DNA from: Candidatus Puniceispirillum marinum IMCC1322 | Lineage (GTDB): Bacteria > Pseudomonadota > Alphaproteobacteria > Puniceispirillales > Puniceispirillaceae | DNA length: 64,000 nt | Reading direction: 5' to 3' | Assembly (NCBI RefSeq): GCF_000024465.1 | Contig: NC_014010.1 | Coordinates: forward strand, 1,798,001-1,862,000 | Shown: positions 1 through 64,000 of the stretch, in pieces | How positions within the stretch are numbered: the first letter of the stretch is position 1 | Layout: the number at the start of each line of letters is the position of its first letter | Made by a program: the position numbers and the translations under genes | Notes under the pieces: model-generated | The model's database searches: none | The model's input: the letters and a program-made list of their open reading frames with translations, nothing else | Told to the model about the DNA's origin: nothing

Positions 1-13
1 TAGGAGATCGTCC

Positions 14-631
14 ATGCAGGCGTCACGCCCTTCCCATATTTCAACTATGACACATCTTACGGCCTGTATGCTGTTACTGGCATCGCTTGCGCTACAAGGT
101 TGTGTGGCGGCGGCGGTTGGTGTTGGCACGGCGGCGGTGGCGGCGTCATCGACGGAAAAAGGGCTTTCGACATCGGTATCTGACAGCGTCATCTTCACCA
201 AACTGCATGACAAATTCATCCAGAACGACGCCAGCCTTGGCACCGTTGTCGATGTGACGGTCAATGATGGCGCGGTATTGATGACAGGCAAGGTAAAAAC
301 CCCGGAAGAAAAAGTTCTGGCCACAAAGCTGGCATGGGAAATCAAAGGCGTCCGTGAAGTGGTCAATGAAATTCAGGTCACCGACACCTCAACACTCAAG
401 GATGTTGCCAAAGATCTGGCGGCCAGTGCGCAATTGCGTGGCAAGCTGATTACCGATGGCTCTATTTCATCACTTAATTTCAGCATTGATGTGGTGAATG
501 GCATTGTATATCTGTCGGGCGTTGCCGCATCGACGGATGAAATGAATGCGGTTATTGCCCATGCGCAGGATCTGCGCTTTGCCCAGCAGGTGGTCAATTA
601 CATCAGCTTGGCCAGCGATACACGCGATTAG
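14..631 (+). CDS. BON-domain lipoprotein (DolP/YraP-like)
   Basis: Probable outer-membrane lipoprotein of 205 aa. The N-terminus has a hydrophobic segment ending in a lipobox (LQGC, about residues 27-30). Two BON domains follow, roughly residues 55-122 and 125-197, each with the typical V-x-V-x-x-G-x-V-x-L-x-G pattern ([10 protein letters not shown] and VNGIVYLSG). Family members such as E. coli DolP bind anionic phospholipid and support envelope integrity; that role is inferred here. An AGGAG motif at 2-6 supports the ATG at 14; a second ATG at 47 would give a shorter signal peptide. The gene is followed 8 bp later by gshB, an order seen in other Alphaproteobacteria. Confidence 0.85.
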
Positions 632-639
632 TCCGGCTC

Positions 640-1632
640 ATGACATCGCCCCTAAATGCGCCCAAAAACCTCTCCATTGCCATCCAGATGGATCCGGTTG
701 AAGCGATTGCAATCGCTGGTGACACCAGCTTTGCCTTTGGTCTGGAAGCACAGAAACGCGGCCATAGCCTGTGGTATTACACCCCCGACAAGCTCAGCCT
801 GAACGCATCAAGAATTGAGGCACGCGGCCAGTCATTACAGCTATTTGACCGACAAGACGATCATTTCGCCGTTGGTGCCCTCGAGATACGCCCGCTTACC
901 GATTTTGACGTGGTGCTGATGCGCCAGGATCCGCCTTTCGATATGGCCTATATCACCGCCACACATCTGCTCGAAATGTTGCCACCAACAACTATGGTCG
1001 TCAACAATCCGGCCGAGGTACGCAACGCACCGGAAAAGCTGCTGGTCACCCTGTTTCCCGAATTGATGCCGCCGACCCTGATCAGCCGCGATCCGGCAAC
1101 GATTGCTGCCTTTCGGGCGACGCATCGCGACATCATCGTCAAGCCGCTTTTCGGCAATGGCGGGGCTGGTGTGTTCCGCCTGCGTGAAGATGACCAGAAT
1201 CTTAGTTCCTTACTCGAAATGTTTTTTGAGACCAACCGCGAACCGGTGATGGTACAGGCCTATATTCCGGCCGTTACCAAAGGCGATAAGCGCGTCATTC
1301 TTGTTGATGGCGAACCGGTTGGCGCGGTGAACCGGATTCCGCAAAAAGGCGAAGCGCGTTCCAATTTCCATGTCGGTGGCAGTGCTGCCGCGACCGACCT
1401 TACCGCGCGTGATCTGGAAATCTGTCAGGCCATTGGCCCGGAATTGCGCCGGCGCCAGCTTCTATTTGTCGGCATTGATATCATCGGCGATTATATCACC
1501 GAGATCAATGTCACTTCGCCGACAGGCATCCGCGAGATTCTGCGTCTGTCGAATATCGATATCGCCGCGCTCACCTGGGATGCAATCGAGCGCATTCACC
1601 CGACTTACGCAAATAACGGCATCGCCCGATAG
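640..1632 (+). CDS. gshB: Glutathione synthetase
   Basis: ATP-grasp ligase of 330 aa that joins gamma-glutamylcysteine and glycine in the cytosol, the second step of glutathione synthesis. Visible family marks are the N-terminal [11 protein letters not shown] segment, the glycine-rich loop [11 protein letters not shown] near residue 175, and the C-terminal metal/substrate segment [13 protein letters not shown]. Length matches the bacterial family (about 315-330). It starts 8 bp after the BON lipoprotein and is probably co-transcribed with it. Its last 28 bp overlap the 3' end of the convergent comM gene. Confidence 0.95.
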
Positions 1633-3113
1633 GCCAGCGCTTCGGCCAGATGTTCGCGCGTGACCTCTGGCCTGTTATCCAGATCGGCAATCGTACGCGC
1701 CACCCGCATAATCTTGTGATAGGCGCGTGCGGATAATTGCTGCTGTTCAAGGGCCGCTTTCAACAGCGTCTTTGCCGCATCTTCAAGCACAATCGCTGCA
1801 TCCAGATCATCACCTGTCAGCTTGGCATTAAGCGTGCCATCCGCCTGACAGCTTCGCCCCATCGCCACACTGCGCGCGGCCATGATCCGGTCAAAAATCA
1901 CCGCCGACCGTTCCGCCGCTTCATCAGCCATCAACATCTGTGGGGTCACTTCAGGCACTTCGATAATCAGATCAAACCGATCCATCACCGGGCCTGATAC
2001 TTTGGCGCTATATTGCCGTCCACATGCTGGCGCACGACTACAGGCACGTGCCGGATCACCCAGATAGCCACAACGACAGGGATTCATCGCCGCAATCAGC
2101 TGAAAGGCGGCTGGATAAGTATAGTTATTATTCGCGCGCGCGACGACAACTTTGCCTGTTTCCAAAGGCTGGCGTAGCGAATCCAGCACCACGCGGCTGA
2201 ATTCAGCCAGCTCATCCAGAAACAGAACCCCATGATGCGCCAGCGATATTTCACCGGGCTTGGCGCGCATACCGCCACCAACCAACGCCGCCATTGATGC
2301 CGAATGATGCGGTTCGCGGAATGGCCGGTCACGGATCAAACCGCCATCGGATAACTGACCCGCAATCGAATGTATCATCGTCACCTGTAATGCCTGTTCG
2401 GGGGTTAAGGGGGGTAGCAAGCCGGGCAATCGTGCGGCCAGCATTGATTTTCCTGCGCCAGGCGGGCCAATTAACAATAGATTATGTCCACCGGTAGCCG
2501 CGATTTCCAGAACCCGCCGTGCGGTCAGCTGGCCTCGCAGATCCGCCATATCGGGATGCTGGGTTTGGCTGGTCGCAATTTTAGGCGTTGGCGGATGCAG
2601 AATTTGTCGTCCGCGCACATGATTAAGCAATGCCAGAATATCCGTCGGCGCCAGAATATCAATATCACCTGCCCAGGCCGCCTCGGCACCTGATGCCGCC
2701 GGACAGATCAGATTCTGCTGGCGGCTACTGGCAAAAATCGCTGCCGATAAGGCGCCCGATACTGGCTGGATCGCACCATTCAGTGATAATTCACCCAGCA
2801 CCACGCGGTCAGCCACCGCATCCGCAGGGATCACTCCCATCGCAACCAGCAAACCAAGTGCAATCGGCAGATCAAAATGTGCGCCTTCTTTCAAAACATC
2901 GGCTGGTGCCAGATTAATCGCAATCCGTTTTGGCGGCAAAGACAGGCCAATTGACGATAGTGCCGCGCGTACCCGTTCCTTGGACTCGGCGACCGATTTA
3001 TCCGCCAGCCCGACAATCGCCATCGCAGGCAAGCCATTGGCAATATGCACCTGCACATCAACAGCAATCGTATCGATGCCGCGAAAGGCAACTGTCTGGA
3101 TATGTGCATGCAT
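1605..3113 (-). CDS. comM: YifB/ComM family Mg-chelatase-like AAA+ ATPase
   Basis: ATPase of about 502 aa. An N-terminal ChlI-like domain is followed by an AAA+ module with Walker A GPPGAGKS (about residues 216-223) and Walker [11 protein letters not shown], then a CRCGYLGD cysteine motif and a C-terminal magnesium-chelatase helical domain. ComM of naturally competent bacteria is a hexameric branch-migration helicase that helps integrate transforming DNA; the role here is inferred by family. The open frame extends to 3170, but [12 protein letters not shown] at 3113 matches the usual family N-terminus, so that ATG was chosen. It is convergent with and overlaps gshB. Confidence 0.9.
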
Positions 3114-3230
3114 AAAGCGGCATCCATGATCGTGAATGACCATTTTGGATGAGCCTAAAGATCGCCGCAAGTTGATTAGATTTTTATGATATGTACTGGC
3201 AAATATAGGGCTGAGAAATCCAGCGTCAGA

Positions 3231-3599
3231 TTACCCCTGTTTGCTCAGCATCGGGCCAGTCGGCGCGCCGCCAATCACATGCATATGCAGATGCGGCACT
3301 TCTTGATGCCCGTTAACACCGATATTCGAAATAATCCGATAACCTGTTTCACTGATTCCGGTTTTTTCGGCAACACGCTGGATCGCCTTGGCAAAGCCAG
3401 CGATTTCTGCGGCCGAGGCATGGCTGGCAAAATCGGTATAATCCACATATCGCCCTTTGGGGATTACCAGCACATGCACGGGGGCTTGTGGGGCAATATC
3501 ATGAAATGACAAGGTGAACTCATCCTCGTCACATTTATGACATGGAATGTCACCACGCAGGATTTTCGCAAAAATATTATTATCGTCATATGCAGCCAT
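3231..3599 (-). CDS. hinT: HIT family nucleotide-binding protein (HinT-like)
   Basis: Small histidine-triad protein of 122 aa with the active-site motif HLHMHVIGG close to the C-terminus and the family N-terminus DDNNIFAKILRGDIPC. HinT proteins hydrolyse purine nucleoside phosphoramidates and adenylates; the natural substrate here is unknown. GGGGTGA lies upstream of the ATG at 3599. The gene lies between comM and a GNAT gene on the same strand, 23 bp after the latter, so the two may form an operon. Confidence 0.93.
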   Translation of the reverse strand: MAAYDDNNIFAKILRGDIPCHKCDEDEFTLSFHDIAPQAPVHVLVIPKGRYVDYTDFASHASAAEIAGFAKAIQRVAEKTGISETGYRIISNIGVNGHQEVPHLHMHVIGGAPTGPMLSKQG

Positions 3600-3622
3600 T
3601 ACGTCACCCCATGTTAGATTAC

Positions 3623-4165
3623 CTACAGGGCTTTGTGATAATAATAGCCCATCACATATTTACCATCGACCTTGGCATAATATTCATTACTCGCATAGCG
3701 TTTGAATCCGCGGGCTTCAAAAGACTGGATCGCCCGGGTCTGGGTTGCGCGCACATCAAGGTTAATCATCGAAAACCCTTCGGATTTGGCCAGCGCTTCC
3801 GCCTCGCCAATCATCTTTTGCGCTAATCCATGACCCCGCGCCCAGGGGGCGACAAAGAATGTTGTCAGATTACAGCTAAATGACTGCGCTTCGTTATTGC
3901 GCGGTGGACGCACAATCTGGCAACAACCCCCGATCATCTTATCAAGGCGTGCCGCAATCAGATGCCGTTCGGGGATCATTTGAACACCGCGCCAGTAATC
4001 TTCCATCACCGAACGCGGCGGCGGCGTCAACCAGCCAAAGCCACCACCCGATTTAATGGCTTCTTCGGCCGCATCACATAATTCATTGATGTCACTTGCT
4101 GTCAGGCTTGCTACCGTTTCGACCGACAGTTTTGCGACATGATCTTTCAGAATTTCGGGCGTCAT
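3623..4165 (-). CDS. GNAT family N-acetyltransferase
   Basis: Protein of 180 aa with a GNAT fold signature: the acetyl-CoA pyrophosphate-binding loop appears as WARGHGLAQKMIGEAE around residues 108-123, followed by the beta-strand INLDVRATQTRAIQSFEARGF typical of motif B. Substrate cannot be inferred. It lies directly upstream of the HIT gene on the same strand. The roughly 210 bp upstream (4166-4378) are AT-rich and probably carry its promoter. Confidence 0.85.
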   Translation of the reverse strand: MTPEILKDHVAKLSVETVASLTASDINELCDAAEEAIKSGGGFGWLTPPPRSVMEDYWRGVQMIPERHLIAARLDKMIGGCCQIVRPPRNNEAQSFSCNLTTFFVAPWARGHGLAQKMIGEAEALAKSEGFSMINLDVRATQTRAIQSFEARGFKRYASNEYYAKVDGKYVMGYYYHKAL

Positions 4166-4378
4166 TCAAAACATCCTCAACGTTGGACATAGCAGCACAC
4201 ATGACTATGTAATGGGCGGCATGATGCAAAATAAATATGGCTGAATTACAAAATTATTAAATTGGTGAACCATATGCCCACCTGTTGTAATCAATTATCT
4301 ACCTATTTACGGTTTTCGCGAACCTTTTACCACAACAACGCAAAATTGAAACCGCCAGATTGAATTTTATCACATTAT

Positions 4379-4738
4379 TTATCTCAGACGCTTTTCCAAC
4401 GCGGTCAAAAGCAGTCGGCAATCCTGATCGTCCAGCCGTTCGATATTCTGTGCCATCATATTAGCCAACATCACCGCATCGGGCGTATGCTTGCGCACAT
4501 CTATGGTTGGTTTCGGATGCGACAATGTCGCCAGCCGCTTCAATTCTTCGGCATCATCCCAGATCAGGCCAAGCCATACACATATCTGATCGACAAGCAC
4601 CGTTGAAGGCTTGCCTCTTGCGCCATTTTCCAAAGCCGAGATATAGGCTTTTGACACCCCCAGAAAATCAGCTTGTTGTTGTTGGGTGACATTCTTATCT
4701 GCCCGCAATTGGCGCATTTTATAGCCAAAAGGTGTCAT
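4379..4738 (-). CDS. XRE-family helix-turn-helix regulator
   Basis: Protein of 119 aa with an N-terminal Cro/CI HTH (residues about 5-60): MRQLRADKNVTQQQQADFLG, then the recognition helix VSKAYISALENGARGKPS. The C-terminal half is helical with no recognised domain. Its ATG overlaps the stop of the upstream smr gene by 4 bp (4735-4738), so the two are translationally coupled. Small XRE proteins paired with Smr proteins in this position occur in other Alphaproteobacteria. The target is unknown. Confidence 0.88.
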   Translation of the reverse strand: MTPFGYKMRQLRADKNVTQQQQADFLGVSKAYISALENGARGKPSTVLVDQICVWLGLIWDDAEELKRLATLSHPKPTIDVRKHTPDAVMLANMMAQNIERLDDQDCRLLLTALEKRLR

Positions 4739-5355
4739 TTTCGTTCACGCTGACGGCGCAACAGCACATAAAGCGCACCTGCCCCACCATCACTTGGCTT
4801 GGCTTGCGCCATCGCCAATACCAGCTCCGAAAGGGGCGCGCGTTTAAGCCAGTCTGGCACCGCGCTTCGTAAAACACCTGTCCCGCGCGCACCTTTACCG
4901 GTAATAACCAGAATACACCGGTAACCAGATAATCTGGCCTGACTCAGAAACTGGGTTAGTTTTCGTTGCGCCTGGGCTGCGTTATAGCCATGCAGGTCAA
5001 GCCGGGCGTCGATTTTCACATCCCCGCGGAACAGCCGTTTTTGGGTGCCGCCATCGATACCAGCGGTTTCTCCTGCGCGCAGATCAACGGGCGATGTTTT
5101 GGGCGATATTTTTGCCGATGTCTTTGGTAAAGCGAAACCCGCCATGCTGGCAGATGCTGGTTTTGCGCCGCCCGCTTGTTGGCGTTTCGATGGTGACATG
5201 CCACCATCATCACGCCCCTGAGTGTGCCCCTGATGATTTAGATCATTACCACTATAACGCCGGTTTTGCTGAATCGCCGGTTTTACAAGCGCTGTTACGC
5301 GTTGCCACAACACATGGTCTTCTTCATCTGATTTATCGGATTTGCGCACGCTCAT
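4735..5355 (-). CDS. Smr-domain protein (Smr/MutS2 C-terminal family)
   Basis: Protein of 206 aa. The first 110 residues are polar, basic and low in order. The C-terminal Smr domain starts with the family signature ARLDLHGYNAAQAQRKL and includes VITGKGARGTGVLR, the conserved G-x-G loop, followed by VPDWL. Smr domains are nicking endonucleases or RNases; stand-alone members have been tied to RNA or DNA cleavage. It is coupled by ATGA overlap to the downstream XRE gene, and timA lies 28 bp upstream on the same strand, suggesting a timA-smr-xre operon. Confidence 0.9.
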   Translation of the reverse strand: MSVRKSDKSDEEDHVLWQRVTALVKPAIQQNRRYSGNDLNHQGHTQGRDDGGMSPSKRQQAGGAKPASASMAGFALPKTSAKISPKTSPVDLRAGETAGIDGGTQKRLFRGDVKIDARLDLHGYNAAQAQRKLTQFLSQARLSGYRCILVITGKGARGTGVLRSAVPDWLKRAPLSELVLAMAQAKPSDGGAGALYVLLRRQRERK

Positions 5356-5383
5356 TGGCCATAACCATTATTCCCTATCACCA

Positions 5384-6022
5384 TTAGCTATCGTCATCGG
5401 CGGTTTCGGTTTCAACCAGTTTCCAGTTTGGATCATTCAATGTCAGATCACGCTCGAACGTCCAGATATCAACGATTTCCTGCGACTGGCTTTCGTCTTC
5501 ATCGATGATATTTTCATCGGCATCACGCGCGATACGCGTTTGCACCGAATGGAAATGCACTGTGACCGCGGCAACCGAATCAACAACGGCGATATTCAGG
5601 ATGCTGGCTTCCTTGATGTTCTCAAGGTCAATCGTCAGGCTTTCCTTATTCGCGTTGCGCTTCTGGATCGACTGCGTAAAGCTTTGCAACAGATCATAGC
5701 CAAGCAACCGCTTCAGCTGTGCCAGATCACCTTCGGCATAAGCGCGCAAGACCATCTCGAAGGCTTGTGTCGCACCGCCCAGAAAGGCCGCTTCGGTAAA
5801 ATTGCGATCGGCTTTGCGTAGCGTTGCAATCCCATGGCCATTTAACGCACCGGTTTCATCCTTATTACTGGGAAAGGGCACCACATCCCCGTCATTGGCG
5901 GCCTGCATAGGTTTTTTATCCTGCGGTTGTTCGAATCCCGTGCGCTGACCAAGCACCGATTTCAGACGCAAAACCAGCAACACGGCAATGACCGCAAAAA
6001 TGATAATATCGATATAGGGCAC
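5384..6022 (-). CDS. timA: TimA, Tim44-domain membrane-anchored protein
   Basis: Protein of about 212 aa with one N-terminal transmembrane helix (IDIIIFAVIAVLLVLRLKSVLG) and a C-terminal Tim44/MRPL45-like domain (about residues 80-210, from AFEMVLRAYAEGDLAQLKRLL to the end). Alphaproteobacterial TimA is the homologue of mitochondrial Tim44, and its gene lies near secB and the origin in many species. An in-frame ATG exists at 6052, but a strong AGGAG sits 6 nt before a GTG at 6022, giving the usual MPYIDIIIFA N-terminus, so GTG was chosen. Confidence 0.88.
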   Translation of the reverse strand: MPYIDIIIFAVIAVLLVLRLKSVLGQRTGFEQPQDKKPMQAANDGDVVPFPSNKDETGALNGHGIATLRKADRNFTEAAFLGGATQAFEMVLRAYAEGDLAQLKRLLGYDLLQSFTQSIQKRNANKESLTIDLENIKEASILNIAVVDSVAAVTVHFHSVQTRIARDADENIIDEDESQSQEIVDIWTFERDLTLNDPNWKLVETETADDDS

Positions 6023-6183
6023 GTTGTCTCCTGTGCTTTTGAGAAAGCTCATATGTCATCTCATATGTCATTAGGCTAGAAAATATCTTCTATAGATGAC
6101 ATATGTGTATCACAAAATCCAGTTTCCAGCTTTAATAGGGTAAAATCATGCCCAAAAGGAACAAAAATGCGCAAAGGAATAAA

Positions 6184-6753
6184 ATGAACTTAATCATCCT
6201 GCTGATCTTTTTTATCTGGGGATGGATCGAAATTAGCGCCTTTATTGTTATCGGTAGTGAAGTTGGCGTTGTGCTGACCATTCTTGGTGTTTTTGTCACC
6301 GCCATGATCGGTATTTCCTTGCTGAAAAGCCAGGGACGCGCGGTCATGGACAGCTTGCGCACCGATATCGCGCAGGGGCGTCCGCCGATCAAATCAGTGG
6401 CTGATAGTATCGGCCTATTATGTGGGGCGGTTCTGATGCTGTTGCCAGGCTATGTCACCGACGCCATTGGTCTGGCGCTATTTTTGCCTGGTATCCGCAC
6501 AGTGGCTGGCCTGTGGCTGGCGACGCGGCTTGGTAAAAGTGCGCGCTTCACCAGCTATGCCGGCACAGCGCAGGCGGGTTCAAACGATCATAATTCAAAT
6601 TTTGGGGCACATTTTGGGGCAACGAATCGGCAGCCATCATCGACATCCGATCGGCATCGCTGGGATGATAATGACATCATCGAAGGCGAAGCCGAAGACA
6701 AGACCCCGGATCAGGGATCAAAGACCAAAAAATCAGATAAGAAGCTAAACTGA
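6184..6753 (+). CDS. fxsA: FxsA family membrane protein
   Basis: Inner-membrane protein of about 189 aa. It has two hydrophobic stretches at the N-terminus, a conserved EVG...ILGVFVTAMIG segment, then LLCGAVLMLLPGYVTDAIGLALFLPGIR, the hallmark of FxsA, and a long polar acidic C-terminal tail. E. coli FxsA affects exclusion of phage T7; the native role is unclear. An upstream in-frame ATG at 6148 has only a weak ribosome site, whereas AGGA at 6175-6178 is well placed for the ATG at 6184. It is divergent from timA and the two share a 161-bp promoter region. Confidence 0.88.
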   Translation: MNLIILLIFFIWGWIEISAFIVIGSEVGVVLTILGVFVTAMIGISLLKSQGRAVMDSLRTDIAQGRPPIKSVADSIGLLCGAVLMLLPGYVTDAIGLALFLPGIRTVAGLWLATRLGKSARFTSYAGTAQAGSNDHNSNFGAHFGATNRQPSSTSDRHRWDDNDIIEGEAEDKTPDQGSKTKKSDKKLN

Positions 6754-6931
6754 CAACTATCTACTCTGACTCAATAGACCAGCCATCATAGGTGTCACAT
6801 CTTGCGGCCAGCCCCTTATTCATGCTAGATGGCCTTTACGATAACCGACGGCCCTAATGCGCCACCCCAAAATCAAGCCTGATCTGTTATAACCCAGAGC
6901 GTGACGATATAATTCGAACCCGGAGATTCCA

Positions 6932-7444
6932 ATGGCCAATAATTCAAAAACCACAGATTCAGCCGCTGCCGACGGCGCTGGCGAAAACACCCAGGCAATG
7001 CGCCAGCTTATCATGCACGCGCAATATATTAAGGATCTGTCTTTTGAAAATCCGAATGCGCCAAATGTTCTAACTGAGAATACCGCCCAGCCAGATGTCG
7101 AAATTGGCGTCAATGTTGGCGCCAAAATGATTGGCGAAGACCAGTTTGAAGTGTTGCTGAACCTGACAGCCAAAGCCAAGGCTGATGACACCGCTTTGTT
7201 TCTGGTTGATCTGACCTATGCAGGTCTTGTCTCCGCGCCAAACACCCCCGAAAACGAGCTGAACCCGCTGATCATGATCGAAGCGCCGCGTTTGCTATTT
7301 CCCTTTGCCCGCGCCATTGTATCCGATATGACCCGCGACGGAGGTTTCATGCCGCTGAATATCCAGCCTGTCGATTTCGTCGCTGTTTATCAGCATAATC
7401 TGGCACGCCAACAAGAAGAAGCGCAGGCTGGCGAAGTTCACTAA
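6932..7444 (+). CDS. secB: Protein-export chaperone SecB
   Basis: Cytosolic chaperone of 170 aa that holds presecretory proteins unfolded and hands them to SecA. The family core is seen from QYIKDLSFENPNAP (residues about 30-43) through DVEIGVNVGAKMI to the C-terminal RAIVSDMTRDGGFMPLNIQPVDF. GGAG lies 8 nt before the ATG. Its location between timA/fxsA and dnaQ matches the conserved alphaproteobacterial order. Confidence 0.96.
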   Translation: MANNSKTTDSAAADGAGENTQAMRQLIMHAQYIKDLSFENPNAPNVLTENTAQPDVEIGVNVGAKMIGEDQFEVLLNLTAKAKADDTALFLVDLTYAGLVSAPNTPENELNPLIMIEAPRLLFPFARAIVSDMTRDGGFMPLNIQPVDFVAVYQHNLARQQEEAQAGEVH

Positions 7445-7481
7445 ATCCCAGGCAATGTCGCAACGATAGTACCTGTAGCGT

Positions 7482-8249
7482 CTATTGCCGCCAGATCGGA
7501 TTCTCCATACCATCAAGAAAGGCGTCATGCGCTGCCTGTTCTTCTGGGCTTGGCGCATGCGTCCGGATCGGGCGGATCGCGGTCTCAGACATGGCAAAAT
7601 GCCCGGTTCCGTTGGCTGTTTCGGCACCATGATCCGAACCACTCCAACCAGCTGACCCTAAAGACCCGGCAGACCCAGCTGGACCTGCCCGCGACCTGGC
7701 CCCTGATCCGGTGCCATTATCCAAACCAAGACCTGGCTGTTTGCCACCAAGCAATTCGATATAGACCGAGGCCAGCAGATCAGCATCGATCAAGGCGCCA
7801 TGCAGATCACGATGCCCGTTATCAATCTCGAAACGACGGCATAGCGCATCCAGATTGGCTTGCGCCCCGGGAAATTTCTTGCGCGCCATCATCAAGGTAT
7901 CAACCGCGCGATCCATCGGCAAAACTGGCCGGTCAAGCCGGGCTAGCTCGGCATTCAGAAACCCCATATCAAAAGACGCATTATGGATCACCATCTGATC
8001 ACCCCCGATAAACGCCAGAAATTCATCGACGATATCGGCAAATAACGGCTTATCGGCCAGAAATGCACTGGTCAGCCCGTGAACCTTGACCGCGCCTTCG
8101 TCAATCTCGCGTTCGGGGTTGATATAAATATGCAATTTGTTGCCGGTAGGCAGGTGATGCAGCAACTCAAGACAGCCAATTTCAATGATGCGATGGCCAT
8201 CTCGCGGGTTTATGCCGGTGGTTTCGGTATCAAGAGCGATTTCGCGCAT
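7482..8249 (-). CDS. dnaQ: DNA polymerase III epsilon subunit (3'-5' proofreading exonuclease)
   Basis: Proofreading subunit of 255 aa. Exo I is LDTETTGINP near the N-terminus, Exo II is VIHNASFDMGFLNAEL (about residues 87-102), and Exo III is HRDLHGALIDADLLA (about residues 151-165). After the exonuclease domain comes a Gly/Ser/Ala-rich linker (about residues 183-210, GSGARSRAGPAGSAGSLGSA) leading to a C-terminal polymerase-binding tail. AAAGGA lies 7 nt before the ATG. It is convergent with secB and downstream of coaE. Confidence 0.94.
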   Translation of the reverse strand: MREIALDTETTGINPRDGHRIIEIGCLELLHHLPTGNKLHIYINPEREIDEGAVKVHGLTSAFLADKPLFADIVDEFLAFIGGDQMVIHNASFDMGFLNAELARLDRPVLPMDRAVDTLMMARKKFPGAQANLDALCRRFEIDNGHRDLHGALIDADLLASVYIELLGGKQPGLGLDNGTGSGARSRAGPAGSAGSLGSAGWSGSDHGAETANGTGHFAMSETAIRPIRTHAPSPEEQAAHDAFLDGMENPIWRQ

Positions 8250-8286
8250 AAATTATCCTTTTAACTATAAATCAACAGACTTGGGG

Positions 8287-8991
8287 CTATAGACGTTTGG
8301 CCTGATGTTTATCGCATGGCACCACATCGCTATCAAAGCCGCTATCATCTTCTAAGCCCCGATTGTTTTCAAATCCCTGATCCCTATCAAATCCAATACG
8401 GGTCAGCCACGTTTCCAGCTGGGCACGCGTGTCCGCGATCGGAATATCCGTATCCAGCACCATATCGGCGCGGCTGATTTTTTCGGCAGCGGGCATCTGG
8501 TTTTGCAAAATGCCTGCCAGCTTATCGGCGCTCATGCCAGCACGTGACAAAGCGCGTTGTTCGATCACATCGGCAGCGGCGTTGGTGACAATCACATAAT
8601 CACACATATTATCGGCTCCCGTTTCGAACAGCAACGGTATATCCAGCACCACGAATGGGGTGGCATTATGCCGATGATGTTCAAGAAACCTGTCACGGTC
8701 ATCGCTGACCATTGGATGCAGGATCGATTCGAGTGTTGTGCGCGCGTCACGATCGGCAAACACCAACGCGCCTAGCTTGCCGCGATCAATGCCAATTTCG
8801 TGATCCCCAATATCAGTAGCAAAATCTGGGCCAAAGGCCGCCAGAATCTTGTCAACCGCCGCGCCATCTTTGCCCAGCAGACCATGCACCACCTGATCGG
8901 CATTGTGCACCGGAATCGCGTGGCTTGCGAACATCTCACTGACTGTGGTTTTGCCGCTGGCGATCATGCCGGTAAGGCCGATGATAATCAT
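8287..8991 (-). CDS. coaE: Dephospho-CoA kinase
   Basis: P-loop kinase of 234 aa catalysing the last step of coenzyme A synthesis. The N-terminal Walker A reads GLTGMIASGKTT; LDIPLLFETG and the RALSRAGMSADK lid region follow. The usual glycine after G-x-I-G is an alanine here (IASGKTT), a tolerated change. The last 35 residues are a polar D/N/G-rich tail not found in most members. The start codon overlaps the stop of maf by 4 bp. Confidence 0.94.
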   Translation of the reverse strand: MIIIGLTGMIASGKTTVSEMFASHAIPVHNADQVVHGLLGKDGAAVDKILAAFGPDFATDIGDHEIGIDRGKLGALVFADRDARTTLESILHPMVSDDRDRFLEHHRHNATPFVVLDIPLLFETGADNMCDYVIVTNAAADVIEQRALSRAGMSADKLAGILQNQMPAAEKISRADMVLDTDIPIADTRAQLETWLTRIGFDRDQGFENNRGLEDDSGFDSDVVPCDKHQAKRL

Positions 8992-9680
8992 GACGACGAT
9001 CCTGCTGGTGTTAATCCCCCCGGCACTAAACCATGTGGTACTAAACCATGTGGCACTAAACCATGCGGTCTTAAAAAGCCAAGGATCTGCAATAAAGGCA
9101 AACCCAATATAGCATAATGACAGCCGGTGATCTGGCTGAACAGATGCGCGCCCAGCCCTTCAATCTGATAGGCACCGGGGCTATGAAGCGCGGCATCACC
9201 CATCGCTTCGATATAGGCAGTGATAAAATCATCATCAAGCGGGCGCATATACATATTGGCGCTTTCGATATGATGCCAGATGCGTTGCCCTTGCCGGAAT
9301 ATAACCGCAGCGGTGATCAGCTGATGCGTTTTGCCGGATAAGGCGTGCAGATGCTGGGCGGCGGCTGTGGCTGTTGCGGGCTTGGCAAATATCTGATCAT
9401 CACAGACCAACAGCTGATCTGCCCCCAGCACATAGCTATCATCACCAGATGGCAACCGCATACTGACCGCTTGCGCTTTCATTTCGGCCAGCATCACTGC
9501 GATATCATCCTTGGCCATATCTTCAGCCAGGGCGGCATCGCGCAAGCCCGCTTCATCCACCGGTGCGGCTTGCACATCAAACGCAACCCCTGCCGCCGCC
9601 AGCATCGACTGACGTGTTTGGCTTGTTGATGCCAATATCAACCTATCTGCGGGTAATTTTGCAAATATATCTTGGGTCAT
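8988..9680 (-). CDS. maf: Maf family nucleotide pyrophosphatase
   Basis: Protein of 230 aa. The N-terminal LILASTSQTRQSMLAAAGV and the VLGADQLLVCDDQIFAKP segment mark the Maf/YceF family, which hydrolyses non-canonical or methylated nucleoside triphosphates. The C-terminus, after LLQILGFLR, carries a perfect tandem pentapeptide repeat (HGLVP three times, then GGLTP) encoded by a 15-bp repeat at 9009-9074. It overlaps the DUF299 gene upstream and coaE downstream by 4 bp each. aroE, often found between maf and coaE in relatives, is absent here. Confidence 0.92.
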   Translation of the reverse strand: MTQDIFAKLPADRLILASTSQTRQSMLAAAGVAFDVQAAPVDEAGLRDAALAEDMAKDDIAVMLAEMKAQAVSMRLPSGDDSYVLGADQLLVCDDQIFAKPATATAAAQHLHALSGKTHQLITAAVIFRQGQRIWHHIESANMYMRPLDDDFITAYIEAMGDAALHSPGAYQIEGLGAHLFSQITGCHYAILGLPLLQILGFLRPHGLVPHGLVPHGLVPGGLTPAGSSS

Positions 9681-10501
9681 GCGTTGCTTTCACGCCAATT
9701 TGTATGTAGCTGGATAATCGCCGCGGCGGTTTCTTCGACCGAACGGCGCGTTACATCGATAACGGGCCAGCCAGATCTATTGAACAGACGCCGCGCCTCT
9801 TTGGCTTCTTCTTCGATCGCGCCGATATCGGCATAGGTTTTATTTTCATTATCAAGCATGGCAATCTGGCGGGTTTTGCGGATCGCGCTTAGCCGCTTCG
9901 GATCATTCGTCAGCCCGACGGTAAACAGATCAAGCCCGTCAAGATAATGCGCTGGAAAAGGCACCCCCGGCACCAGCGCATAATTGGCCACCTTATAGCC
10001 ACGATGCGCCAGATACATCGATGTTGGTGTTTTTGAGGTACGTGAAATCCCCACAATCAGAATATCCGCTTCGGCAAGATTGCCCATATTCATGCCATCA
10101 TCATGGCTCACGGCGAAATCAACCGCGGCAACGCGGGCAAAATAGGCCGAATTGATCTGCCGCTGGCCACCTGGCAAATTCTGCTGCGCTTGGCCAAGCA
10201 CGCTCGCCAGCAAATTCACCACCGAATCCAGCACCGACACGGCTGGGATACCCATTTTTTTACAGCGGGCTTCGATTTTATCACGCATGTCTTTATCAAT
10301 GATGCTCATCAGCAAAATGCCCGGATTGCGCATGAGACCCGTGAACATGAGCTCCAGATGCTCATCGGTGCGCACCAATGTCCAGACATGCTCGGTCACA
10401 TCGGCATCGGGGAATTGCGCCAGACAGGCGCGGGTGATCTGATGCACCGTCTCACCGGTCGAATCCGAAACAAGATGAATATGTAATTCTTGACGTGCCA
10501 T
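9677..10501 (-). CDS. DUF299 kinase/pyrophosphorylase (PEP synthase regulatory protein family)
   Basis: Protein of about 274 aa, full length for the family. It has the N-terminal HLVSDSTGET motif and the P-loop-like GISRTSKTPTSMYLA around residues 150-165. Family members phosphorylate and dephosphorylate PEP synthase or PPDK on Thr, using ADP. The open frame reaches 10522, but GAGGA sits just upstream of the ATG at 10501, giving MARQELHIHLVSDSTG. It is the first gene of a tightly overlapping operon with maf, coaE and perhaps dnaQ, and diverges from hemE across the likely replication origin. Confidence 0.92.
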   Translation of the reverse strand: MARQELHIHLVSDSTGETVHQITRACLAQFPDADVTEHVWTLVRTDEHLELMFTGLMRNPGILLMSIIDKDMRDKIEARCKKMGIPAVSVLDSVVNLLASVLGQAQQNLPGGQRQINSAYFARVAAVDFAVSHDDGMNMGNLAEADILIVGISRTSKTPTSMYLAHRGYKVANYALVPGVPFPAHYLDGLDLFTVGLTNDPKRLSAIRKTRQIAMLDNENKTYADIGAIEEEAKEARRLFNRSGWPVIDVTRRSVEETAAAIIQLHTNWRESNA

Positions 10502-10890
10502 GATATCCTCGCTGTTATCCAACCTTACATGGCTATGCTGGCCACGTCATGAGCAAATATCATCAGGCCTGTTGCGATGCGAAAACTAGGGAATAAACCC
10601 TGTGCATGAAATAGGGCAATCTGGGGATAGAAAATAGCATATCTGATTTTGCTATAGATAACCACAATCCGGCCACAGCTCATACATTTGCGGATAAATT
10701 ATCGGTATCAGTTGGGGAAAAGCGGGATAATTACATCAATGGCTGTATTAACAGTAGCTTTGCAAGCCTGTCATTGTTTATAAAACTGGGGATAAAATAG
10801 GTAGAAAACTGTGAATAGGCATATCCACACCCACAACCAAAACAACTACTTTATTTATATAATAATATAGATATATAGAAAACTAGGACC
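10502..10890. other. Candidate chromosomal replication origin (oriC)
   Basis: Non-coding gap between the divergent DUF299 gene and hemE, the position of Cori in Caulobacter. No perfect DnaA box (TTATNCACA) was found. Five sites differ by one base: 10601-10609 (TGTGCATGA), 10689-10697 (TGCGGATAA), 10787-10795 (TGGGGATAA), 10810-10818 (TGTGAATAG) and 10821-10829 (ATATCCACA). An almost pure A+T stretch at about 10848-10882 abuts them and could be the unwinding element. A parAB locus and a parS cluster lie within 10 kb. The assignment rests on synteny plus these motifs. Confidence 0.65.
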
Positions 10891-11916
10891 ATGAGCGGCT
10901 TTTTAAAAACACTGGCTGGACAGAAAATGCCAATCCCGCCAATCTGGATGATGCGGCAAGCAGGACGTTATCTAAAAGAATATAGAGACATTCGAGAAAC
11001 GACACCTGATTTTATCAGTTTTTGTCTGGACGCTGAAAAAGCCAGTAATGTTACAATTCAGCCGATAGTAAGATTCGGATTTGATGCGGCGATCATTTTT
11101 TCAGATATTTTGATGGTGCCATGGGCTTTGGATCGCAATGTACGGTTTAAACCAAATCACGGGCCTATGCTTGACCCTTTGGCTGATGCGGCATCACTTG
11201 ATGAAGCTCTACTTGCCGATGTCCCGACAAAATTAGCACCTGTTGCTAATGCGATTACCCGAACGCGTTCGCTTTTACGTGATGACACGGCTTTGATTGG
11301 TTTTGCTGGCGCGCCTTGGACGGTCATGACCTATATGCTTGAAGGTGGATCTTCAAAGGATTTTAACTTGTCACGCCAGATGCTGTGGAATGACCCGGCA
11401 GGGTTTGACAAAATTATGGATATCGTTACCCAAGCGACAATTGAATTTCTGTGTTTGCAAGCCCATGCTGGTGCCGATGCCTTGATGCTATTTGACAGTT
11501 GGGCAAGTGCCGTTCCCTCTTGGCATCGTGATGCGGTCGTTAATAAACCTGCGGCAACGATTATCGCGGCGCTTCGTGCGCGCGGCATATCTCAGCCAGT
11601 AATCGGTTTCCCCAAAGGTATAGGCGAAGGCATTTTGCCTTACGTTGATCAGGTTGGTGTTGATGCACTTGGCCTTGATCATGGTATGGATATTCGCTGG
11701 GCGCATAAGAATTTACCCGCATATCTGCCTGTACAGGGTAATCTTGATCCGATTAGCTTATTATCGGGTGATGATGTTATGCTTGCCAATATTGATGATA
11801 TTCTTGGGGTTTTTGCTGACCGGCCACATATTTTTAATCTTGGGCACGGCATTACACCTGCCACACCGATCGCGAATGTGACAAAAATGATTACGCATGT
11901 GCGCCAGGCTCGATAG
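10891..11916 (+). CDS. hemE: Uroporphyrinogen decarboxylase
   Basis: Enzyme of 341 aa that decarboxylates uroporphyrinogen III to coproporphyrinogen III in heme synthesis. The family signature PPIWMMRQAGRYL is at about residues 15-27; GFAGAPWTVMTYMLEGG and the C-terminal FNLGHGITPATP are also conserved. The AGGA is unusually close to the ATG (2-3 nt) and follows the AT-rich end of the origin region, so transcription of hemE starts inside or beside oriC, as in Caulobacter. Confidence 0.96.
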   Translation: MSGFLKTLAGQKMPIPPIWMMRQAGRYLKEYRDIRETTPDFISFCLDAEKASNVTIQPIVRFGFDAAIIFSDILMVPWALDRNVRFKPNHGPMLDPLADAASLDEALLADVPTKLAPVANAITRTRSLLRDDTALIGFAGAPWTVMTYMLEGGSSKDFNLSRQMLWNDPAGFDKIMDIVTQATIEFLCLQAHAGADALMLFDSWASAVPSWHRDAVVNKPAATIIAALRARGISQPVIGFPKGIGEGILPYVDQVGVDALGLDHGMDIRWAHKNLPAYLPVQGNLDPISLLSGDDVMLANIDDILGVFADRPHIFNLGHGITPATPIANVTKMITHVRQAR

Positions 11917-11935
11917 CTGGGATTAAGGAATAGTG

Positions 11936-12364
11936 ATGAGTTATGAAATTATTAAGGCATTGCATATCATCTCGGTAATATCCTGGATGGCAGGCTTATT
12001 ATATTTACCTCGGTTATTTGTCTATCACGCTGACGCCCCGCTTGGTTCGGTTCAGGCCGAAACTTTCAAAGTTATGGAACGCCGGCTGTTAAAAGCGATC
12101 ATGAATCCGGCGATGATTGCATCTTTTATCTTTGGCTTATGGATGCTTGCGCTTAATCATGCGCTGATCTATGAGCTCTGGTTCATTGTAAAATTCGTCT
12201 GTGTCATTCTCATGGCTGGCTGTCATGGCAAATTTTCCAAAATGCGGCGTTTGCTTGAAAATGACGAAAAACCGTTATCCTCAAAAGCATATCGGATCTG
12301 GAACGAGGTGCCGACGGTGCTGATGATCGTTATAATCGTCATGGCAGTGGTCAAGCCATTCTAG
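11936..12364 (+). CDS. hemJ: Protoporphyrinogen IX oxidase HemJ
   Basis: Integral membrane protein of 142 aa with four hydrophobic helices, matching HemJ (UPF0093). Conserved features are the N-terminal histidine in ALHIISVISWMAGLLYLPRLFVYH and the basic segment KCHGKFSKMRR-like region AGCHGKFSKMRR. It converts protoporphyrinogen IX to protoporphyrin IX. The gene is 19 bp after hemE, forming a hemE-hemJ unit. A GTG three bases upstream is in frame, but the ATG at 11936 has the better AAGGA spacing. Confidence 0.92.
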   Translation: MSYEIIKALHIISVISWMAGLLYLPRLFVYHADAPLGSVQAETFKVMERRLLKAIMNPAMIASFIFGLWMLALNHALIYELWFIVKFVCVILMAGCHGKFSKMRRLLENDEKPLSSKAYRIWNEVPTVLMIVIIVMAVVKPF

Positions 12365-12416
12365 CGTCAGTGCGCATCTAAGCTAAATATGATGTAAATG
12401 CTTAATGGCCGTTGCC

Positions 12417-12478
12417 TTGACTTTTAACGCAAATTAAACTTATATTATGCCTGTATATATCAGGGAGCCGCCCGGCTC
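12417..12478 (+). promoter_or_regulatory. Probable rho promoter and leader hairpin
   Basis: TTGACT at 12417-12422 and TATATT at 12441-12446 are spaced by 18 bp, a good sigma-70-type match. Downstream, GAGCCG/CGGCTC at 12465-12478 forms a short GC stem in the leader. rho is autoregulated in several bacteria through its leader; that is not shown here. Confidence 0.5.
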
Positions 12479-12509
12479 ACTAAACCGATATATATAATCC
12501 CGTTTACCG

Positions 12510-13781
12510 ATGAGTCATATTATGCACCTTCAGGAACTAAAGCAGAAATCACCCGCCGATCTTTTGGCTTATGCCGAAGAGCTGGAAATCGAAAACGCCA
12601 GCACTTTGCGCAAACAGGATATGATGTTTGCGATCTTGAAACAGCTCGCTGATAATGACGTATCTATTTATGGTAGCGGTGTTCTCGAAGTCCTATCGGA
12701 TGGTTTTGGTTTTCTACGCGCGCCTGAGTCAAATTACTTGCCAGGCCCGGATGATATTTATGTGTCACCTAGTCAGGTACGGCGCTTTAGCTTGCGCACA
12801 GGTGATACAGTTGAAGGCGAGATCCGCGCGCCTAAGGATGGCGAACGTTATTTTGCTTTGCTTAAAATTCAAACCATCAATTTTGAAGAGCCTAGCGCAG
12901 TTCGCCAGCGCATCAATTTTGACAATCTGACGCCTTTATATCCGGAAGAAAAACTTACCCTTGAATTGCCATTTGACCCGGATAAGAAAGACAACACCCC
13001 GCGGGTGATCGATCTTGTCGCGCCAATGGGTAAAGGTCAGCGTGGGTTGATCGTGGCGCCGCCGCGCACAGGTAAAACAATGATGCTGCAAAGCATCGCC
13101 CATGCAATCTCGGAAAATCATCCGGAAGTCTATTTGATTGTTCTGCTGATTGACGAACGCCCTGAAGAAGTCACTGATATGCAGCGTTCAGTCAAAGGCG
13201 AGGTGATTTCGTCAACCTTTGACGAACCAGCTTCACGACACGTGCAAGTAACTGAAATGGTTATAGAAAAAGCAAAACGTCTTGTTGAGCATAAGCGTGA
13301 TGTGGTGATTTTACTTGATTCGATTACGCGTCTGGCACGGGCCTATAACACGGTTGTGCCATCATCTGGCAAGGTGCTGACAGGTGGTGTTGATGCCAAT
13401 GCGCTCCAGCGGCCAAAGCGTTTCTTTGGTGCGGCGCGTAATATTGAAGAAGGTGGCTCACTGACCATCATTGCAACGGCTTTGATCGAAACCGGTTCGC
13501 GTATGGACGAAGTGATCTTTGAAGAATTCAAAGGCACCGGTAATAGTGAAGTGATTTTGGATCGTAAATTATCTGATAAGCGGACATTCCCGGCGATTGA
13601 TATCACCAAGTCAGGTACGCGTAAGGAAGAATTGCTTGTCGATAAAGGCACATTGGCCAAGATGTGGGTGTTACGCCGGATTCTCATGCAGATGGGCGCG
13701 ATCGATGCGATGGAATTCCTCACTGATAAGCTGAAACATTCAAAAACAAATGATGATTTCTTCGATCAGATGAATAGCTAA
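12510..13781 (+). CDS. rho: Transcription termination factor Rho
   Basis: Hexameric RNA helicase/ATPase of 423 aa. The N-terminal domain ([20 protein letters not shown]), the cold-shock-like RNA-binding domain ([26 protein letters not shown]), the Walker A loop APPRTGKT near residue 183 and the R/Q-loop segment [22 protein letters not shown] are all present. No strong ribosome site precedes the ATG at 12510; an ATG 12 bp later (12522, MHLQELK) is an alternative start. The stop is followed at once by a tandem array of hairpins. Confidence 0.97.
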
Positions 13782-13985
13782 GCATCATCCGACTGTTAAG
13801 TCGGGAGATGATGCGGCATGATAAAAGAATTAAGCATCATCCGACTGTTAAGTCGGGAGATGATGCGGCATGATAAAAGAATTAAGCATCATCCGACTGT
13901 TAAGTCGGGAGATGATGCGGCATGATAAAAGAATTAAGCATCATCCGACTGTTAAGTCGGGAGATGATGCGGCATGATAAAAGAA
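13782..13985. repeat. 52-bp tandem hairpin array, 4 copies, 3' of rho
   Basis: Four copies with a 52-bp period begin at 13782, 13834, 13886 and 13938, directly after the rho stop codon. Each copy has a 33-nt palindrome: outer arms GCATCATC and GATGATGC, inner arms CCGACT and AGTCGG, loop GTTA, then a constant spacer GGCATGATAAAAGAATTAA. No T-tract follows, so these are not standard intrinsic terminators. Copies are essentially identical, suggesting recent expansion or homogenisation. The same outer arms recur at 21495 and 28684. Confidence 0.9.
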
Positions 13986-13989
13986 ACAA

Positions 13990-14031
13990 GCCTCATCCAA
14001 TCAAGCGCAGCGTAGAGTGATAAGATGATCG
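13990..14031. repeat. Single copy of the parB-array hairpin element
   Basis: This segment starts GCCTCATCCAATCAAGCGCA and ends GATAAGATGATCG. It is a near copy of the 54-bp unit found four times after parB (21495-21707), so the two hairpin types coexist side by side after rho. The rest of the gap up to 14123 shows no gene. Confidence 0.75.
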
Positions 14032-14123
14032 TGTTCACATAAGCATGATCCAGCGAAGCACCAGGTTACCTAATAATATAACCGTAGCCTAATAAAGAGC
14101 TACCGTATTACCTGAAGCCAAAA

Positions 14124-14139
14124 TGTTTCACGTGAAACA
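14124..14139. promoter_or_regulatory. parS: parS site 1
   Basis: Perfect palindrome TGTTTCACGTGAAACA, the consensus ParB-binding centromere site. The symmetry extends outward by AAAA/TTTT. It lies between the rho-distal repeats and the 3' end of the ogt gene. Confidence 0.95.
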
Positions 14140-14149
14140 TTTTCACCCG

Positions 14150-14665
14150 TTAACGGTGCCCATGTTCATGTTTGATAAGCCAGTCCTTACGCCCAAGGTT
14201 TTCTGGGTCTTTGGGGCTGCTCATATCGCCACCGCCATAATTGCCTAATGATCCGTCTGATCTAACAACACGGTGACAAGGATAGATAATCGGGATTGGA
14301 TTGCGTGCACAGGCTGAACCGGCGGCACGTGGCGCGTTGGGTTTGTCAGCCATCGCGGCAAATTGCTTATAGGAAACCGTTGTGCCATAGGGAATTTGCG
14401 CCATGATGCTGAGCCAGTCACATCCGCTTTTGCTTTTGCCTTCGGGGGCCAGCGGCAGATCAAAGCTTGTGCGGGTGCCAGCCAGATAATCCAGAATCTG
14501 CTGTTTTGTTTCACGTGAAACATGATCTATTGGCTCTTGGGCTCCATCATATCCATTACGCCAAGGCGATTGTTGCCAATCTAGCCGGATCAAGGACGTG
14601 CCGTCACTTATAGGTCGCATCCATCCCAAAGGCGTGTGAAATGTGATATAAAACTGTTCAGTCAT
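14150..14665 (-). CDS. ogt: Methylated-DNA--protein-cysteine methyltransferase
   Basis: Suicide repair protein of about 171 aa that removes alkyl groups from O6-alkylguanine. The active-site motif IIYPCHRVVRSDGSLGNYGGG holds the acceptor Cys, and GTTVSYKQFAAMADKPNAPRAAG is the helix-turn-helix. The open frame extends to 14713, but MTEQFYITFHTPLGWM at 14665 is the natural N-terminus. A perfect parS lies inside the gene (14507-14522) and is read as VSRET. Unlike its neighbours it is on the minus strand, inserted between rho and mnmE. Confidence 0.92.
   Translation of the reverse strand: MTEQFYITFHTPLGWMRPISDGTSLIRLDWQQSPWRNGYDGAQEPIDHVSRETKQQILDYLAGTRTSFDLPLAPEGKSKSGCDWLSIMAQIPYGTTVSYKQFAAMADKPNAPRAAGSACARNPIPIIYPCHRVVRSDGSLGNYGGGDMSSPKDPENLGRKDWLIKHEHGHR
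14507..14522. promoter_or_regulatory. parS: parS site 2, inside ogt
   Basis: Perfect 16-bp parS palindrome embedded in the coding sequence of ogt, where it encodes VSRET. Its flanks do not extend the palindrome, unlike the intergenic sites. Confidence 0.93.
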
Positions 14666-14754
14666 AATCCCGACCCTGTTGTTAAAGGGGTGGTCTGATG
14701 TCACTCTTGACATGTTCTCAGGGTACTTTACCTCTATTCAGATCATTTTAAAAA

Positions 14755-14770
14755 TGTTTCACGTGAAACA
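14755..14770. promoter_or_regulatory. parS: parS site 3
   Basis: Perfect 16-bp parS palindrome with AAAA/TTTT extension, in the gap between the divergent ogt and mnmE genes and 21 bp before the 19-bp tandem array. Confidence 0.95.
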
Positions 14771-14791
14771 TTTTACCAAACAGACCGTGTG

Positions 14792-14905
14792 ATGCCAGAT
14801 AGGCTTCTTAATGCCAGATAGGCTTCTTAATGCCAGATAGGCTTCTTAATGCCAGATAGGCTTCTTAATGCCAGATAGGCTTCTTAATGCCAGATAGGCT
14901 TCTTA
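14792..14905. repeat. 19-bp tandem repeat, 6 copies, upstream of mnmE
   Basis: Six identical copies of ATGCCAGATAGGCTTCTTA start at 14792, 14811, 14830, 14849, 14868 and 14887. Every copy begins with ATG; the last is in frame with mnmE. Each contains the short inverted match GCC...GGC. The array lies in the mnmE leader and could vary in copy number by slippage. Confidence 0.93.
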
Positions 14906-14919
14906 ATGAAAGACCCGCA

Positions 14920-16263
14920 ATGACAGGCGCTACATTCAATGACACTATTTTTGCGCTAGCAACCCCGCCAGGGCGTTCGGCTATCGCCATTGTGCGGATC
15001 AGCGGAAAAAAGGCCGCCTATGCGGCGGATGCTTTTGATGTGCGCTGTCCCAAAATGGGGCGGTTTGCCGTGCGCCGCCTCAAAAATGCTGATGGCCAGC
15101 CAATTGACGAAGTGCTGCTTCTTTATATGCAGGCACCGCGGTCTCCGACTGGCGAGGATGTATTGGAAATCCATTGCCATGGAAGTCAGGCGGTGCAGAC
15201 GATGATTCTTGATAGATTAGCCCAGATAGCGGGGTTCCGTCCGGCTTTACCAGGCGAGTTTACCCGCCGTGCCTTTGGCAATGATAAATTCGACCTGTCG
15301 GGTGTCGAGGGTCTGGCTGATCTGATCGATGCGGAAACCCCTGCCCAGCTGCATCAGGCATGGGCACAACTTGATGGGGCTTTGCGCAAACCGGTTACGG
15401 CGTGGCGCGAAACGCTGATCAGCTTGGCTGGCCAGCTCGAAGCGCTGATTGATTTTGCCGATGAGGATCTGCCAGCCTCGGTTGAAGCGGCCTTGCGTAC
15501 AAGTACCGCAACGCTGATTAGCGAAATAGCTGCCATTATGGCGGATAATAAAGCAGGCGAAGTCATCCGTGATGGCGTAAAGGTGGCCTTGCTTGGGTCG
15601 GTGAATGCGGGCAAGTCAACCGCCTTGAATGCCATTTCGGGTCGTGATGCGGTTATCACCTCGGCTGAGGCAGGCACCACACGCGATATCGTTGCGGTTA
15701 AAATGGATCTGGGTGGCGTGCCCGTGACCTTTATGGATACGGCTGGATTGCGTGATGGTGCGGGGGCTATCGAAGCCGAAGGCATCCGTCGTGCTCGTCA
15801 GGCTGGCCGTGATGCTGATTTTGGCCTGATTATCCTTGATGGCAGTGATCCAAAATGGCCAGATCATCTGGCCGAGATTAGCGATTTGACAGGCGGCCAG
15901 CATTTAATCGTCCTCAATAAATGCGATCTGGGGCTGGTGGGGTCGGTACCCGAAGGCGCGTTACATCTCAGCTTGCGCGATCATAAAGATGTCGAAGTGC
16001 TGATTGCGGCGATCACAAAGGCGATTGCGCCGCTTAATCAGGATGGTCAGAGTGCGATTATCACGCGGGCGCGGCATCGCGACGCGTTGATGGGGGCGAT
16101 GCAGAGTCTTGAACGCGGCCTGACGCATGATTTTAATGTGAATCCGGAATTGGCGGCCGAAGATTTCCGGATGGCGGCGACGGCCTTGGGACGGATAACT
16201 GGCAAAATCGATGTCGAAGATTTACTTGGGTCTATTTTTTCATCCTTTTGTATTGGCAAATAG
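14920..16263 (+). CDS. mnmE: tRNA modification GTPase MnmE
   Basis: GTPase of about 447 aa that, with MnmG, installs the cmnm5 group on wobble uridine 34. The N-terminal folate-binding domain begins FNDTIFALATPPGRSAIAIVRISG; the G domain has GSVNAGKST (G1), AGTTRDIV (G2), DTAGLRD (G3) and NKCD (G4); the C-terminus is the conserved FCIGK. The frame is open from the ATG at 14887, inside the last copy of the 19-bp repeat, but the ATG at 14920 matches the family N-terminus better. It is followed by mnmG after a 562-bp gap holding three parS sites. Confidence 0.95.
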   Translation: MTGATFNDTIFALATPPGRSAIAIVRISGKKAAYAADAFDVRCPKMGRFAVRRLKNADGQPIDEVLLLYMQAPRSPTGEDVLEIHCHGSQAVQTMILDRLAQIAGFRPALPGEFTRRAFGNDKFDLSGVEGLADLIDAETPAQLHQAWAQLDGALRKPVTAWRETLISLAGQLEALIDFADEDLPASVEAALRTSTATLISEIAAIMADNKAGEVIRDGVKVALLGSVNAGKSTALNAISGRDAVITSAEAGTTRDIVAVKMDLGGVPVTFMDTAGLRDGAGAIEAEGIRRARQAGRDADFGLIILDGSDPKWPDHLAEISDLTGGQHLIVLNKCDLGLVGSVPEGALHLSLRDHKDVEVLIAAITKAIAPLNQDGQSAIITRARHRDALMGAMQSLERGLTHDFNVNPELAAEDFRMAATALGRITGKIDVEDLLGSIFSSFCIGK

Positions 16264-16345
16264 CCTCAAAGACGCCGTGGTTGAACGCTTTGTTTAGGCC
16301 ATTTGGGTAAATCATCCCTGGTATTATGATTTATGTGCCTCAAAA

Positions 16346-16361
16346 TGTTTCACGTGAAACA
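16346..16361. promoter_or_regulatory. parS: parS site 4
   Basis: Perfect 16-bp parS palindrome with AAAA/TTTT extension, 82 bp after the mnmE stop. Confidence 0.95.
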
Positions 16362-16503
16362 TTTTCCGGTTGTTCATTCCGATGACGGCGTCTTGATTGG
16401 TGTATTATTAAGCTGTCTATTGGGGTTTATGCGCATTTAAGCGGTTGATTACCATTATTTCTGGTGGCTTTGGTTGCAGATCGGCATGAAAGCTGCCTCA
16501 AAA

Positions 16504-16519
16504 TGTTTCACGTGAAACA
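16504..16519. promoter_or_regulatory. parS: parS site 5
   Basis: Perfect 16-bp core; the right extension is TTTG rather than TTTT. Confidence 0.95.
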
Positions 16520-16642
16520 TTTGTGATTTACCTACCGCATGAATAGGGCCAAACTTCATTTGGGGTTAAATCCCTTTAATTTGTGGGAAATTCACGCCCT
16601 TAAGCTAGATCAGGCCGGATTGGGCTAGAGTGGGGATGAAAA

Positions 16643-16658
16643 TGTTTCACGTGAAACA
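16643..16658. promoter_or_regulatory. parS: parS site 6
   Basis: Perfect 16-bp core with AAAA/TTTT extension, about 170 bp before the mnmG start. Confidence 0.95.
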
Positions 16659-16825
16659 TTTTAGTGATTTACCTGCCACATCATCTAACAATGCGGCACA
16701 AATCCATAATTTGTGCTATGTTCGCCCCGCATTTGATTATAACGGTGAATTTTCGGCATTGGATTAGGCGCTGATAGCTGAATGAAACCCTGATAGAACC
16801 GACTAAGATAGCGAAATAGGAAAGA

Positions 16826-18772
16826 ATGAAATCTGCATTTGATGTCATTGTTGTAGGTGGGGGGCATGCTGGCTGTGAAGCCGCGGCGGCGGCGTCACGT
16901 ATGGGTGCGGCGGTGGCCTTGGTCACAATGCGCGCTGACCGCATTGGCGAAATGTCATGCAATCCGGCGATTGGCGGGCTTGGTAAAGGCCATCTTGTGC
17001 GCGAGATTGACGCGCTTGATGGGCTTATGGGGCGGGCGATTGACCGGGCAGGAATCCAGTTCCGCATGTTGAATAAATCACGTGGCCCGGCTGTGCATGG
17101 CCCGCGTGCCCAAGCTGACCGCGCGCTATATCGTGCCGCGATACAAGAATTTCTGAATGAGGATGATCATATCACCATCATCGAGGCGGCGGTTGGTGAT
17201 CTGCTGGTTGACGATATGGCTGCTGGCCTGACAGGCGCGCCCCGTCAGGTGACGGGGATTATCTGCGAAGATGGGCGAGAATTGAAAGCGGCAAGCGTCG
17301 TTTTGACAACGGGTACATTTCTGGGTGGTTTGATTCATCTTGGCAATGAGCGTACCGAAGCAGGTCGGATTGGCGAAGCGCCGTCAAATATGCTGGCCAC
17401 ACGTCTGGCGGATCTGGCCTTGCCGCTAGGCCGGTTGAAAACCGGTACACCGCCGCGCCTTGATGGCCGGACGATTGACTGGTCGGTGCTGGAGATGCAG
17501 CCTGCCGATAACCCGCCGATTCCCTTTTCGACAATGACCGATAAAATCACTGTGCCGCAGATCGAATGCGGGATCACCCGCACGACGGCCAAAACCCACC
17601 GGATCATTGCCGAATCGATACATTTATCGGCGGTGTTCAATGGTAATATTTCGGGTCAGGGACCTCGCTATTGCCCCTCGATCGAAGACAAGGTGAACCG
17701 GTTTGCCGATAAGGACTCGCATCAGCTGTTTCTTGAACCTGAAGGGCTTGATGACCATACGATTTACCCGAATGGTATTTCGACAAGCCTGCCGCGCGAT
17801 GTGCAGGAGGCGCTTGTCAAAACCATACCCGGGCTTGAGCAGACGGTTATTCTGCAACATGGCTATGCGATTGAGTATAATTTTGTCGATCCGCGCGCCT
17901 TGCGCCAGACATTGGAATTGCGTGTCTTGCCTGGCCTGTATCTAGCGGGTCAGATCAATGGCACCACAGGGTATGAAGAAGCCGCCGCGCAAGGCTTGAT
18001 GGCTGGGGTTAATGCCGCCCTCGCCGCGGCCTCTGGTGATAATAGGCAAAAGACCAGTTTTACGCTTGATCGTGCTGATGCCTATATCGGGGTGATGATC
18101 GATGATCTGATTTCCAAGGGCGCGCCCGAACCCTACCGGATGTTTACGTCACGCGCCGAATATCGGCTGTTGCTTCGTGCCGATAATGCCGATCAACGTC
18201 TAACCGAAAAAGGCATGGCGATTGGCTGTGTGGGTAGCGCGCGACAAAACGTCTGGCATCGCAAGCATAAGCAACTGGCCAAGGCAAAGGCCACATTATT
18301 GTCACTCACCGCATCGGGCAAGGATCTGGAAATAGCTGGCCTGCCAAAGCCCCGCGATGGCGGCAAACGCACAGCGGCAGATATGCTCAGCCTTGAAGGC
18401 ATCACCATCGACCGGCTGACGCCATTATGGCCGGAACTGGCAAATATCGCATCACTTTATCATGCCCAGCTTGAAGCCGATTATCGCTATGCAGGCTATG
18501 TGGCGCGCCAGAAAGCCGATATTGATGCGCTGCGGCGTGACGAAGCCACGGCGATTCCCGATGATCTTGATTTTTCGGTGATTGGCGGCCTGTCGGCCGA
18601 AGCACAAGATGTATTGAAACGTCGCCAGCCTGAAACGATTGGACAGGCGAATCGGCTTGCAGGGTTGACACCGGCATCGGTGGTTGCGGTTTTGCGGCAT
18701 CTGCGGCGTCGTGAAGATGCAGCCTATAACACCAAGCCTGACGTTTCGGTTATGCGGCGCGAGACCATATGA
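16826..18772 (+). CDS. mnmG: tRNA uridine-5-carboxymethylaminomethyl modification enzyme MnmG (GidA)
   Basis: FAD-dependent partner of MnmE, 648 aa. The dinucleotide-binding motif [15 protein letters not shown] is at the N-terminus; [24 protein letters not shown] and the [11 protein letters not shown] and LKTGTPPRL motifs are diagnostic. The C-terminal helical domain that binds MnmE ([15 protein letters not shown]) is complete. RBS AGGAAAGA precedes the ATG. It lies in the conserved mnmE-mnmG-rsmG-parA-parB order. Confidence 0.97.
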
Positions 18773-18802
18773 TGCTTATAGCCCGTCTTCAGTTCCTAAA
18801 AA

Positions 18803-18818
18803 TGTTTCACGTGAAACA
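18803..18818. promoter_or_regulatory. parS: parS site 7
   Basis: Perfect 16-bp parS palindrome with AAAA/TTTT extension, 31 bp after the mnmG stop in the 148-bp gap before rsmG. Confidence 0.95.
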
Positions 18819-18920
18819 TTTTGTATATGAGCTCGTTTCATATGCCGATATCGGGTACCATAAGGCGCGCTTTAAGACGTTATCGGGGATATTGATCAGC
18901 TATGTTGGGGCGGTGCTAGC

Positions 18921-19580
18921 ATGACCGCTAAAAAGACGCCCAAAATGACATCTGAAATGACATCTGAAATGACACCTGAAATGACGCCTGAAACTGTGCA
19001 GGACATGCTAAATGTTTCACGTGAAACAATTGATAAATTTGCCATCTACCTTGCGTTGCTGGAAAAATGGCAAAAATCGGTGAATCTGGTTGCCCGGGCA
19101 ACGCTGGATATTGCCTGGCAGCGACATATTCTTGATTCGGGGCAGTTAGCCCGCTATTTGCCTGCCGGATGCAAGACCATTCTGGATGTGGGCAGTGGGG
19201 CTGGTTTCCCCGGGCTAGTGTTGTCGATTATGCAGGATGCAACGGTGCATATGGTCGAATCAGATCACAAAAAAACTGTTTTTTTACAGACAGTTATAAG
19301 GAAATTAGACCTGTCAGCCGTGGTTCATAATGAACGTATCGAAAGCTTGCCAGCGATGGTGCCGGATGTGATCACAGCGCGCGCCTTTGCGCCGCTGGGC
19401 AAAGCCATCACGCTGCTGGCACCGCATATGCGACCAGATACGGTTTTACTGCTTCTCAAAGGCCGGAATGTCGAAGAAGAATTGACCGAAATGCCAGATT
19501 ATCCCATCATGGCGGCGGTCACCTATCCAAGCCTGTCTGATCCTGAAGGCATGGTTTTACAGTTAACCCAAGATCATTAG
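18921..19580 (+). CDS. rsmG: 16S rRNA (guanine527-N7)-methyltransferase RsmG (GidB)
   Basis: SAM-dependent methyltransferase of up to 219 aa. SAM motif I is ILDVGSGAGFPGLVL (about residues 90-104), preceded by the substrate segment KSVNLVARATL. The first 28 residues include four tandem tetrapeptides (MTSE, MTSE, MTPE, MTPE) encoded by a 12-bp repeat at 18945-18992. Translation could instead start at the ATG at 19005 (MLNVSRETIDKF), the usual family N-terminus. A parS (19013-19028) lies within the VSRET codons. parA follows after 47 bp. Confidence 0.94.
   Translation: MTAKKTPKMTSEMTSEMTPEMTPETVQDMLNVSRETIDKFAIYLALLEKWQKSVNLVARATLDIAWQRHILDSGQLARYLPAGCKTILDVGSGAGFPGLVLSIMQDATVHMVESDHKKTVFLQTVIRKLDLSAVVHNERIESLPAMVPDVITARAFAPLGKAITLLAPHMRPDTVLLLLKGRNVEEELTEMPDYPIMAAVTYPSLSDPEGMVLQLTQDH
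19013..19028. promoter_or_regulatory. parS: parS site 8, inside rsmG
   Basis: Perfect 16-bp parS palindrome at the 5' end of the rsmG coding region, read as VSRET. A parS at this gidB location is known from several bacterial phyla. It is the parS nearest to parA (about 600 bp). Confidence 0.95.
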
Positions 19581-19627
19581 ACTCAAGATCAATGATTTAC
19601 ATTATTGACGTTATGTCGGGGTATTGA

Positions 19628-20410
19628 ATGAATAGTGAAGCACGCATCATTGCGGTAGCAAATCAAAAAGGTGGTGTTGGCAAAACGACAACGTCGGTCA
19701 ATCTGGCAACCGCGTTGGCCGCCTGTGGCCGTAAAGTGCTGTTGGTTGATTTTGACCCGCAAGGCAATGCCAGCACAGGTTTTGGTATCGATCATGCGCA
19801 ACGTGAGCATAATAGCTATCATGTCGTGATTGGGCAGACGCCAGCAAGTGCCGCTATTCAGGGTACGATTGTGCCGCGCCTTGATATTATTCCGGCTGTT
19901 GTCGATTTATCGGCTGCTGAAATTGAGCTGATTGATGTCGCGCGCCGTGAATATTGTCTTGCCGATGCGATTGCCACGGTAGCGGATGACTATGATTATG
20001 TGATCATTGACTGCCCGCCATCGCTTGGCTTGCTGACAGTGAATGCATTATGCGCGGCAGCATCGGTTCTGATTCCTTTGCAATGCGAATTCTATGCGCT
20101 GGAAGGGTTAAGTCAGCTCATGCGCACGATTGATGCGGTGCGTGGTGGAATCAACCCAAGGCTGGAGATGCAGGGGGTTGTGCTGACGATGTTCGATAGC
20201 CGCAATAAATTATCCGAATCGGTGGAAAATGATGTACGCGCACATCTTGGCGCTGTCGTTTATAACACGGTCATTCCGCGTAATGTCCGCGTGTCCGAAG
20301 CGCCATCATTCGGACAGCCGGTTTTGATGTATGATCTGAAATGTGTCGGGGCACAGGCCTATGCCGCGCTGGCCGCCGAACTACTGACGCAAGAGAAGGA
20401 TGCCGCCTAA
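19628..20410 (+). CDS. parA: Chromosome partitioning ATPase ParA
   Basis: Walker-type ATPase of 260 aa. It has the deviant Walker A KGGVGKTTTSVNLA with the signature lysine, VDFDPQGNASTG (A') and YVIIDCPPSLG (Walker B). ParA forms a nucleoid-bound gradient that moves ParB-parS complexes and so the replication origins. GGGG lies upstream of the ATG. The stop TAA shares one base with the ATG of parB. Confidence 0.97.
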   Translation: MNSEARIIAVANQKGGVGKTTTSVNLATALAACGRKVLLVDFDPQGNASTGFGIDHAQREHNSYHVVIGQTPASAAIQGTIVPRLDIIPAVVDLSAAEIELIDVARREYCLADAIATVADDYDYVIIDCPPSLGLLTVNALCAAASVLIPLQCEFYALEGLSQLMRTIDAVRGGINPRLEMQGVVLTMFDSRNKLSESVENDVRAHLGAVVYNTVIPRNVRVSEAPSFGQPVLMYDLKCVGAQAYAALAAELLTQEKDAA

Positions 20411-21495
20411 TGGCCAAGACGCCGTCAAAGAAAGCCCCTGCCAAGCAAGCTGCCACAAAAACCAGCAGTCCGGAAAAGGTTATCCCAAAACATCCAGCAC
20501 GAGGTTTGGGACGCGGTCTGTCATCATTGCTTGGTGATGCCGGTATTGCGGCAGCTACAACAAATGCGAATCCGAATACAGCTTCGGGCGTGGCCACACC
20601 ACCCGAAATGGCAACGTCACCATTATCGGCTGATGCCAAGGCGACAAAAGCGGGTATTGCATCTGGCGTGACCGGAAATATAACTGCGGGTGTTATTGAT
20701 ATTCCGGTTGAATGGATCAATTCAGGCCCGTGGCAACCGCGTTTGAAATTTGACAAAACCGCGCTGGCCGAGCTGGCTGAATCGATACGCCAGAAAGGCA
20801 TTATGCAACCGGTTCTGGTGCGGCAAAGCGCGGATAATCCGCAACGTTATCAATTGATCGCCGGAGAACGGCGCTGGCGTGCCGCGCAATTGGCACAGTT
20901 GCATACAGTACCAGCGATCCTGCGCGATATCAGCGATGTCGAAGCTTATGAGCTGGCCTTGATCGAAAATGTGCAACGTACCGATCTGACAGTCATTGAA
21001 GAAGCGCTGGGATATCAGAATCTGATTTCCAAGCATAAATACAAACAAGAGCAACTATCTGAATTAATTGGAAAATCAAGAAGTCATATTGCCAATCTTC
21101 TGCGTCTGCTTAGCTTGCCGAGTGATGTGATGACAATGGTTGCTGACGGCCAGCTGACGATGGGACAGGTGCGCCCCTTGATCGGGCATGAAGATGCGTC
21201 GGCATTGGCCGAGGAAATTATCAGCAAAAATCTGTCGGCGCGGCAGGTCGAAGCGCTGGTCAAACGACGCGGCGAAACAGATACGACGTCTGGTCAGGAT
21301 GATCATGGCAAAGCAGGATCAACGGCATCTGAAAAATCTACCGATATTCTGGCGTTGGAAGCGCGTGCGGCGGAACAGCTGGGTCTGGCGATGACGGTTG
21401 ATTGGGATGCGTCTAAAGCAAGCGGCAAGCTGGTGTTTCATTGCGAGGATTTTGCCCAAATCACCTTTATTCTGGAACAGCTGGGGCTGGAATAG
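20410..21495 (+). CDS. parB: Chromosome partitioning protein ParB
   Basis: CTPase and parS-binding protein of 361 aa. After a basic, disordered N-terminus (Lys/Ala/Pro-rich, ParA-interacting region with LGRGLSSLLGD) come the ParB/Srx CTP-binding domain with GERRWRAAQLA, ENVQRTDLTVIEEA, then the helix-turn-helix QEQLSELIGKSRSHIANLLRLLSLP and a C-terminal dimer domain. The frame is open from 20341, but the start overlapping the parA stop is natural. The last base of its stop begins the first copy of a hairpin array. Confidence 0.96.
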   Translation: MAKTPSKKAPAKQAATKTSSPEKVIPKHPARGLGRGLSSLLGDAGIAAATTNANPNTASGVATPPEMATSPLSADAKATKAGIASGVTGNITAGVIDIPVEWINSGPWQPRLKFDKTALAELAESIRQKGIMQPVLVRQSADNPQRYQLIAGERRWRAAQLAQLHTVPAILRDISDVEAYELALIENVQRTDLTVIEEALGYQNLISKHKYKQEQLSELIGKSRSHIANLLRLLSLPSDVMTMVADGQLTMGQVRPLIGHEDASALAEEIISKNLSARQVEALVKRRGETDTTSGQDDHGKAGSTASEKSTDILALEARAAEQLGLAMTVDWDASKASGKLVFHCEDFAQITFILEQLGLE

Positions 21496-21707
21496 CATCA
21501 TCCAATCAAGCGCAGCGAAGATTGATAAGATGATCGCGGGTGATATAAGCATCATCCAATCAAGCGCAGCGAAGATTGATAAGATGATCGCGGGTGATAT
21601 AAGCATCATCCAATCAAGCGTAGCGAAGATTGATAAGATGATCGCGGGTGATATAAGCATCATCCAATCAAGCGCAGCGAAGATTGATAAGATGATCGCG
21701 CTTAACT
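21495..21707. repeat. 54-bp tandem hairpin array, 4 copies, 3' of parB
   Basis: Four copies start at 21495, 21549, 21603 and 21657, beginning within the parB stop codon. Unit: GCATCATC, then AATCAAGCGCAGCGAAGATT as the inner hairpin (AATC...GATT), then GATAAGATGATCGC and a GGTGATATAA spacer. The outer arms resemble those of the rho and yggS arrays. Copies differ at one or two positions only. A diverged fifth element (GCCTCATCCGGCTG... to AAGATGATCG) follows at 21711-21751. Confidence 0.9.
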
Positions 21708-21759
21708 AAGCCTCATCCGGCTGTAGTGCAAAGAAAGCCGCAAGATGATCGTGGAATCA

Positions 21760-22794
21760 TCAGGAACGTGCGCGCAGGCACAGACCCAATAGACCCTGCA
21801 TACAGATCACCCGATCATCGGGGCTGGATGATTTCAGCGCAAGCTCGATATCCTGTAGCTTATCAAGGGCGGCCATCGCCTGTTGATAGCCCCATTTGTT
21901 TAATTGCGCAGCCATGCGCCCCTGTAATTTGAAATGCACAGGTGGGCGTAGTGACTTTATTGCCATATCGCGCGAACTGCCTGTTGATACGGCATGTGCC
22001 GCGATCAGCAAACTGCGGAAATAATTATGACAGCCGCGAATGACCATGACTGGATTGGCATCTTCCGACCAGGCTTTGGTGATAGCGCTTTGCAGACGCG
22101 GAATATCCCCATCAGCAACAGCACCCGCCACATCATCGATTGCCAGAACGGTGCTGTCTTCGAGGGCATCTTCAATATCTTGCGCGGTAAGGGTGCCGCC
22201 CTGCCCCGCCATCAGTGACAGCTTTTCGATTTCACGACGTGAACTGGCACGATCAGCACCCAATTTGGCAACAATCAGATCCATGACCGGGCGATCAATA
22301 TTGATAGATAATGCAGCAAAGCTGGTTTGAACAAGATCACGGATGGTGCCGCTATCATCAGCATAACATCCGATTGAGGCACAGATATCACCTGTTTCGA
22401 ACAATTTGACGATCGCATGCCGCGTTGTTGTTTCGCGCGCTTCGACAATAAGCACAGCCCCTTCAAGCGGGGGGGTGTTGTCGCGCGGTGTCAGCGCCAA
22501 TTTGCAAGCCTCGACAAGTTCGGTGCCACGGCCACGAACAAGCACCAGGCGGGTATCGGCAAAAACGGCAATGCTGGAAAGCGCATCGGCAATCACACTG
22601 ACATCATTTTCAATGGCGCGGCTATCAAGGCGGGTCACCGAAAAGACATCATCGAGATTGTCACTGTAATGACTGGCAAGTGCCAGGGCGCGTTCATGGA
22701 TCAGGCCGATATCATTACCATGAAACAAAAAGGCGCGCATATGCGCGGGGGGGTGGTTGAGAAGACCTGCAATCTGCCGGGTCTGAACTTTCAT
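21760..22794 (-). CDS. holA: DNA polymerase III delta subunit
   Basis: Clamp-loader delta subunit of 344 aa, which opens the beta clamp. Family features are the N-terminal RAFLFHGNDIGLIHERA and the C-terminal region with VMVIRGCHNYFRSLLIAA. The order leuS-lptE-holA is standard in Alphaproteobacteria. Its ATG overlaps the lptE stop by 4 bp. It is convergent with parB, the hairpin array lying between the two. Confidence 0.93.
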   Translation of the reverse strand: MKVQTRQIAGLLNHPPAHMRAFLFHGNDIGLIHERALALASHYSDNLDDVFSVTRLDSRAIENDVSVIADALSSIAVFADTRLVLVRGRGTELVEACKLALTPRDNTPPLEGAVLIVEARETTTRHAIVKLFETGDICASIGCYADDSGTIRDLVQTSFAALSINIDRPVMDLIVAKLGADRASSRREIEKLSLMAGQGGTLTAQDIEDALEDSTVLAIDDVAGAVADGDIPRLQSAITKAWSEDANPVMVIRGCHNYFRSLLIAAHAVSTGSSRDMAIKSLRPPVHFKLQGRMAAQLNKWGYQQAMAALDKLQDIELALKSSSPDDRVICMQGLLGLCLRARS

Positions 22795-23288
22795 GTCTGG
22801 GCTATGGAGAGAAAATATAGCTGTAAGCGCCGCCGCACGCGTTCAGCCAGTAATGTGGCAAGACGGCGCTTGGCCTGCAATTTGGACTGTTCAATGCCAT
22901 AAGTCGATGAAACAGTACCTAACGTGGCACTGGCAGTTACCGTATTTTTGATCGCGACTTCATTGGTATTTATATCGGTGAGGGTAAAGGATACCGTCAT
23001 GGTCATCTTTTTGAAATCGGATGAAACGCCGCGTACCGCAAAAGCTTCGGTTGATCCGATCGAAATTGAACTGGATAGGCGATATCTGGGTTCAGCCGCA
23101 TAGCTGCTGAACATGGCCTGGCGAAGGTTTCGGCTGTAAATTTGCCCATCACGGCCAGCCACGGTAACAATTTCGACGCTGGCAAGATTATCGATCATCG
23201 CCGTATCGACCTGCTGTTGGGACAAGGATGTGCACCCGCCTAGCATAAGCGCACAAACAAGGCTGATGATGGTATTACGCAACGACAT
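22791..23288 (-). CDS. lptE: LPS-assembly lipoprotein LptE
   Basis: Outer-membrane lipoprotein of 165 aa with signal peptide and lipobox LGGCTS (Cys near residue 19). The body matches the short alphaproteobacterial LptE type, with [23 protein letters not shown] and a C-terminal basic helix. LptE plugs the LptD barrel that inserts LPS. AGGATT precedes the ATG. The first 14 bp overlap the leuS 3' end. Sequence similarity in this family is weak, so the call leans on position and lipobox. Confidence 0.85.
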
Positions 23289-25863
23289 TTATAATCCTGT
23301 TTGGCACAACGATAATCCGCTTTGGTGTCTTGCCCTCAAGATATCGGGAAACCGCCTCGGATGCCAATGCTTTTGCTTCGGCCTCGTCAGTTGGACAATC
23401 TCGCGGCAAGGTGATGGTGGCGCGCAATTTGCCATTCACCTGGACACCGATTTCCACTTCATCATCGGCGGCGAGCGCCGGGTCGGCCACCGGCCATGCG
23501 GCATTAGCCAGCATGCTGTCATGACCAAGCATATGCCACATTTCTTCGGCAATATGCGGGGTCAGGGGGGCGATAAGCTTGGTAAGATTTTCAATAGCCA
23601 TCCGGCGCGCCTCGGCAGAACCGACAGTATCGGGGGCAAGATTGGTGATTGCGTTCGATAGTGTGTGTAGCTGGGCAACCGCACGGTTAAAGCGGAATTC
23701 CTCGATATCTCTGGAGATCGCCAGAATGGTTTTATGCACTGTTTTGACAAGATCGAGTGCTTTCTGATCGGCATTGTCAGGCATTTTTGCGCCAGCTGCG
23801 GCAAGGCTGTCATCAGTTGCCAGCCGCCAGATTTTTTTCAGAAAGCGTGAGGCGCCTTCAACCCCGGATTCAGTCCATTCGAGATCACGTTCGGGCGGCG
23901 AATCCGACAGCATGAACAGGCGCGCTGTGTCAGCCCCATAAGTGTCAATGATGATTTCCGGATCAACAACATTGCGCTTGGACTTGCTCATCTTTTCGAT
24001 GCGTCCGGCGGTGATCGCAGATTTATCACTGCGCATGACCCAGTCATCACCATCGCGTTCGACATCAGTCGGGAACAGCCATTTGCCATGCTGATCCTGA
24101 AAGGTCTGATGGCAGACCATGCCCTGTGTCATCAGACCGGCAAAAGGCTCATCAAGGGTGAGATATCCGACTTCGCTCAGCGCGCGGGTGAAAAAGCGCG
24201 AATAAAGCAGATGCAGAACCGCATGTTCAACGCCGCCAATATATTGATCGACCGGCATCCAATAATGTGCCGCTTCGGGGCTGAAGCCATGCGGATGTTT
24301 AGGGTCACAATAACGCAGGAAATACCATGAACTTTCAAAGAATGTGTCAAATGTGTCCTGTTCACGGGTCGCCGTGGTACCGCATTTCGGACAATCCACA
24401 TGTTTCCAGCTTGGGTGATTGGCCAGCGGATTGCCAGGCTGGGTGAAATCGACATCTTCGGGAAGTTGAACCGGGAGTTGATCGTCAGGCACAGGTACCG
24501 CGCCGCACGTGTCACAATGAATGATCGGGATCGGACATCCCCAATAGCGTTGCCGCGAAACACCCCAGTCACGGAGCCGGAACGTGGTTTCAGCCGCACC
24601 AGACCCAGCATCGGCAAGGGTTTTGAAAGCCGCCTGTTTGCCTGCTTCGACATCAAGCCCGTTCCATGGTCCCGAATTGATCAGCTTACCAGGACCCGTA
24701 TAGGCGGTGTCGGTGATCGCAAAATCAGACGCATCAGCATCTTCAGGCAGGACCACCGGCAACACCGGCAAGCCATAGGCCGTGGCAAAATCAAGATCGC
24801 GCTGATCATGTGCTGGACAGCCAAAAATAGCGCCAGTGCCATATTCCATCAGCACAAAATTGGCGATATGAACAGGCAAGGTTGCGCCGTCAATAACCGG
24901 ATGCGCAACACGCAGACCCGTGTCATAGCCTTTTTTATCGGCCGTTTCGACCGCGGCTTCGGACGTGCCTAATGTGGCACATTCGGCGGCAAAATCAGCT
25001 GCGCCTTTATCATGCACGGCAATATCACGCGCCAACGGATGGTTCGCGGCAATGGCAATGAAGGAGGCGCCATATAGCGTATCAGGGCGGGTGGTGAAAA
25101 CGTCGATATCACGGCCAGCATAATCACCAGACGCGGCCTCGGTGATGCGGAAATTAACACGTGCGCCTTCGGATTTACCAATCCAGTTATGCTGCATCAG
25201 ACGTACGCGATCCGGCCAGCGATCAAGCCTGTCAATCGCGGCTAGCAGATCATCTGCATATTTGGTGATGCGTAAAAACCATTGTGATAAAAGCCGCCGT
25301 TCAACCGGCGCACCAGAGCGCCAGCCGCGGCCATCGACAACCTGTTCATTGGCCAAAACCGTATTTTCAACCGGATCCCAATTGACCCAGCTTTCCTTGC
25401 GATAGGCCAGACCGGCCTCGAGGAATTTAAGGAACATGCGTTGTTCATGCTGGTAGTAATCAGGTGTGCAGGTGGCCAGCTCGCGATCCCAATCATAGGA
25501 TAGCCCCATGCTTTTCAGCTGGGTACGCATCGCGGCAATATTTTCAACCGTCCATTTGCCCGGATGAATACCGCGTTCCATCGCCGCATTTTCAGCCGGC
25601 AGGCCAAAGGCATCCCAGCCCATCGGATGTAGGACATTGAAACCCTGGGCACGGCGGAAACGCGCGACAACATCGCCAAGCGTATAATTGCGGACATGCC
25701 CCATATGAATCCGGCCAGACGGATAGGGAAACATTTCCAGCACATAATATTTGGGTTTTGGGTTGGGCTTGTTACTGTCCGGCTGATCGGCGGTGAAACA
25801 GCCTTGATCTTCCCACCGGCGCTGCCATTTCTTTTCAATGGCAGGTGCATCATAATGCGTCAT
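23275..25863 (-). CDS. leuS: Leucyl-tRNA synthetase
   Basis: Class I synthetase of 862 aa. The HIGH-type motif is [15 protein letters not shown] near residue 45; the CP1 editing domain contains [11 protein letters not shown]; the zinc-like segment has CDTCG...CPKCG; the KMSKS motif is EKMSKSKRN near residue 620. The C-terminus is the anticodon-binding domain. AGGATA precedes the ATG. It heads a leuS-lptE-holA operon. Confidence 0.97.
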
Positions 25864-25951
25864 GAAATATCCTGTGAACTATCGCGTAAATTATCCCCTA
25901 TGGGGCGCCATATGATCTGATTTATAATCACCGGCGGTCATTGAAATCTGT

Positions 25952-26458
25952 CTATTCGGTGGATTCGGCGATTGACGCGGCACGCATCTCACGGGCGCGT
26001 GTCAGAATAAGCTCTTCAATTTTACTGGCCAAGGCATCGTCGCGCGTGGCTGTGCCCCAGCCGCCATTATCTGCTTTCTGGGCAAATACGCGTACCTGAA
26101 TCGCATCCGAACGCAATTCGCGGCCGACAACGAAAATCATCAGCTTGATGCGCTCATCTGGCCGGTCGGCAAGCGAATACCATTCAGTAAGAATACTGCC
26201 GCCGAATGTATCAACATCGTCAAGCGGTACAAACGCCGCGATTTCCAGCGATGCACGCCATAATAATGCGTTAACCGGCATGCTGTCGTTTTTGTCATCA
26301 GCGCCAAAATCAGCGATTTTTAACCCACCGGTCTTACCAGTCAGAAAAGACACCTCACCTTCTTCTTCGGCAACAGGCTGAATATCTGCGCCTGAACAAC
26401 CTGCCAGAATAAAGCCAAGAGTCACCAAAGTTGCGGCAAGGGAGTGAATGGTTTTCAT
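25952..26458 (-). CDS. DUF3576 family lipoprotein
   Basis: Predicted lipoprotein of about 168 aa with signal MKTIHSLAATLVTLGFILAGC (Cys at about residue 21). The body has NALLWRASLEIAAFVPL, GSILTEWYSLADRPDERIKL and VRVFAQ, the pattern of alphaproteobacterial DUF3576 proteins usually found next to leuS. Its function is unknown. The open frame extends to 26500, but the start at 26458 gives a clean signal peptide. Confidence 0.85.
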   Translation of the reverse strand: MKTIHSLAATLVTLGFILAGCSGADIQPVAEEEGEVSFLTGKTGGLKIADFGADDKNDSMPVNALLWRASLEIAAFVPLDDVDTFGGSILTEWYSLADRPDERIKLMIFVVGRELRSDAIQVRVFAQKADNGGWGTATRDDALASKIEELILTRAREMRAASIAESTE

Positions 26459-26520
26459 GTCAGCGATCCATTGGTAGGTGAAGATGCCAAGAGAATGCAA
26501 ATAGTGCGTTCATTTGTAAA

Positions 26521-26550
26521 GAAAAAAGGGAGGGGCAAGCCCCTCCCTTT
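26521..26550 (-). terminator. Intrinsic terminator of the porin gene
   Basis: On the minus strand a 9-bp GC-rich stem (GGGAGGGGC / GCCCCTCCC, 26528-26547) with a 2-nt loop is followed by a run of six T (26522-26527). This is the clearest Rho-independent terminator in the window and lies 24 bp after the porin stop. Confidence 0.92.
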
Positions 26551-26574
26551 CCATTCGGAATGATAACATTCAAA

Positions 26575-27618
26575 TTAGAATGTTATGCCAACCTTCAAAC
26601 GTGTGTTTGCACCGTCGTTTGTTGTACCAGCAGATGAATCTTTCATCTCAAATGAACGGTTTGTCAAAGACACATACATGCCAGCGGCAGGAACGTACTT
26701 CACACCTAGCTGAGAAGCTTCGAATGTGTCGCCACCGTTTGTGCTACCTGTTGATAGCTCAGATGACAATGAAGTTGCTTCCAAAGTGATAGTGTCTGAC
26801 ATTGCATATGTAACGCCGTAGTCGCTTGTTGACGCTTCGTAACCAGCAGTACCCATTGAGCTACCGCCCTGCTTTACGTCTTTGTCCATGCTGGCTGCAC
26901 GTACTGTGAAGTCACCATAAACAACCTTAACACCAAAGCCGTCCTGAGACGTTTCGTATGAACCTGTACCAGTTGCTAGGTCAGCAGCTGAGTCAACGTC
27001 ATAAGTTGCATAATGGGCAGTAATGCCAACGCCATCAACGTCGATTGCATAAGTTACACCCATCGCAGTTGCGTCAGCTTTAGAAGCTGAACCAGCGTCT
27101 GCCTGTGAGATGCTTACAGTCAAACCGTTAACTGTTGGTGATGTGTACTTGATCTGACCTTTGGCCTCAGAACCAACAACAGTAACTGTGCTCAGACCAG
27201 TTGTCATAGCAGGTGTTGTTGTTGAAGAAATTGACTGAGTACCTGAAAGACCGGCATCAAATGCAGACTGGCCAGCTGATGCTGCTTTAGCAGCGTCATT
27301 GTGCTCACCAAATGCGATCTGGCCCCAATCGTCAGATACATGCATGCGGGCGTCATCATCGACACCATCGTCAACGTGGATTGAACCACCGAATGTCATG
27401 CCTGAGTCAGTTGTTGTTGAACCTGAGATTGTGAAATCTGAGTCCATTGTTGCAGCAGTGTTGTTTGTTGTTGCACCTGAAGCTGTTGCTGCAGCTGTGT
27501 CGTCTGACCATGAGTCATATGCCCATGAAGCAGAAGCTGACAGTGAAACGTCAGCAGAAGCGGCTGAAACGCCACCGATTGCTACCAAAGCGGTAGTCGC
27601 AAGAAGAACCTTACGCAT
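26575..27618 (-). CDS. Outer-membrane porin
   Basis: Porin of 347 aa with a Sec signal (MRKVLLATTALVAIGGVSAASA), alternating beta-strand pattern, Ser/Thr/Asp-rich composition and a C-terminal Phe (LKVGITF) required for BAM assembly. It resembles the Rhodobacter-type general porins common in marine Alphaproteobacteria. Codon use differs visibly from its neighbours (frequent GCT, GTT, TCA), fitting very high expression. A strong terminator follows. Confidence 0.92.
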   Translation of the reverse strand: MRKVLLATTALVAIGGVSAASADVSLSASASWAYDSWSDDTAAATASGATTNNTAATMDSDFTISGSTTTDSGMTFGGSIHVDDGVDDDARMHVSDDWGQIAFGEHNDAAKAASAGQSAFDAGLSGTQSISSTTTPAMTTGLSTVTVVGSEAKGQIKYTSPTVNGLTVSISQADAGSASKADATAMGVTYAIDVDGVGITAHYATYDVDSAADLATGTGSYETSQDGFGVKVVYGDFTVRAASMDKDVKQGGSSMGTAGYEASTSDYGVTYAMSDTITLEATSLSSELSTGSTNGGDTFEASQLGVKYVPAAGMYVSLTNRSFEMKDSSAGTTNDGANTRLKVGITF

Positions 27619-27991
27619 GTTAAATCTCCCTTAGAGAAAATATGTCACCATTGACATGAAGGCAGAATATTAAGTTTTGCTAAATTAACAAGTTATGGTG
27701 AACGCAGATGAAACATATTTCTCTAATGTGTGATAAATTTACAACAGTGTTGCGAAAGTGATGTGCCACGCGGACAAAAAGGCTAAACAAATTGGATGAT
27801 GGGTCGGGTTGCCATGTTTTATTTATTTGGCGCACATGCGTCGTCACAGATGTTTTACATCTGTTCGGGATGTGCTCTATCAACATTGCCGCACATGCGT
27901 CGTCACAGATGTTTTACATCTGTTCGGGATGTGCTCTAGTATCACGCTGTAAAACGGACACAGCAGACGGGAATCAATTCAGGTGGCGGTA
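27619..27991. other. Porin-yggS gap with porin promoter region
   Basis: No credible gene. The first 150 bp upstream of the porin are AT-rich and should hold its promoter. The right half carries two copies of a palindromic repeat (listed separately). Confidence 0.6.
27832..27938. repeat. 48-bp nested palindrome, 2 direct copies
   Basis: Identical copies lie at 27832-27879 and 27891-27938, a 59-bp period. Each folds as nested arms: outer GCACAT...ATGTGC and inner ACAGATG TTTT ACATCTGT. This is the same two-level design as the GCATCATC arrays but with unrelated bases. It sits just before the yggS start region. Confidence 0.88.
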
Positions 27992-28663
27992 ATGACAGCA
28001 ATTCACGATAATCTGAAAGCAGTACAGGATAAGATTCAGGCGGCGGCGCGTGCGGATGCCCATGCGGATGCAGATGAACCGACACTTGTGGCGGTTAGCA
28101 AACGCCAGCCAGATGACCGGATCGATGCCGCACTTGACGCTGGCCAGCGCTGTTTTGGTGAAAACCGTGTGCAGGAAGCGCAAACACGCTGGGCCGCGCG
28201 CCGCGCTGCCTATCCGGATTTGATATTACATCTGATTGGTGCCCTGCAAACCAATAAAGCCGCCGATGCGGTGGCTTTATTTGACGTGATCGAAGTTGTT
28301 GACCGCCCCAAGCTGGCGCGTGCATTAAGCGGTGAAATGGCCAAGCAGAACCGGCAACTTGATTGCTATATTCAGGTCAATACGGGTGATGAACCGCAAA
28401 AGTCCGGCATCAGCCCGGCCGATGTTGATGATTTTATCGCCCAATGCCGTGATGAATATGGGCTGAATATTATTGGGCTGATGTGCATACCGCCCGCAGA
28501 TGAGGAACCGGCGATGCATTTTGCGCTATTGGCGACGATTGCCAAACGCAACGGGCTGGATAAATTATCAATGGGCATGAGCGGCGATTATGAAGAGGCT
28601 ATTGGTTTCGGCGCGACGTCGGTGCGTGTTGGTTCGGCAATTTTTGGCGCACGCGACAGCTAG
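27992..28663 (+). CDS. YggS family PLP homeostasis protein
   Basis: PLP-binding protein of about 223 aa, a single-domain alanine-racemase-like barrel. The PLP lysine lies in LVAVSKRQPDD; RCFGENRVQEA and HLIGALQTNKA are conserved (usually GxLQxNK), as are IQVNTGDEPQKSGI and MSMGMSGDYEEAIGFGATSVRVGSAIFG. It controls vitamin B6 pools and amino-acid balance. AGGTGG precedes the ATG at 27992; a GTG at 27983 is in frame but less likely. Confidence 0.94.
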   Translation: MTAIHDNLKAVQDKIQAAARADAHADADEPTLVAVSKRQPDDRIDAALDAGQRCFGENRVQEAQTRWAARRAAYPDLILHLIGALQTNKAADAVALFDVIEVVDRPKLARALSGEMAKQNRQLDCYIQVNTGDEPQKSGISPADVDDFIAQCRDEYGLNIIGLMCIPPADEEPAMHFALLATIAKRNGLDKLSMGMSGDYEEAIGFGATSVRVGSAIFGARDS

Positions 28664-28683
28664 GATGACATTAGAGGGGCGAT

Positions 28684-28979
28684 ATATCATCTCTCGACCT
28701 TGCGGCCGGATGATGCTTATATCTTAAATCATGTCGCATCATCTCTCGACCGTGCGGCCGGATGATGCTTGTATCTTAAATCATGTCGCATCATCTCTCG
28801 ACCGTGCGGCCGGATGATGCTTGTATCTTAAATCATGTCGCATCATCTCTCGACCGTGCGGCCGGATGATGCTTGTATCTTAAATCATGTCGCATCATCT
28901 CTCGACCGTGCGGTCGGCTGATGCTTATATCTTAAATCATGTCGCATCATCTCTCGACCTTGCGGTCGGCTGATGCTTG
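28684..28979. repeat. 52-bp tandem hairpin array, 6 copies, between yggS and ribA
   Basis: Six copies with a 52-bp period start at about 28684, 28736, 28788, 28840, 28892 and 28944. Unit: GCATCATC, then CTCGACCGTGCGGCCGG, then GATGATGC, then a constant TTGTATCTTAAATCATGTC spacer. The middle copies are identical; the first and the last two carry a few changes (for example GGTCGGC for GGCCGGA). The outer arms match those of the rho array, and both arrays have 52-bp units. The array separates two convergent genes. Confidence 0.92.
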
Positions 28980-28980
28980 C

Positions 28981-29021
28981 GCGATCATCTTATCAATCTT
29001 CGTTGCTTGATCGGATGATGC
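28981..29021. repeat. Inverted single copy of the parB-array hairpin
   Basis: GCGATCATCTTATCAATCTT followed by CGTTGCTTGATCGGATGATGC is the reverse complement of the unit arrayed after parB. It abuts the ribA stop, so the element type sits in 3'-end orientation relative to ribA, just as the parB array does to parB. Confidence 0.85.
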
Positions 29022-30157
29022 TAGTCAATCAAATGGCCGGTGCGGGTTTTCTTGGTTTTGAGATAATCGGCATTAAACGGATTTTCATCTATATCCAGCG
29101 ATATGCGTTCGCTGATCTCGAACCCATGCGCCGCAATTTGGGCGATCTTGTCAGGATTGTTGGTGATCAACCGCATTTTGCTGATGCCAAGCGTTTGCAG
29201 GATATTGGCAGCTGGCAGAAAACTGCGCTCATCAGTATCAAAGCCAAGCATATGATTGGCGTCAACCGTATCCAGGCCGCCATCCTGAAGTGCATAGGCG
29301 CGCATTTTATTCAACATGCCGATATCGCGGCCTTCTTGTGCCAGATAAATAAGGATACCGTTGCTTTCACGCGCCATCAGCCCGAGGGCAGCCTTGAGTT
29401 GATCGCCGCAGTCACATTTCAAACTGCCAAGCACATCTCCAGTGACGCATTGCGAATGGAGCCGCACAAGGGGCGGCTTATCTTTGCCAGCATCACGGCC
29501 AAGCGGGTCACCGATCAGTACGGCAAAATGCTCTTCGCCGCCAGCCGCGGCGCGGAACATGATAATTTCGGCATCTTCGGCCAGTGCTAGTGGCACCTTT
29601 GCCCGGGTGGTTTCGCGTAAGGATGCGGCGGCATCTTCGTTATAGTGATCGACATCGCGGGCTTCGATAATGAGCAGGTTATTTTCAAGCGCCCAGCGAT
29701 CCTGCATGGCAATGTCACGGAAACGTAAGCGTGCCATGAACGCCGCCGGAATCAGCTTGGCGACACGCAATAGCCGGGTGGTATTATCGGCCAGTGATCC
29801 GGCTTTTTCCGGAATGATCGTATAGCTGGATTGTGGGCCATCAGTCGCTGGCTGACCTAACGCCATTTCAAAAGCCCGCGCGGCAGAATGCGCGGCACTT
29901 GATAAGGTTGCACAAGGTTTGTTTTGTCCAATAGAATGACCAAGGCTGGACATACGGTTTGCTGTCAATACAAGTAACGTTCCCGAACCAGCCATGGTTT
30001 TGAGTTCGACAATGTCATTATCATGCGCGATCTCGACGGCTTTGAAAATTGCGGCCTCACCCGAAGGGAGCCGCACAACCACAGCCCCGCCGCGCCGTAA
30101 TTCGGCACAGGCACGGTCAACCTTTAGATAGGTGCGATTGATATTAGACGACGACAT
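29021..30157 (-). CDS. ribA: GTP cyclohydrolase II with degenerate RibB-like N-terminal domain
   Basis: Protein of 378 aa. The C-terminal half (about residues 185-378) is RibA: zinc site CVTGDVLGSLKCDCGDQL, LIYLAQEGRDIGMLNKMRAY and the end IAAHGFEISERISLDI. It makes the first intermediate of riboflavin synthesis from GTP. The N-terminal 170 residues align with the 3,4-dihydroxybutanone-phosphate synthase fold, but the acidic catalytic stretch (DDEDRENEGDL in RibB) reads LPSGEAAIFKAVE, so that activity is probably lost. Confidence 0.9.
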   Translation of the reverse strand: MSSSNINRTYLKVDRACAELRRGGAVVVRLPSGEAAIFKAVEIAHDNDIVELKTMAGSGTLLVLTANRMSSLGHSIGQNKPCATLSSAAHSAARAFEMALGQPATDGPQSSYTIIPEKAGSLADNTTRLLRVAKLIPAAFMARLRFRDIAMQDRWALENNLLIIEARDVDHYNEDAAASLRETTRAKVPLALAEDAEIIMFRAAAGGEEHFAVLIGDPLGRDAGKDKPPLVRLHSQCVTGDVLGSLKCDCGDQLKAALGLMARESNGILIYLAQEGRDIGMLNKMRAYALQDGGLDTVDANHMLGFDTDERSFLPAANILQTLGISKMRLITNNPDKIAQIAAHGFEISERISLDIDENPFNADYLKTKKTRTGHLID

Positions 30158-30251
30158 AGTGAATATCCGTTAGCAAAATGTTTGGCCAAAAGGTTTATCG
30201 GAGTAGAGTGGTCATGATATTTTAAATTCGTTTATTGGGTTGAAGGTAAAA

Positions 30252-30983
30252 ATGCAAGATTTCTCCTCAGAAAATAACGCTTTCGAAAATAATCAGATAC
30301 GACTTTTTGTTGTTGATGATGACGATTTATTACGTGCGACGTTAAAAGATCAACTCAATGCCGAAGGGTATAGCCAAGTCACCACCATTGCCGGTGTAAC
30401 AGAATTATTCCAGATACTGCCTGAATGCAAACCTGATATTATGCTTCTTGATGTGCAGATGCCAGACGGAAATGGTGTTGATGTGTGCCGGAACCTGCGG
30501 CGAAATGGATTTACCAAGCCGATTTTGATGCTGACAGGCAAGGATGCCGAAGAAGATATCATTTTGGGGCTGGAAGCAGGCGCCAATGATTATATCTCCA
30601 AACCCATGCGGATGGGCGAATTGCTGGCGCGGATCAAATCGCATCTGCACCAGCATCGCGCGTCTGATGATGTCCGGTTCCAGCTAGGCCCGCTTAGCTT
30701 TATTCCCGCGACAAAAATGCTACAGCATGAAGAAAGCGGTCAGAAACAGCTATTGACCGAAAAAGAAGCGGTGATTCTGAAATTCTTTATCCGCGCGGCA
30801 CCTGAAATTGTATCCAAAGACGAATTGTTAAAAGATGTCTGGGGCTTTCGAAGCGGAGTCAGCACGCATACGGTCGAGACGCATATTTATCGCCTGCGCC
30901 AGAAAATCGCCCGGGTTACGTCGGAGCAGATTATCCGAACCACCGGCAAAGGCTATTGCCTGTCGAACGGGGTTTCCGATTAG
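30252..30983 (+). CDS. OmpR-family response regulator (orphan)
   Basis: Two-domain regulator of about 243 aa. The receiver domain has the acidic cluster FVVDDDD, the phospho-acceptor Asp in IMLLDVQMPDGNG, MLTGKD and the lysine in ISKPMRMGEL. The C-terminal winged helix has TEKEAVILKFF, VWGFRSGVSTHTVETHIYRLRQKI and IRTTGKGYCL. No histidine kinase is adjacent. AAGG precedes the ATG at 30252; an in-frame TTG lies at 30240. Target genes are unknown. Confidence 0.93.
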   Translation: MQDFSSENNAFENNQIRLFVVDDDDLLRATLKDQLNAEGYSQVTTIAGVTELFQILPECKPDIMLLDVQMPDGNGVDVCRNLRRNGFTKPILMLTGKDAEEDIILGLEAGANDYISKPMRMGELLARIKSHLHQHRASDDVRFQLGPLSFIPATKMLQHEESGQKQLLTEKEAVILKFFIRAAPEIVSKDELLKDVWGFRSGVSTHTVETHIYRLRQKIARVTSEQIIRTTGKGYCLSNGVSD

Positions 30984-31026
30984 ACGCCGAACGGGCTTAT
31001 GCTTTTAAGATATGTGGTGAAATGTC

Positions 31027-31065
31027 TGGCATATAGGTTTGGCATATACGTTTGGCATATACGTT
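31027..31065. repeat. 13-bp tandem repeat, 3 copies, at the tRNA 3' end
   Basis: Unit TGGCATATACGTT (first copy TGGCATATAGGTT) starts at 31027, 31040 and 31053, directly abutting the tRNA-Gln 3' end at 31066. The repeat begins with the same TGGC as the complement of the CCA end, suggesting slippage from the tRNA terminus. Confidence 0.8.
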
Positions 31066-31140
31066 TGGCTGGGGCGGTAGGATTCGAACCTACGGTACAC
31101 GATACCAAAAACCGATGCCTTACCACTTGGCCACGCCCCA
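31066..31140 (-). tRNA. tRNA-Gln (TTG)
   Basis: A 75-nt cloverleaf on the minus strand with encoded CCA. Acceptor arms TGGGGCG and CGCCCCA, T-loop GGTTCGAATCC and anticodon TTG at 31108-31106. The anticodon stem has one weak outer pair. Confidence 0.93.
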
Positions 31141-31206
31141 ACAACAAACGTCCGGCAATCTAACCAGCAACTTTGCCGCAATCAAGCCTGTTATTTCATA
31201 TCTTTG

Positions 31207-33393
31207 CTAATTCTTTACTTTATAGATGCGGTAAAAAGGAAAATTATCGTCAATCAGGCTAAAATAGTCCGGATTTGCTGTTCCCAGATAAAACAGCTGG
31301 TTAAAACTGCTCCGATAAAGACGTGAATGTAAGATCTGCGTCTGGATCGTCATTTCGCCTAGATCATGCGCCTGCATCACTAGCCCCTGTTTGTGGGCAT
31401 AGTCCCGGCGTGCAACGATTTTACCACCGCGTGTTTCAATCATATGGCGCATAAGCGGATTTTGGTTAATTGTCCCTCTGGTCAGATCAAACTGGCGCCC
31501 CGCACAGATAAGATAAGGTGAGGCATTATCCGCGTTACAGCGGATGTTCTGATAGGCAAGCGTATTGTCGCCAGGACGTATATTGACCGGTTTGCCATTT
31601 TCGGCATCCCACATGCCAAGCTGGCTGATCGCGCCCATCCAAGGTACCATCTGATGCGTCAAAACCAGATAGATGTCGGTATTACCAGCACCGGTGAAGG
31701 ATGCGAAGCGGGCTTCAAGCGTGCCCTTTGTTGTAATGTTTGCCTGTAGGCCAACCATACCATCTTCGGCAAGAAATGTGAGAATCGCGGCGGTTTCGGC
31801 CTGGCTATCGGCGATTAATGCGCGCGCGACATAATGCGTAACAGGTGACGTCTGAGTGCCACCATCATGCAGACTGGGCATATCACTGAGGAAGGTGGCC
31901 ATATAACCATAATCCCACCAGCTGGCGATTACCGCCGGTTTTGGATTCGGACGTGACGCTATGCTGCTGCTGAGCTGATTGAATCCGGTCAGCACCTCGC
32001 GGCTGAAAGATGGGGCGGGCAGATAGGGTCTGGTGAACGGATTATAGCTATTCAGATAGACAAGGATGGTTATGATCAGGGCGCTGACGGGCATCACCAC
32101 GGGCATTAGCGTGGGCATCACCATGATGGGGATACGTAGCAGATAAGGCGGTGTTTGCATGGCGGGGCTGGCGGTATCATATCTGCCGACCAGCCAGCTT
32201 TTGGTAAAGCGGATCAGGGTAAAGATACCCCAGGCAACGCCAAACCAGACAATCGGCGCGGCAAAAAACACCACCCGATTGCCAAAAATGAAATTCAGTA
32301 TGCCAAGCCCCAGAATAGGCAGCATGGCAAGACCAATCACCGGATTGAATATCACCCAGATCAGCAGGCTGATGATGCCAAAGGCACCAATCACCGGATC
32401 ATATGTGATACCGCGCAACAGATCGGTAAAGGGAATGACGTTCAGTTCGGTGATGGTCTGAAAGGTATTGGGAAATACCAGCGTGCCAAATTGCAGATTA
32501 AGATTGGTAAAACTATCAAGATCGACACCGCCCATGCTCATAAAGGTGCCCGACAGCAAAATGAAAATCACCGCCTGTACCCCTGTGCGTTTGAGATCGC
32601 GATGCGTCATCAGACCGACCCAGACCAGCACGCCCAGAAAAAACCAGCTGAAGATATCTTTGCTATACCACCAGCTGAAAAGCCAGTTCAGGGCACCAGC
32701 ACATAGGCTGGTCAGTATCGCGGCACGCCAGCCTCTGACGCGTCCCGCCAGCACGGCCAAAGCGGTGACGCCGTAAAAGAAAGCCAGATTGAGCTGATCG
32801 GTATCAATGCGCCCCACCGCGCTCCGCGATAGATAGCTAAGGGATAGCCCGCCACCAAGCGCGGCGATTGCCCCTTCCCACCAGAAACCAGCAATACCAA
32901 AGGCGCAGATAATCGCCAGTGCCGTGATCATCGCGGTTATGGGTAGCATCGCATGGGCAGTATCGAGCAAAGCCTTGTTGGAGGCATCCGGCGCAAAATA
33001 AGCAATCAGAATTGGCAGTAGCTGTTCAGTGGTCAGGCGTTTATCCGGATTTTCCTGATAGTCGTGATTATTCGGAAACAGACGTTTCTGGTGAAACGCA
33101 TCACTGGTTTTATCGGTTTTGATGGCTTTGGCGGTGGCCAGAAAAAACCCAGCGTCGGTGGTTGAAACCGACGGCATATCAGCAACGAAATATATATCCT
33201 GTTCGGCCTGCCACCTGTCAAACTGCCAACTGCGCATATGCCCGTTCGCGGTGATCGCAATAATAGCCATGACAAGGGCAAGATAGATATAAAGACGGGT
33301 TTTTTCAGGGCGCAACCATGACGGGGTGAAATGGGTCTGGTGAAACTCCCTGCAATGCCGATCCAAGGCGGCAAATTTTGCTGTGAAAGACAT
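31207..33393 (-). CDS. STT3/PglB-type oligosaccharyltransferase catalytic subunit
   Basis: Multi-pass membrane protein of about 728 aa. The first external-loop acidic motif is TTDAGFFLA near residue 75, the second is GRIDTDQLNLAFFYG near residue 195, and the hallmark WWDYG is at about residue 491 inside SWWDYGYMATFLSD. About 11-13 hydrophobic helices precede a soluble C-terminal domain. STT3 enzymes move glycan from a lipid carrier to Asn of N-x-S/T sequons. No glycan-assembly or flippase gene adjoins it. The ATG at 33393 (MSFTAKFAAL) was preferred over 33411. What glycan it uses cannot be told. Confidence 0.85.
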   Translation of the reverse strand: MSFTAKFAALDRHCREFHQTHFTPSWLRPEKTRLYIYLALVMAIIAITANGHMRSWQFDRWQAEQDIYFVADMPSVSTTDAGFFLATAKAIKTDKTSDAFHQKRLFPNNHDYQENPDKRLTTEQLLPILIAYFAPDASNKALLDTAHAMLPITAMITALAIICAFGIAGFWWEGAIAALGGGLSLSYLSRSAVGRIDTDQLNLAFFYGVTALAVLAGRVRGWRAAILTSLCAGALNWLFSWWYSKDIFSWFFLGVLVWVGLMTHRDLKRTGVQAVIFILLSGTFMSMGGVDLDSFTNLNLQFGTLVFPNTFQTITELNVIPFTDLLRGITYDPVIGAFGIISLLIWVIFNPVIGLAMLPILGLGILNFIFGNRVVFFAAPIVWFGVAWGIFTLIRFTKSWLVGRYDTASPAMQTPPYLLRIPIMVMPTLMPVVMPVSALIITILVYLNSYNPFTRPYLPAPSFSREVLTGFNQLSSSIASRPNPKPAVIASWWDYGYMATFLSDMPSLHDGGTQTSPVTHYVARALIADSQAETAAILTFLAEDGMVGLQANITTKGTLEARFASFTGAGNTDIYLVLTHQMVPWMGAISQLGMWDAENGKPVNIRPGDNTLAYQNIRCNADNASPYLICAGRQFDLTRGTINQNPLMRHMIETRGGKIVARRDYAHKQGLVMQAHDLGEMTIQTQILHSRLYRSSFNQLFYLGTANPDYFSLIDDNFPFYRIYKVKN

Positions 33394-33492
33394 ATTGTTT
33401 CCGGATCTCATCGCCCAAACATCAAATTAGAGCTAATTAATCTAACGGGTCAATGCAGGTGATCAAAAAAGCCCGCCAGACCGATAATCAAA

Positions 33493-34404
33493 TCATAAAC
33501 TATGCGTTGCCTCAGCCCAGATGCCCGATTTGCGCAGGGCGACGCAAGCCTGCTGGCTGGCTGGCTGACTGTCAAACAGGGCAAAGCAGCTGGCCCCACT
33601 ACCCGACATGGCGGCGATCTGACAGCCATGCTGTTGCCGCAATAGGCTAAGCAGACTGGCAATTTCGGGTACCAATGTACAAGCGGTGGCTTCCAGATCA
33701 TTACCCAGCCCCACCAAACCCGATATATCAAGCGTGTCAATATCGCCTGCAGACCCCTGACCATCGCTATGCAGATGCGCAAAGACATCTTTGGTTGCCA
33801 GCGGGATCAAGGGGTTGGCCAGCACCATAAAAGCATGTGCGTCAGGGGCAGGTGATAAGCTCATGGATGCGGAAAGAGAGGAAATCTGGTCGCCTATTCC
33901 TGTCATGCGCAGTGCATGTGCGCGCAGGCAAGCGGGTACATCGGCACCAAGGCGGGTGGCAAGCGCATGAAGTGTTTCGGGGGTGACAGATTTATCAGCA
34001 TGGGCGTTTAGCGCGCGTAACATAGCAGCCGCATCAGCCGAACCGCCGCCAAGCCCAGCCCCAACAGGTATGCGTTTATCAAGTGTGATGGCGACTGGCG
34101 GCATGACGCCACCCGCATCGCGAAAGGCGGTCAGTGCCTGCATACATAGATTTGGCGCGGCCGGGCTGTTAGCCATAGGGCGGGTAACTATGGGGTTGTC
34201 AGCAATGTTGGTCAGGGCGGTGGCGAAGCTACCGGTTATGGTCAGGCTGTCAGTGGCGGCCGGGGTGAGGCTGATCTGGTCGCCAAAGGCGGTAAAGATG
34301 ACAGCCGAATCAAGCAGATGATAACCATCATCGCGGCGGCCACAAATCCGCAGATATAGATTGACCTTGGCAGGTGCCATTTCGGTGATGCTGGTGCCAG
34401 TCAT
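33493..34404 (-). CDS. ispE: 4-diphosphocytidyl-2-C-methyl-D-erythritol kinase
   Basis: GHMP kinase of about 303 aa in the MEP isoprenoid pathway. Marks are APAKVNLYLRICGRRDDGYHLLDS at the N-terminus, the ATP loop PVGAGLGGGSADAAAMLRAL, and the C-terminal MSGSGASCFALFDS. The open frame extends to 34632, running into the upstream TPR gene; starts at 34437, 34404 or 34380 are possible and none has a good ribosome site. 34404 gives a family-like length. Confidence 0.93.
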   Translation of the reverse strand: MTGTSITEMAPAKVNLYLRICGRRDDGYHLLDSAVIFTAFGDQISLTPAATDSLTITGSFATALTNIADNPIVTRPMANSPAAPNLCMQALTAFRDAGGVMPPVAITLDKRIPVGAGLGGGSADAAAMLRALNAHADKSVTPETLHALATRLGADVPACLRAHALRMTGIGDQISSLSASMSLSPAPDAHAFMVLANPLIPLATKDVFAHLHSDGQGSAGDIDTLDISGLVGLGNDLEATACTLVPEIASLLSLLRQQHGCQIAAMSGSGASCFALFDSQPASQQACVALRKSGIWAEATHSL

Positions 34405-34504
34405 TGTGGTGCTCTGGTTATTGGCTTGGGGGATCATTGGCTTGGGTAGCGGATCGCTTTTAATAGATGATGGGAAAGACAGCCCATTATGGGCATATGC
34501 CGGT

Positions 34505-36289
34505 TTATGGATCCAGCCCGTCAGACAGTTTTGTGCGAATAGTATCGGATAAAACCGGATCGTCACTTTGTTCGATGGCAAAGTCCCACATATGGCGCGC
34601 TTCGGCATAGCGATCGAGACGCCAATAGACATCGCCCAGATGATCGAAAATCACCGGATCGGCAGGCTCAAGCGTTGTGGCTTTTTCAAGCAGTTCGACA
34701 GCGACCGCAAAATTGCCAAGCTTATAATGTACCCAGCCAAGTGAATCGACAAAATAGCCACTTTCGGGACGAAGCTCGACAGCCTTTTCAATCAGCTTGA
34801 TCGCTTCGGACAGGTTGCGCCCCTCATCCGCCCACCAATAGCCAAGATAATTGAGCGTGAAGGCATCATTCGGGTTGATTGTCAGTGCCGCCAGAAACCG
34901 TTCTTCGGCTTTGTCATCAATGCCAAGCTGTTCATAGGTGATGGCAAGATTACGATCAAGCGTGGGCGATTCAAAGCCATATGATTCAGCCCGAAGATAG
35001 GCATCGCGGCTGGCAGCATAATTGCCATTGCGACGCAGAATATCAGCATGTTCCTTATGCAGAAACCCGTTATCAGGATGCTTTGCCAGATGGGCATTAA
35101 GAATCGATAATGCCGTCTCGAAATCATTCTGTGCGACCAGCATATCCAGCTTCATCAGCATGGCAGGCTGTGCCCATACGCCATCCGGATCGATGTCGGC
35201 AAGCACGGCCATGGCCGATGAATCAAGTGCCAGCATGGAGAGGGCTTGCGCCAGCGAGAAGTGAACCGCATCAAGCCCAGGAGCAATGTAGATGGCAAAG
35301 CGCAAACGTGCGCCTATCGTCTGTGGCTGTCCATCACCAGCATTGCTGGCAGTCTGCAAAACACCATTGGCAATATTCTGGGCGATCGTTGGTGGTTGAT
35401 TGGCCTGATTGGCAAGATGCTGGCGGGTTGTTTTCAGATCAAAGGCACGAGGTAGCTTCTGATCGAGCATCGCATCGGCCATGTCGCGGGCATCAAGTCG
35501 ATACAGCAAGCCAGCAAGATCAAGCATCATAGCCGATGAAGGTATCTGTTCATCAATCAGCAATTGCGCCTTGAGCAAAGCATCATCTTTATTGCCCAGC
35601 GCCTCAAACATCAGGGCATGATGGAGCTGGTGATAGAAAGGCAGGCCGTTTTCGGCATCAACCAGCGATAAGGCGCTGTCAGTAAGATGGGTGATGCCGG
35701 CGTCACCACGACCAGTGGCAATCATGGCCCAGGATTTTATAACGCCTGCAAATTGGCGTGACGGGATGTTTTCAGCAACATTATCAACCAGCACCATAAC
35801 CGCATCCCAGTCACCAGCCCGTATCGCCATGGCAATGCTTGGCTCATAGCTCAAGGATGTCATTATATTCAGACTTTCCAGCTGGCGACCAATGCTGGCT
35901 GCCCGTTCGATATGGCCAAGATAATATTGCGACATGAAGTTGCGTTGCAGAAATTCTATGTTATCCGGTTCGGCTTCAAGCGAGCGCATATAGAAATGCG
36001 CCGAATCTTCGATTTCGCTCATATATAGCGCCTGGCGTGCGGCCAGATAATGCGCTGCTACCGATTGCGGGTTATAGGGTTCTGATCGCTGTGCGGGTGC
36101 ACGCGCTGCGTCTGTGGCGTCAGTGTTGTGCATATCAAGTGACGAGGACGCCGTACCACCACATCCCGATGCGAAAAGAGCAAGCGCGGCCAAGGCCGCC
36201 AGTGGTTTAATTTGGCGCAGCTTTAGGTGACCGGTCTGCGCACAGACCCGAAATCTGTCATTCTGTTTTATATTGGGCATCTGTTCCAT
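34505..36289 (-). CDS. TPR-repeat lipoprotein
   Basis: Protein of 594 aa. A basic N-terminus leads to a hydrophobic segment and lipobox-like FASGCGG (Cys near residue 43). Many TPR units follow, clearest in the last 200 residues (NPNDAFTLNYLGYWWADEG, RPESGYFVDSLGWVHYKLG, EPADPVIFDHLGDVYWRLD). Large TPR lipoproteins upstream of ispE are common in Alphaproteobacteria; their role is unproven. It is transcribed after ETF-QO and before ispE on the same strand. Confidence 0.88.
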   Translation of the reverse strand: MEQMPNIKQNDRFRVCAQTGHLKLRQIKPLAALAALALFASGCGGTASSSLDMHNTDATDAARAPAQRSEPYNPQSVAAHYLAARQALYMSEIEDSAHFYMRSLEAEPDNIEFLQRNFMSQYYLGHIERAASIGRQLESLNIMTSLSYEPSIAMAIRAGDWDAVMVLVDNVAENIPSRQFAGVIKSWAMIATGRGDAGITHLTDSALSLVDAENGLPFYHQLHHALMFEALGNKDDALLKAQLLIDEQIPSSAMMLDLAGLLYRLDARDMADAMLDQKLPRAFDLKTTRQHLANQANQPPTIAQNIANGVLQTASNAGDGQPQTIGARLRFAIYIAPGLDAVHFSLAQALSMLALDSSAMAVLADIDPDGVWAQPAMLMKLDMLVAQNDFETALSILNAHLAKHPDNGFLHKEHADILRRNGNYAASRDAYLRAESYGFESPTLDRNLAITYEQLGIDDKAEERFLAALTINPNDAFTLNYLGYWWADEGRNLSEAIKLIEKAVELRPESGYFVDSLGWVHYKLGNFAVAVELLEKATTLEPADPVIFDHLGDVYWRLDRYAEARHMWDFAIEQSDDPVLSDTIRTKLSDGLDP

Positions 36290-36344
36290 AACGGGCTATC
36301 CAAACCTAACCATATCAACCCACGAAACTGCCTATATATCCGAC

Positions 36345-37979
36345 CTACATATTCGGATAATTAGGTCCGCCGCCGCCTTCTGGCGTTACCCAGACAATAT
36401 TTTGTGATGGATCCTTAATATCACATGTTTTGCAATGAACACAATTCTGCGCGTTAATCTGCAAACGGGGATCATCGCCGCTATCGCCGTGAACGATCTC
36501 ATAGACCCCTGCCGGACAATAGCGCTGTTCGGGCGCATCATATAGGGCAAGGTTATGTGTGATCGGGATCGAGGCATCCTTTAGTGTCAGATGAGCAGGC
36601 TGGTTTTCTTCGTGATTTGTGCCTGATAGAAAGACCGACGAATTACGGTCAAAGCTGATAATGCCATCGGGTTTTGGATATTCAATCTTGGGCGCGTCTG
36701 CCGCCATGCGAAGCTGTGTATGATCGGCATGATGCCGCAAGGTCCACGGTGCCTTGCCAAACAGCACATAGGTATCAAGGGCGGCATGGGCCAGCCCAAG
36801 CCATAGACCCTTGGCAAAGCCAGGACGGATATTACGGACTTTATAAAGTTCTTTCCATAGCCATGATGCGGCCAGCTTGTCGGCATAGCTGGCCGGTTCA
36901 TGCCCCGCATCGATATTGTCGAGCGCTTCGAAAATAGCTTCGGCGGCGACCATGCCAGACTTCATCGCCGTATGTGTGCCCTTGATTTTGGGTACGTTCA
37001 GAAATCCGGCGGTACAGCCCACCATGCAACCGCCGGGGAAGGTTAGTTTCGGTATCGACTGAAAACCACCTTCGTTCAGGGCGCGGGCACCATAGGAAAC
37101 ACGGCGACCCCCTTCGAATACATCGCGCACAGCAGGATGTGTTTTGAAACGCTGAAATTCTTCGAATGGTGACAGATGCGGGTTCGAATAATCAAGCCCG
37201 ACAACATAGCCAACAGCAACCTGATTGCCATTCAGATGATATAGGAAAGATCCCCCATAAGTGTCGGTGGCCAATGGCCAGCCTATTGAATGCCAGGCCA
37301 GACCCGGCTTTGCCTTGGCCGGATCGATGTCCCATAATTCCTTGATCCCGATAGCATAGGTTTGCGGGTCTTTGCCTTCGCGCAGGTCAAATGTATCAAA
37401 CAGATTTTTGGTCAGATGACCACGACAACCTTCGGCAAAAATGGTCTGTTTGCCGATAAGCTCCATCCCGCGCATGTAATTGTCTGTCGGTTCGCCATCT
37501 TTGCCAATGCCCATATCGCCAGTCGCGACACCGCGGACCGCACCATTCTCGTCATACAGAATTTCGGCGGCCGGAAAACCCGGATAAATTTCAACACCAA
37601 GCGCTTCGGCCTGGTCGCCAAGCCAGCGACAGAAATTACCAAGCGAGATGATGTAATTGCCATGATTATTCATGCTGGGCGGGGTTGGCATGCGGACGGA
37701 TTTGGTTTCAGTCAGGAACATGAATTTATCCGATGTGACCGGCGTATCAAGCGGCGCATTTTTGTCTTTCCAGTCAGGAATCAATTCATTCAGCGCGCGT
37801 GGCTCCAACACCGCACCCGACAGGATATGCGCGCCCACTTCACTGCCCTTTTCGATCAGACATACATCAAGGTCACGTCCAGCGTCATTGGCAAGCTGTT
37901 TGAGGCGAATTGCCGCTGATAGGCCAGAGGGGCCACCACCAACAATTACAACGTCAAATTCCATAGTTTCGCGTTCCAT
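36345..37979 (-). CDS. Electron-transfer flavoprotein:ubiquinone oxidoreductase
   Basis: Membrane-bound FAD and 4Fe-4S enzyme of about 544 aa passing electrons from ETF to ubiquinone. The N-terminal FAD motif is [18 protein letters not shown]; the C-terminal ferredoxin-like part has CPAGVYEIV and [17 protein letters not shown], ending [16 protein letters not shown] lies upstream of the ATG at 37979 (MERETMEFD); the frame is open to 38018. It supports oxidation of acyl-CoA and amino-acid-derived substrates. Confidence 0.95.
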
Positions 37980-38388
37980 AGTCCGACACCCTTTCACCAA
38001 CAGTCTAGCCAGCGCCACATTATTCGCGTTGGTTTATAACCTATCCTGATCGTTTCCCCACAATAGTATTGTTAACCATCCTTAAGGGTAAAACCAAGAT
38101 GAAGTCAAAACCAAGATTACATATATAGCCTATAATTACGTTCGGTGCCTTGAAACCCTAATTGGGGAAACCCTAATTGGGGAAACCCTAATTGGGGAAA
38201 CCCTAATTGGGGAAACCCTAATCAGGAAATGCCAATTACGAATGCCAACTGGCGGATTGCTAACTAGCGTAACAAGTGCGAGAATGATAATGGTCAGTTT
38301 ATAGTGTCCGAAACAAGCGATATTCGGTCAATATTCGGCCAAAAAGCGACCTATTCAATGTGCGTGGGTCATTTGTGAGGGACTTTTG
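37980..38388. other. Divergent ETF-QO / UDG intergenic region
   Basis: About 400 bp with no credible gene. It must hold two divergent promoters. It contains the 15-bp array at 38153-38225 and AT-rich flanks. Confidence 0.6.
38153..38225. repeat. 15-bp tandem repeat, 5 copies
   Basis: Unit AAACCCTAATTGGGG starts at 38153, 38168, 38183, 38198 and 38213; the last copy diverges after AAACCCTAAT. The core CCCTAATTGGGG is nearly palindromic (CCC-n-AATT-n-GGG). It lies between two divergent promoters. Confidence 0.9.
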
Positions 38389-39342
38389 ATGTCGAACCAG
38401 TCGGCGGCGACAATTCAACAGCTTATCACCCAGCTTGCATGGCAGGCCGAAATGGGCGTTGATGAGGCATTTCTGGGCGCGGAAGCGCTGGCCATGCCAA
38501 AGGTCAAGCTGGATAAATATCTGCCATCGTCAATAGCGGCGGCACCGGAAGCCATTGCCACGACTCCAGATGATAGCGCGCGCCATTCGGCCAGTGTCAT
38601 GTCGGCACCAAAAGCTGCCACGCTTAGTGGTGCCATGCCGATGCAAACACCACCTATGCAAACACCACCTATGCAGACACCACCTATGCAGACACCACCT
38701 ATGCAGACACCACCAGCGCAAATATCGGGACCTGATGCGCCCGATCTGGCGGCGATTGGGTCATTAGCTGCATTGAAAGCTGGCTTGCTGGCCTTTGAAG
38801 GATGCGCGCTCAAACATACGGCAAGCAATCTGGTATTTGCCGATGGCAATCCTGGAGCCCGGCTGATGATTATCGGTGAAGCCCCCGGGCGCGATGAGGA
38901 TATGGTCGGTCTGCCCTTTGTCGGCGTATCAGGCCAGTTGCTTGATAAGATGCTGGCTTCGATCGGTCTTGACCGGTCGCATGTCTATATCGCCAATCTG
39001 TTGCCGTGGCGTCCGCCAGGCAACCGGACACCGACTACGGAAGAAACCGCGATGATGTTGCCATGGTTACGGCGGCATGTGCAGCTTGCCAATCCTGATT
39101 ATATTCTGATTCTGGGTGGGTCGGCGGCCAAAGCCGTACTTGATACCAAGGATGGCATTCTGAAATTACGAGGTCGCTGGCAGGATGTCGATTTTGGTGA
39201 CGCGATCACGCGCCCCACATTGGCCAGTCTGCATCCGGCTTATTTGCTGCGATCACCCGCGCAGAAGCGGCTTTCTTTTGCCGATATGCTGGCCGTCAAT
39301 TCCCGATTATCATCATCCCCATCCCCTTCCCCTAGCGATTAG
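38389..39342 (+). CDS. Uracil-DNA glycosylase, family 4-like, without Fe-S cysteines
   Basis: Repair glycosylase of about 317 aa. The catalytic domain occupies the last 200 residues: GEAPGRDEDMVGLPFVG, LLPWRPPGNRTPTTEE and the C-terminal LASLHPAYLLRSPAQK. Classical family-4 enzymes carry four Fe-S cysteines; here only FEGCALKHTASN keeps one, and the others are replaced (LPWRPPGNR instead of KCRPPGNR). The N-terminal 120 residues are low complexity with a MQTPP pentapeptide repeated five times (38638-38712). GAGGG precedes the ATG; it is followed 15 bp later by the transglycosylase gene. Confidence 0.9.
   Translation: MSNQSAATIQQLITQLAWQAEMGVDEAFLGAEALAMPKVKLDKYLPSSIAAAPEAIATTPDDSARHSASVMSAPKAATLSGAMPMQTPPMQTPPMQTPPMQTPPMQTPPAQISGPDAPDLAAIGSLAALKAGLLAFEGCALKHTASNLVFADGNPGARLMIIGEAPGRDEDMVGLPFVGVSGQLLDKMLASIGLDRSHVYIANLLPWRPPGNRTPTTEETAMMLPWLRRHVQLANPDYILILGGSAAKAVLDTKDGILKLRGRWQDVDFGDAITRPTLASLHPAYLLRSPAQKRLSFADMLAVNSRLSSSPSPSPSD
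38638..38712 (+). repeat. 15-bp in-frame repeat (MQTPP, 5 copies) in the UDG gene
   Basis: Unit ATGCAAACACCACCT, or with CAG for CAA, is repeated five times in frame, in the linker before the glycosylase domain. Two codon variants (CAA, CAG) show two expansion steps. Confidence 0.9.
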
Positions 39343-39357
39343 CAGGTAACTGATTTC

Positions 39358-41160
39358 ATGAACGCCTTTTTCAAAACCCGCATTCTGTGCCACTTAACAC
39401 GCCCGAACCGCACCCGCCTGTATCATGTCAGCCGCCGCCTTGTTCTGTTTGTGGCTTTGACGGTTATGGGAAGCCAAAGCGTGACGGCGACACAATTGCC
39501 AACACCGCTATCGGATTTTGACGTTGCGCTTTATGAACGGCTGTTTGCATTGCAACAGGCAGGCAAGATGAAACAGGCAACGCGCGAAATGGGGCGGCTT
39601 CGCGACCCGATATTGATGGGGCATCTATTATCGCAACGCTATCTGCATCCGACAGCGTGGCGGTCAACCTATAGTGAGTTAGCAAGCTGGCTTCGGCAAT
39701 ATAATGATCATCCTGATGCAAGCCGGATTTACTGGCTGGCCAAACGCCGCAAGGGTAACTCGCAAAAGGCACCAATTAAGCCCAAATCAGGCTATCTGAA
39801 TGGTTATGGTCAGGCTGGAAGCTATGGCTATCGTCCGATGATTCCGATGACAACAAAGGCGCGGGCGTCGATTTCGACAACGCGTAATATCGCGCGCAAG
39901 GTGCGCCGGTCGATCCGCAGTGGGTGGCCTACAGGCGCGGTCAATATCCTTAATAGCAAGGCCAATAAACGCTATCTGACAAAACAGGAAGAAGCCCAGC
40001 TTCGTGGTGAAGTGGCGCATGCCTATTTTATTTTCGGCTATGATGACAAAGCCATCCGGCAAGCCCGCTATGCGATTGGCGTTGGCCGTGAAAGCGCGAC
40101 CATGGCTTATTGGGCGGCTGGTCTGGCGTCATGGCGCAGTGGTCATTATGAAGATGCCGGGTTGTTTTTCCGTACCCTTGCCGGGTTTGAAAAGGTCTCT
40201 CCCGGGCTTCGCAGCAGTGCCGCGTTCTGGGCGCATCGGGTCGATATGCGGCAGGGACGATTCCAGAATGCGACGCAATATCTGGAAATCGCCGCCCGTG
40301 AACTGGATAGTTTCTATGGCGTGATTGCGCGCAAAGCGCTGGGTCAAAGCATGGATATTTCCTTTGATCTGCCAGCGGAACATCCCGGGTTCATGGCATG
40401 GCTGATAAGCCAGAAAGGCGGCCAGCGGGTGCTGGCATTATTGCAAATTGGGCGGCCACATGATGCGGCGCGAGAATTACGTTATTTATGGATGGATATG
40501 CCAGACCAATTCAAGCCAAGCGTGATGCGCTTAGCTGCCTTGCATAACATGCCTGGCCTGTCTTTCCGCGTTGGCGAAATTATCCGCAAGAATGGTGGCA
40601 AAAGCTGGTATGGGGCGCTGTATCCGCATCCAGAATTTGCCGATATCGACTTTACCGTGGATGAAGCGCTGGTCTGGGCGGTGTCGCGGCAGGAATCAGG
40701 CTTTAACCCGCGCGCCAAAAGCAGTGCCAAGGCATCGGGTCTGATGCAGCTCATGCCTCGGACGGCGGCGTTTATTGCGCGTGATCGCGGTTATCGCGAC
40801 CGCAAACGCAGCGAGCTTTTATTGCCAGAAGTCAATCTGGCGCTGGGGCAGAAATATATCCGGCATCTGCTGGATGAACGGATTATCGATAATTCGCTGG
40901 TACGTCTGCTGGCGGCCTATAATGGTGGGCCAGGCAATCTGAATAAATGGCTTCGTGAAGTCGATCATCAGGATGATATTTTTCTACTGGTTGAATCGAT
41001 GCCAGCGCGCGAAACACGCTATTATGTGAAAAATGTGGTGTCGAATCTGGCGATCTATCGGGCCCGCTTTGGCGAGGATGCGCCCGAATTAATGTCGCTT
41101 GCTATTGGTGACAAGGGCACCTATGTGCCCTTTGCCAAAACCGCACAGGTGGCCAAGTGA
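39358..41160 (+). CDS. Soluble lytic murein transglycosylase (SLT family)
   Basis: Periplasmic enzyme of 600 aa that cleaves peptidoglycan to 1,6-anhydro-muropeptides. An N-terminal signal-like segment (VLFVALTVMGSQSVTA) is followed by a large helical superdomain and a C-terminal SLT domain with catalytic Glu in VSRQESGFNPRAKS, then SGLMQLMP and LLAAYNGGPGNLNKWL. Architecture matches Slt70. It probably forms a unit with the UDG gene upstream and moaB/rnhB downstream. Confidence 0.92.
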   Translation: MNAFFKTRILCHLTRPNRTRLYHVSRRLVLFVALTVMGSQSVTATQLPTPLSDFDVALYERLFALQQAGKMKQATREMGRLRDPILMGHLLSQRYLHPTAWRSTYSELASWLRQYNDHPDASRIYWLAKRRKGNSQKAPIKPKSGYLNGYGQAGSYGYRPMIPMTTKARASISTTRNIARKVRRSIRSGWPTGAVNILNSKANKRYLTKQEEAQLRGEVAHAYFIFGYDDKAIRQARYAIGVGRESATMAYWAAGLASWRSGHYEDAGLFFRTLAGFEKVSPGLRSSAAFWAHRVDMRQGRFQNATQYLEIAARELDSFYGVIARKALGQSMDISFDLPAEHPGFMAWLISQKGGQRVLALLQIGRPHDAARELRYLWMDMPDQFKPSVMRLAALHNMPGLSFRVGEIIRKNGGKSWYGALYPHPEFADIDFTVDEALVWAVSRQESGFNPRAKSSAKASGLMQLMPRTAAFIARDRGYRDRKRSELLLPEVNLALGQKYIRHLLDERIIDNSLVRLLAAYNGGPGNLNKWLREVDHQDDIFLLVESMPARETRYYVKNVVSNLAIYRARFGEDAPELMSLAIGDKGTYVPFAKTAQVAK

Positions 41161-41220
41161 TGATACCGTTTGATGATACTGTTTGATTATGGGGCGCACG
41201 ACCGGATATGAGGAAAAGAC

Positions 41221-41781
41221 ATGACCGGAGATGATAAGCGTATCGATGCCTCGGTGCCGTTTGTGGCGGTTAATATCGCGATTCTGACAGTTTCGGATTC
41301 GCGTAGTCTTGCCGATGATAAATCGGGTGATCTGCTGGCCGCGCGCGCGCAAGGCGACGGTCATCATCTGGCGGATCGCGCCCTTGTGACCGATGATTTT
41401 GCGGCAATTACCAGCCAGCTGACGCAATGGATTGCGGCACCGAATATTGATGTGGTGATTTCAACAGGCGGTACCGGCCTGACCGGACGCGATGGCACAC
41501 CAGAAGCGTTCCGCGCAGTCTTTGACAAGGAAATCGAAGGCTTTGGCGAGATTTTCCGGCTGGTCTCTTTTGACAAGATCGGCACCTCGACGATTCAGTC
41601 ACGCGCGGTTGGCGGCGTGGCCAAAGGCACCTATCTGTTTGCCTTGCCCGGATCATCATCAGCCTGCCGCGATGGCTGGGACGAGATTTTGCGCTATCAG
41701 CTCGATATCCGGCATAAGCCGTGTAATTTTGTCGAGATCATGCCGCGCTTACGTGAAGCGGTTGACCAAAGGCGCGTCTAA
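41221..41781 (+). CDS. moaB: Molybdenum cofactor biosynthesis protein MoaB/MogA family
   Basis: Protein of 186 aa with the molybdopterin-binding fold: NIAILTVSDSRSL at the N-terminus, VVISTGGTGLTGRDGTPEAF and FALPGSSSACRDGWDEIL. MoaB/MogA adenylylates molybdopterin before metal insertion. No other moa or moe genes are in the window. Its stop shares one base with the rnhB start. Confidence 0.92.
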   Translation: MTGDDKRIDASVPFVAVNIAILTVSDSRSLADDKSGDLLAARAQGDGHHLADRALVTDDFAAITSQLTQWIAAPNIDVVISTGGTGLTGRDGTPEAFRAVFDKEIEGFGEIFRLVSFDKIGTSTIQSRAVGGVAKGTYLFALPGSSSACRDGWDEILRYQLDIRHKPCNFVEIMPRLREAVDQRRV

Positions 41782-42473
41782 TGCCGCCGCGCCCACGCCC
41801 TGATGCGGCCGATCCCGATTTGTCGCGTGAACAAGCGTTTGAGGGGTTGACGATCGGTATTGACGAGGCAGGACGTGGCCCCTGGGCGGGGCCGGTGACG
41901 GTGGCGGCGGTCTGGCTTGATCCAAAGTGTTATGATGATTTGCCTGCCGGTCTGGATGATTCAAAAAAATTGAAAGCAGACAAACGTGCCGCGCTTTATG
42001 ATGCGCTGACCACGAATACACATATATATAGCGTCATATCGGTACCGCCCGCGATAATCGATGCCGGTAATATTCTGCAAGTGACGTTGCAGGCGATGCA
42101 TGATTGCGCAGAGGATCTGGCAGGCCAGCTTGCCCAAGCGGGATATAAATCAGCCCTTCACATGCTGGTTGATGGGTCGATCATGCCGCCGATACCCGCG
42201 CCGCCGGTTGATGGTGGCCTGTTCACTGGCGAAGCGGTGATTGGCGGTGACGGGCTGTCATTATCGATTGCCGCGGCCTCGATCATTGCCAAGCATACGC
42301 GTGATGGCATTATGACCGAACTCGATGCCGCCTATCCGGGCTATGGCTGGGCGACGAATATGGGCTATGGCACCAAGGCGCATCAGGAAGGGCTGGCAAC
42401 ATTGGGGGTGACGCCGCATCACCGCAAAAGCTATAAGCCAGTGAAACGCTATCTGGATGAGCAAACAGGCTGA
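41781..42473 (+). CDS. rnhB: Ribonuclease HII
   Basis: Endonuclease of 230 aa removing ribonucleotides from DNA-RNA hybrids. The active site is at GIDEAGRGPWAGPVTVAAV and later LVDGS, with SIAAASIIAKHTRD and the C-terminal GYGTKAHQEGLATLGVTPHHRKSY. The first 20 residues are a proline/aspartate-rich extension. It is translationally coupled to moaB. In Alphaproteobacteria rnhB usually stands directly before ccrM, as here. Confidence 0.95.
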   Translation: MPPRPRPDAADPDLSREQAFEGLTIGIDEAGRGPWAGPVTVAAVWLDPKCYDDLPAGLDDSKKLKADKRAALYDALTTNTHIYSVISVPPAIIDAGNILQVTLQAMHDCAEDLAGQLAQAGYKSALHMLVDGSIMPPIPAPPVDGGLFTGEAVIGGDGLSLSIAAASIIAKHTRDGIMTELDAAYPGYGWATNMGYGTKAHQEGLATLGVTPHHRKSYKPVKRYLDEQTG

Positions 42474-42625
42474 CGGCTTTGGCTTTGACGCTGCTTTGCG
42501 GCAAATATAGACCCAACACAGCCGCCTAGTTTCGCCAGAATAGCATTTTGAGCCATTTTCAGTTGCGCGCGCACCACTAGATACAAGGTCTGTGCGTAGA
42601 TAAGCCACAATATATAGTTGCGACT

Positions 42626-42671
42626 TTAAGAAACTTTCTTAAGTTGTTGACTTATATTGATTCTGTGATTC
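42626..42671 (+). promoter_or_regulatory. Palindrome and paired GANTC sites upstream of ccrM
   Basis: The 17-bp palindrome TTAAGAAACTTTCTTAA is at 42626-42642; TTGACT follows at 42647-42652. Two GATTC sites, the CcrM target, are at 42659-42663 and 42667-42671, about 105 bp before the ccrM start. The two TTAA halves are spaced by 9, not the 7 of a CtrA box. In Caulobacter, GANTC sites in the ccrM promoter reduce transcription when fully methylated. Confidence 0.55.
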
Positions 42672-42759
42672 TTTTAGACATCAAGAGGCGCCAAATTGGC
42701 GTGGAAAATGCAAATGAATAGGAGTTTGGCCAAGGGTTTGGCCAGTGATTGGTTAGTAA

Positions 42760-43863
<1,104 letters not shown>

Positions 43864-43882
43864 ATAGCTGGCTTTAGACTAT

Positions 43883-43954
43883 ATATCTGATAAGAATCGG
43901 ATATCTGATAAGAATTGGATGGCTGATAAGAAACGGATGGCTGATAGGTATGGT
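43883..43954. repeat. 18-bp degenerate tandem repeat, 4 copies, between ccrM and apt
   Basis: Units of type ATATCTGATAAGAATCGG start at 43883, 43901, 43919 and 43937 and become progressively diverged (ATGGCTGATAAGAAACGG, ATGGCTGATAGGTATGG). The array fills the gap between two convergent genes. It contains GAATC, a GANTC site, in the first copy. Confidence 0.8.
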
Positions 43955-43973
43955 CTAGCTGATCGGTATGGCG

Positions 43974-44492
43974 CTAGAATTCGTAGCTTTGAAGCGATGC
44001 GACAGGAAAAGACAGCTTTTCGCGGGCTTTCAGACCGGTAAGCTCAATCAGACATACGGCGCCAGTCACAGTGCCGCCAGCCATGCTGATCAGATCCCTT
44101 GCCGCCAATAGGGTGCCGCCAGTGGCGAGTAGATCGTCGCAGAGAACAATGTTCTTGCCAGCGATGTTACGATCATGCTGAAGCGCCAATGTGGCATTAT
44201 CATATTCAAGCGCATAGGTGCTTTGATATAGCGTCCCGGGCAATTTGCCAGCTTTGCGAATCATCACGACACCGCAATCAAACCGGGTAGCAATCGGTAC
44301 CGAAAACAGAAAGCCGCGCGCATCAATGCCAGCGATAAGGTCAGGCTGCATTGGCGCGGCAAGATCGCATAAGGCGTCGGTTGCCTGTTTTAGAATGCGG
44401 GGGTCTTCAAGCGCCGGACTTATATCGTAAAAGGTGATGCCCTGTTTCGGGAAGCCCGGCGTCTTTGAAATATACGGATCGAGATTAAGCAT
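43974..44492 (-). CDS. apt: Adenine phosphoribosyltransferase
   Basis: Purine-salvage enzyme of about 172 aa. The N-terminus [20 protein letters not shown] and the PRPP-binding motif [18 protein letters not shown] are diagnostic; [15 protein letters not shown] is also conserved. A GTG at 44504 is in frame, but the ATG at 44492 (MLNLDPYI) fits better. Either start overlaps the 3' end of the malate synthase gene by a few bases, so the two are coupled. Confidence 0.95.
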
Positions 44493-46659
44493 CTGCCCGA
44501 TCACTTAGTTTCTTTTCAAGGCGGCGGCGATGCAATACCGGCTCGGTATAGCCCGAAGGCTGTTCGCGCCCCTGAAATACCAGATCACAGGCAGCTTTGA
44601 AAGCGATCGAATTGTCAAAATTGCCCGCCATTGGCGTATAGGCCGGATCGCCTGCATTTTGCTGATCGACGATGGCGGCCATTTCCTGCATTACCTCCAT
44701 CACCAGCGCATCGTCACAAATGCCATGATGTAGCCAGTTGCTCATATGCTGGGATGAAATGCGCAAGGTTGCGCGGTCTTCCATCAGGCCGACATCATGG
44801 ATATCGGGCACTTTTGAACAGCCAACGCCCTGATCGATCCAGCGCACAACATAGCCAAGAATGCCCTGGGCGTTATTGCGCAGTTCCTGACGGATATCAT
44901 CAGCAGACCAGTTTGGTCTTGTGCTGATCGGGATCGACAGAATATCGGCGCGTTTGGCAGGTTCGCGTGTTGCCAGTTTAGCTTGCTGTTCGGCGACATT
45001 GACCTGATGATAATGCAATGCGTGTAAAGTAGCGGCGGTGGGTGATGGCACCCATGCACAATTTGCCCCCGCCATCGGATGACCGATTTTCTGTTCCATC
45101 ATGGCGGCCATCATATCGGGCATTGCCCACATGCCCTTGCCAATCTGGCCACGTCCACCCAAGCCGCAGGCAAGGCCGATATCGACATTCCAGTTTTCAT
45201 AGGCGGCGATCCATGGCGCCGCTTTCATATCGCTTTTGCGGATCATCGGACCGGCATTCATCGAGGTGTGAATCTCGTCACCGGTGCGGTCGAGGAAACC
45301 GGTATTAATAAAGACAACCCGGTTTTTGGCGGCATTGATGCAGGCTTTGAGATTGACCGTTGTACGGCGTTCCTCATCCATGATGCCCATTTTGATGGTG
45401 AAAGGCGGCAATCCCAGCACATCTTCAACCGCGGCGAAAATATCATTGGCAAAGGCGACTTCTTCGGGCCCGTGCATTTTCGGCTTCACGATATAAACCG
45501 ATCCAGCGACCGAATTGCGACGTGCCTGCAAATCTGACATGGCGGCGGCAACGGTGATAAAGGCATCCATGATGCCTTCCGGAATTTCACTGCCGTCAGA
45601 CAGCATGATCGCCGGATTGGTCATCAGATGGCCGACATTACGCACCAGCATCAATGCGCGTCCGCGCAGGCTGGCGCTTTCGCCATTGGCGGTGACATAG
45701 TCGATATCATTATTCAGTTTGCGGACGATGGTCTTGCCGCCCTTTTCAAAGGTGTCTTGAAGGCTACCATTCATCAGGCCGTACCAGTTGCTGTAGGCAA
45801 CAACTTTATCTTCGGCATCGACAGCGGCGATTGAATCTTCACAATCCATGATCGTTGATAAGGCGGACTCGCCGCGCACATCATTGATGGATGCCGGATC
45901 ATCCTGACCAATGACGCCATCGGCATCGATCATGATCTGGAAATGCAAACCGTTATTGCACAGAATGACCGATGAAGGGGTTGCCGGATCGCCAGTATAG
46001 CCAGCAAAGCCAGCCTTATTAGCAAGCTGGGTTGAGGCGCCCGAGGTAAGCGTTATGTCAAACGCGCCATTGGTGATCACCAGACGTGTGACATCAGACC
46101 ATGAACCAGACGCCAAAGGCACGGCATCATCAAGCACCTTGCGCACATAGGCGATGACCTTTGCCCCGCGCAGGGGGTTGTAGGCCTTGGTTATGCCATC
46201 TTTGTCATCATGCGGGATCACGTCAGTACCATATAGGGCATCATAAAGGCTGCCCCAGCGGGCATTCGCCGCGTTCAACGCGTAGCGGGCATTGGTGATC
46301 GGCACGACCAGCTGTGGCCCAGCGATAGATGCGATTTCGGCATCGACATTCGTGGTTTCAACCTGAAAATCGGCGACCTCTGGCACAAGATAGCCAATAT
46401 CACGCAGAAAGGTCTCATAGGCAGTTGCATCAATAGCACTGCCAGCATGCGTATTATGCCAGGCGTCAATCTGGGTTTGAATCGATTCGCGCTTGGCAAG
46501 CAATGCCCGATTACGTGGTGCCAATTCATGAACCGCCTTGTCAAAGCCAGACCAGAAGGCATCAGGTGTCATCAGCCCCTGCTCGGTCAGCATGGTATTT
46601 ACAAATTGATAAAGCGGGCTGGCAATCGAAAGATGTCCATGCGTATCAAAGGCGATCAT
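44485..46659 (-). CDS. glcB: Malate synthase G
   Basis: Glyoxylate-shunt enzyme of about 724 aa condensing glyoxylate and acetyl-CoA. Features include [16 protein letters not shown], the catalytic-barrel part [38 protein letters not shown] and the C-terminal [26 protein letters not shown]. The open frame reaches 46773, but GGAG six bases before the ATG at 46659 (MIAFDTHG) gives the exact family length. Isocitrate lyase is not in this window. Confidence 0.96.
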
Positions 46660-46862
46660 CATTATCTCCACATAGAAAGGACAGGTGAAAACAAATGTGC
46701 GGTTGCGACCAAAGCGGCGCATCATAGCGTATCCTGTTTGCCATCTGATAGGATAGATTGAGGAAAATATCAATGCCTGCTTGTCTGGTTTGATGGATAA
46801 AAGGCATTAGGCCGTTTTTGGTCATCGGCCATGCAGACGCCAAGACAGAAATGTGTCCCAGA

Positions 46863-48254
46863 TTAAATTTTGACCGTCAGATCGGCATGATCCAGTGTTT
46901 CACGCAGATCAGCAATCAAACTATCAAGTGCGGTCTGGCTTGACCCTTCGGCGCGGGCAACAAGTGCCGCTTCGGTGTTCGAGGCGCGCACCAACCACCA
47001 GCCCGACGCGCTGCGCACACGCACACCATCGACAAGCGAGATGTTCGACATATCATCGCTGCCAAAGCGGGTGCGGGCAAAGCTGGCCAGCGCATCCATT
47101 GCGGCGAATTTTTTCGAATCATCGCATTCTATGCGCAATTCGGGGGTCGCAAATTGCGGTGGCAAGCTATCCATGAAAGCGGTGATCGTCTGGCCTGTGC
47201 GGTGCATCTGGCTGAGCACGCGCAAGGCAACATAGATGGCATCATCAAAGCCGAAATAATCATCCTTGATAAAGATATGGCCGGACATTTCACCTGCCAG
47301 TGGCACATCAAGCTCGGCCATCCGCTTTTTCATATGGCTATGGCCGGTTTTCCAGATTTGCGCATCTGCGCCAGTGGCGGCGATCAGCGACATGGCCATA
47401 TCGGATGATTTGACATCAAGCAACATCGGCCGGCCTTTATGTTTCGGGGCAATATCCAAGGCCAGATAGGCGGTCAGAAGGTCGCCTGGCACCTGTCTGC
47501 CTTTGGCATCGATAAGGCCAATCCGGTCGCCATCGCCATCAAAGCCAATGCCCAGATCGGCATCATGTTCCGCCACCGCGTCGCGGAGCATATCCAAGGT
47601 TTCCGGATCAACCGGATTCGGGTGATGGTTCGGAAAGGTACCATCAATCTCGGCAAACAGCACATGATGGGTACCACTAAGCTGGCGGGTAAGCGCATCG
47701 GTCACTTCGCCGCTTGCTCCATTACCACAATCCCAGACCGCCGTTACCGCGCCGATATCAGCGCCTTGCAAAATACGCGCGACATAATCATCAAAGATGG
47801 ATGTTTGACTGCGTTGACCCCCCGCATGACGATCAGGCCCTTTTGCGCTGACAGCGCCAAGATGGTTGATATCTTCGCCAAAAAATACCGCCCCGCCCAT
47901 AATCATTTTGAAACCGTTATGCGTCGGGGGATTATGACTGCCAGTGACCTGAATCGCGGCGTTGGTGGCCAGCGCCTCATTGGCATAATACAGCATCGGT
48001 GTGGGTCCGCATCCAATATCGAAAACCGTTGCCCCGCCTGCAACAAGCCCGTCGATCAGATGGTTGGCCAGAGCTGGTGATGAGAGCCGCCCATCACGCC
48101 CAACGGCAATGCGCTTGTCCAGACCGCGCATATCCATGCAGGCGGTAAAAGCCAGACCGATGGCAAAGGCATCAGCATCCGTCAGCGTATGTTCATAAAT
48201 GCCGCGAATGTCATAGGCACGCAGAATCGATGGATCAAAATGATGTGCGGACAT
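46863..48254 (-). CDS. Phosphomannomutase/phosphoglucomutase
   Basis: Alpha-D-phosphohexomutase of 463 aa. The N-terminus FDPSILRAYDIRGIYEHTL, the phospho-serine loop VTGSHNPPTHNGFKM, the metal loop IGFDGDGDRIG and the sugar loop LAGEMSGHIF are all present. The type matches AlgC/ManB-like dual enzymes. Its ATG lies directly against the galU stop (48254/48255), so both are in one operon supplying hexose-1-phosphates for polysaccharide or LPS. Confidence 0.93.
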   Translation of the reverse strand: MSAHHFDPSILRAYDIRGIYEHTLTDADAFAIGLAFTACMDMRGLDKRIAVGRDGRLSSPALANHLIDGLVAGGATVFDIGCGPTPMLYYANEALATNAAIQVTGSHNPPTHNGFKMIMGGAVFFGEDINHLGAVSAKGPDRHAGGQRSQTSIFDDYVARILQGADIGAVTAVWDCGNGASGEVTDALTRQLSGTHHVLFAEIDGTFPNHHPNPVDPETLDMLRDAVAEHDADLGIGFDGDGDRIGLIDAKGRQVPGDLLTAYLALDIAPKHKGRPMLLDVKSSDMAMSLIAATGADAQIWKTGHSHMKKRMAELDVPLAGEMSGHIFIKDDYFGFDDAIYVALRVLSQMHRTGQTITAFMDSLPPQFATPELRIECDDSKKFAAMDALASFARTRFGSDDMSNISLVDGVRVRSASGWWLVRASNTEAALVARAEGSSQTALDSLIADLRETLDHADLTVKI

Positions 48255-49115
48255 TTAAATACTTTCTTTTACCCATTGGCGTAAATCATCGGCCATATCA
48301 GGCCGTTCAAGCGCAAAGGCGATATTGGCCTGCAAAAATCCCAGCTTTGATCCGCAATCAAAACGCTGACCCGAAAAGCGCAAACCAGTGAAAGGGGCTT
48401 TGCCAATCTGTTTTGCCAGCGCGTCGGTGAGCTGGATTTCATTACCCGCCCCACGTTCCTGGGTGGCTAATGTGGCAAAAACCTCGGGCTGAATGATATA
48501 GCGCCCAACCACGGCCAGCGTCGAGGGTGCCAGATCGGGGGCTGGCTTTTCGACAAGTCCATGTACGTCGATAGAGGTGCCGTTGACTTGGCCTGGCGTT
48601 ACAATACCATATGATGCCGTTTGCGATGCAGGCACATCCATGACCGCAACCATATTACCGCCGCCGGTGCTGTCATAGGCGGCAACCATTTCGGCAAGGC
48701 AGCTTTTGCCCAGAATAAGATCGTCGGCAAGGATGATCGCCACTGGTTCGTCCTTGATGATGTGGCGCGCGCACCAGACAGCATGGCCTAGACCGGCTGG
48801 TTCCTGTTGCCGGACATAGATGACCGATCCAGGATCGCGCATCATGTTATGAACGGTGGCCAGCGCCTGATCCTTGCCGCGGGCTTTCAATGTTGTTTCG
48901 AGTTCGACACTATGATCGAAATGATCTTCGATGGCGGTCTTGTTGCGACCTGTCACGAAGATAAATTCTTCGATGCCAGCCTCGATGGCCTCTTCAACCG
49001 CATATTGAATAAGTGGCTTGTCAACGATTGGCAACATTTCTTTAGGAAGCGCCTTGGTTGCTGGCAGAAACCGTGTGCCAAGTCCGCCGACAGGAAAAAT
49101 GGCTTTTTTAACCAT
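48255..49115 (-). CDS. galU: UTP--glucose-1-phosphate uridylyltransferase
   Basis: Nucleotidyltransferase of about 286 aa making UDP-glucose. The signature FPVGGLGTRFLPATKALPKE is at the N-terminus; PLIQYAVEEAIEAGIEEFIFVTGR and VIILADDLILG-like AIILADDLILG follow. AAGGA precedes the ATG at 49115; the frame is open to 49142. Together with the mutase and the nearby ugd it forms a route to UDP-glucose and UDP-glucuronate. Confidence 0.95.
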   Translation of the reverse strand: MVKKAIFPVGGLGTRFLPATKALPKEMLPIVDKPLIQYAVEEAIEAGIEEFIFVTGRNKTAIEDHFDHSVELETTLKARGKDQALATVHNMMRDPGSVIYVRQQEPAGLGHAVWCARHIIKDEPVAIILADDLILGKSCLAEMVAAYDSTGGGNMVAVMDVPASQTASYGIVTPGQVNGTSIDVHGLVEKPAPDLAPSTLAVVGRYIIQPEVFATLATQERGAGNEIQLTDALAKQIGKAPFTGLRFSGQRFDCGSKLGFLQANIAFALERPDMADDLRQWVKESI

Positions 49116-49205
49116 GTGCTGTCCTTTTTGCCTATCCATCATTGATCCTTATCAAGTATAGGTTCATAACTGAATTAGCAAGTAACAGATTGAGAAGTTG
49201 CCTAA

Positions 49206-49793
49206 ATGGCCTATCCAACCGGAACAGATATCAAAGCCGTGCTTCTTGAATCAGCAGCGGTGAAAACAGCAACAGCCAATATGTATGCGGATGCGGTTAT
49301 TGACGCCGCACTGATGATCGCTGATACCCTAGCACAAGGCGGTAAGCTGATGCTGTGCGGGAATGGTGGTTCGGCTGGCGATGCCCAGCATATCGCCGCT
49401 GAATTTGTGGCAACGCTTGATCATCGCCGCCCGCGTGGCGGGTTGGCGGCGTTGGCACTGACCACGGATACGTCTTTTATCACCGCCTATGCGAATGATT
49501 TCGGTTTTGAAGGTATTTTTCAACGGCAGGTCGAAGCGCTGGGGCGTGAGGGTGATGTGTTGCTTGGTATTTCAACCAGCGGCAATTCGGCGAATGTGGC
49601 GGCGGCTATGGACAGTGCGCGCGGATCAGGCATCAAGACCATTGGCTTTACCGGCGAAGGCGGCGGCAAGCTGGCCCCGCTTAGCGATATGCTGTTTGCC
49701 GTGCCAAGCAGAAAAACCATGCATATCCAGGAAGCACATATTGCGCTGGGGCATGTACTGACGATGGCGGTTGAGCAGATTATGGGCTATTAA
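49206..49793 (+). CDS. gmhA: Phosphoheptose isomerase (SIS domain)
   Basis: SIS-domain protein of 195 aa. Features: LMLCGNGGSAGDAQHIAAEFVATLDHRRPRGGLAALALTTD, VLLGISTSGNSANV and the C-terminal histidine region IQEAHIALGHVL. GmhA converts sedoheptulose-7-phosphate to heptose-7-phosphate for LPS inner core. DiaA is a paralogue with similar sequence, but the catalytic His/Glu pattern favours GmhA. It diverges from galU and precedes ugd. Confidence 0.9.
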   Translation: MAYPTGTDIKAVLLESAAVKTATANMYADAVIDAALMIADTLAQGGKLMLCGNGGSAGDAQHIAAEFVATLDHRRPRGGLAALALTTDTSFITAYANDFGFEGIFQRQVEALGREGDVLLGISTSGNSANVAAAMDSARGSGIKTIGFTGEGGGKLAPLSDMLFAVPSRKTMHIQEAHIALGHVLTMAVEQIMGY

Positions 49794-49874
49794 CAAAACC
49801 ATAATATTAATATGGTAAATGTTAGTCTTGTGAAGTTTGACGCTTGATTGATGATTTTACACGGAGATGGTCTT

Positions 49875-51179
49875 TTGAGGATTGCTGTCATTGGAACAGG
49901 TTATGTCGGGCTGGTATCGGGCGCTTGCTTTTCCGAATTCGGATTTTCTGTGACATGCGTTGATAATGACCAAGCCAAAATCGATCTGATCCAGAATGGT
50001 ACCATGCCAATTTACGAACCTGGTCTGGAAGATCTTGTGGCGCGTAATGTTGCTGCTAGCCGGTTGCATTTCACCACTGATCTTGGCACCGCCGTTGCCG
50101 ATGCCGACGCTGTTTTCATCGCTGTGGGCACGCCAACAAGGCGCGGCGATGGCCATGCTGATCTGTCTTTTGTTTATGCGGTGGCACGCGAGATAGCCCC
50201 GCATCTTGATGGCTATACGGTTGTGGTGACCAAATCGACGGTGCCGGTTGGCACAGGCCGTGAGGTGTATGACATTGTGGCACAGACGAACCCGCAGGCC
50301 GATTTCGACGTGGCATCAAACCCAGAATTTTTGCGTGAAGGCGCAGCGATTAGCGATTTCATGAGGCCAGACCGCGTTGTTGTTGGTACGATGAGCGAAC
50401 GGGCGCGCACGGTGATCCGGGCGCTGTACCGGCCCTTATATCTGATCGAAACGCCCATTATTTTTACCGAGCTGGAAACATCCGAGTTAATCAAATATGC
50501 CAGCAATGCCTTTCTGGCGGTGAAAATTTCCTATATTAATCAGATGGCCGATCTGTGCGAAGCGGTGGGTGCGAATGTGCATGATGTCGCCAAGGGTATG
50601 GGGCTGGATAAGCGTATCGGTAATAAATTCCTGCATCCAGGCCCCGGCTATGGTGGTTCGTGTTTTCCCAAGGATACGCTGGCGTTGGTCAAAACCGCCG
50701 AACAATATAATATCGATATCGGCATCGTCGATGAAGTCGTGTCCTATAATGACAAGCGCAAAAACGCGATGGCGGGACGGGTGAAAGCCGCGCTGGACGG
50801 GGTGGTTGCGGGTAAGGTGATTGCCGTTCTGGGGCTTGCTTTCAAACCCGAAACCGATGATATGCGTGATAGCCCGTCGGTCGATATCATCCGCGAACTT
50901 GTTGATGCTGGCGCGCAGATTAAAACCTATGACCCGAAAGCGATGGACGAAGCGCGGCATATGCTGCCTGATAGCGTCAGCTATTGTGCAAGTGCCGGTG
51001 CCTGTATTAATGATGCCGATGCCGTTGTCATTGTGACGGAATGGAACGAATTCAGGGCTTTGACAGCCGCCCAATTTATCGCCGCCATGCGTGGCCATGT
51101 GCTGGTTGATCTGCGCAATATTTATGATGGCGCACAGATGCGCGATGCCGGGCTGAGCTATTCATCCATCGGCCGCTAA
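49875..51179 (+). CDS. ugd: UDP-glucose 6-dehydrogenase
   Basis: NAD-dependent enzyme of about 434 aa making UDP-glucuronate. The N-terminal Rossmann motif is IAVIGTGYVGLVSGACFSEFG; the catalytic Cys is in GPGYGGSCFPKDTLALVK; FKPETDDMRDSPSVDI is in the C-terminal domain. GGAG at 49863-49866 is well placed for the TTG at 49875, giving MRIAVIGTG, so TTG was chosen over the in-frame codon at 49848. It works with galU across the galU/gmhA divergent region. Confidence 0.94.
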   Translation: MRIAVIGTGYVGLVSGACFSEFGFSVTCVDNDQAKIDLIQNGTMPIYEPGLEDLVARNVAASRLHFTTDLGTAVADADAVFIAVGTPTRRGDGHADLSFVYAVAREIAPHLDGYTVVVTKSTVPVGTGREVYDIVAQTNPQADFDVASNPEFLREGAAISDFMRPDRVVVGTMSERARTVIRALYRPLYLIETPIIFTELETSELIKYASNAFLAVKISYINQMADLCEAVGANVHDVAKGMGLDKRIGNKFLHPGPGYGGSCFPKDTLALVKTAEQYNIDIGIVDEVVSYNDKRKNAMAGRVKAALDGVVAGKVIAVLGLAFKPETDDMRDSPSVDIIRELVDAGAQIKTYDPKAMDEARHMLPDSVSYCASAGACINDADAVVIVTEWNEFRALTAAQFIAAMRGHVLVDLRNIYDGAQMRDAGLSYSSIGR

Positions 51180-51207
51180 ACAACTACCCTTGCCAGCGGC
51201 TTTAGGC

Positions 51208-51636
51208 CTATGCCGTTGTCACAATGGCAATGCCGATCAATATGGCCGCCAATGATGTGCGGGCGATATAAGGAATAGCATTCATGATTTTCGGATTTGG
51301 CGGGATGCCTTTTTTGGCGCTCATCGCCAGATGAAAATTCAAAAAGGCAATCACCAGCAACAGAATTGTGGCGCCCAGTAATTTCAGATGAAACGCCCAG
51401 CCAAGGTTGAAACTGCCATATATCTGGTTGGTCAGAATAATACCGGTTACCCATAAAATCACTATGGCGACAAGGCCAAGACGTGCCAGTGTCATCATGG
51501 TCTGCTGAACAGGTGGGGCAGGAGGCATCTGGGCCTTTTGATGCGCCTTGGCCAGTAGCGCATTGGCAACGCCAAGCCCGCCAGCCAGAAATAACGACAG
51601 ATAATGAAAAAATTTCAACGCGACAATCAATGACAT
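51208..51636 (-). CDS. Small four-helix membrane protein, function unknown
   Basis: Predicted inner-membrane protein of 142 aa with four hydrophobic helices and a Pro/Gln-rich loop (KAHQKAQMPPAPPVQQTMM). An N-terminal histidine (FFHYLSLFLAGGLGVANALL) and layout faintly recall HemJ/CopD-like membrane proteins, but no family was recognised. GAGGG precedes the ATG at 51636. A truncated copy of its first 37 codons plus upstream DNA lies about 1.07 kb away at 52566-52709. Confidence 0.75.
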   Translation of the reverse strand: MSLIVALKFFHYLSLFLAGGLGVANALLAKAHQKAQMPPAPPVQQTMMTLARLGLVAIVILWVTGIILTNQIYGSFNLGWAFHLKLLGATILLLVIAFLNFHLAMSAKKGIPPNPKIMNAIPYIARTSLAAILIGIAIVTTA

Positions 51637-51836
51637 AGTACCCTCACATTCATTTCTAACAATCATAGTTTAGGATTATTTATTGTGCATGTGAAACTGT
51701 ATAGAGATGTGGGCTTTGCGCAATGACTATGTCTGGGGCTATGTTTGGGTTTGGGGCTATGTCTGGCCACGCCGGTTGTGCATGATTGCACAGATGACAG
51801 GCAAAATGAAGCCGATATAGACAAAAAGAGGACGTG

Positions 51837-52274
51837 TTATTCTGCGAATGTGGGTGGTTGCTTTACCCTGAAAAGGTAACCTTCCTCGAGTTTGAATAAG
51901 AATTCAACACCACCCCACGGCGGATGACGAATCTCAGAACACTCAAATCCGCGATCTATGACCGCATCTCTCAGGTTCGCTAATTCTTTTACGCAAATTA
52001 CAACTTCTATGCCTTTTCCACCCTCACCAGGTTTAGGTAACAAAAATTCGCTTTGCCCCGACTTGTCTGGTGGTGGAGAGAATAGCATGATGTCGAAATA
52101 GGTGGGGTGACGCAATTGCCGCCAACCGGGCTTTTCTTCAATCGGTTTGAAATTAAACACGCTCTCAAAGAGTTCTGCATATTCATCCTGGTTGTTAGTA
52201 TAAAGTTCAATCTGGATCATTTCACGTTCTTGTTTATCAACAATAGTGTGAACCGATTTTGGGTCTGTCATCAT
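51837..52274 (-). CDS. VOC-superfamily (glyoxalase-like) protein
   Basis: Protein of 145 aa with a vicinal-oxygen-chelate-like pattern: IQIELYTNNQDEYAELFESVFNFKP, YFDIMLFSPPPD, GIEVVICVKELANLRDAVIDRGFECSEIRHPPWGG and EGYLFRVKQPPTF. Canonical metal ligands are unclear and the substrate is unknown. The last 40 codons are closely similar to those of the damaged gene at 55670-55945. It sits between the two copies of a segmental duplication. Confidence 0.75.
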   Translation of the reverse strand: MMTDPKSVHTIVDKQEREMIQIELYTNNQDEYAELFESVFNFKPIEEKPGWRQLRHPTYFDIMLFSPPPDKSGQSEFLLPKPGEGGKGIEVVICVKELANLRDAVIDRGFECSEIRHPPWGGVEFLFKLEEGYLFRVKQPPTFAE

Positions 52275-52927
52275 GCGCCTATATGGACGTCGCTCTATGG
52301 CAAGGGTTGATTTGCGTGTTTGGACAAGATAGGTTGCAGTTCTATATCCGGCCTGTTGATGCGGAACATTTGCCCGCTGGCCCTGATGGAATCTGCTGAT
52401 CCGGTCCTTATTCCTCTCGCGGGCTCGTAGCCCTGCACATGATTCAGGTTTACCGGATCATGGTTTGACCCATTTGCCATCACACTATATCGCGCCTTGC
52501 GCATCTCTTGACGTGCCATCTCCCTTTGCTGTTAATCCTCAAATTCCATATCTATCAGCCATACCTCAAGCGGGGTGCGCCGTTGGTGGGGCAGGAGGCA
52601 TCTGGGCCTTTTGATGCGCCTTGGCCAGTAGCGCATTGGCAACGCCAAGCCCGCCTGCCAGAAATAGCGATAGATAATGAAAAAACTTCAGCGCGACAAT
52701 CAATGACATAAACACCCCCAATAATAGCTGACAATCACATGCGTGGATTAGGTCATGTGGATTGCGGCATAGTGACTATGAAACTGTACAGGGATGCGGG
52801 TTTAGTGCAATCACTTAAATGATAAAAGCTAACGCGCCAGATGCCGGGCAGAATATATCTGTCACGGTGGCTTAAAATAATTGTTGGCACAGGCATAGTA
52901 TGGTTTCGTTTGAAAAGGGAGGTGGTC
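52275..52927. other. Gap containing one arm of a segmental duplication
   Basis: The stretch 52311-52565 shows no gene I can support; a 74-codon open frame there has no visible homology pattern. The stretch 52566-52815 is the second arm of the duplication described under 51208. The SDR promoter should lie at 52800-52920. Confidence 0.65.
52566..52709 (-). pseudogene. Truncated copy of the 51208 membrane protein gene
   Basis: From its ATG at 52709 the frame gives the same first 37 residues as the gene at 51208-51636 (MSLIVALKFFHYLSLFLAGG... to QMPPAPP), then diverges and stops within five codons. Upstream DNA to about 52815 also matches (for example GAAACTGTACAGGGATG against GAAACTGTATAGAGATG). 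The copies differ by several silent changes, so the duplication is not brand new. Confidence 0.85.
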
Positions 52928-53662
52928 ATGACACGATTTGAACAGAAAAAGGCGTTGGTGACCGGCGCGGCAGGTGGCATCGGATCAGCCATTGTCCGCA
53001 TGCTGATGGCCGAAGGCGCGCAGGTTGCGGTGGCTGACCGTGCGGTGGCGGGGCTTGATGCCAGCGTGCATCTGCCAGGTGATTTGCTGGATCCTGTCTA
53101 TAGTGATGGGTTGCCAAAAGCCGCAGAGGCGGCGCTGGGTGGACTTGATATCGTTATTAATAATGCCGGGGTGATTGCCCGCGGCGCTGTAACCGCGACC
53201 AGTGATGATGACTGGAACCTATCGCTTGGGGTGAATGTGGAAGCACCTTTTCGCATATGCCGTGCAGCGATTCCTATTCTTGCCGCTACGGGGGGTGGGG
53301 CGATTGTCAATACGGCCTCTTGCTGGGGATTGCGGCCAGGGCCAAACCATGCGCTGTACTGCATGACCAAAGCCGCGATGGCGTCACTGACGCAATGTAT
53401 GGGGATGGATCATGCGCATCAGGGCATTCGGGTGAATGCGGTCTGCCCAAATGAAGTGAACACGCCAATGTTGCGCACCGGCTTTGTCAGCCGCGGATTT
53501 GATCCTGATACGGCGCTGGCGTTACTGGATAAGACGGTGCCGATTGGCCGTGTTGCCGAAGCCGAAGACATTGCCGATGTGGTGCTGTTTCTAGCGTCTG
53601 ATGCCGCCCGTTATATGTGCGGTGCATTGGTCGAGGTCAATGGCGGGAAGGCGGTGGCATGA
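52928..53662 (+). CDS. SDR family oxidoreductase (first of pair)
   Basis: Short-chain dehydrogenase of 244 aa. Nucleotide-binding [18 protein letters not shown] in [12 protein letters not shown], catalytic Ser in VNTASCWG and YxxxK as YCMTK. The substrate is unknown. AGGGAGG lies 6 nt before the ATG at 52928; the frame is open from 52841. The stop overlaps the next SDR gene by 4 bp. Confidence 0.9.
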
Positions 53663-54393
53663 GACGATTTGACGGGAAAGTCGCGCTGGTCACGGGCGGG
53701 CGTAGCGGCATCGGCAAAGCCATTGCCCAGCGTTTGCAGGATGAAGGGGCAAAAGTTTTTACCGCCCAGCGACAGGCAGATGATGTGTTTGACCATATCA
53801 TCACCGATCTGACCGATGATCAGGCGATAGCCGCCAGCGTTGCCGCGGTGATTGAACAAGGTGGCGGGCTTGATATTCTGGTCAATAATGCGGGGATGAT
53901 GCAGGAAGCGACAGTCGAGGATATGAGCCTTGATGACTGGCAAGACACTATTATGGTCAATCTGACCGCGCCGTTTCTGCTTATCAAAGCGGCGCTTCCA
54001 GCCTTGCGCCAGGCTGGTGGTGCGATCGTCAATATCGGATCGATCGAGGGGCTGGGATCAAACCCCGGTCATGCTGCCTATTGTGCGTCGAAAGCCGGAC
54101 TGCATGGGCTGACGCGCGCTGTGGCGGTCGATGAGGGCGCAGCGGGCATTCGCTGTAATGCGGTGGCACCAGGCTGGATCGATACCATGCTGAATAATGC
54201 GTTCATTGACACGATGGCTGATCCGGCACAATTCAAAGCCGAAATTGGTACTATTCATCCGCTGGGGCGCACCGGGCAACCCGAGGAGGTCGCCGCGCTG
54301 GTCGCCTTTCTGGCATCAGATGATGCCAGTTTTATCACCGGCCAGATTTATACCGTCGATGGCGGCCGCATGGCAAAATTAAGCCTGCCATAA
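53659..54393 (+). CDS. SDR family oxidoreductase (second of pair)
   Basis: Short-chain dehydrogenase of 244 aa. [25 protein letters not shown], catalytic Ser in NIGSIEG and YCASK. It ends [17 protein letters not shown], a usual SDR C-terminus. It overlaps the first SDR (ATGA at 53659) and the two are about equal in length, so they are probably consecutive steps on one substrate. The neighbour on the opposite strand is a tartrate/malate dehydrogenase. Confidence 0.9.
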
Positions 54394-54415
54394 CCTGTCC
54401 AGAGGTTGGCGGCAT

Positions 54416-55489
54416 TCAGCTGTTAAGCTGACGGATGGCATCCAAAACCGCGTCTGTGACCTGTCTGGTGGTTTTGGTGCCGCCCACATCAGGGGTTAAT
54501 ATGCCATCGGCACAGACCTGTTCAATCGCGGTGAAAAGCCGGCTTGCTTCATTGGTCAGGCCAAGATGATCGAGCATCTGTACACCTGTCCAGAAGGTTG
54601 CCACCGGATTGGCTATGCCCTTGCCAGTGATGTCAAAGGCAGAGCCGTGGATAGGTTCAAACATCGATGGAAACCGGCCTTCTGGATCAATATTGGCAGT
54701 TGGGGCAATGCCGATACTGCCCGCCAGCGCGCCAGCCAGATCAGACAGAATATCGGCATGCAGATTTGTCGCTACGATGGTGTCAAGCGTGTCTGGCTGT
54801 AATGTCATCCGCACGGTCATTGCATCTACCAGCATTTTGTCCCATGCCACATCGGGGAATTCGGTAGCGACTTCTGCGGCGATTTCATCCCACATCACCA
54901 TGCCATGGCGCTGGGCATTGGATTTTGTTACCACGGTGAGGAATTTACGCGGGCGTGTCTGGGCCAGACGGAAGGCATAGCGCATTATGCGAGTCACCCC
55001 GACACGGGTGAAGATAGCGACTTCGGTGCCGACCTCTTCGGGCATGCCGCGATGCGCCCGCCCGCCATGACCTGAATATTCACCTTCGGAATTCTCGCGC
55101 ACAATGACCCAGTCGAGATCGCCAGGACCAGCGTTGCGCAAAGGCGAATCTATGCCCGCGATGATTTTTGTCGGTCGCACATTGGCATATTGGTCGAAGC
55201 CCTGACAAATCGGCAGACGCAAGCCCCATAAAGTGACATGATCGGGCACGTCAGGCGCACCAACGGCGCCAAAATAGATGGCATCGAAGGTCTTTAACGT
55301 ATCAAGCCCATCAGCCGGCATCATTTCGCCATGCCGTTTATAATAATCCGATCCCCAGTCAAAATGCGTAAAGTTCAGATCGATATCACTATTGCGTGCA
55401 CATACGGCCTGTACAACCTCAATGCCGACAGAAATGACTTCCGGGCCAATACCATCTGCAGGAATGGACGCAATATTGATAGGTTTCAT
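54416..55489 (-). CDS. Tartrate dehydrogenase/decarboxylase or D-malate dehydrogenase
   Basis: Member of the isocitrate/isopropylmalate dehydrogenase family, about 357 aa. IPADGIGPEVISVGIEVV at the N-terminus, FDAIYFGAVGAPDVPDHVTLWGLRLPICQGFDQYANVRP, ENSEGEYSGHGGR, KMLVDAMTVRMTLQPDTLDTIVATNLHADILSDLAGALAGSIGIAPTANI. The LWGLRLPICQGFDQYANVRP substrate loop points to the TtuC type rather than LeuB. It is convergent with the SDR pair. The start at 55489 (MKPINIASIPADG) was chosen. Confidence 0.9.
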   Translation of the reverse strand: MKPINIASIPADGIGPEVISVGIEVVQAVCARNSDIDLNFTHFDWGSDYYKRHGEMMPADGLDTLKTFDAIYFGAVGAPDVPDHVTLWGLRLPICQGFDQYANVRPTKIIAGIDSPLRNAGPGDLDWVIVRENSEGEYSGHGGRAHRGMPEEVGTEVAIFTRVGVTRIMRYAFRLAQTRPRKFLTVVTKSNAQRHGMVMWDEIAAEVATEFPDVAWDKMLVDAMTVRMTLQPDTLDTIVATNLHADILSDLAGALAGSIGIAPTANIDPEGRFPSMFEPIHGSAFDITGKGIANPVATFWTGVQMLDHLGLTNEASRLFTAIEQVCADGILTPDVGGTKTTRQVTDAVLDAIRQLNS

Positions 55490-56206
55490 GATCACACTCT
55501 TTTGATGCCGCATTCATTATGTTTTACGGTATAGGCGCTTCATGAATTTTTGGCTAGTCGTAGATGATCTGGATGTGCTGCTGGCGGCGTTGCGAACGGT
55601 GGTCATCATCCATCGGGCGTGATATTGATCCGTATGATATTGCGCATAAGTGCCTTAAAGATGGCTAGGCTATGCGGTGAATGTGGGCGGTTGCTTTGCT
55701 CTGAAAAGACAGCCTTCATTGAGGGTAAAGACAAAATCAGCACCACCCCAAGGTGGATGACGCAGGTCAGAACATGCACATCCGCGATCGATGCTCGCAT
55801 CTACCGAGACACAATATATATCGGCAAGCTGGTAAGGCACCAGCAAATCAGCATCATTGCTGGCAAAATCAGAGTTGCGTAAAGATATATGCGCCGCGCC
55901 CCTATCATGGGAAATAAATGCCTGTTCCACAACATGAGACGTCATTAAACGGCACCCGAACCCCTGTTTCAGAATGACCTGTTCGAAAGGGGTGGAGGCT
56001 TGTGCCTTGGAACTCGGTGATTGCTTGATTGTCCAGTGGAACGATCGAAGTCTGGGTGATAATGTCTAGATTATTGGCATTGATTTCATGGTTGTTCTAG
56101 TTTTAGCATGTTCATATTATTATTGTTCAAATGATCATTTTTAAAAACCGTTTGTTATTTGGTTGTTAATTATTCGAGTCTCTAAGTTTTAATAAGGTTC
56201 AAGTCT
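55490..56206. other. Gap with a VOC remnant and AT-rich promoter region
   Basis: The segment 55514-55669 has no gene I can support. The VOC remnant at 55670-55945 is listed separately. From about 56085 the DNA becomes strongly A+T rich up to the start at 56207 and probably contains its promoter. Confidence 0.6.
55670..55945 (-). pseudogene. Probable truncated VOC-family gene, paralogue of 51837
   Basis: A 91-codon frame. Residues 46-91 closely match the C-terminus of the gene at 51837 (VDASIDRGCACSDLRHPPWGG against RDAVIDRGFECSEIRHPPWGG, then LFRAKQPPTF). The N-terminal part differs, reading like another VOC half (GAAHISLRNSDFASNDADLL). The open frame extends upstream to about 56065 (FEQVILKQGFGCRL) but with no start codon, so the 5' end seems lost. 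A short expressed protein from the ATG at 55945 cannot be excluded. Confidence 0.6.
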
Positions 56207-57478
56207 ATGAAAAGAAGAGACGTTAATATCAAATTAGGATTTACCCTATGTTCGATGGCAATGCCAAACTTCATGTTAAAGGATGCTTTTGCAGCTTTGC
56301 CAGGGTCAGTGACCTGGGGCGGAATTTATCTGCTTGAAGATAAACCGGATGTTATGCCTTTTACGCGGCGCGCGTTAGAGATGTCCAAGAATGACAGCCC
56401 GACAGGAATTAGTGTAAACAAGACACTTCTTCAGGAAATACGAAATACTGACTGGTCAGGAACAGGTATTAATCTGCGCACAGGTCTCAAAAAAAAGGAG
56501 ACTCGATACGGTATGGTATTTGGGCTAGCATCAGAAAAAGTGCTGGCTAAAGTTTATTTGCCGAGCATTGATTCAACCCAGTATATTTTGCGTTCATTTG
56601 GCTACGCAACAGTTTACGATATCGTTGAACGTAGGATTGTATCCTGTATTGCTGTTAGAGCCAGATATTTTGATAATTTACCCGGCAAGCCTGATCCAGC
56701 ACAAATGCCAATGTTGTTCTTTAATCTTCTGGCTAATAAAGACCAACCGGGTAGCCTCACCCGTTTCATGGTCAAAGAGGTTAAGGGTTACCCATTTGAA
56801 GAAAAATATAAGGGTAAATATTTTCAGGTAGATCCTGTTATTTTTTCGGACTTTGCTCTCGAGAACGCAGCTACCATTGGGATAAACACTGAAAGTTATG
56901 GTGATGATACAGGGTTTGCAGTTACAACATCATTTTCTGAAAACTTACGCTCACCTCTTGTTCCATATAGAAAAACGAGTGCGGTAAACCGTGAAATGCT
57001 GTCAGAGATGAAAATTGTTTCAGCTTCTGGCGACAGTGCCTTGAATACTGCAATGACGTTGAAGCCAGCTGATTGCGGCATGGAAATAACTCATGAAGGT
57101 TGGGAATTTGTAATCACTGCTAGCAGTGATACACGTAATCAGGTTGCCTTGGTAACACGGTTATCGTTCCGCTTTTATGACAAAGATAGTGGCGAAACTT
57201 TTTTCAATCAGGGTTATTACGGCAAACAGGAATTTGTAGAATTAAACAACTTTTCTATTGCACGAAAAAGCCGGTTATTCATGCTTCACGAAACAATTAT
57301 AGATAGGGTGTTTTCTGGAATTTGGTCTGAGGAAATCAGAGGTAAAGTTTTTGATGGTGAAGAAACAAAAACGAAAAGTCAGAATACTTTTATACAAGCT
57401 GACGCTGATGACTGGGATATGTTTACAGCTGAAAGCAAACTTGTTCTTGCACGCCTACCGCGGGCATTTGGAAGCTAA
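56207..57478 (+). CDS. Exported protein of unknown function
   Basis: Protein of 423 aa that I do not recognise. The N-terminus MKRRDVNIKLGFTLCSMAMPNF has a twin arginine then a moderately hydrophobic stretch, ending near DAFAAL; it could be a Tat or Sec signal. The rest is mixed alpha/beta with two similar-length halves and no repeats. AAGG precedes the ATG. Codon use is A+T rich like the convergent operon at 57520, with which it probably forms one accessory island. Confidence 0.7.
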   Translation: MKRRDVNIKLGFTLCSMAMPNFMLKDAFAALPGSVTWGGIYLLEDKPDVMPFTRRALEMSKNDSPTGISVNKTLLQEIRNTDWSGTGINLRTGLKKKETRYGMVFGLASEKVLAKVYLPSIDSTQYILRSFGYATVYDIVERRIVSCIAVRARYFDNLPGKPDPAQMPMLFFNLLANKDQPGSLTRFMVKEVKGYPFEEKYKGKYFQVDPVIFSDFALENAATIGINTESYGDDTGFAVTTSFSENLRSPLVPYRKTSAVNREMLSEMKIVSASGDSALNTAMTLKPADCGMEITHEGWEFVITASSDTRNQVALVTRLSFRFYDKDSGETFFNQGYYGKQEFVELNNFSIARKSRLFMLHETIIDRVFSGIWSEEIRGKVFDGEETKTKSQNTFIQADADDWDMFTAESKLVLARLPRAFGS

Positions 57479-57502
57479 GGCATCATCATTAACTTCCAAA
57501 TG
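57465..57502. terminator. Hairpin between convergent genes
   Basis: Perfect 10-bp inverted repeat CATTTGGAAG (57465-57474) and CTTCCAAATG (57493-57502) with an 18-nt loop spanning the stop codon of the 56207 gene. It may act as a terminator in both directions, though there is no T-run. Confidence 0.55.
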
Positions 57503-57519
57503 TAGCTGAAGGCTATTGT

Positions 57520-58959
57520 TTAGCGACTCTTTTTCTTTCGCGGTGCTAAAATATTAGTATTTACAGTCGCATTTGTCGGTTTTAATTCAACATTTGTACG
57601 TGACGAAAATTCAATTATCCCTTGTCGGATTTTGCATGAATTCACTCGCATTCGGCCAATTTCACCAACTAACTGGACCGTGTCGTTGTTAAGAATATTA
57701 CCATTACCTGATGATAAAAACACAAAACTGTAAGACAAACCCAGCAAATATGTTTCATCAATATAGTTTTCAGTTCGTGTAAATAGAGCTTGAACTTTTG
57801 GCATAGCGCTTGACTCTAAGGCTTCAACATTTTTGAGCTGCGTCACAAGCATATTTTGGAAATCATCCGTAACAACTAGTAATTCAGTAACTGTGGTAAT
57901 TGATGGGTTGGTTTGATTTGACAGCTCCGCAAAGACAGCTTTGTATTTTTCAATATCCACACCTGCATTGGTCAGTTCTGCAAGGTCAATAAGCAGTGTG
58001 CCTCGGGTAATTGTAAGATCATATACTTGGGATCTAAAAAAAGTAGCATCGCTTATATTGCTAGAACTTTGTGAAAGTTGTTGCTCAAAACTTTGTTTTT
58101 GTTCTTCAGCGGCCTGTATCAAATCAACATACAAGTCACGGTTTAAATAATTTGGGTTAAGAACAATTTCAAAGAACTCGTTTTCGATAACTTGTGCCAA
58201 ATCACCATCACGTTTTGCAGAAATTTCATAGGCAGGTCTCATCCAACTTGCAGCGTTTTTTAGATTAACATTTCGACCATAACCACGTGCCCATTTCAGC
58301 CCTTCAATGAAGCGTGCACCATATTGGTTCTTTTTTGCAGCCTCTTTGATCAATTTGTTTCCAAAGTCTTTATTACCGCCAACATTATGGAAGAAAAGAT
58401 GTATCAATCCGTATGCAAACTGTGCATCAGCGGCAATTATTTTTTTCTTTTTGTCAAAGCTTTGGGTATTCATTGTTGATGCCATGATGCTAAGATCACG
58501 GGTGTTAGGAGACTTCACAAAATTACTAAAAAGTTCGGTAACTTCATCACTATTAAAGGCCTGTACATATTGATCAAGTGTGGTGAGATATGGCAAATTC
58601 ACTTCTGATGAAAGCTTCAACATGGCTTTTATCTGAGACTCATTTTTGTTGAAATCCTTTGTTACCAGAGCCATGTCTGGTTTCCCAAGTTTATTGTAAA
58701 TATTGCTTTTTGGCGATGAGTCACAAATAAAATTTATGAACTTATTACTATTTGCAATTGCTGAAGCATTGTTACTTGTTGAGGGGCTGGATACGGTCGA
58801 TTCAGATTTGCTTGCATCATTATTGGTACTTTTGTTTTGAGTCGCACCTTCAATTTTGTTTTTGATAGCTTTTAGATCATCAAAAAGCCCAGCTGAAGCC
58901 TCTATCGGTGATACGAACATGACCAGAGGTATTATAAACTTTACTAATTTAAACATCAC
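57520..58959 (-). CDS. Exported protein with Sel1-like segment (fifth gene of operon)
   Basis: Protein of 479 aa with a Sec signal (FKLVKFIIPLVMFVSPIEASA, cleavage before GLFDD). A Ser/Asn-rich linker (about residues 40-70) follows. About residues 170-240 resemble Sel1/TPR helices: AQFAYGLIHLFFHNVGG, KDFGNKLIKEAAKKNQYGAR, NLKNAASWMRPAYE. The C-terminal half is helical, with coiled-coil-like Gln/Glu-rich parts. It ends in a basic PRKKKSR tail. Its start overlaps the previous gene by 4 bp. The family was not recognised. Confidence 0.75.
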   Translation of the reverse strand: MMFKLVKFIIPLVMFVSPIEASAGLFDDLKAIKNKIEGATQNKSTNNDASKSESTVSSPSTSNNASAIANSNKFINFICDSSPKSNIYNKLGKPDMALVTKDFNKNESQIKAMLKLSSEVNLPYLTTLDQYVQAFNSDEVTELFSNFVKSPNTRDLSIMASTMNTQSFDKKKKIIAADAQFAYGLIHLFFHNVGGNKDFGNKLIKEAAKKNQYGARFIEGLKWARGYGRNVNLKNAASWMRPAYEISAKRDGDLAQVIENEFFEIVLNPNYLNRDLYVDLIQAAEEQKQSFEQQLSQSSSNISDATFFRSQVYDLTITRGTLLIDLAELTNAGVDIEKYKAVFAELSNQTNPSITTVTELLVVTDDFQNMLVTQLKNVEALESSAMPKVQALFTRTENYIDETYLLGLSYSFVFLSSGNGNILNNDTVQLVGEIGRMRVNSCKIRQGIIEFSSRTNVELKPTNATVNTNILAPRKKKSR

Positions 58960-60164
58960 TTTTTCCTCTTACTATTACTTGCCTGAAGCTTGAAAATTTC
59001 TGAAATAACTGGATATCCTGCCTCATTAAGCATATCCGACAATTCTCGCATTGCCGTAATTGTAGGCGCTTGTTCAAATGACTGAAAAGCTTCGCTTAGC
59101 TCAATTTCTTCCAACTTCTCAATCTGAAGAATAGTTTTACTTTCGTCTTCAAATTCGAGGCTTTCTAAGATAATTTCGCTAGATTCAGTAGCCAAATTCT
59201 GTTCGCCTAATTCGAAGCTGGCTGGGACAGTTCCAAAACTGTTGATAATTAGATGAGTCAGCCAGGTGTCGTTATCTAGGGTATTCGTCGCCTTCAAATT
59301 ATCGAATTCATTTATTGCGCCATCAAGCATATCAACTGAGGGCATGCGAGTCATATTCCGCTTTTTTGGTTCAATCTTTATCCGCCCCAGATAGAAGCTT
59401 ATTTTTTCGAGAACCACACAGTTGGGATATAAAGCATCTGCAAGTGCAGGAAGTTTTTTGGTGGCTAGGGCTGGCAGCAAAGTTTGGCATATATATGGGT
59501 TGAAAGGGGCTTCATCTAGTAATGAAAAAATCCCCGAGAGTTCTGTAGGAATACCCTCAGCTCTAAGCGCTCGCCCGCTAAACTCAAAATTTTTGGGACT
59601 TAGGCTGTTTTGTCCAGGGAACATCGCATATGAGTGGCCTAGATAATTAACCCGCCATAATTTCATTGCTGATGCATACAAATTTAGATCTGGATAGGCT
59701 AGTGATAGCTCAATTGCAAATTCAGGCGTAATCAAAGACGACTGTGTTTTGACTAGTTGTTGAATTTTTTCCACCAAGTCATTGTCACTTATTTGTGGTG
59801 GATCATCAGGAATATTCCCAGAAAACACAAAATGCCATTTATTATTAATTTTTTTGCGTTTTATGTTTTCAAACCCTGTCACGTCTGAAGATTTGTAATA
59901 TCCATTACGCAATATGGACTCTAATCGACCTTGGTGAGGATCCCGCACAATTGATAGTGCAAAAGAGACATCGGCAAAATATAACTCAAGCATCTGCACT
60001 TGAGCCGTTAATCTGGCACGATCAAGAAATATTTTTTGTTCCAGTTTGCTTTTTGGAGGATCAAGCGCAAATTCCACAGTAACGGTGCGCGCTTCTACGC
60101 TCATTGGCAAAAGTGCGGTCATCACAAAAGCTAAGAAGCGTATAGCGCGAAAACTAAAAATCAT
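58956..60164 (-). CDS. Exported protein of unknown function (fourth gene of operon)
   Basis: Protein of about 402 aa with a Sec signal (MIFSFRAIRFLAFVMTALLP, cleavage after SVEA). The mature part begins TVTVEFALDPPKSKLEQKIF and is mostly helical; it contains NYLGHSYAMFPGQNSLSPKNF and ends in a Lys-rich NSKRKK. No domain was recognised. The open frame extends to 60212, but the start at 60164 gives a proper signal peptide and an 11-bp overlap with the gene before it. Coupling at both ends shows it belongs to the operon. Confidence 0.72.
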   Translation of the reverse strand: MIFSFRAIRFLAFVMTALLPMSVEARTVTVEFALDPPKSKLEQKIFLDRARLTAQVQMLELYFADVSFALSIVRDPHQGRLESILRNGYYKSSDVTGFENIKRKKINNKWHFVFSGNIPDDPPQISDNDLVEKIQQLVKTQSSLITPEFAIELSLAYPDLNLYASAMKLWRVNYLGHSYAMFPGQNSLSPKNFEFSGRALRAEGIPTELSGIFSLLDEAPFNPYICQTLLPALATKKLPALADALYPNCVVLEKISFYLGRIKIEPKKRNMTRMPSVDMLDGAINEFDNLKATNTLDNDTWLTHLIINSFGTVPASFELGEQNLATESSEIILESLEFEDESKTILQIEKLEEIELSEAFQSFEQAPTITAMRELSDMLNEAGYPVISEIFKLQASNSKRKK

Positions 60165-61551
60165 CTTCAGTTGTTGAGGCCCCGGATGAGCCAGATATCC
60201 CAACACTACCATTACTCTTTAATCTCGTGCTTGAAGAATTTTTAGCTGGGTTAGTGGCCTTTTTAATAGGTTGATTATTTGCGTTAATTTCATCCTGAGA
60301 TTTTTTCATTGATGCAGGTGTCCACACAAGAATAGCTCCTGCAATTGGTTGTTTTGAAACAGGATGTTTTACGCCCCAAAATTTTGGTTTGGCCCCTACG
60401 ATATCTAAAGCTGAAGATGCTGACTCAATGGCTACATCTAAGGCTGAGCCACCTTCGTAAATTTCACCACCATCCGCCAATTCTTTATAATTAGTGTAAT
60501 TTTGGGAGTTTTTTGTTTTGAGGGCAATTTCACCCATAAAAGTACGAAGATCGCCTTGTGCACGAGCTAAAGCTTCCTCTTTTGCTGCTTTGAGCATTAG
60601 TTGTGAGCTTGATTTTGCGCCTGCTTGGGCATATGAAATGACAGCATAGTTTCCATTTTCATCCCGGACAATCTGAACCCCGTATGAAGTCAGTAATTCC
60701 ATCAGGCCTTTATTCGTTTTTGGGTTAGGAATATGTTGTGATAGAGGTTTGCCAACCTTGGCTTTGGGAAGATAGCTTGGGTCTTGGGATACTATAGCCC
60801 TGGCAACATTCCTTAAATTATCGGAAGTTACCATAACAACACAAACTTCACCCTTTTTTCCTTTACGCGACGTTTCAGCAACAAAACCGCGGCTGGTGCC
60901 AATAAGCATCTCTCTTGAAATAGTGTTGACTGCATTGTTGAATGTCTCGCCACCAAGGGTAGCAACAATGTCATCAGCTTCCTCAGCCGTTTCAGGTTCT
61001 GGTGGGGCTGTAGACGCTAATTCCTTATCAAGTTCGCGGTGAACCACTTCTAATGATTTCTTAAATGCCGATTTTAAGTCACGATTATCAACCGATGCAG
61101 CAGCGCCTTCATCGGTTGCTGGTTCAGGAAAATTTCCAGCAAAAATACGGGTTGAAACCTGACGCGCAACCTTAGCACGTAACGCCTCTAGGATATTGCC
61201 TTTAGCCTCAAGAACTGCCTTGTCATAGGCGTTCTGTCGTTCATTGATGTAGTTAGGGTGACCCGGTTCTACCAGCACAATGCCCATCCCTACAGAAACT
61301 GAAAACGGCTTGGTTGGATCATTCCACCCTTTGGCTTCAACATGATCATCACAGACGGTTGTGATGCCATCGAGCGGTTCCAATTTCAGCTCAACTTCTG
61401 CATCTATATCAAGAACATCTTCATTTGCTAGTGCCAACTTTGGCGCTAATAAAGTCATAGCAAAGGCCACAGAAACAGCACAACAGAGCCTTTTACAATT
61501 AGCCTTATCACTTATGCCAAAATGAATTTTTCTTTTTGATAGGTGACGCAT
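60154..61551 (-). CDS. Exported protein, possibly DUF6844-like (third gene of operon)
   Basis: Protein of 465 aa. A 43-residue signal region (basic start, then CCAVSVAFAMTLLAPKLALA) precedes the mature NEDVLDIDAEVELKLEPL. A domain FSVSVGMGIVLVEPGHPNYI followed by NERQNAYDKAVLEAKGNILEALRAKVARQV has the repeated-alanine helix seen in FlgT-N/LPP20-type modules; a second such helix is SQLMLKAAKEEALARAQGDL near residue 320. The C-terminus is Ser/Gly-rich and acidic. The DUF6844 match is from memory and uncertain. 10 bp separate it from the FlgT-like gene. Confidence 0.72.
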   Translation of the reverse strand: MRHLSKRKIHFGISDKANCKRLCCAVSVAFAMTLLAPKLALANEDVLDIDAEVELKLEPLDGITTVCDDHVEAKGWNDPTKPFSVSVGMGIVLVEPGHPNYINERQNAYDKAVLEAKGNILEALRAKVARQVSTRIFAGNFPEPATDEGAAASVDNRDLKSAFKKSLEVVHRELDKELASTAPPEPETAEEADDIVATLGGETFNNAVNTISREMLIGTSRGFVAETSRKGKKGEVCVVMVTSDNLRNVARAIVSQDPSYLPKAKVGKPLSQHIPNPKTNKGLMELLTSYGVQIVRDENGNYAVISYAQAGAKSSSQLMLKAAKEEALARAQGDLRTFMGEIALKTKNSQNYTNYKELADGGEIYEGGSALDVAIESASSALDIVGAKPKFWGVKHPVSKQPIAGAILVWTPASMKKSQDEINANNQPIKKATNPAKNSSSTRLKSNGSVGISGSSGASTTEDDF

Positions 61552-61561
61552 ATCACTACTC

Positions 61562-62803
61562 CTAGTTAAAGCTCTGTTTCATTTCTTCAATTCGGTTTTT
61601 TGCTTTTTTTACATTCTTGCGATTTGCTTCGAGGGTTGCTGTGGTATTTGAGCGCAATGGTCTAACAATGTATTTATAACCAGTGAGTTTAGTGACGTCG
61701 CCCACTTCTATCTCGATAATACGCCCAGTAGACTGCTTTGACTGAACACGTTCAATTTTGATCTTACCAACGGGAATTTCCTGAAAACCAAGGCTTTCTT
61801 TTGTGTAGGGATCGATCATTCGTTCACCAAGTTGAACAAGTTCATAGATTTCGTTTCTGACAAATGTCTTGCCGCCCTGACCAATGGTTACAGCATCACC
61901 ATCGATTGCCACAATTCGGGCTGGATATATTGCGTTTTGAATGGTTTGACCGATCACGCGGCCACCGTCTTTGGCTAGCGTGCGATAATCTTGTTCACTC
62001 CGGATCACAATAGTGTCGGAAAATTTAATCTGAGACGTGGCAACATCAAGAATGCGCACGCTGATCTCGCCGACGACCTGCTTTGATTCTTTGATTCGGT
62101 TATTGGTTTTCATTTTTTTCTGATAGATATTAGTATTGAGTTCACGCATGATCATCACCACCAGATAATCTGTGCCGACCTTGTTCCCCAAGCGTGCCAA
62201 TTCTCTGGTCGCCATTCCGGATGTAGCAATGTAATTAAGCTCGGTCTGCGTATCAGCAAGGTTATTTCGATCTATCATCGCAAAACGGCGCGTCTGGGTG
62301 AGGTAGTCAACCACCGCATTTTGAATGGCAAGAGCTGTTGCGTCGGCCGCACGCCGATCGGACACGTTATCATCCACATATAGCCCAGAAACCGCCATAC
62401 GCAGGCGGTTCAGTTGTTTTGATTGTTTCAGTTTTGAGATGCGAACTGCCAGTTGAACAACGTAGTTATTTCCCAGAGACGCATCGCGCCCCGAAGATAG
62501 AACATCATAGCCATCTACGACGCCCTTAGTTGCTGTGGTGATGTCTTTAGAAAAAGCGGAGGCAGCGGTGTAGGATTCAGCCTGATTAGTCTCGGTGCTA
62601 ACAGTCGCCATCTCAAGCCGGCTTTGTGAGGCTACTTCTACACCATTCACCATGCTGACGGCTGATTGCAAGCCATCTAAAATGGCATCACCAAGGGTTA
62701 AACCCATACCTTCTACATTTACCTCAACGATCTCAACACGCGCGACAGCTGCGTTTGGAACGGCCATATATATTGCGGTTAAAAGTAAAAATAACTTTAA
62801 CAT
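61562..62803 (-). CDS. FlgT/CsgG-like exported protein (second gene of operon)
   Basis: Protein of 413 aa with a Sec signal (LKLFLLLTAIYMAVPNAAVA) and no lipobox. Three modules can be seen. The N-terminal one is FlgT-N-like: VEVNVEGMGLTLGDAILDGL, then QSAVSMVNGVEVAS. The middle one (about residues 150-280) is CsgG/FlgO-like: TRRFAMIDRNNLADTQTELN, LARLGNKVGTDYLVVMIM, GEISVRILDVATSQIKFSDT. The C-terminal one is a beta domain like FlgT-C: ARIVAIDGDAVTIGQGGKTF, GERMIDPYTKESLGFQEIPVGKIKI. Known relatives sit at the flagellar H-ring or in curli-type secretion; no such genes adjoin here. Confidence 0.75.
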   Translation of the reverse strand: MLKLFLLLTAIYMAVPNAAVARVEIVEVNVEGMGLTLGDAILDGLQSAVSMVNGVEVASQSRLEMATVSTETNQAESYTAASAFSKDITTATKGVVDGYDVLSSGRDASLGNNYVVQLAVRISKLKQSKQLNRLRMAVSGLYVDDNVSDRRAADATALAIQNAVVDYLTQTRRFAMIDRNNLADTQTELNYIATSGMATRELARLGNKVGTDYLVVMIMRELNTNIYQKKMKTNNRIKESKQVVGEISVRILDVATSQIKFSDTIVIRSEQDYRTLAKDGGRVIGQTIQNAIYPARIVAIDGDAVTIGQGGKTFVRNEIYELVQLGERMIDPYTKESLGFQEIPVGKIKIERVQSKQSTGRIIEIEVGDVTKLTGYKYIVRPLRSNTTATLEANRKNVKKAKNRIEEMKQSFN

Positions 62804-62869
62804 TAATCAAAGCTCTCGCGCTCTTATAGTCAAACTCATTACAAAATTAATTTAGTTAAATAGCATTTA

Positions 62870-64000
62870 TTAGTTTACACCTTTTGCGTTTAACCGACTG
62901 ACAATCTCATTTGCCGTAAAGTCTCCAGCCGTGATTAAAGCATTACGAACAGCTGTGTTATCTTCGGGCCCCCCCGCTTGGGCTTGTACCGGGCCTATTG
63001 CCGCAACTTTCTTTGGAAGACGCTTGGCCAAGCTAAGTACCTCACCATTTATTGAAACAACAACATTATAGCCTTCAACACCTGACGCGCGTGGCTGGTT
63101 GATATCAATTGTACCAATAGCCAGATATTCCACCTCACAATCGCGTGCTGCTGTAATCACAGATTTACGTGTTTCACGAGACATTTTCCCATTGAGCGCC
63201 AATTCTTCTTCGACAATTTCTAGTTCTTCACCACCGCATTCATTGACAAGGTCCACATAGTCGATGGGCTCATAATTTGCGAGCGACAATACCTCTGCCA
63301 TTTTGGTACTAAAATCAGCAGAAGGCACCACATCATATTCACGTATGACTGAGGTGGTTTCGGTGCCACGATTCACAGTTTTGCCTGAACTCTGGCTACT
63401 GTTTTTAGACTCGCTTAGCGTGCTTTCCACGGCAGTTGTATCATCTTGAGCTTCTACAATTTCAACGCTTTTCAGTGAACGAGAACTAGAATTTTTTTCA
63501 ACATCGGCATCATAGGTCGTAGTGTCACCACCGGCTGTATAAGTTGCTTGTTTTGCGGCGAATATCCAAACCATGTAAGCACCATCACCATCACCACCAC
63601 CTGATGCTTGAGTAAACAAGCCATCAACTAATGACTGATTTATTGTTAACAGCGCTTCGGCATTCACTATTTTAGATTTCTTATCAACTTTGTGACTAAG
63701 CTCTTTTCCAAGAATGTAATTATCCAAATTACCCAGGATTTCCGACCCACGCGCTAGATATTGTTGCATTCGCCCAGCTTCCATGCAGGTGCTGATATAT
63801 TTATTCCAAGCGGCGAGTAAAGCTTGTTGGCGGGCTTCTTCTATGTCTTCAGGTTTTGGTTTTTTTGAAAAATTACTTTTGGGCGTGTAAACAATTGAAG
63901 CCGATCCATAGAAAGGCTGATCTGAAAAGCAGCTTGCTAGGGTCTGATGACTAAAAAAACTTGTTAAACCAAAAAATAAAACACTAGCTAAAACAAGCGA
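62870..64000 (-). CDS. Exported CsgG/FlgO-like protein, 5' end outside the window (first visible gene of operon)
   Basis: The frame stays open from the internal ATG at 63784 to the window edge, so the start lies beyond 64000. The visible 376 codons begin with a hydrophobic segment LVLASVLFFGLTSFFS and TLASCFSDQP, probably the signal peptide, so little is missing. Next is an alanine-rich helix (EEARQQALLAAWNKYISTCM), then Ser/Thr-rich acidic linkers (SSSRSLKSVEIV, SESKNSSQSSGKT). The C-terminal domain (EYLAIGTIDINQPR, YNVVVSINGEVLSLAKRLP, AGDFTANEIVSRL) has a CsgG/FlgO-like pattern. 66 bp separate it from the next gene. Confidence 0.72.
   Translation of the reverse strand, partial: SLVLASVLFFGLTSFFSHQTLASCFSDQPFYGSASIVYTPKSNFSKKPKPEDIEEARQQALLAAWNKYISTCMEAGRMQQYLARGSEILGNLDNYILGKELSHKVDKKSKIVNAEALLTINQSLVDGLFTQASGGGDGDGAYMVWIFAAKQATYTAGGDTTTYDADVEKNSSSRSLKSVEIVEAQDDTTAVESTLSESKNSSQSSGKTVNRGTETTSVIREYDVVPSADFSTKMAEVLSLANYEPIDYVDLVNECGGEELEIVEEELALNGKMSRETRKSVITAARDCEVEYLAIGTIDINQPRASGVEGYNVVVSINGEVLSLAKRLPKKVAAIGPVQAQAGGPEDNTAVRNALITAGDFTANEIVSRLNAKGVN

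Follow-up and report, generated by a model that had tools for sequence, protein, structure and literature searches.

A FlgT/CsgG-like operon of Candidatus Puniceispirillum marinum as the possible ring part of a larger envelope machine

Five closely spaced genes for exported proteins lie at the end of the 64,000-nucleotide stretch of the Candidatus Puniceispirillum marinum IMCC1322 genome analysed here (the window), and two of their products have predicted folds reminiscent of FlgT and CsgG. What kind of envelope structure would such an operon serve, and does it act alone? The preliminary description took the five genes to be a whole system that is neither flagellar nor curli-related. Our own reading, to which we give a probability of roughly 0.55, is that the operon encodes the periplasmic or outer-membrane ring part of a larger, ion-driven machine that crosses the envelope.

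The operon and its predicted folds

The genes at the end of the window are as follows:

56207..57478, plus strand: A1, a gene convergent with the operon whose product belongs to no recognised family and is probably exported
57520..58959, minus strand: B1, exported 479-aa protein with a GTG start codon
58956..60212, minus strand: B2, exported protein of 418 aa, or of 402 aa if translation begins with the ATG at 60164
60154..61551, minus strand: B3, exported 465-aa protein with a weak match to DUF6844
61562..62803, minus strand: B4, protein with a FlgT-like predicted fold
62870..64000, running on to 64009, minus strand: B5, protein with a C-terminal TolB-N/CsgG/PelC-type domain

The five minus-strand reading frames are located where the preliminary description had placed them, and the spacing it gave also holds, with gaps of 66 and 10 bp and a B2/B1 overlap of 4 bp; the 11-bp overlap of B3 and B2 applies if B2 starts at 60164, and becomes 59 bp from the first ATG (60212). 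Nine bases of B5 lie past the window and the full gene encodes 379 aa. Simple hydropathy detects a hydrophobic stretch near the N-terminus of all five proteins, in agreement with the signal peptides that had been proposed, and the block is AT-richer as described, with 36-46% G+C compared with 51-57% for windows starting at 53000-55000 (1-kb windows). No tRNA genes were found in the window between 45000 and 64000, nor in the locus L002. Genes resembling GalU and UDP-glucose dehydrogenase, identified by eye at 48255-51179, are located about 5 kb before A1.

Homologs of A1 and B1 are each present in 11 of 20 stretches from relatives, and A1 adjoins B1 in all 11. B2 is the least conserved member of the operon, seen in 5/20 of these stretches and recognised in none of 80 later loci (the best 80 of 125 relatives). 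BLAST finds B3 in 5/20 stretches, and an iterated profile detects it in 10/10 of the B4-bearing loci among the best 80 of 125 relatives; in two loci (L048 and L049) B4 is preceded by a second copy of B3 that is fused to it. The expectation that the five genes would be conserved together is thus borne out for their linkage and fails for their exact order, since B2 is rare, B3-B4 fusions occur and three loci (L079, L089 and L092) are rearranged.

Two of the domain assignments originally suggested were not recovered. Sel1-like repeats had been proposed for B1, and Pfam returned no Sel1 model for this protein up to E 10 or for four of its homologs up to E 1, in searches where the HMMER filters discard most weak matches; we therefore reject Sel1 membership. 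For B3, in place of modules of the FlgT-N/LPP20 kind, Pfam yields DUF6844 only (E 8.5e-4, below the cut-off, and 9e-12 in the homolog from L079). A1 has no Pfam match.

The assignments for B4 and B5 fared better, at the level of predicted structure. The AlphaFold2 model of B4 (pLDDT 69) comprises an N-terminal domain (residues ~22-126), a middle domain of the CsgG/TolB-N type (~130-294) and a C-terminal beta-barrel (~295-384), which supports the three-module layout ascribed to it. FlgT is the H-ring protein of the sodium-driven flagellum of Vibrio, and its structure (3w1e) is matched over residues 26-377 of B4 (Foldseek E 1.4e-19, 399 columns, rmsd 17.6; VIA-align Z 14.6, 229 aligned, rmsd 12.4), although identity is 12%, the whole-chain TM-score is low (0.30/0.34) and the domains are placed differently. 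LpoB gives a lower Z of 9.6. Among homologs of B4, that from L089 exceeds the Pfam cut-offs for both CsgG and LpoB and matches FlgT_C below the cut-off (E 7e-4), while that from L079 exceeds the LpoB cut-off; for CsgG, the window protein scores 17.9 bits against a cut-off of 20.8 and the L089 homolog 29.7 bits. In the model of B5 a possible FlgT-N-like domain is followed by a beta-rich stretch of low confidence (~131-220), which as a membrane barrel is only putative, a point of difference from CsgG and PelC. The C-terminal domain is of the TolB-N/CsgG/PelC type, in line with the CsgG/FlgO-like end anticipated for this protein. Sequence profiles of B4 and B5 retrieved neither FlgT nor CsgG from the PDB, the predicted structures alone giving these matches, and the models are single chains of middling confidence with low whole-chain TM-scores (~0.3). 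We therefore speak of FlgT/CsgG-type folds in both proteins as predicted.

A larger cluster with a recurring core

The operon is not the entire system, as had been supposed, but one arm of a cluster of about 25 kb that reaches past base 64000 and contains some two dozen genes: the operon plus C1-C7, D1-D7 and E1-E4 (the C, D and E labels are names of convenience). A core consisting of D6-D5-D4-D3-D2-D1, C5-C6-C7 and C3-C4 is shared by scattered members of the Alpha- and Gammaproteobacteria. In the best 80 of 125 relatives, D6-D5-D4-D3-D1 is complete in 67 loci, 66 of which share a single order and strand, and where C5-C6-C7 is also complete it is in order in 43/43. B4 was found in 10 and B5 in 12 of these 80 D3 loci, many of which are too short to show them; from this scarcity the core seems able to work without the two proteins. 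In the rearranged loci L079, L089 and L092, A1, B1, B3, B4 and B5 are found beside the core in other arrangements. In the window genome D3 and C3 are parts of separate operons.

Order-wide searches for B4 and D3, made independently of each other, found B4 in 27, D3 in 28 and both in 23 of 136 genomes (Fisher p 2.3e-17). The two genes are on one contig in 16 of the 23, separated by 6.6-12.3 kb as measured by hand. Counts from the family profiles lean towards joint finding, as these profiles were built from relatives found with B4 and D3 and then iterated. Distribution of the cluster is patchy: 20 of 385 genomes of the class, a list that includes the window's genome and one weak match (E 6.8e-4) that is probably not an orthologue, and eight genomes in a search of the phylum, again including the window's genome and one weak match (E 1.4e-4) of probably the same kind.

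The sequence past 64000 agrees with the proposal that this is neither a flagellar nor a curli system, as Pfam names no flagellar or curli partner among the window-genome cluster proteins scanned; in the absence of any csgA/B/E/F family among them, curli membership is rejected. Nor does Pfam name an exopolysaccharide, Pel or Tol partner in the cluster, which sets it apart from the known settings of the CsgG/PelC/TolB N-domain/LpoB family that the middle domain of B4 and the C-terminal domain of B5 resemble. Pfam scans of C5, C6, D1, D2, D4, D5 and D6 yielded no credible family, and with NCBIfam none of the 10 proteins compared had a match better than E 0.04. Its identification as an envelope system without a match to any named system thus stands for the libraries searched. 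A literature search returned nothing that we recognised as this cluster, which is weak evidence of absence given that bioRxiv and most subscription journals were outside its scope, and the accessible portions of PMC8547437 and PMC11813361 contain no mention of secretion, motility or "hypothetical".

Motor-like, transglycosylase-type and Lon-like components

D3 is a small membrane protein (median 176 aa) with four hydrophobic segments according to simple hydropathy. With the PADLOC profiles, the window-genome protein matches ZorA at E 2.5e-4, and 17 of 22 family members do so at E <=1 (best 4.4e-8), the similarity covering the last two membrane helices of D3. A SAR116 D3 profile had a sole match in the PDB, the MotA/TolQ/ExbB-domain protein 8vvn (E 0.011), which was lost with a deeper profile. 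Pfam MotA_ExbB matched 5/22 members below its cut-off (best E 0.041), and there is no significant match to TolQ: the profile comparison score of 17.2 is inside the range of shuffled profiles (mean 14.4, maximum 18.6), the best D3 reading frame ranked 24th (E 20) with the TolQ profile, and the best TolQ reading frame ranked 5th of 746 (E 2.3) with the D3 profile, after unrelated ones. Judged by profile similarity, D3 is a relative of the MotA/TolQ/ExbB superfamily, with ZorA the nearest.

C3 is a candidate partner of D3, having the single N-terminal helix and conserved acidic residue characteristic of MotB, TolR and ExbD; its one hydrophobic segment includes Glu13, invariant in 55/55 members. 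No profile similarity to TolR, ExbD, MotB or ZorB was detected (TolR comparison 14.2, inside the shuffled range with mean 12.4 and maximum 17.3), nor any relevant PDB or PADLOC match, so that, in contrast to MotA-type motors, the cluster has no ZorB/TolR/ExbD-like partner recognisable by profile. In addition, MotB, TolR and AglQ/S carry aspartate at the acidic site according to the accessible part of PMC9389320, whereas C3 carries glutamate. A resemblance of the membrane segment of C3 to ExbD and of D3 to TolQ seen by eye failed against the shuffled profile controls, and single-sequence hhalign gave no significant result; TolQRA/ExbBD-TonB membership was accordingly rejected.

D1 and D2 each have one N-terminal helix, which in D1 is followed by a linker that is long and variable; the C-terminal region of D1 is conserved. 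The conserved histidine reported for TonB/TolA-type helices in the part of PMC12204202 available is missing from the first 45 residues in 44/70 D1 and 33/41 D2 members.

C4 scores well above the Pfam cut-off for SLT (80.5 bits against 21.3, E 8.8e-23) and on this basis carries a lytic transglycosylase domain. C7 contains Ser79 and Lys129, invariant in 53/53 members. Its similarity to Lon protease is weak: 16 of 19 PDB matches are Lon-type peptidases (11 Lon protease, 5 endopeptidase La/TTC1975), with a best E of only 0.021, Pfam Lon is absent in the nine members examined, and Pfam yields only DUF4384 or FHA, in single homologs. In the alignment, Lys129 stands two positions beyond the lysine that we take to be catalytic in Lon. 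Two gammaproteobacterial loci also encode Ser/Thr kinases with a peptidoglycan-binding domain.

A proposed machine and its alternatives

In the machine that we propose, D3 and C3 would pair to form an ion-driven motor in the inner membrane, D1 and D2 would carry force across the periplasm, and C4 would open the cell wall as a lytic transglycosylase. D4, D5, D6 and C1/C2 would probably be periplasmic or attached to the outer membrane, whereas C5, C6 and, through its Lon-like part, C7 would act or regulate on the cytoplasmic face. FlgT/CsgG-type rings round the distal end may be made by B4 and B5 in the SAR116 version, and a likely task is to assemble, secrete or move a surface structure by means of the motor. 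Tol-Pal, Ton, Agl-Glt gliding and GldLM of type IX secretion share with this scheme a motor-like protein of the inner membrane, long-linker proteins anchored in the membrane and a lipoprotein, and C4 has a counterpart in AgmT, the lytic transglycosylase of Agl gliding (accessible part of PMC11444678). None of the proteins specific to those systems was recognised in the cluster, however. It is conceivable, at slightly less than even odds, that the cluster represents an undescribed class of machine, combining a ZorA-like motor that works with glutamate, a Lon-like Ser/Lys protein anchored in the membrane, a dedicated lytic transglycosylase, linkers that transmit force, a flagella-independent FlgT/CsgG-type outer ring in SAR116 and kinase/FHA control in Gammaproteobacteria.

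Alternatively, the operon could be an independent pore or secretion unit of the outer membrane, similar to CsgG/PelC, through which its own partner proteins are exported, with the motor-like genes as separate fellow travellers. The CsgG/PelC/TolB-N-type domains of the two proteins, the small number of best-80 D3 loci with B4 or B5 (many of them short) and the sugar-nucleotide genes seen by eye before A1 are compatible with such a pore, which we nevertheless regard as unlikely because operon and core occur together in 23 genomes, their linkage persists in the rearranged loci and Pfam names no curli or exopolysaccharide partner in the window-genome cluster. Quite unlikely is a role in peptidoglycan remodelling, whereby LpoB-like and transglycosylase parts would regulate wall synthesis and the motor-like part would be a Tol-Pal-like stabiliser. 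The LpoB-level matches of the two B4 homologs, the SLT domain and the kinases with peptidoglycan-binding domains fit this explanation, but a distribution as patchy as that found in the class is ill-suited to housekeeping, and the layout of B4 is closer to FlgT than to LpoB.

Since FlgT is the best fold match of B4 and the window genome has a flagellar FlgI (at 895776), B4 and B5 might also be an accessory H-ring of the ordinary flagellum, as FlgT is in Vibrio. This is very unlikely, given that FlgI and D3 are not associated (FlgI in 20/28 D3 genomes and 59/108 others, p 0.13), that two genomes (G131, 99% complete, and G134, 96% complete) have both B4 and D3 with no FlgI match, and that the cluster proteins scanned include no flagellar protein recognised by Pfam; B4 is furthermore accompanied by a second related protein, B5, in distinction to FlgT. 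With no tie to flagellar genes, membership of the Vibrio-type H-ring was rejected. Less probable still is a Zorya-type anti-phage defence, in which D3 would be the sensor and the effectors would be among the other genes, as might be suggested by the ZorA similarity and the scattered occurrence. ZorB matches 0/16 C3 members (with a stray PglZ match at E 0.013), seven other window-genome cluster proteins scanned have no PADLOC match, D3 has no counterpart to the long tail of the ZorA models, which span 461-699 positions, and many parts of the cluster look exported. Frequent transfer between classes is also argued against by the 12 gammaproteobacterial D3 sequences, which form one clade (95/91), a label test that leans towards one clade because a sequence labelled as gammaproteobacterial (L055) was left outside the group for falling inside SAR116. 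D3 of Terasakiella had no match when compared with plasmids.

If the proposed trans-envelope machine exists, it is an ion-powered system unnamed in the databases used and present in several culturable bacteria as well as in an abundant clade of the ocean. The family of small motors that rotate or transduce force would gain a branch in which glutamate replaces aspartate, and FlgT-type rings would function outside flagella, which bears on the origin of the accessory rings of the flagellum. The core is carried by the named culturable organisms Terasakiella pusilla, Glaciecola pallidula, Paraglaciecola hydrolytica and Agaribacter marinus, and the machine is therefore directly testable.

The operon at the window end and the cluster beyond it

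The source genome is a single contig of 2,753,527 bases, of which the window spans bases 1798001-1862000. ORF calls place a five-gene operon (B1 to B5) on the minus strand at the window end, with positions, gaps and overlaps all as in the preliminary description. The C genes beyond it read divergently from B5, and are followed by D genes on the minus strand and then by E genes on the plus strand.

Genes of the operon and of the adjoining cluster (window coordinates for A1 and B1 to B5; L002 and L003 are fetched stretches)
A1, 56207-57478, plus: gene next to B1
B1, 57520, minus: operon member
B2, 58956, minus: operon member
B3, 60154, minus: weak DUF6844 match (Pfam)
B4, 61562, minus: CsgG (E 0.002) and LpoB (E 0.01), both sub-threshold (Pfam)
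B5, 62870-64009, end outside the window, minus: operon member
C1 and C2, past B5, divergent from B5: probably exported
C3, past B5, divergent from B5: 135 aa, single membrane helix
C4, past B5, divergent from B5: SLT domain (E 8.8e-23)
C5 and C6, past B5, divergent from B5
C7, L002:13980-15299, divergent from B5: single membrane helix
D1 and D2, after C7, minus: one helix apiece
D3, after C7, minus: four hydrophobic segments
D4 and D5, after C7, minus
D6, after C7, minus: lipobox
D7, after C7, minus: glycine zipper, sub-threshold
E1, after the D genes, plus
E2, after the D genes, plus: M48 peptidase
E3, after the D genes, plus: TPR
E4, L003:5973-7838, far cluster end, plus: Castor/Pollux-type channel

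A Pfam scan of the operon found nothing credible in members other than B4 and B3, and Pfam named no flagellar or curli partners among the C, D and E proteins. An AT-rich stretch with a G+C of approximately 35-46% begins near window base 55500 and extends to about genome position 1880000; more distant flanking genes look metabolic by eye. Approximately 5 kb before A1, at window 48255-51179, GalU-like, SIS-domain and UDP-glucose-dehydrogenase-like genes were seen by eye. The Castor/Pollux-type channel gene, grouped with the M48 peptidase and TPR genes, also adjoins A1/B genes in L048 and L049.

Distribution and linkage of the operon and core

Scanning a D3 alignment against 84,980 species genomes gave 125 relatives, from which 80 loci were kept. 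Carriers in the Alphaproteobacteria comprise SAR116, other Rhodospirillales-like organisms, Sneathiella, Magnetovibrio, Terasakiella and BAL199, and those in the Gammaproteobacteria include Glaciecola, Paraglaciecola, Agaribacter, Ningiella and Colwellia; many are presumably marine. Counting the window's own genome and one weak match in each sample, D3 is present in 20/385 genomes of the class and 8/398 of the phylum. The 12 gammaproteobacterial rows form a single clade of the D3 tree (support 95/91), and plasmids gave no match to a Terasakiella D3. D6-D5-D4-D3-D1 is complete in 67/80 kept loci, with a single order and strand in 66 of these 67, and the order C5-C6-C7 is kept in all 43 loci where it is also complete. 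The commonest D4/D3 junction is a 4-base overlap (26/77). In the 41 loci whose flanks are complete, D1, D3, D4, D5 and D6 are found in 41, D2 and C5 in 30, C3, C6 and C7 in 29, C4 in 27, B5 in 8 and B4 in 7. A small lipoprotein-like family, recognised by eye and lacking a Pfam match, occurs in 32/80 loci (including L130:11845-12711), starting within 35 bases of the D1 end in 26 of them.

Within the order, independent searches found B4 in 27/136 genomes and D3 in 28/136, the two occurring together in 23 (Fisher p 2.3e-17). Both lie on the same contig in 16 of these 23 genomes, 6.6-12.3 kb apart as read by hand, and on separate contigs in the other 7. A1, B1, B4, B5, C1-C7 and D1-D7 recur in 20 stretches from 15 relatives, in which BLAST recognised B2 in 5, B3 in 5 and E1-E4 in 2; A1 and B1 are adjacent in all 11 stretches holding both. 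With iterated profiles, the 10 D3-scan loci with B4 contained B3 in 10, A1 and B1 in 9, B5 in 6 and B2 in none. In L079, L089 and L092, three loci that the D3 tree places apart from its main SAR116 group, A1, B1, B3, B4 and B5 adjoin the core but are arranged differently.

Predicted folds of B4 and B5

The two proteins were modelled with AlphaFold2 from alignments of the window proteins with homologues taken from named genomes (pLDDT 69.2 for B4 and 72.2 for B5). The top PDB match of the B4 model in Foldseek is FlgT (3w1e, E 1.4e-19, 399 columns), followed by the LPHT ring (8z5n, chain 0, E 1.7e-18), a chain that we infer to be FlgT. Whole-chain TM-scores against 3w1e are low (0.30/0.34), so either domain placement differs between the two or the model itself is loose; a structural aligner gave Z 14.6 to FlgT over 229 residues with an rmsd of 12.4. 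The same aligner matched the middle domain alone to CT253 (Z 15.3), TolB (13) and CsgG (11), and the C domain to the barrel at the N terminus of V/A-type ATPases (Z 9.5). The B4 homologue in L089 scores above the Pfam cut-offs for CsgG and LpoB, and below that for FlgT_C (E 7e-4). For B5 the top Foldseek match is again 8z5n chain 0 (E 2.3e-6, TM 0.29/0.31), and the C-terminal half of its model resembles TolB-N, CsgG and PelC (Z 10-11). Solely from the FlgT matches, the front part may be FlgT-N-like; a central stretch (approximately 131-220) is beta-rich and modelled with low confidence. On the strength of these matches the FlgT/CsgG-like core proposed in the preliminary description holds for B4 and B5, while the Sel1 repeats ascribed to B1 gained no support from Pfam scans of B1 and four homologues.

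In one SAR116 family B4 is extended at its N terminus by about 500 aa (L044:8472-11201), and in two genomes of another genus it is fused behind a B3-like domain (L048:11949-14306; L049:942-3347). Cys27 of B5, directly after a signal-like stretch, is invariant in 11/11 homologues and may serve as a lipid anchor or in a disulphide; the preceding residue is too variable for a clear lipobox.

A putative trans-envelope machine

In the Zorya defence system the MotA/ExbB/TolQ-type subunit is ZorA. D3 of the window genome matches ZorA with E 2.5e-4, and 17/22 diverse D3 members match a ZorA profile at E <=1 (best 4.4e-8). The only PDB match of a SAR116 D3 profile was 8vvn, a MotA/TolQ/ExbB-domain protein (E 0.011), which disappeared with a deeper profile. 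Pfam MotA_ExbB was found in only 5/22 D3 members (best E 0.041), and D3 is absent from the four Pfam MotA_ExbB matches of the window genome. Comparison with alignments of TolQ and TolR gave scores within the range of shuffled controls. Given the ZorA and 8vvn matches and this comparison, D3 is, as judged from sequence, a member of the MotA/TolQ/ExbB superfamily that cannot be recognised as a TolQ. The only helix of C3 is N-terminal and contains a Glu13 that is invariant (55/55); profile searches gave no tie to TolR, ExbD, MotB or ZorB, and from its topology and shared distribution we infer that it is the partner of D3.

The combination of a motor-like inner-membrane protein, a wall-cutting enzyme, a lipoprotein, FlgT/CsgG-type proteins and one-helix partners bearing long linkers suggests a trans-envelope machine that transduces force, broadly of the Tol/Ton/Agl/Gld kind. 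In gliding Myxococcus the adhesion complexes are reported to be joined to the wall by a lytic transglycosylase (PMC11444678). The flagellum is an unlikely client, since FlgI is not associated with D3 (20/28 vs 59/108 genomes, p 0.13) and two genomes with both B4 and D3, G131 (99% complete) and G134 (96% complete), have no FlgI match. A literature search yielded no account that we recognised as matching the cluster.

In C7, Ser79 and Lys129 are invariant (53/53) in the part preceding the membrane helix, which is taken to be cytoplasmic. Lon-type peptidases account for 16/19 PDB matches of the C7 profile, over the same stretch (best E only 0.021), and C7 may be a membrane-anchored Ser/Lys peptidase that has gone unrecognised. 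Behind the helix, C7 of Terasakiella contains DUF4384 (E 8e-13), and in Colwellia C7 is fused with an FHA domain (E 4e-6). A kinase-related ORF cluster has a member in 8/12 gammaproteobacterial loci, and two scanned members contain Ser/Thr kinase, peptidoglycan-binding and FGE-sulfatase domains. Type VI secretion is likewise controlled by a kinase with an FHA partner, and the resemblance of this pairing in the gammaproteobacterial core loci hints, by analogy, at a contact- or stress-regulated machine. Kinase and FHA-domain proteins were observed near the core at L117:5036-7810, L076:2493-5729, L117:14573-16978 and L127:1084-3414. Inside the cluster of one gammaproteobacterium (L131:13959-17417) lies a gene for a protein of 1152 aa that combines von Willebrand A and OmpA domains, a candidate for a wall-anchored force carrier or client.
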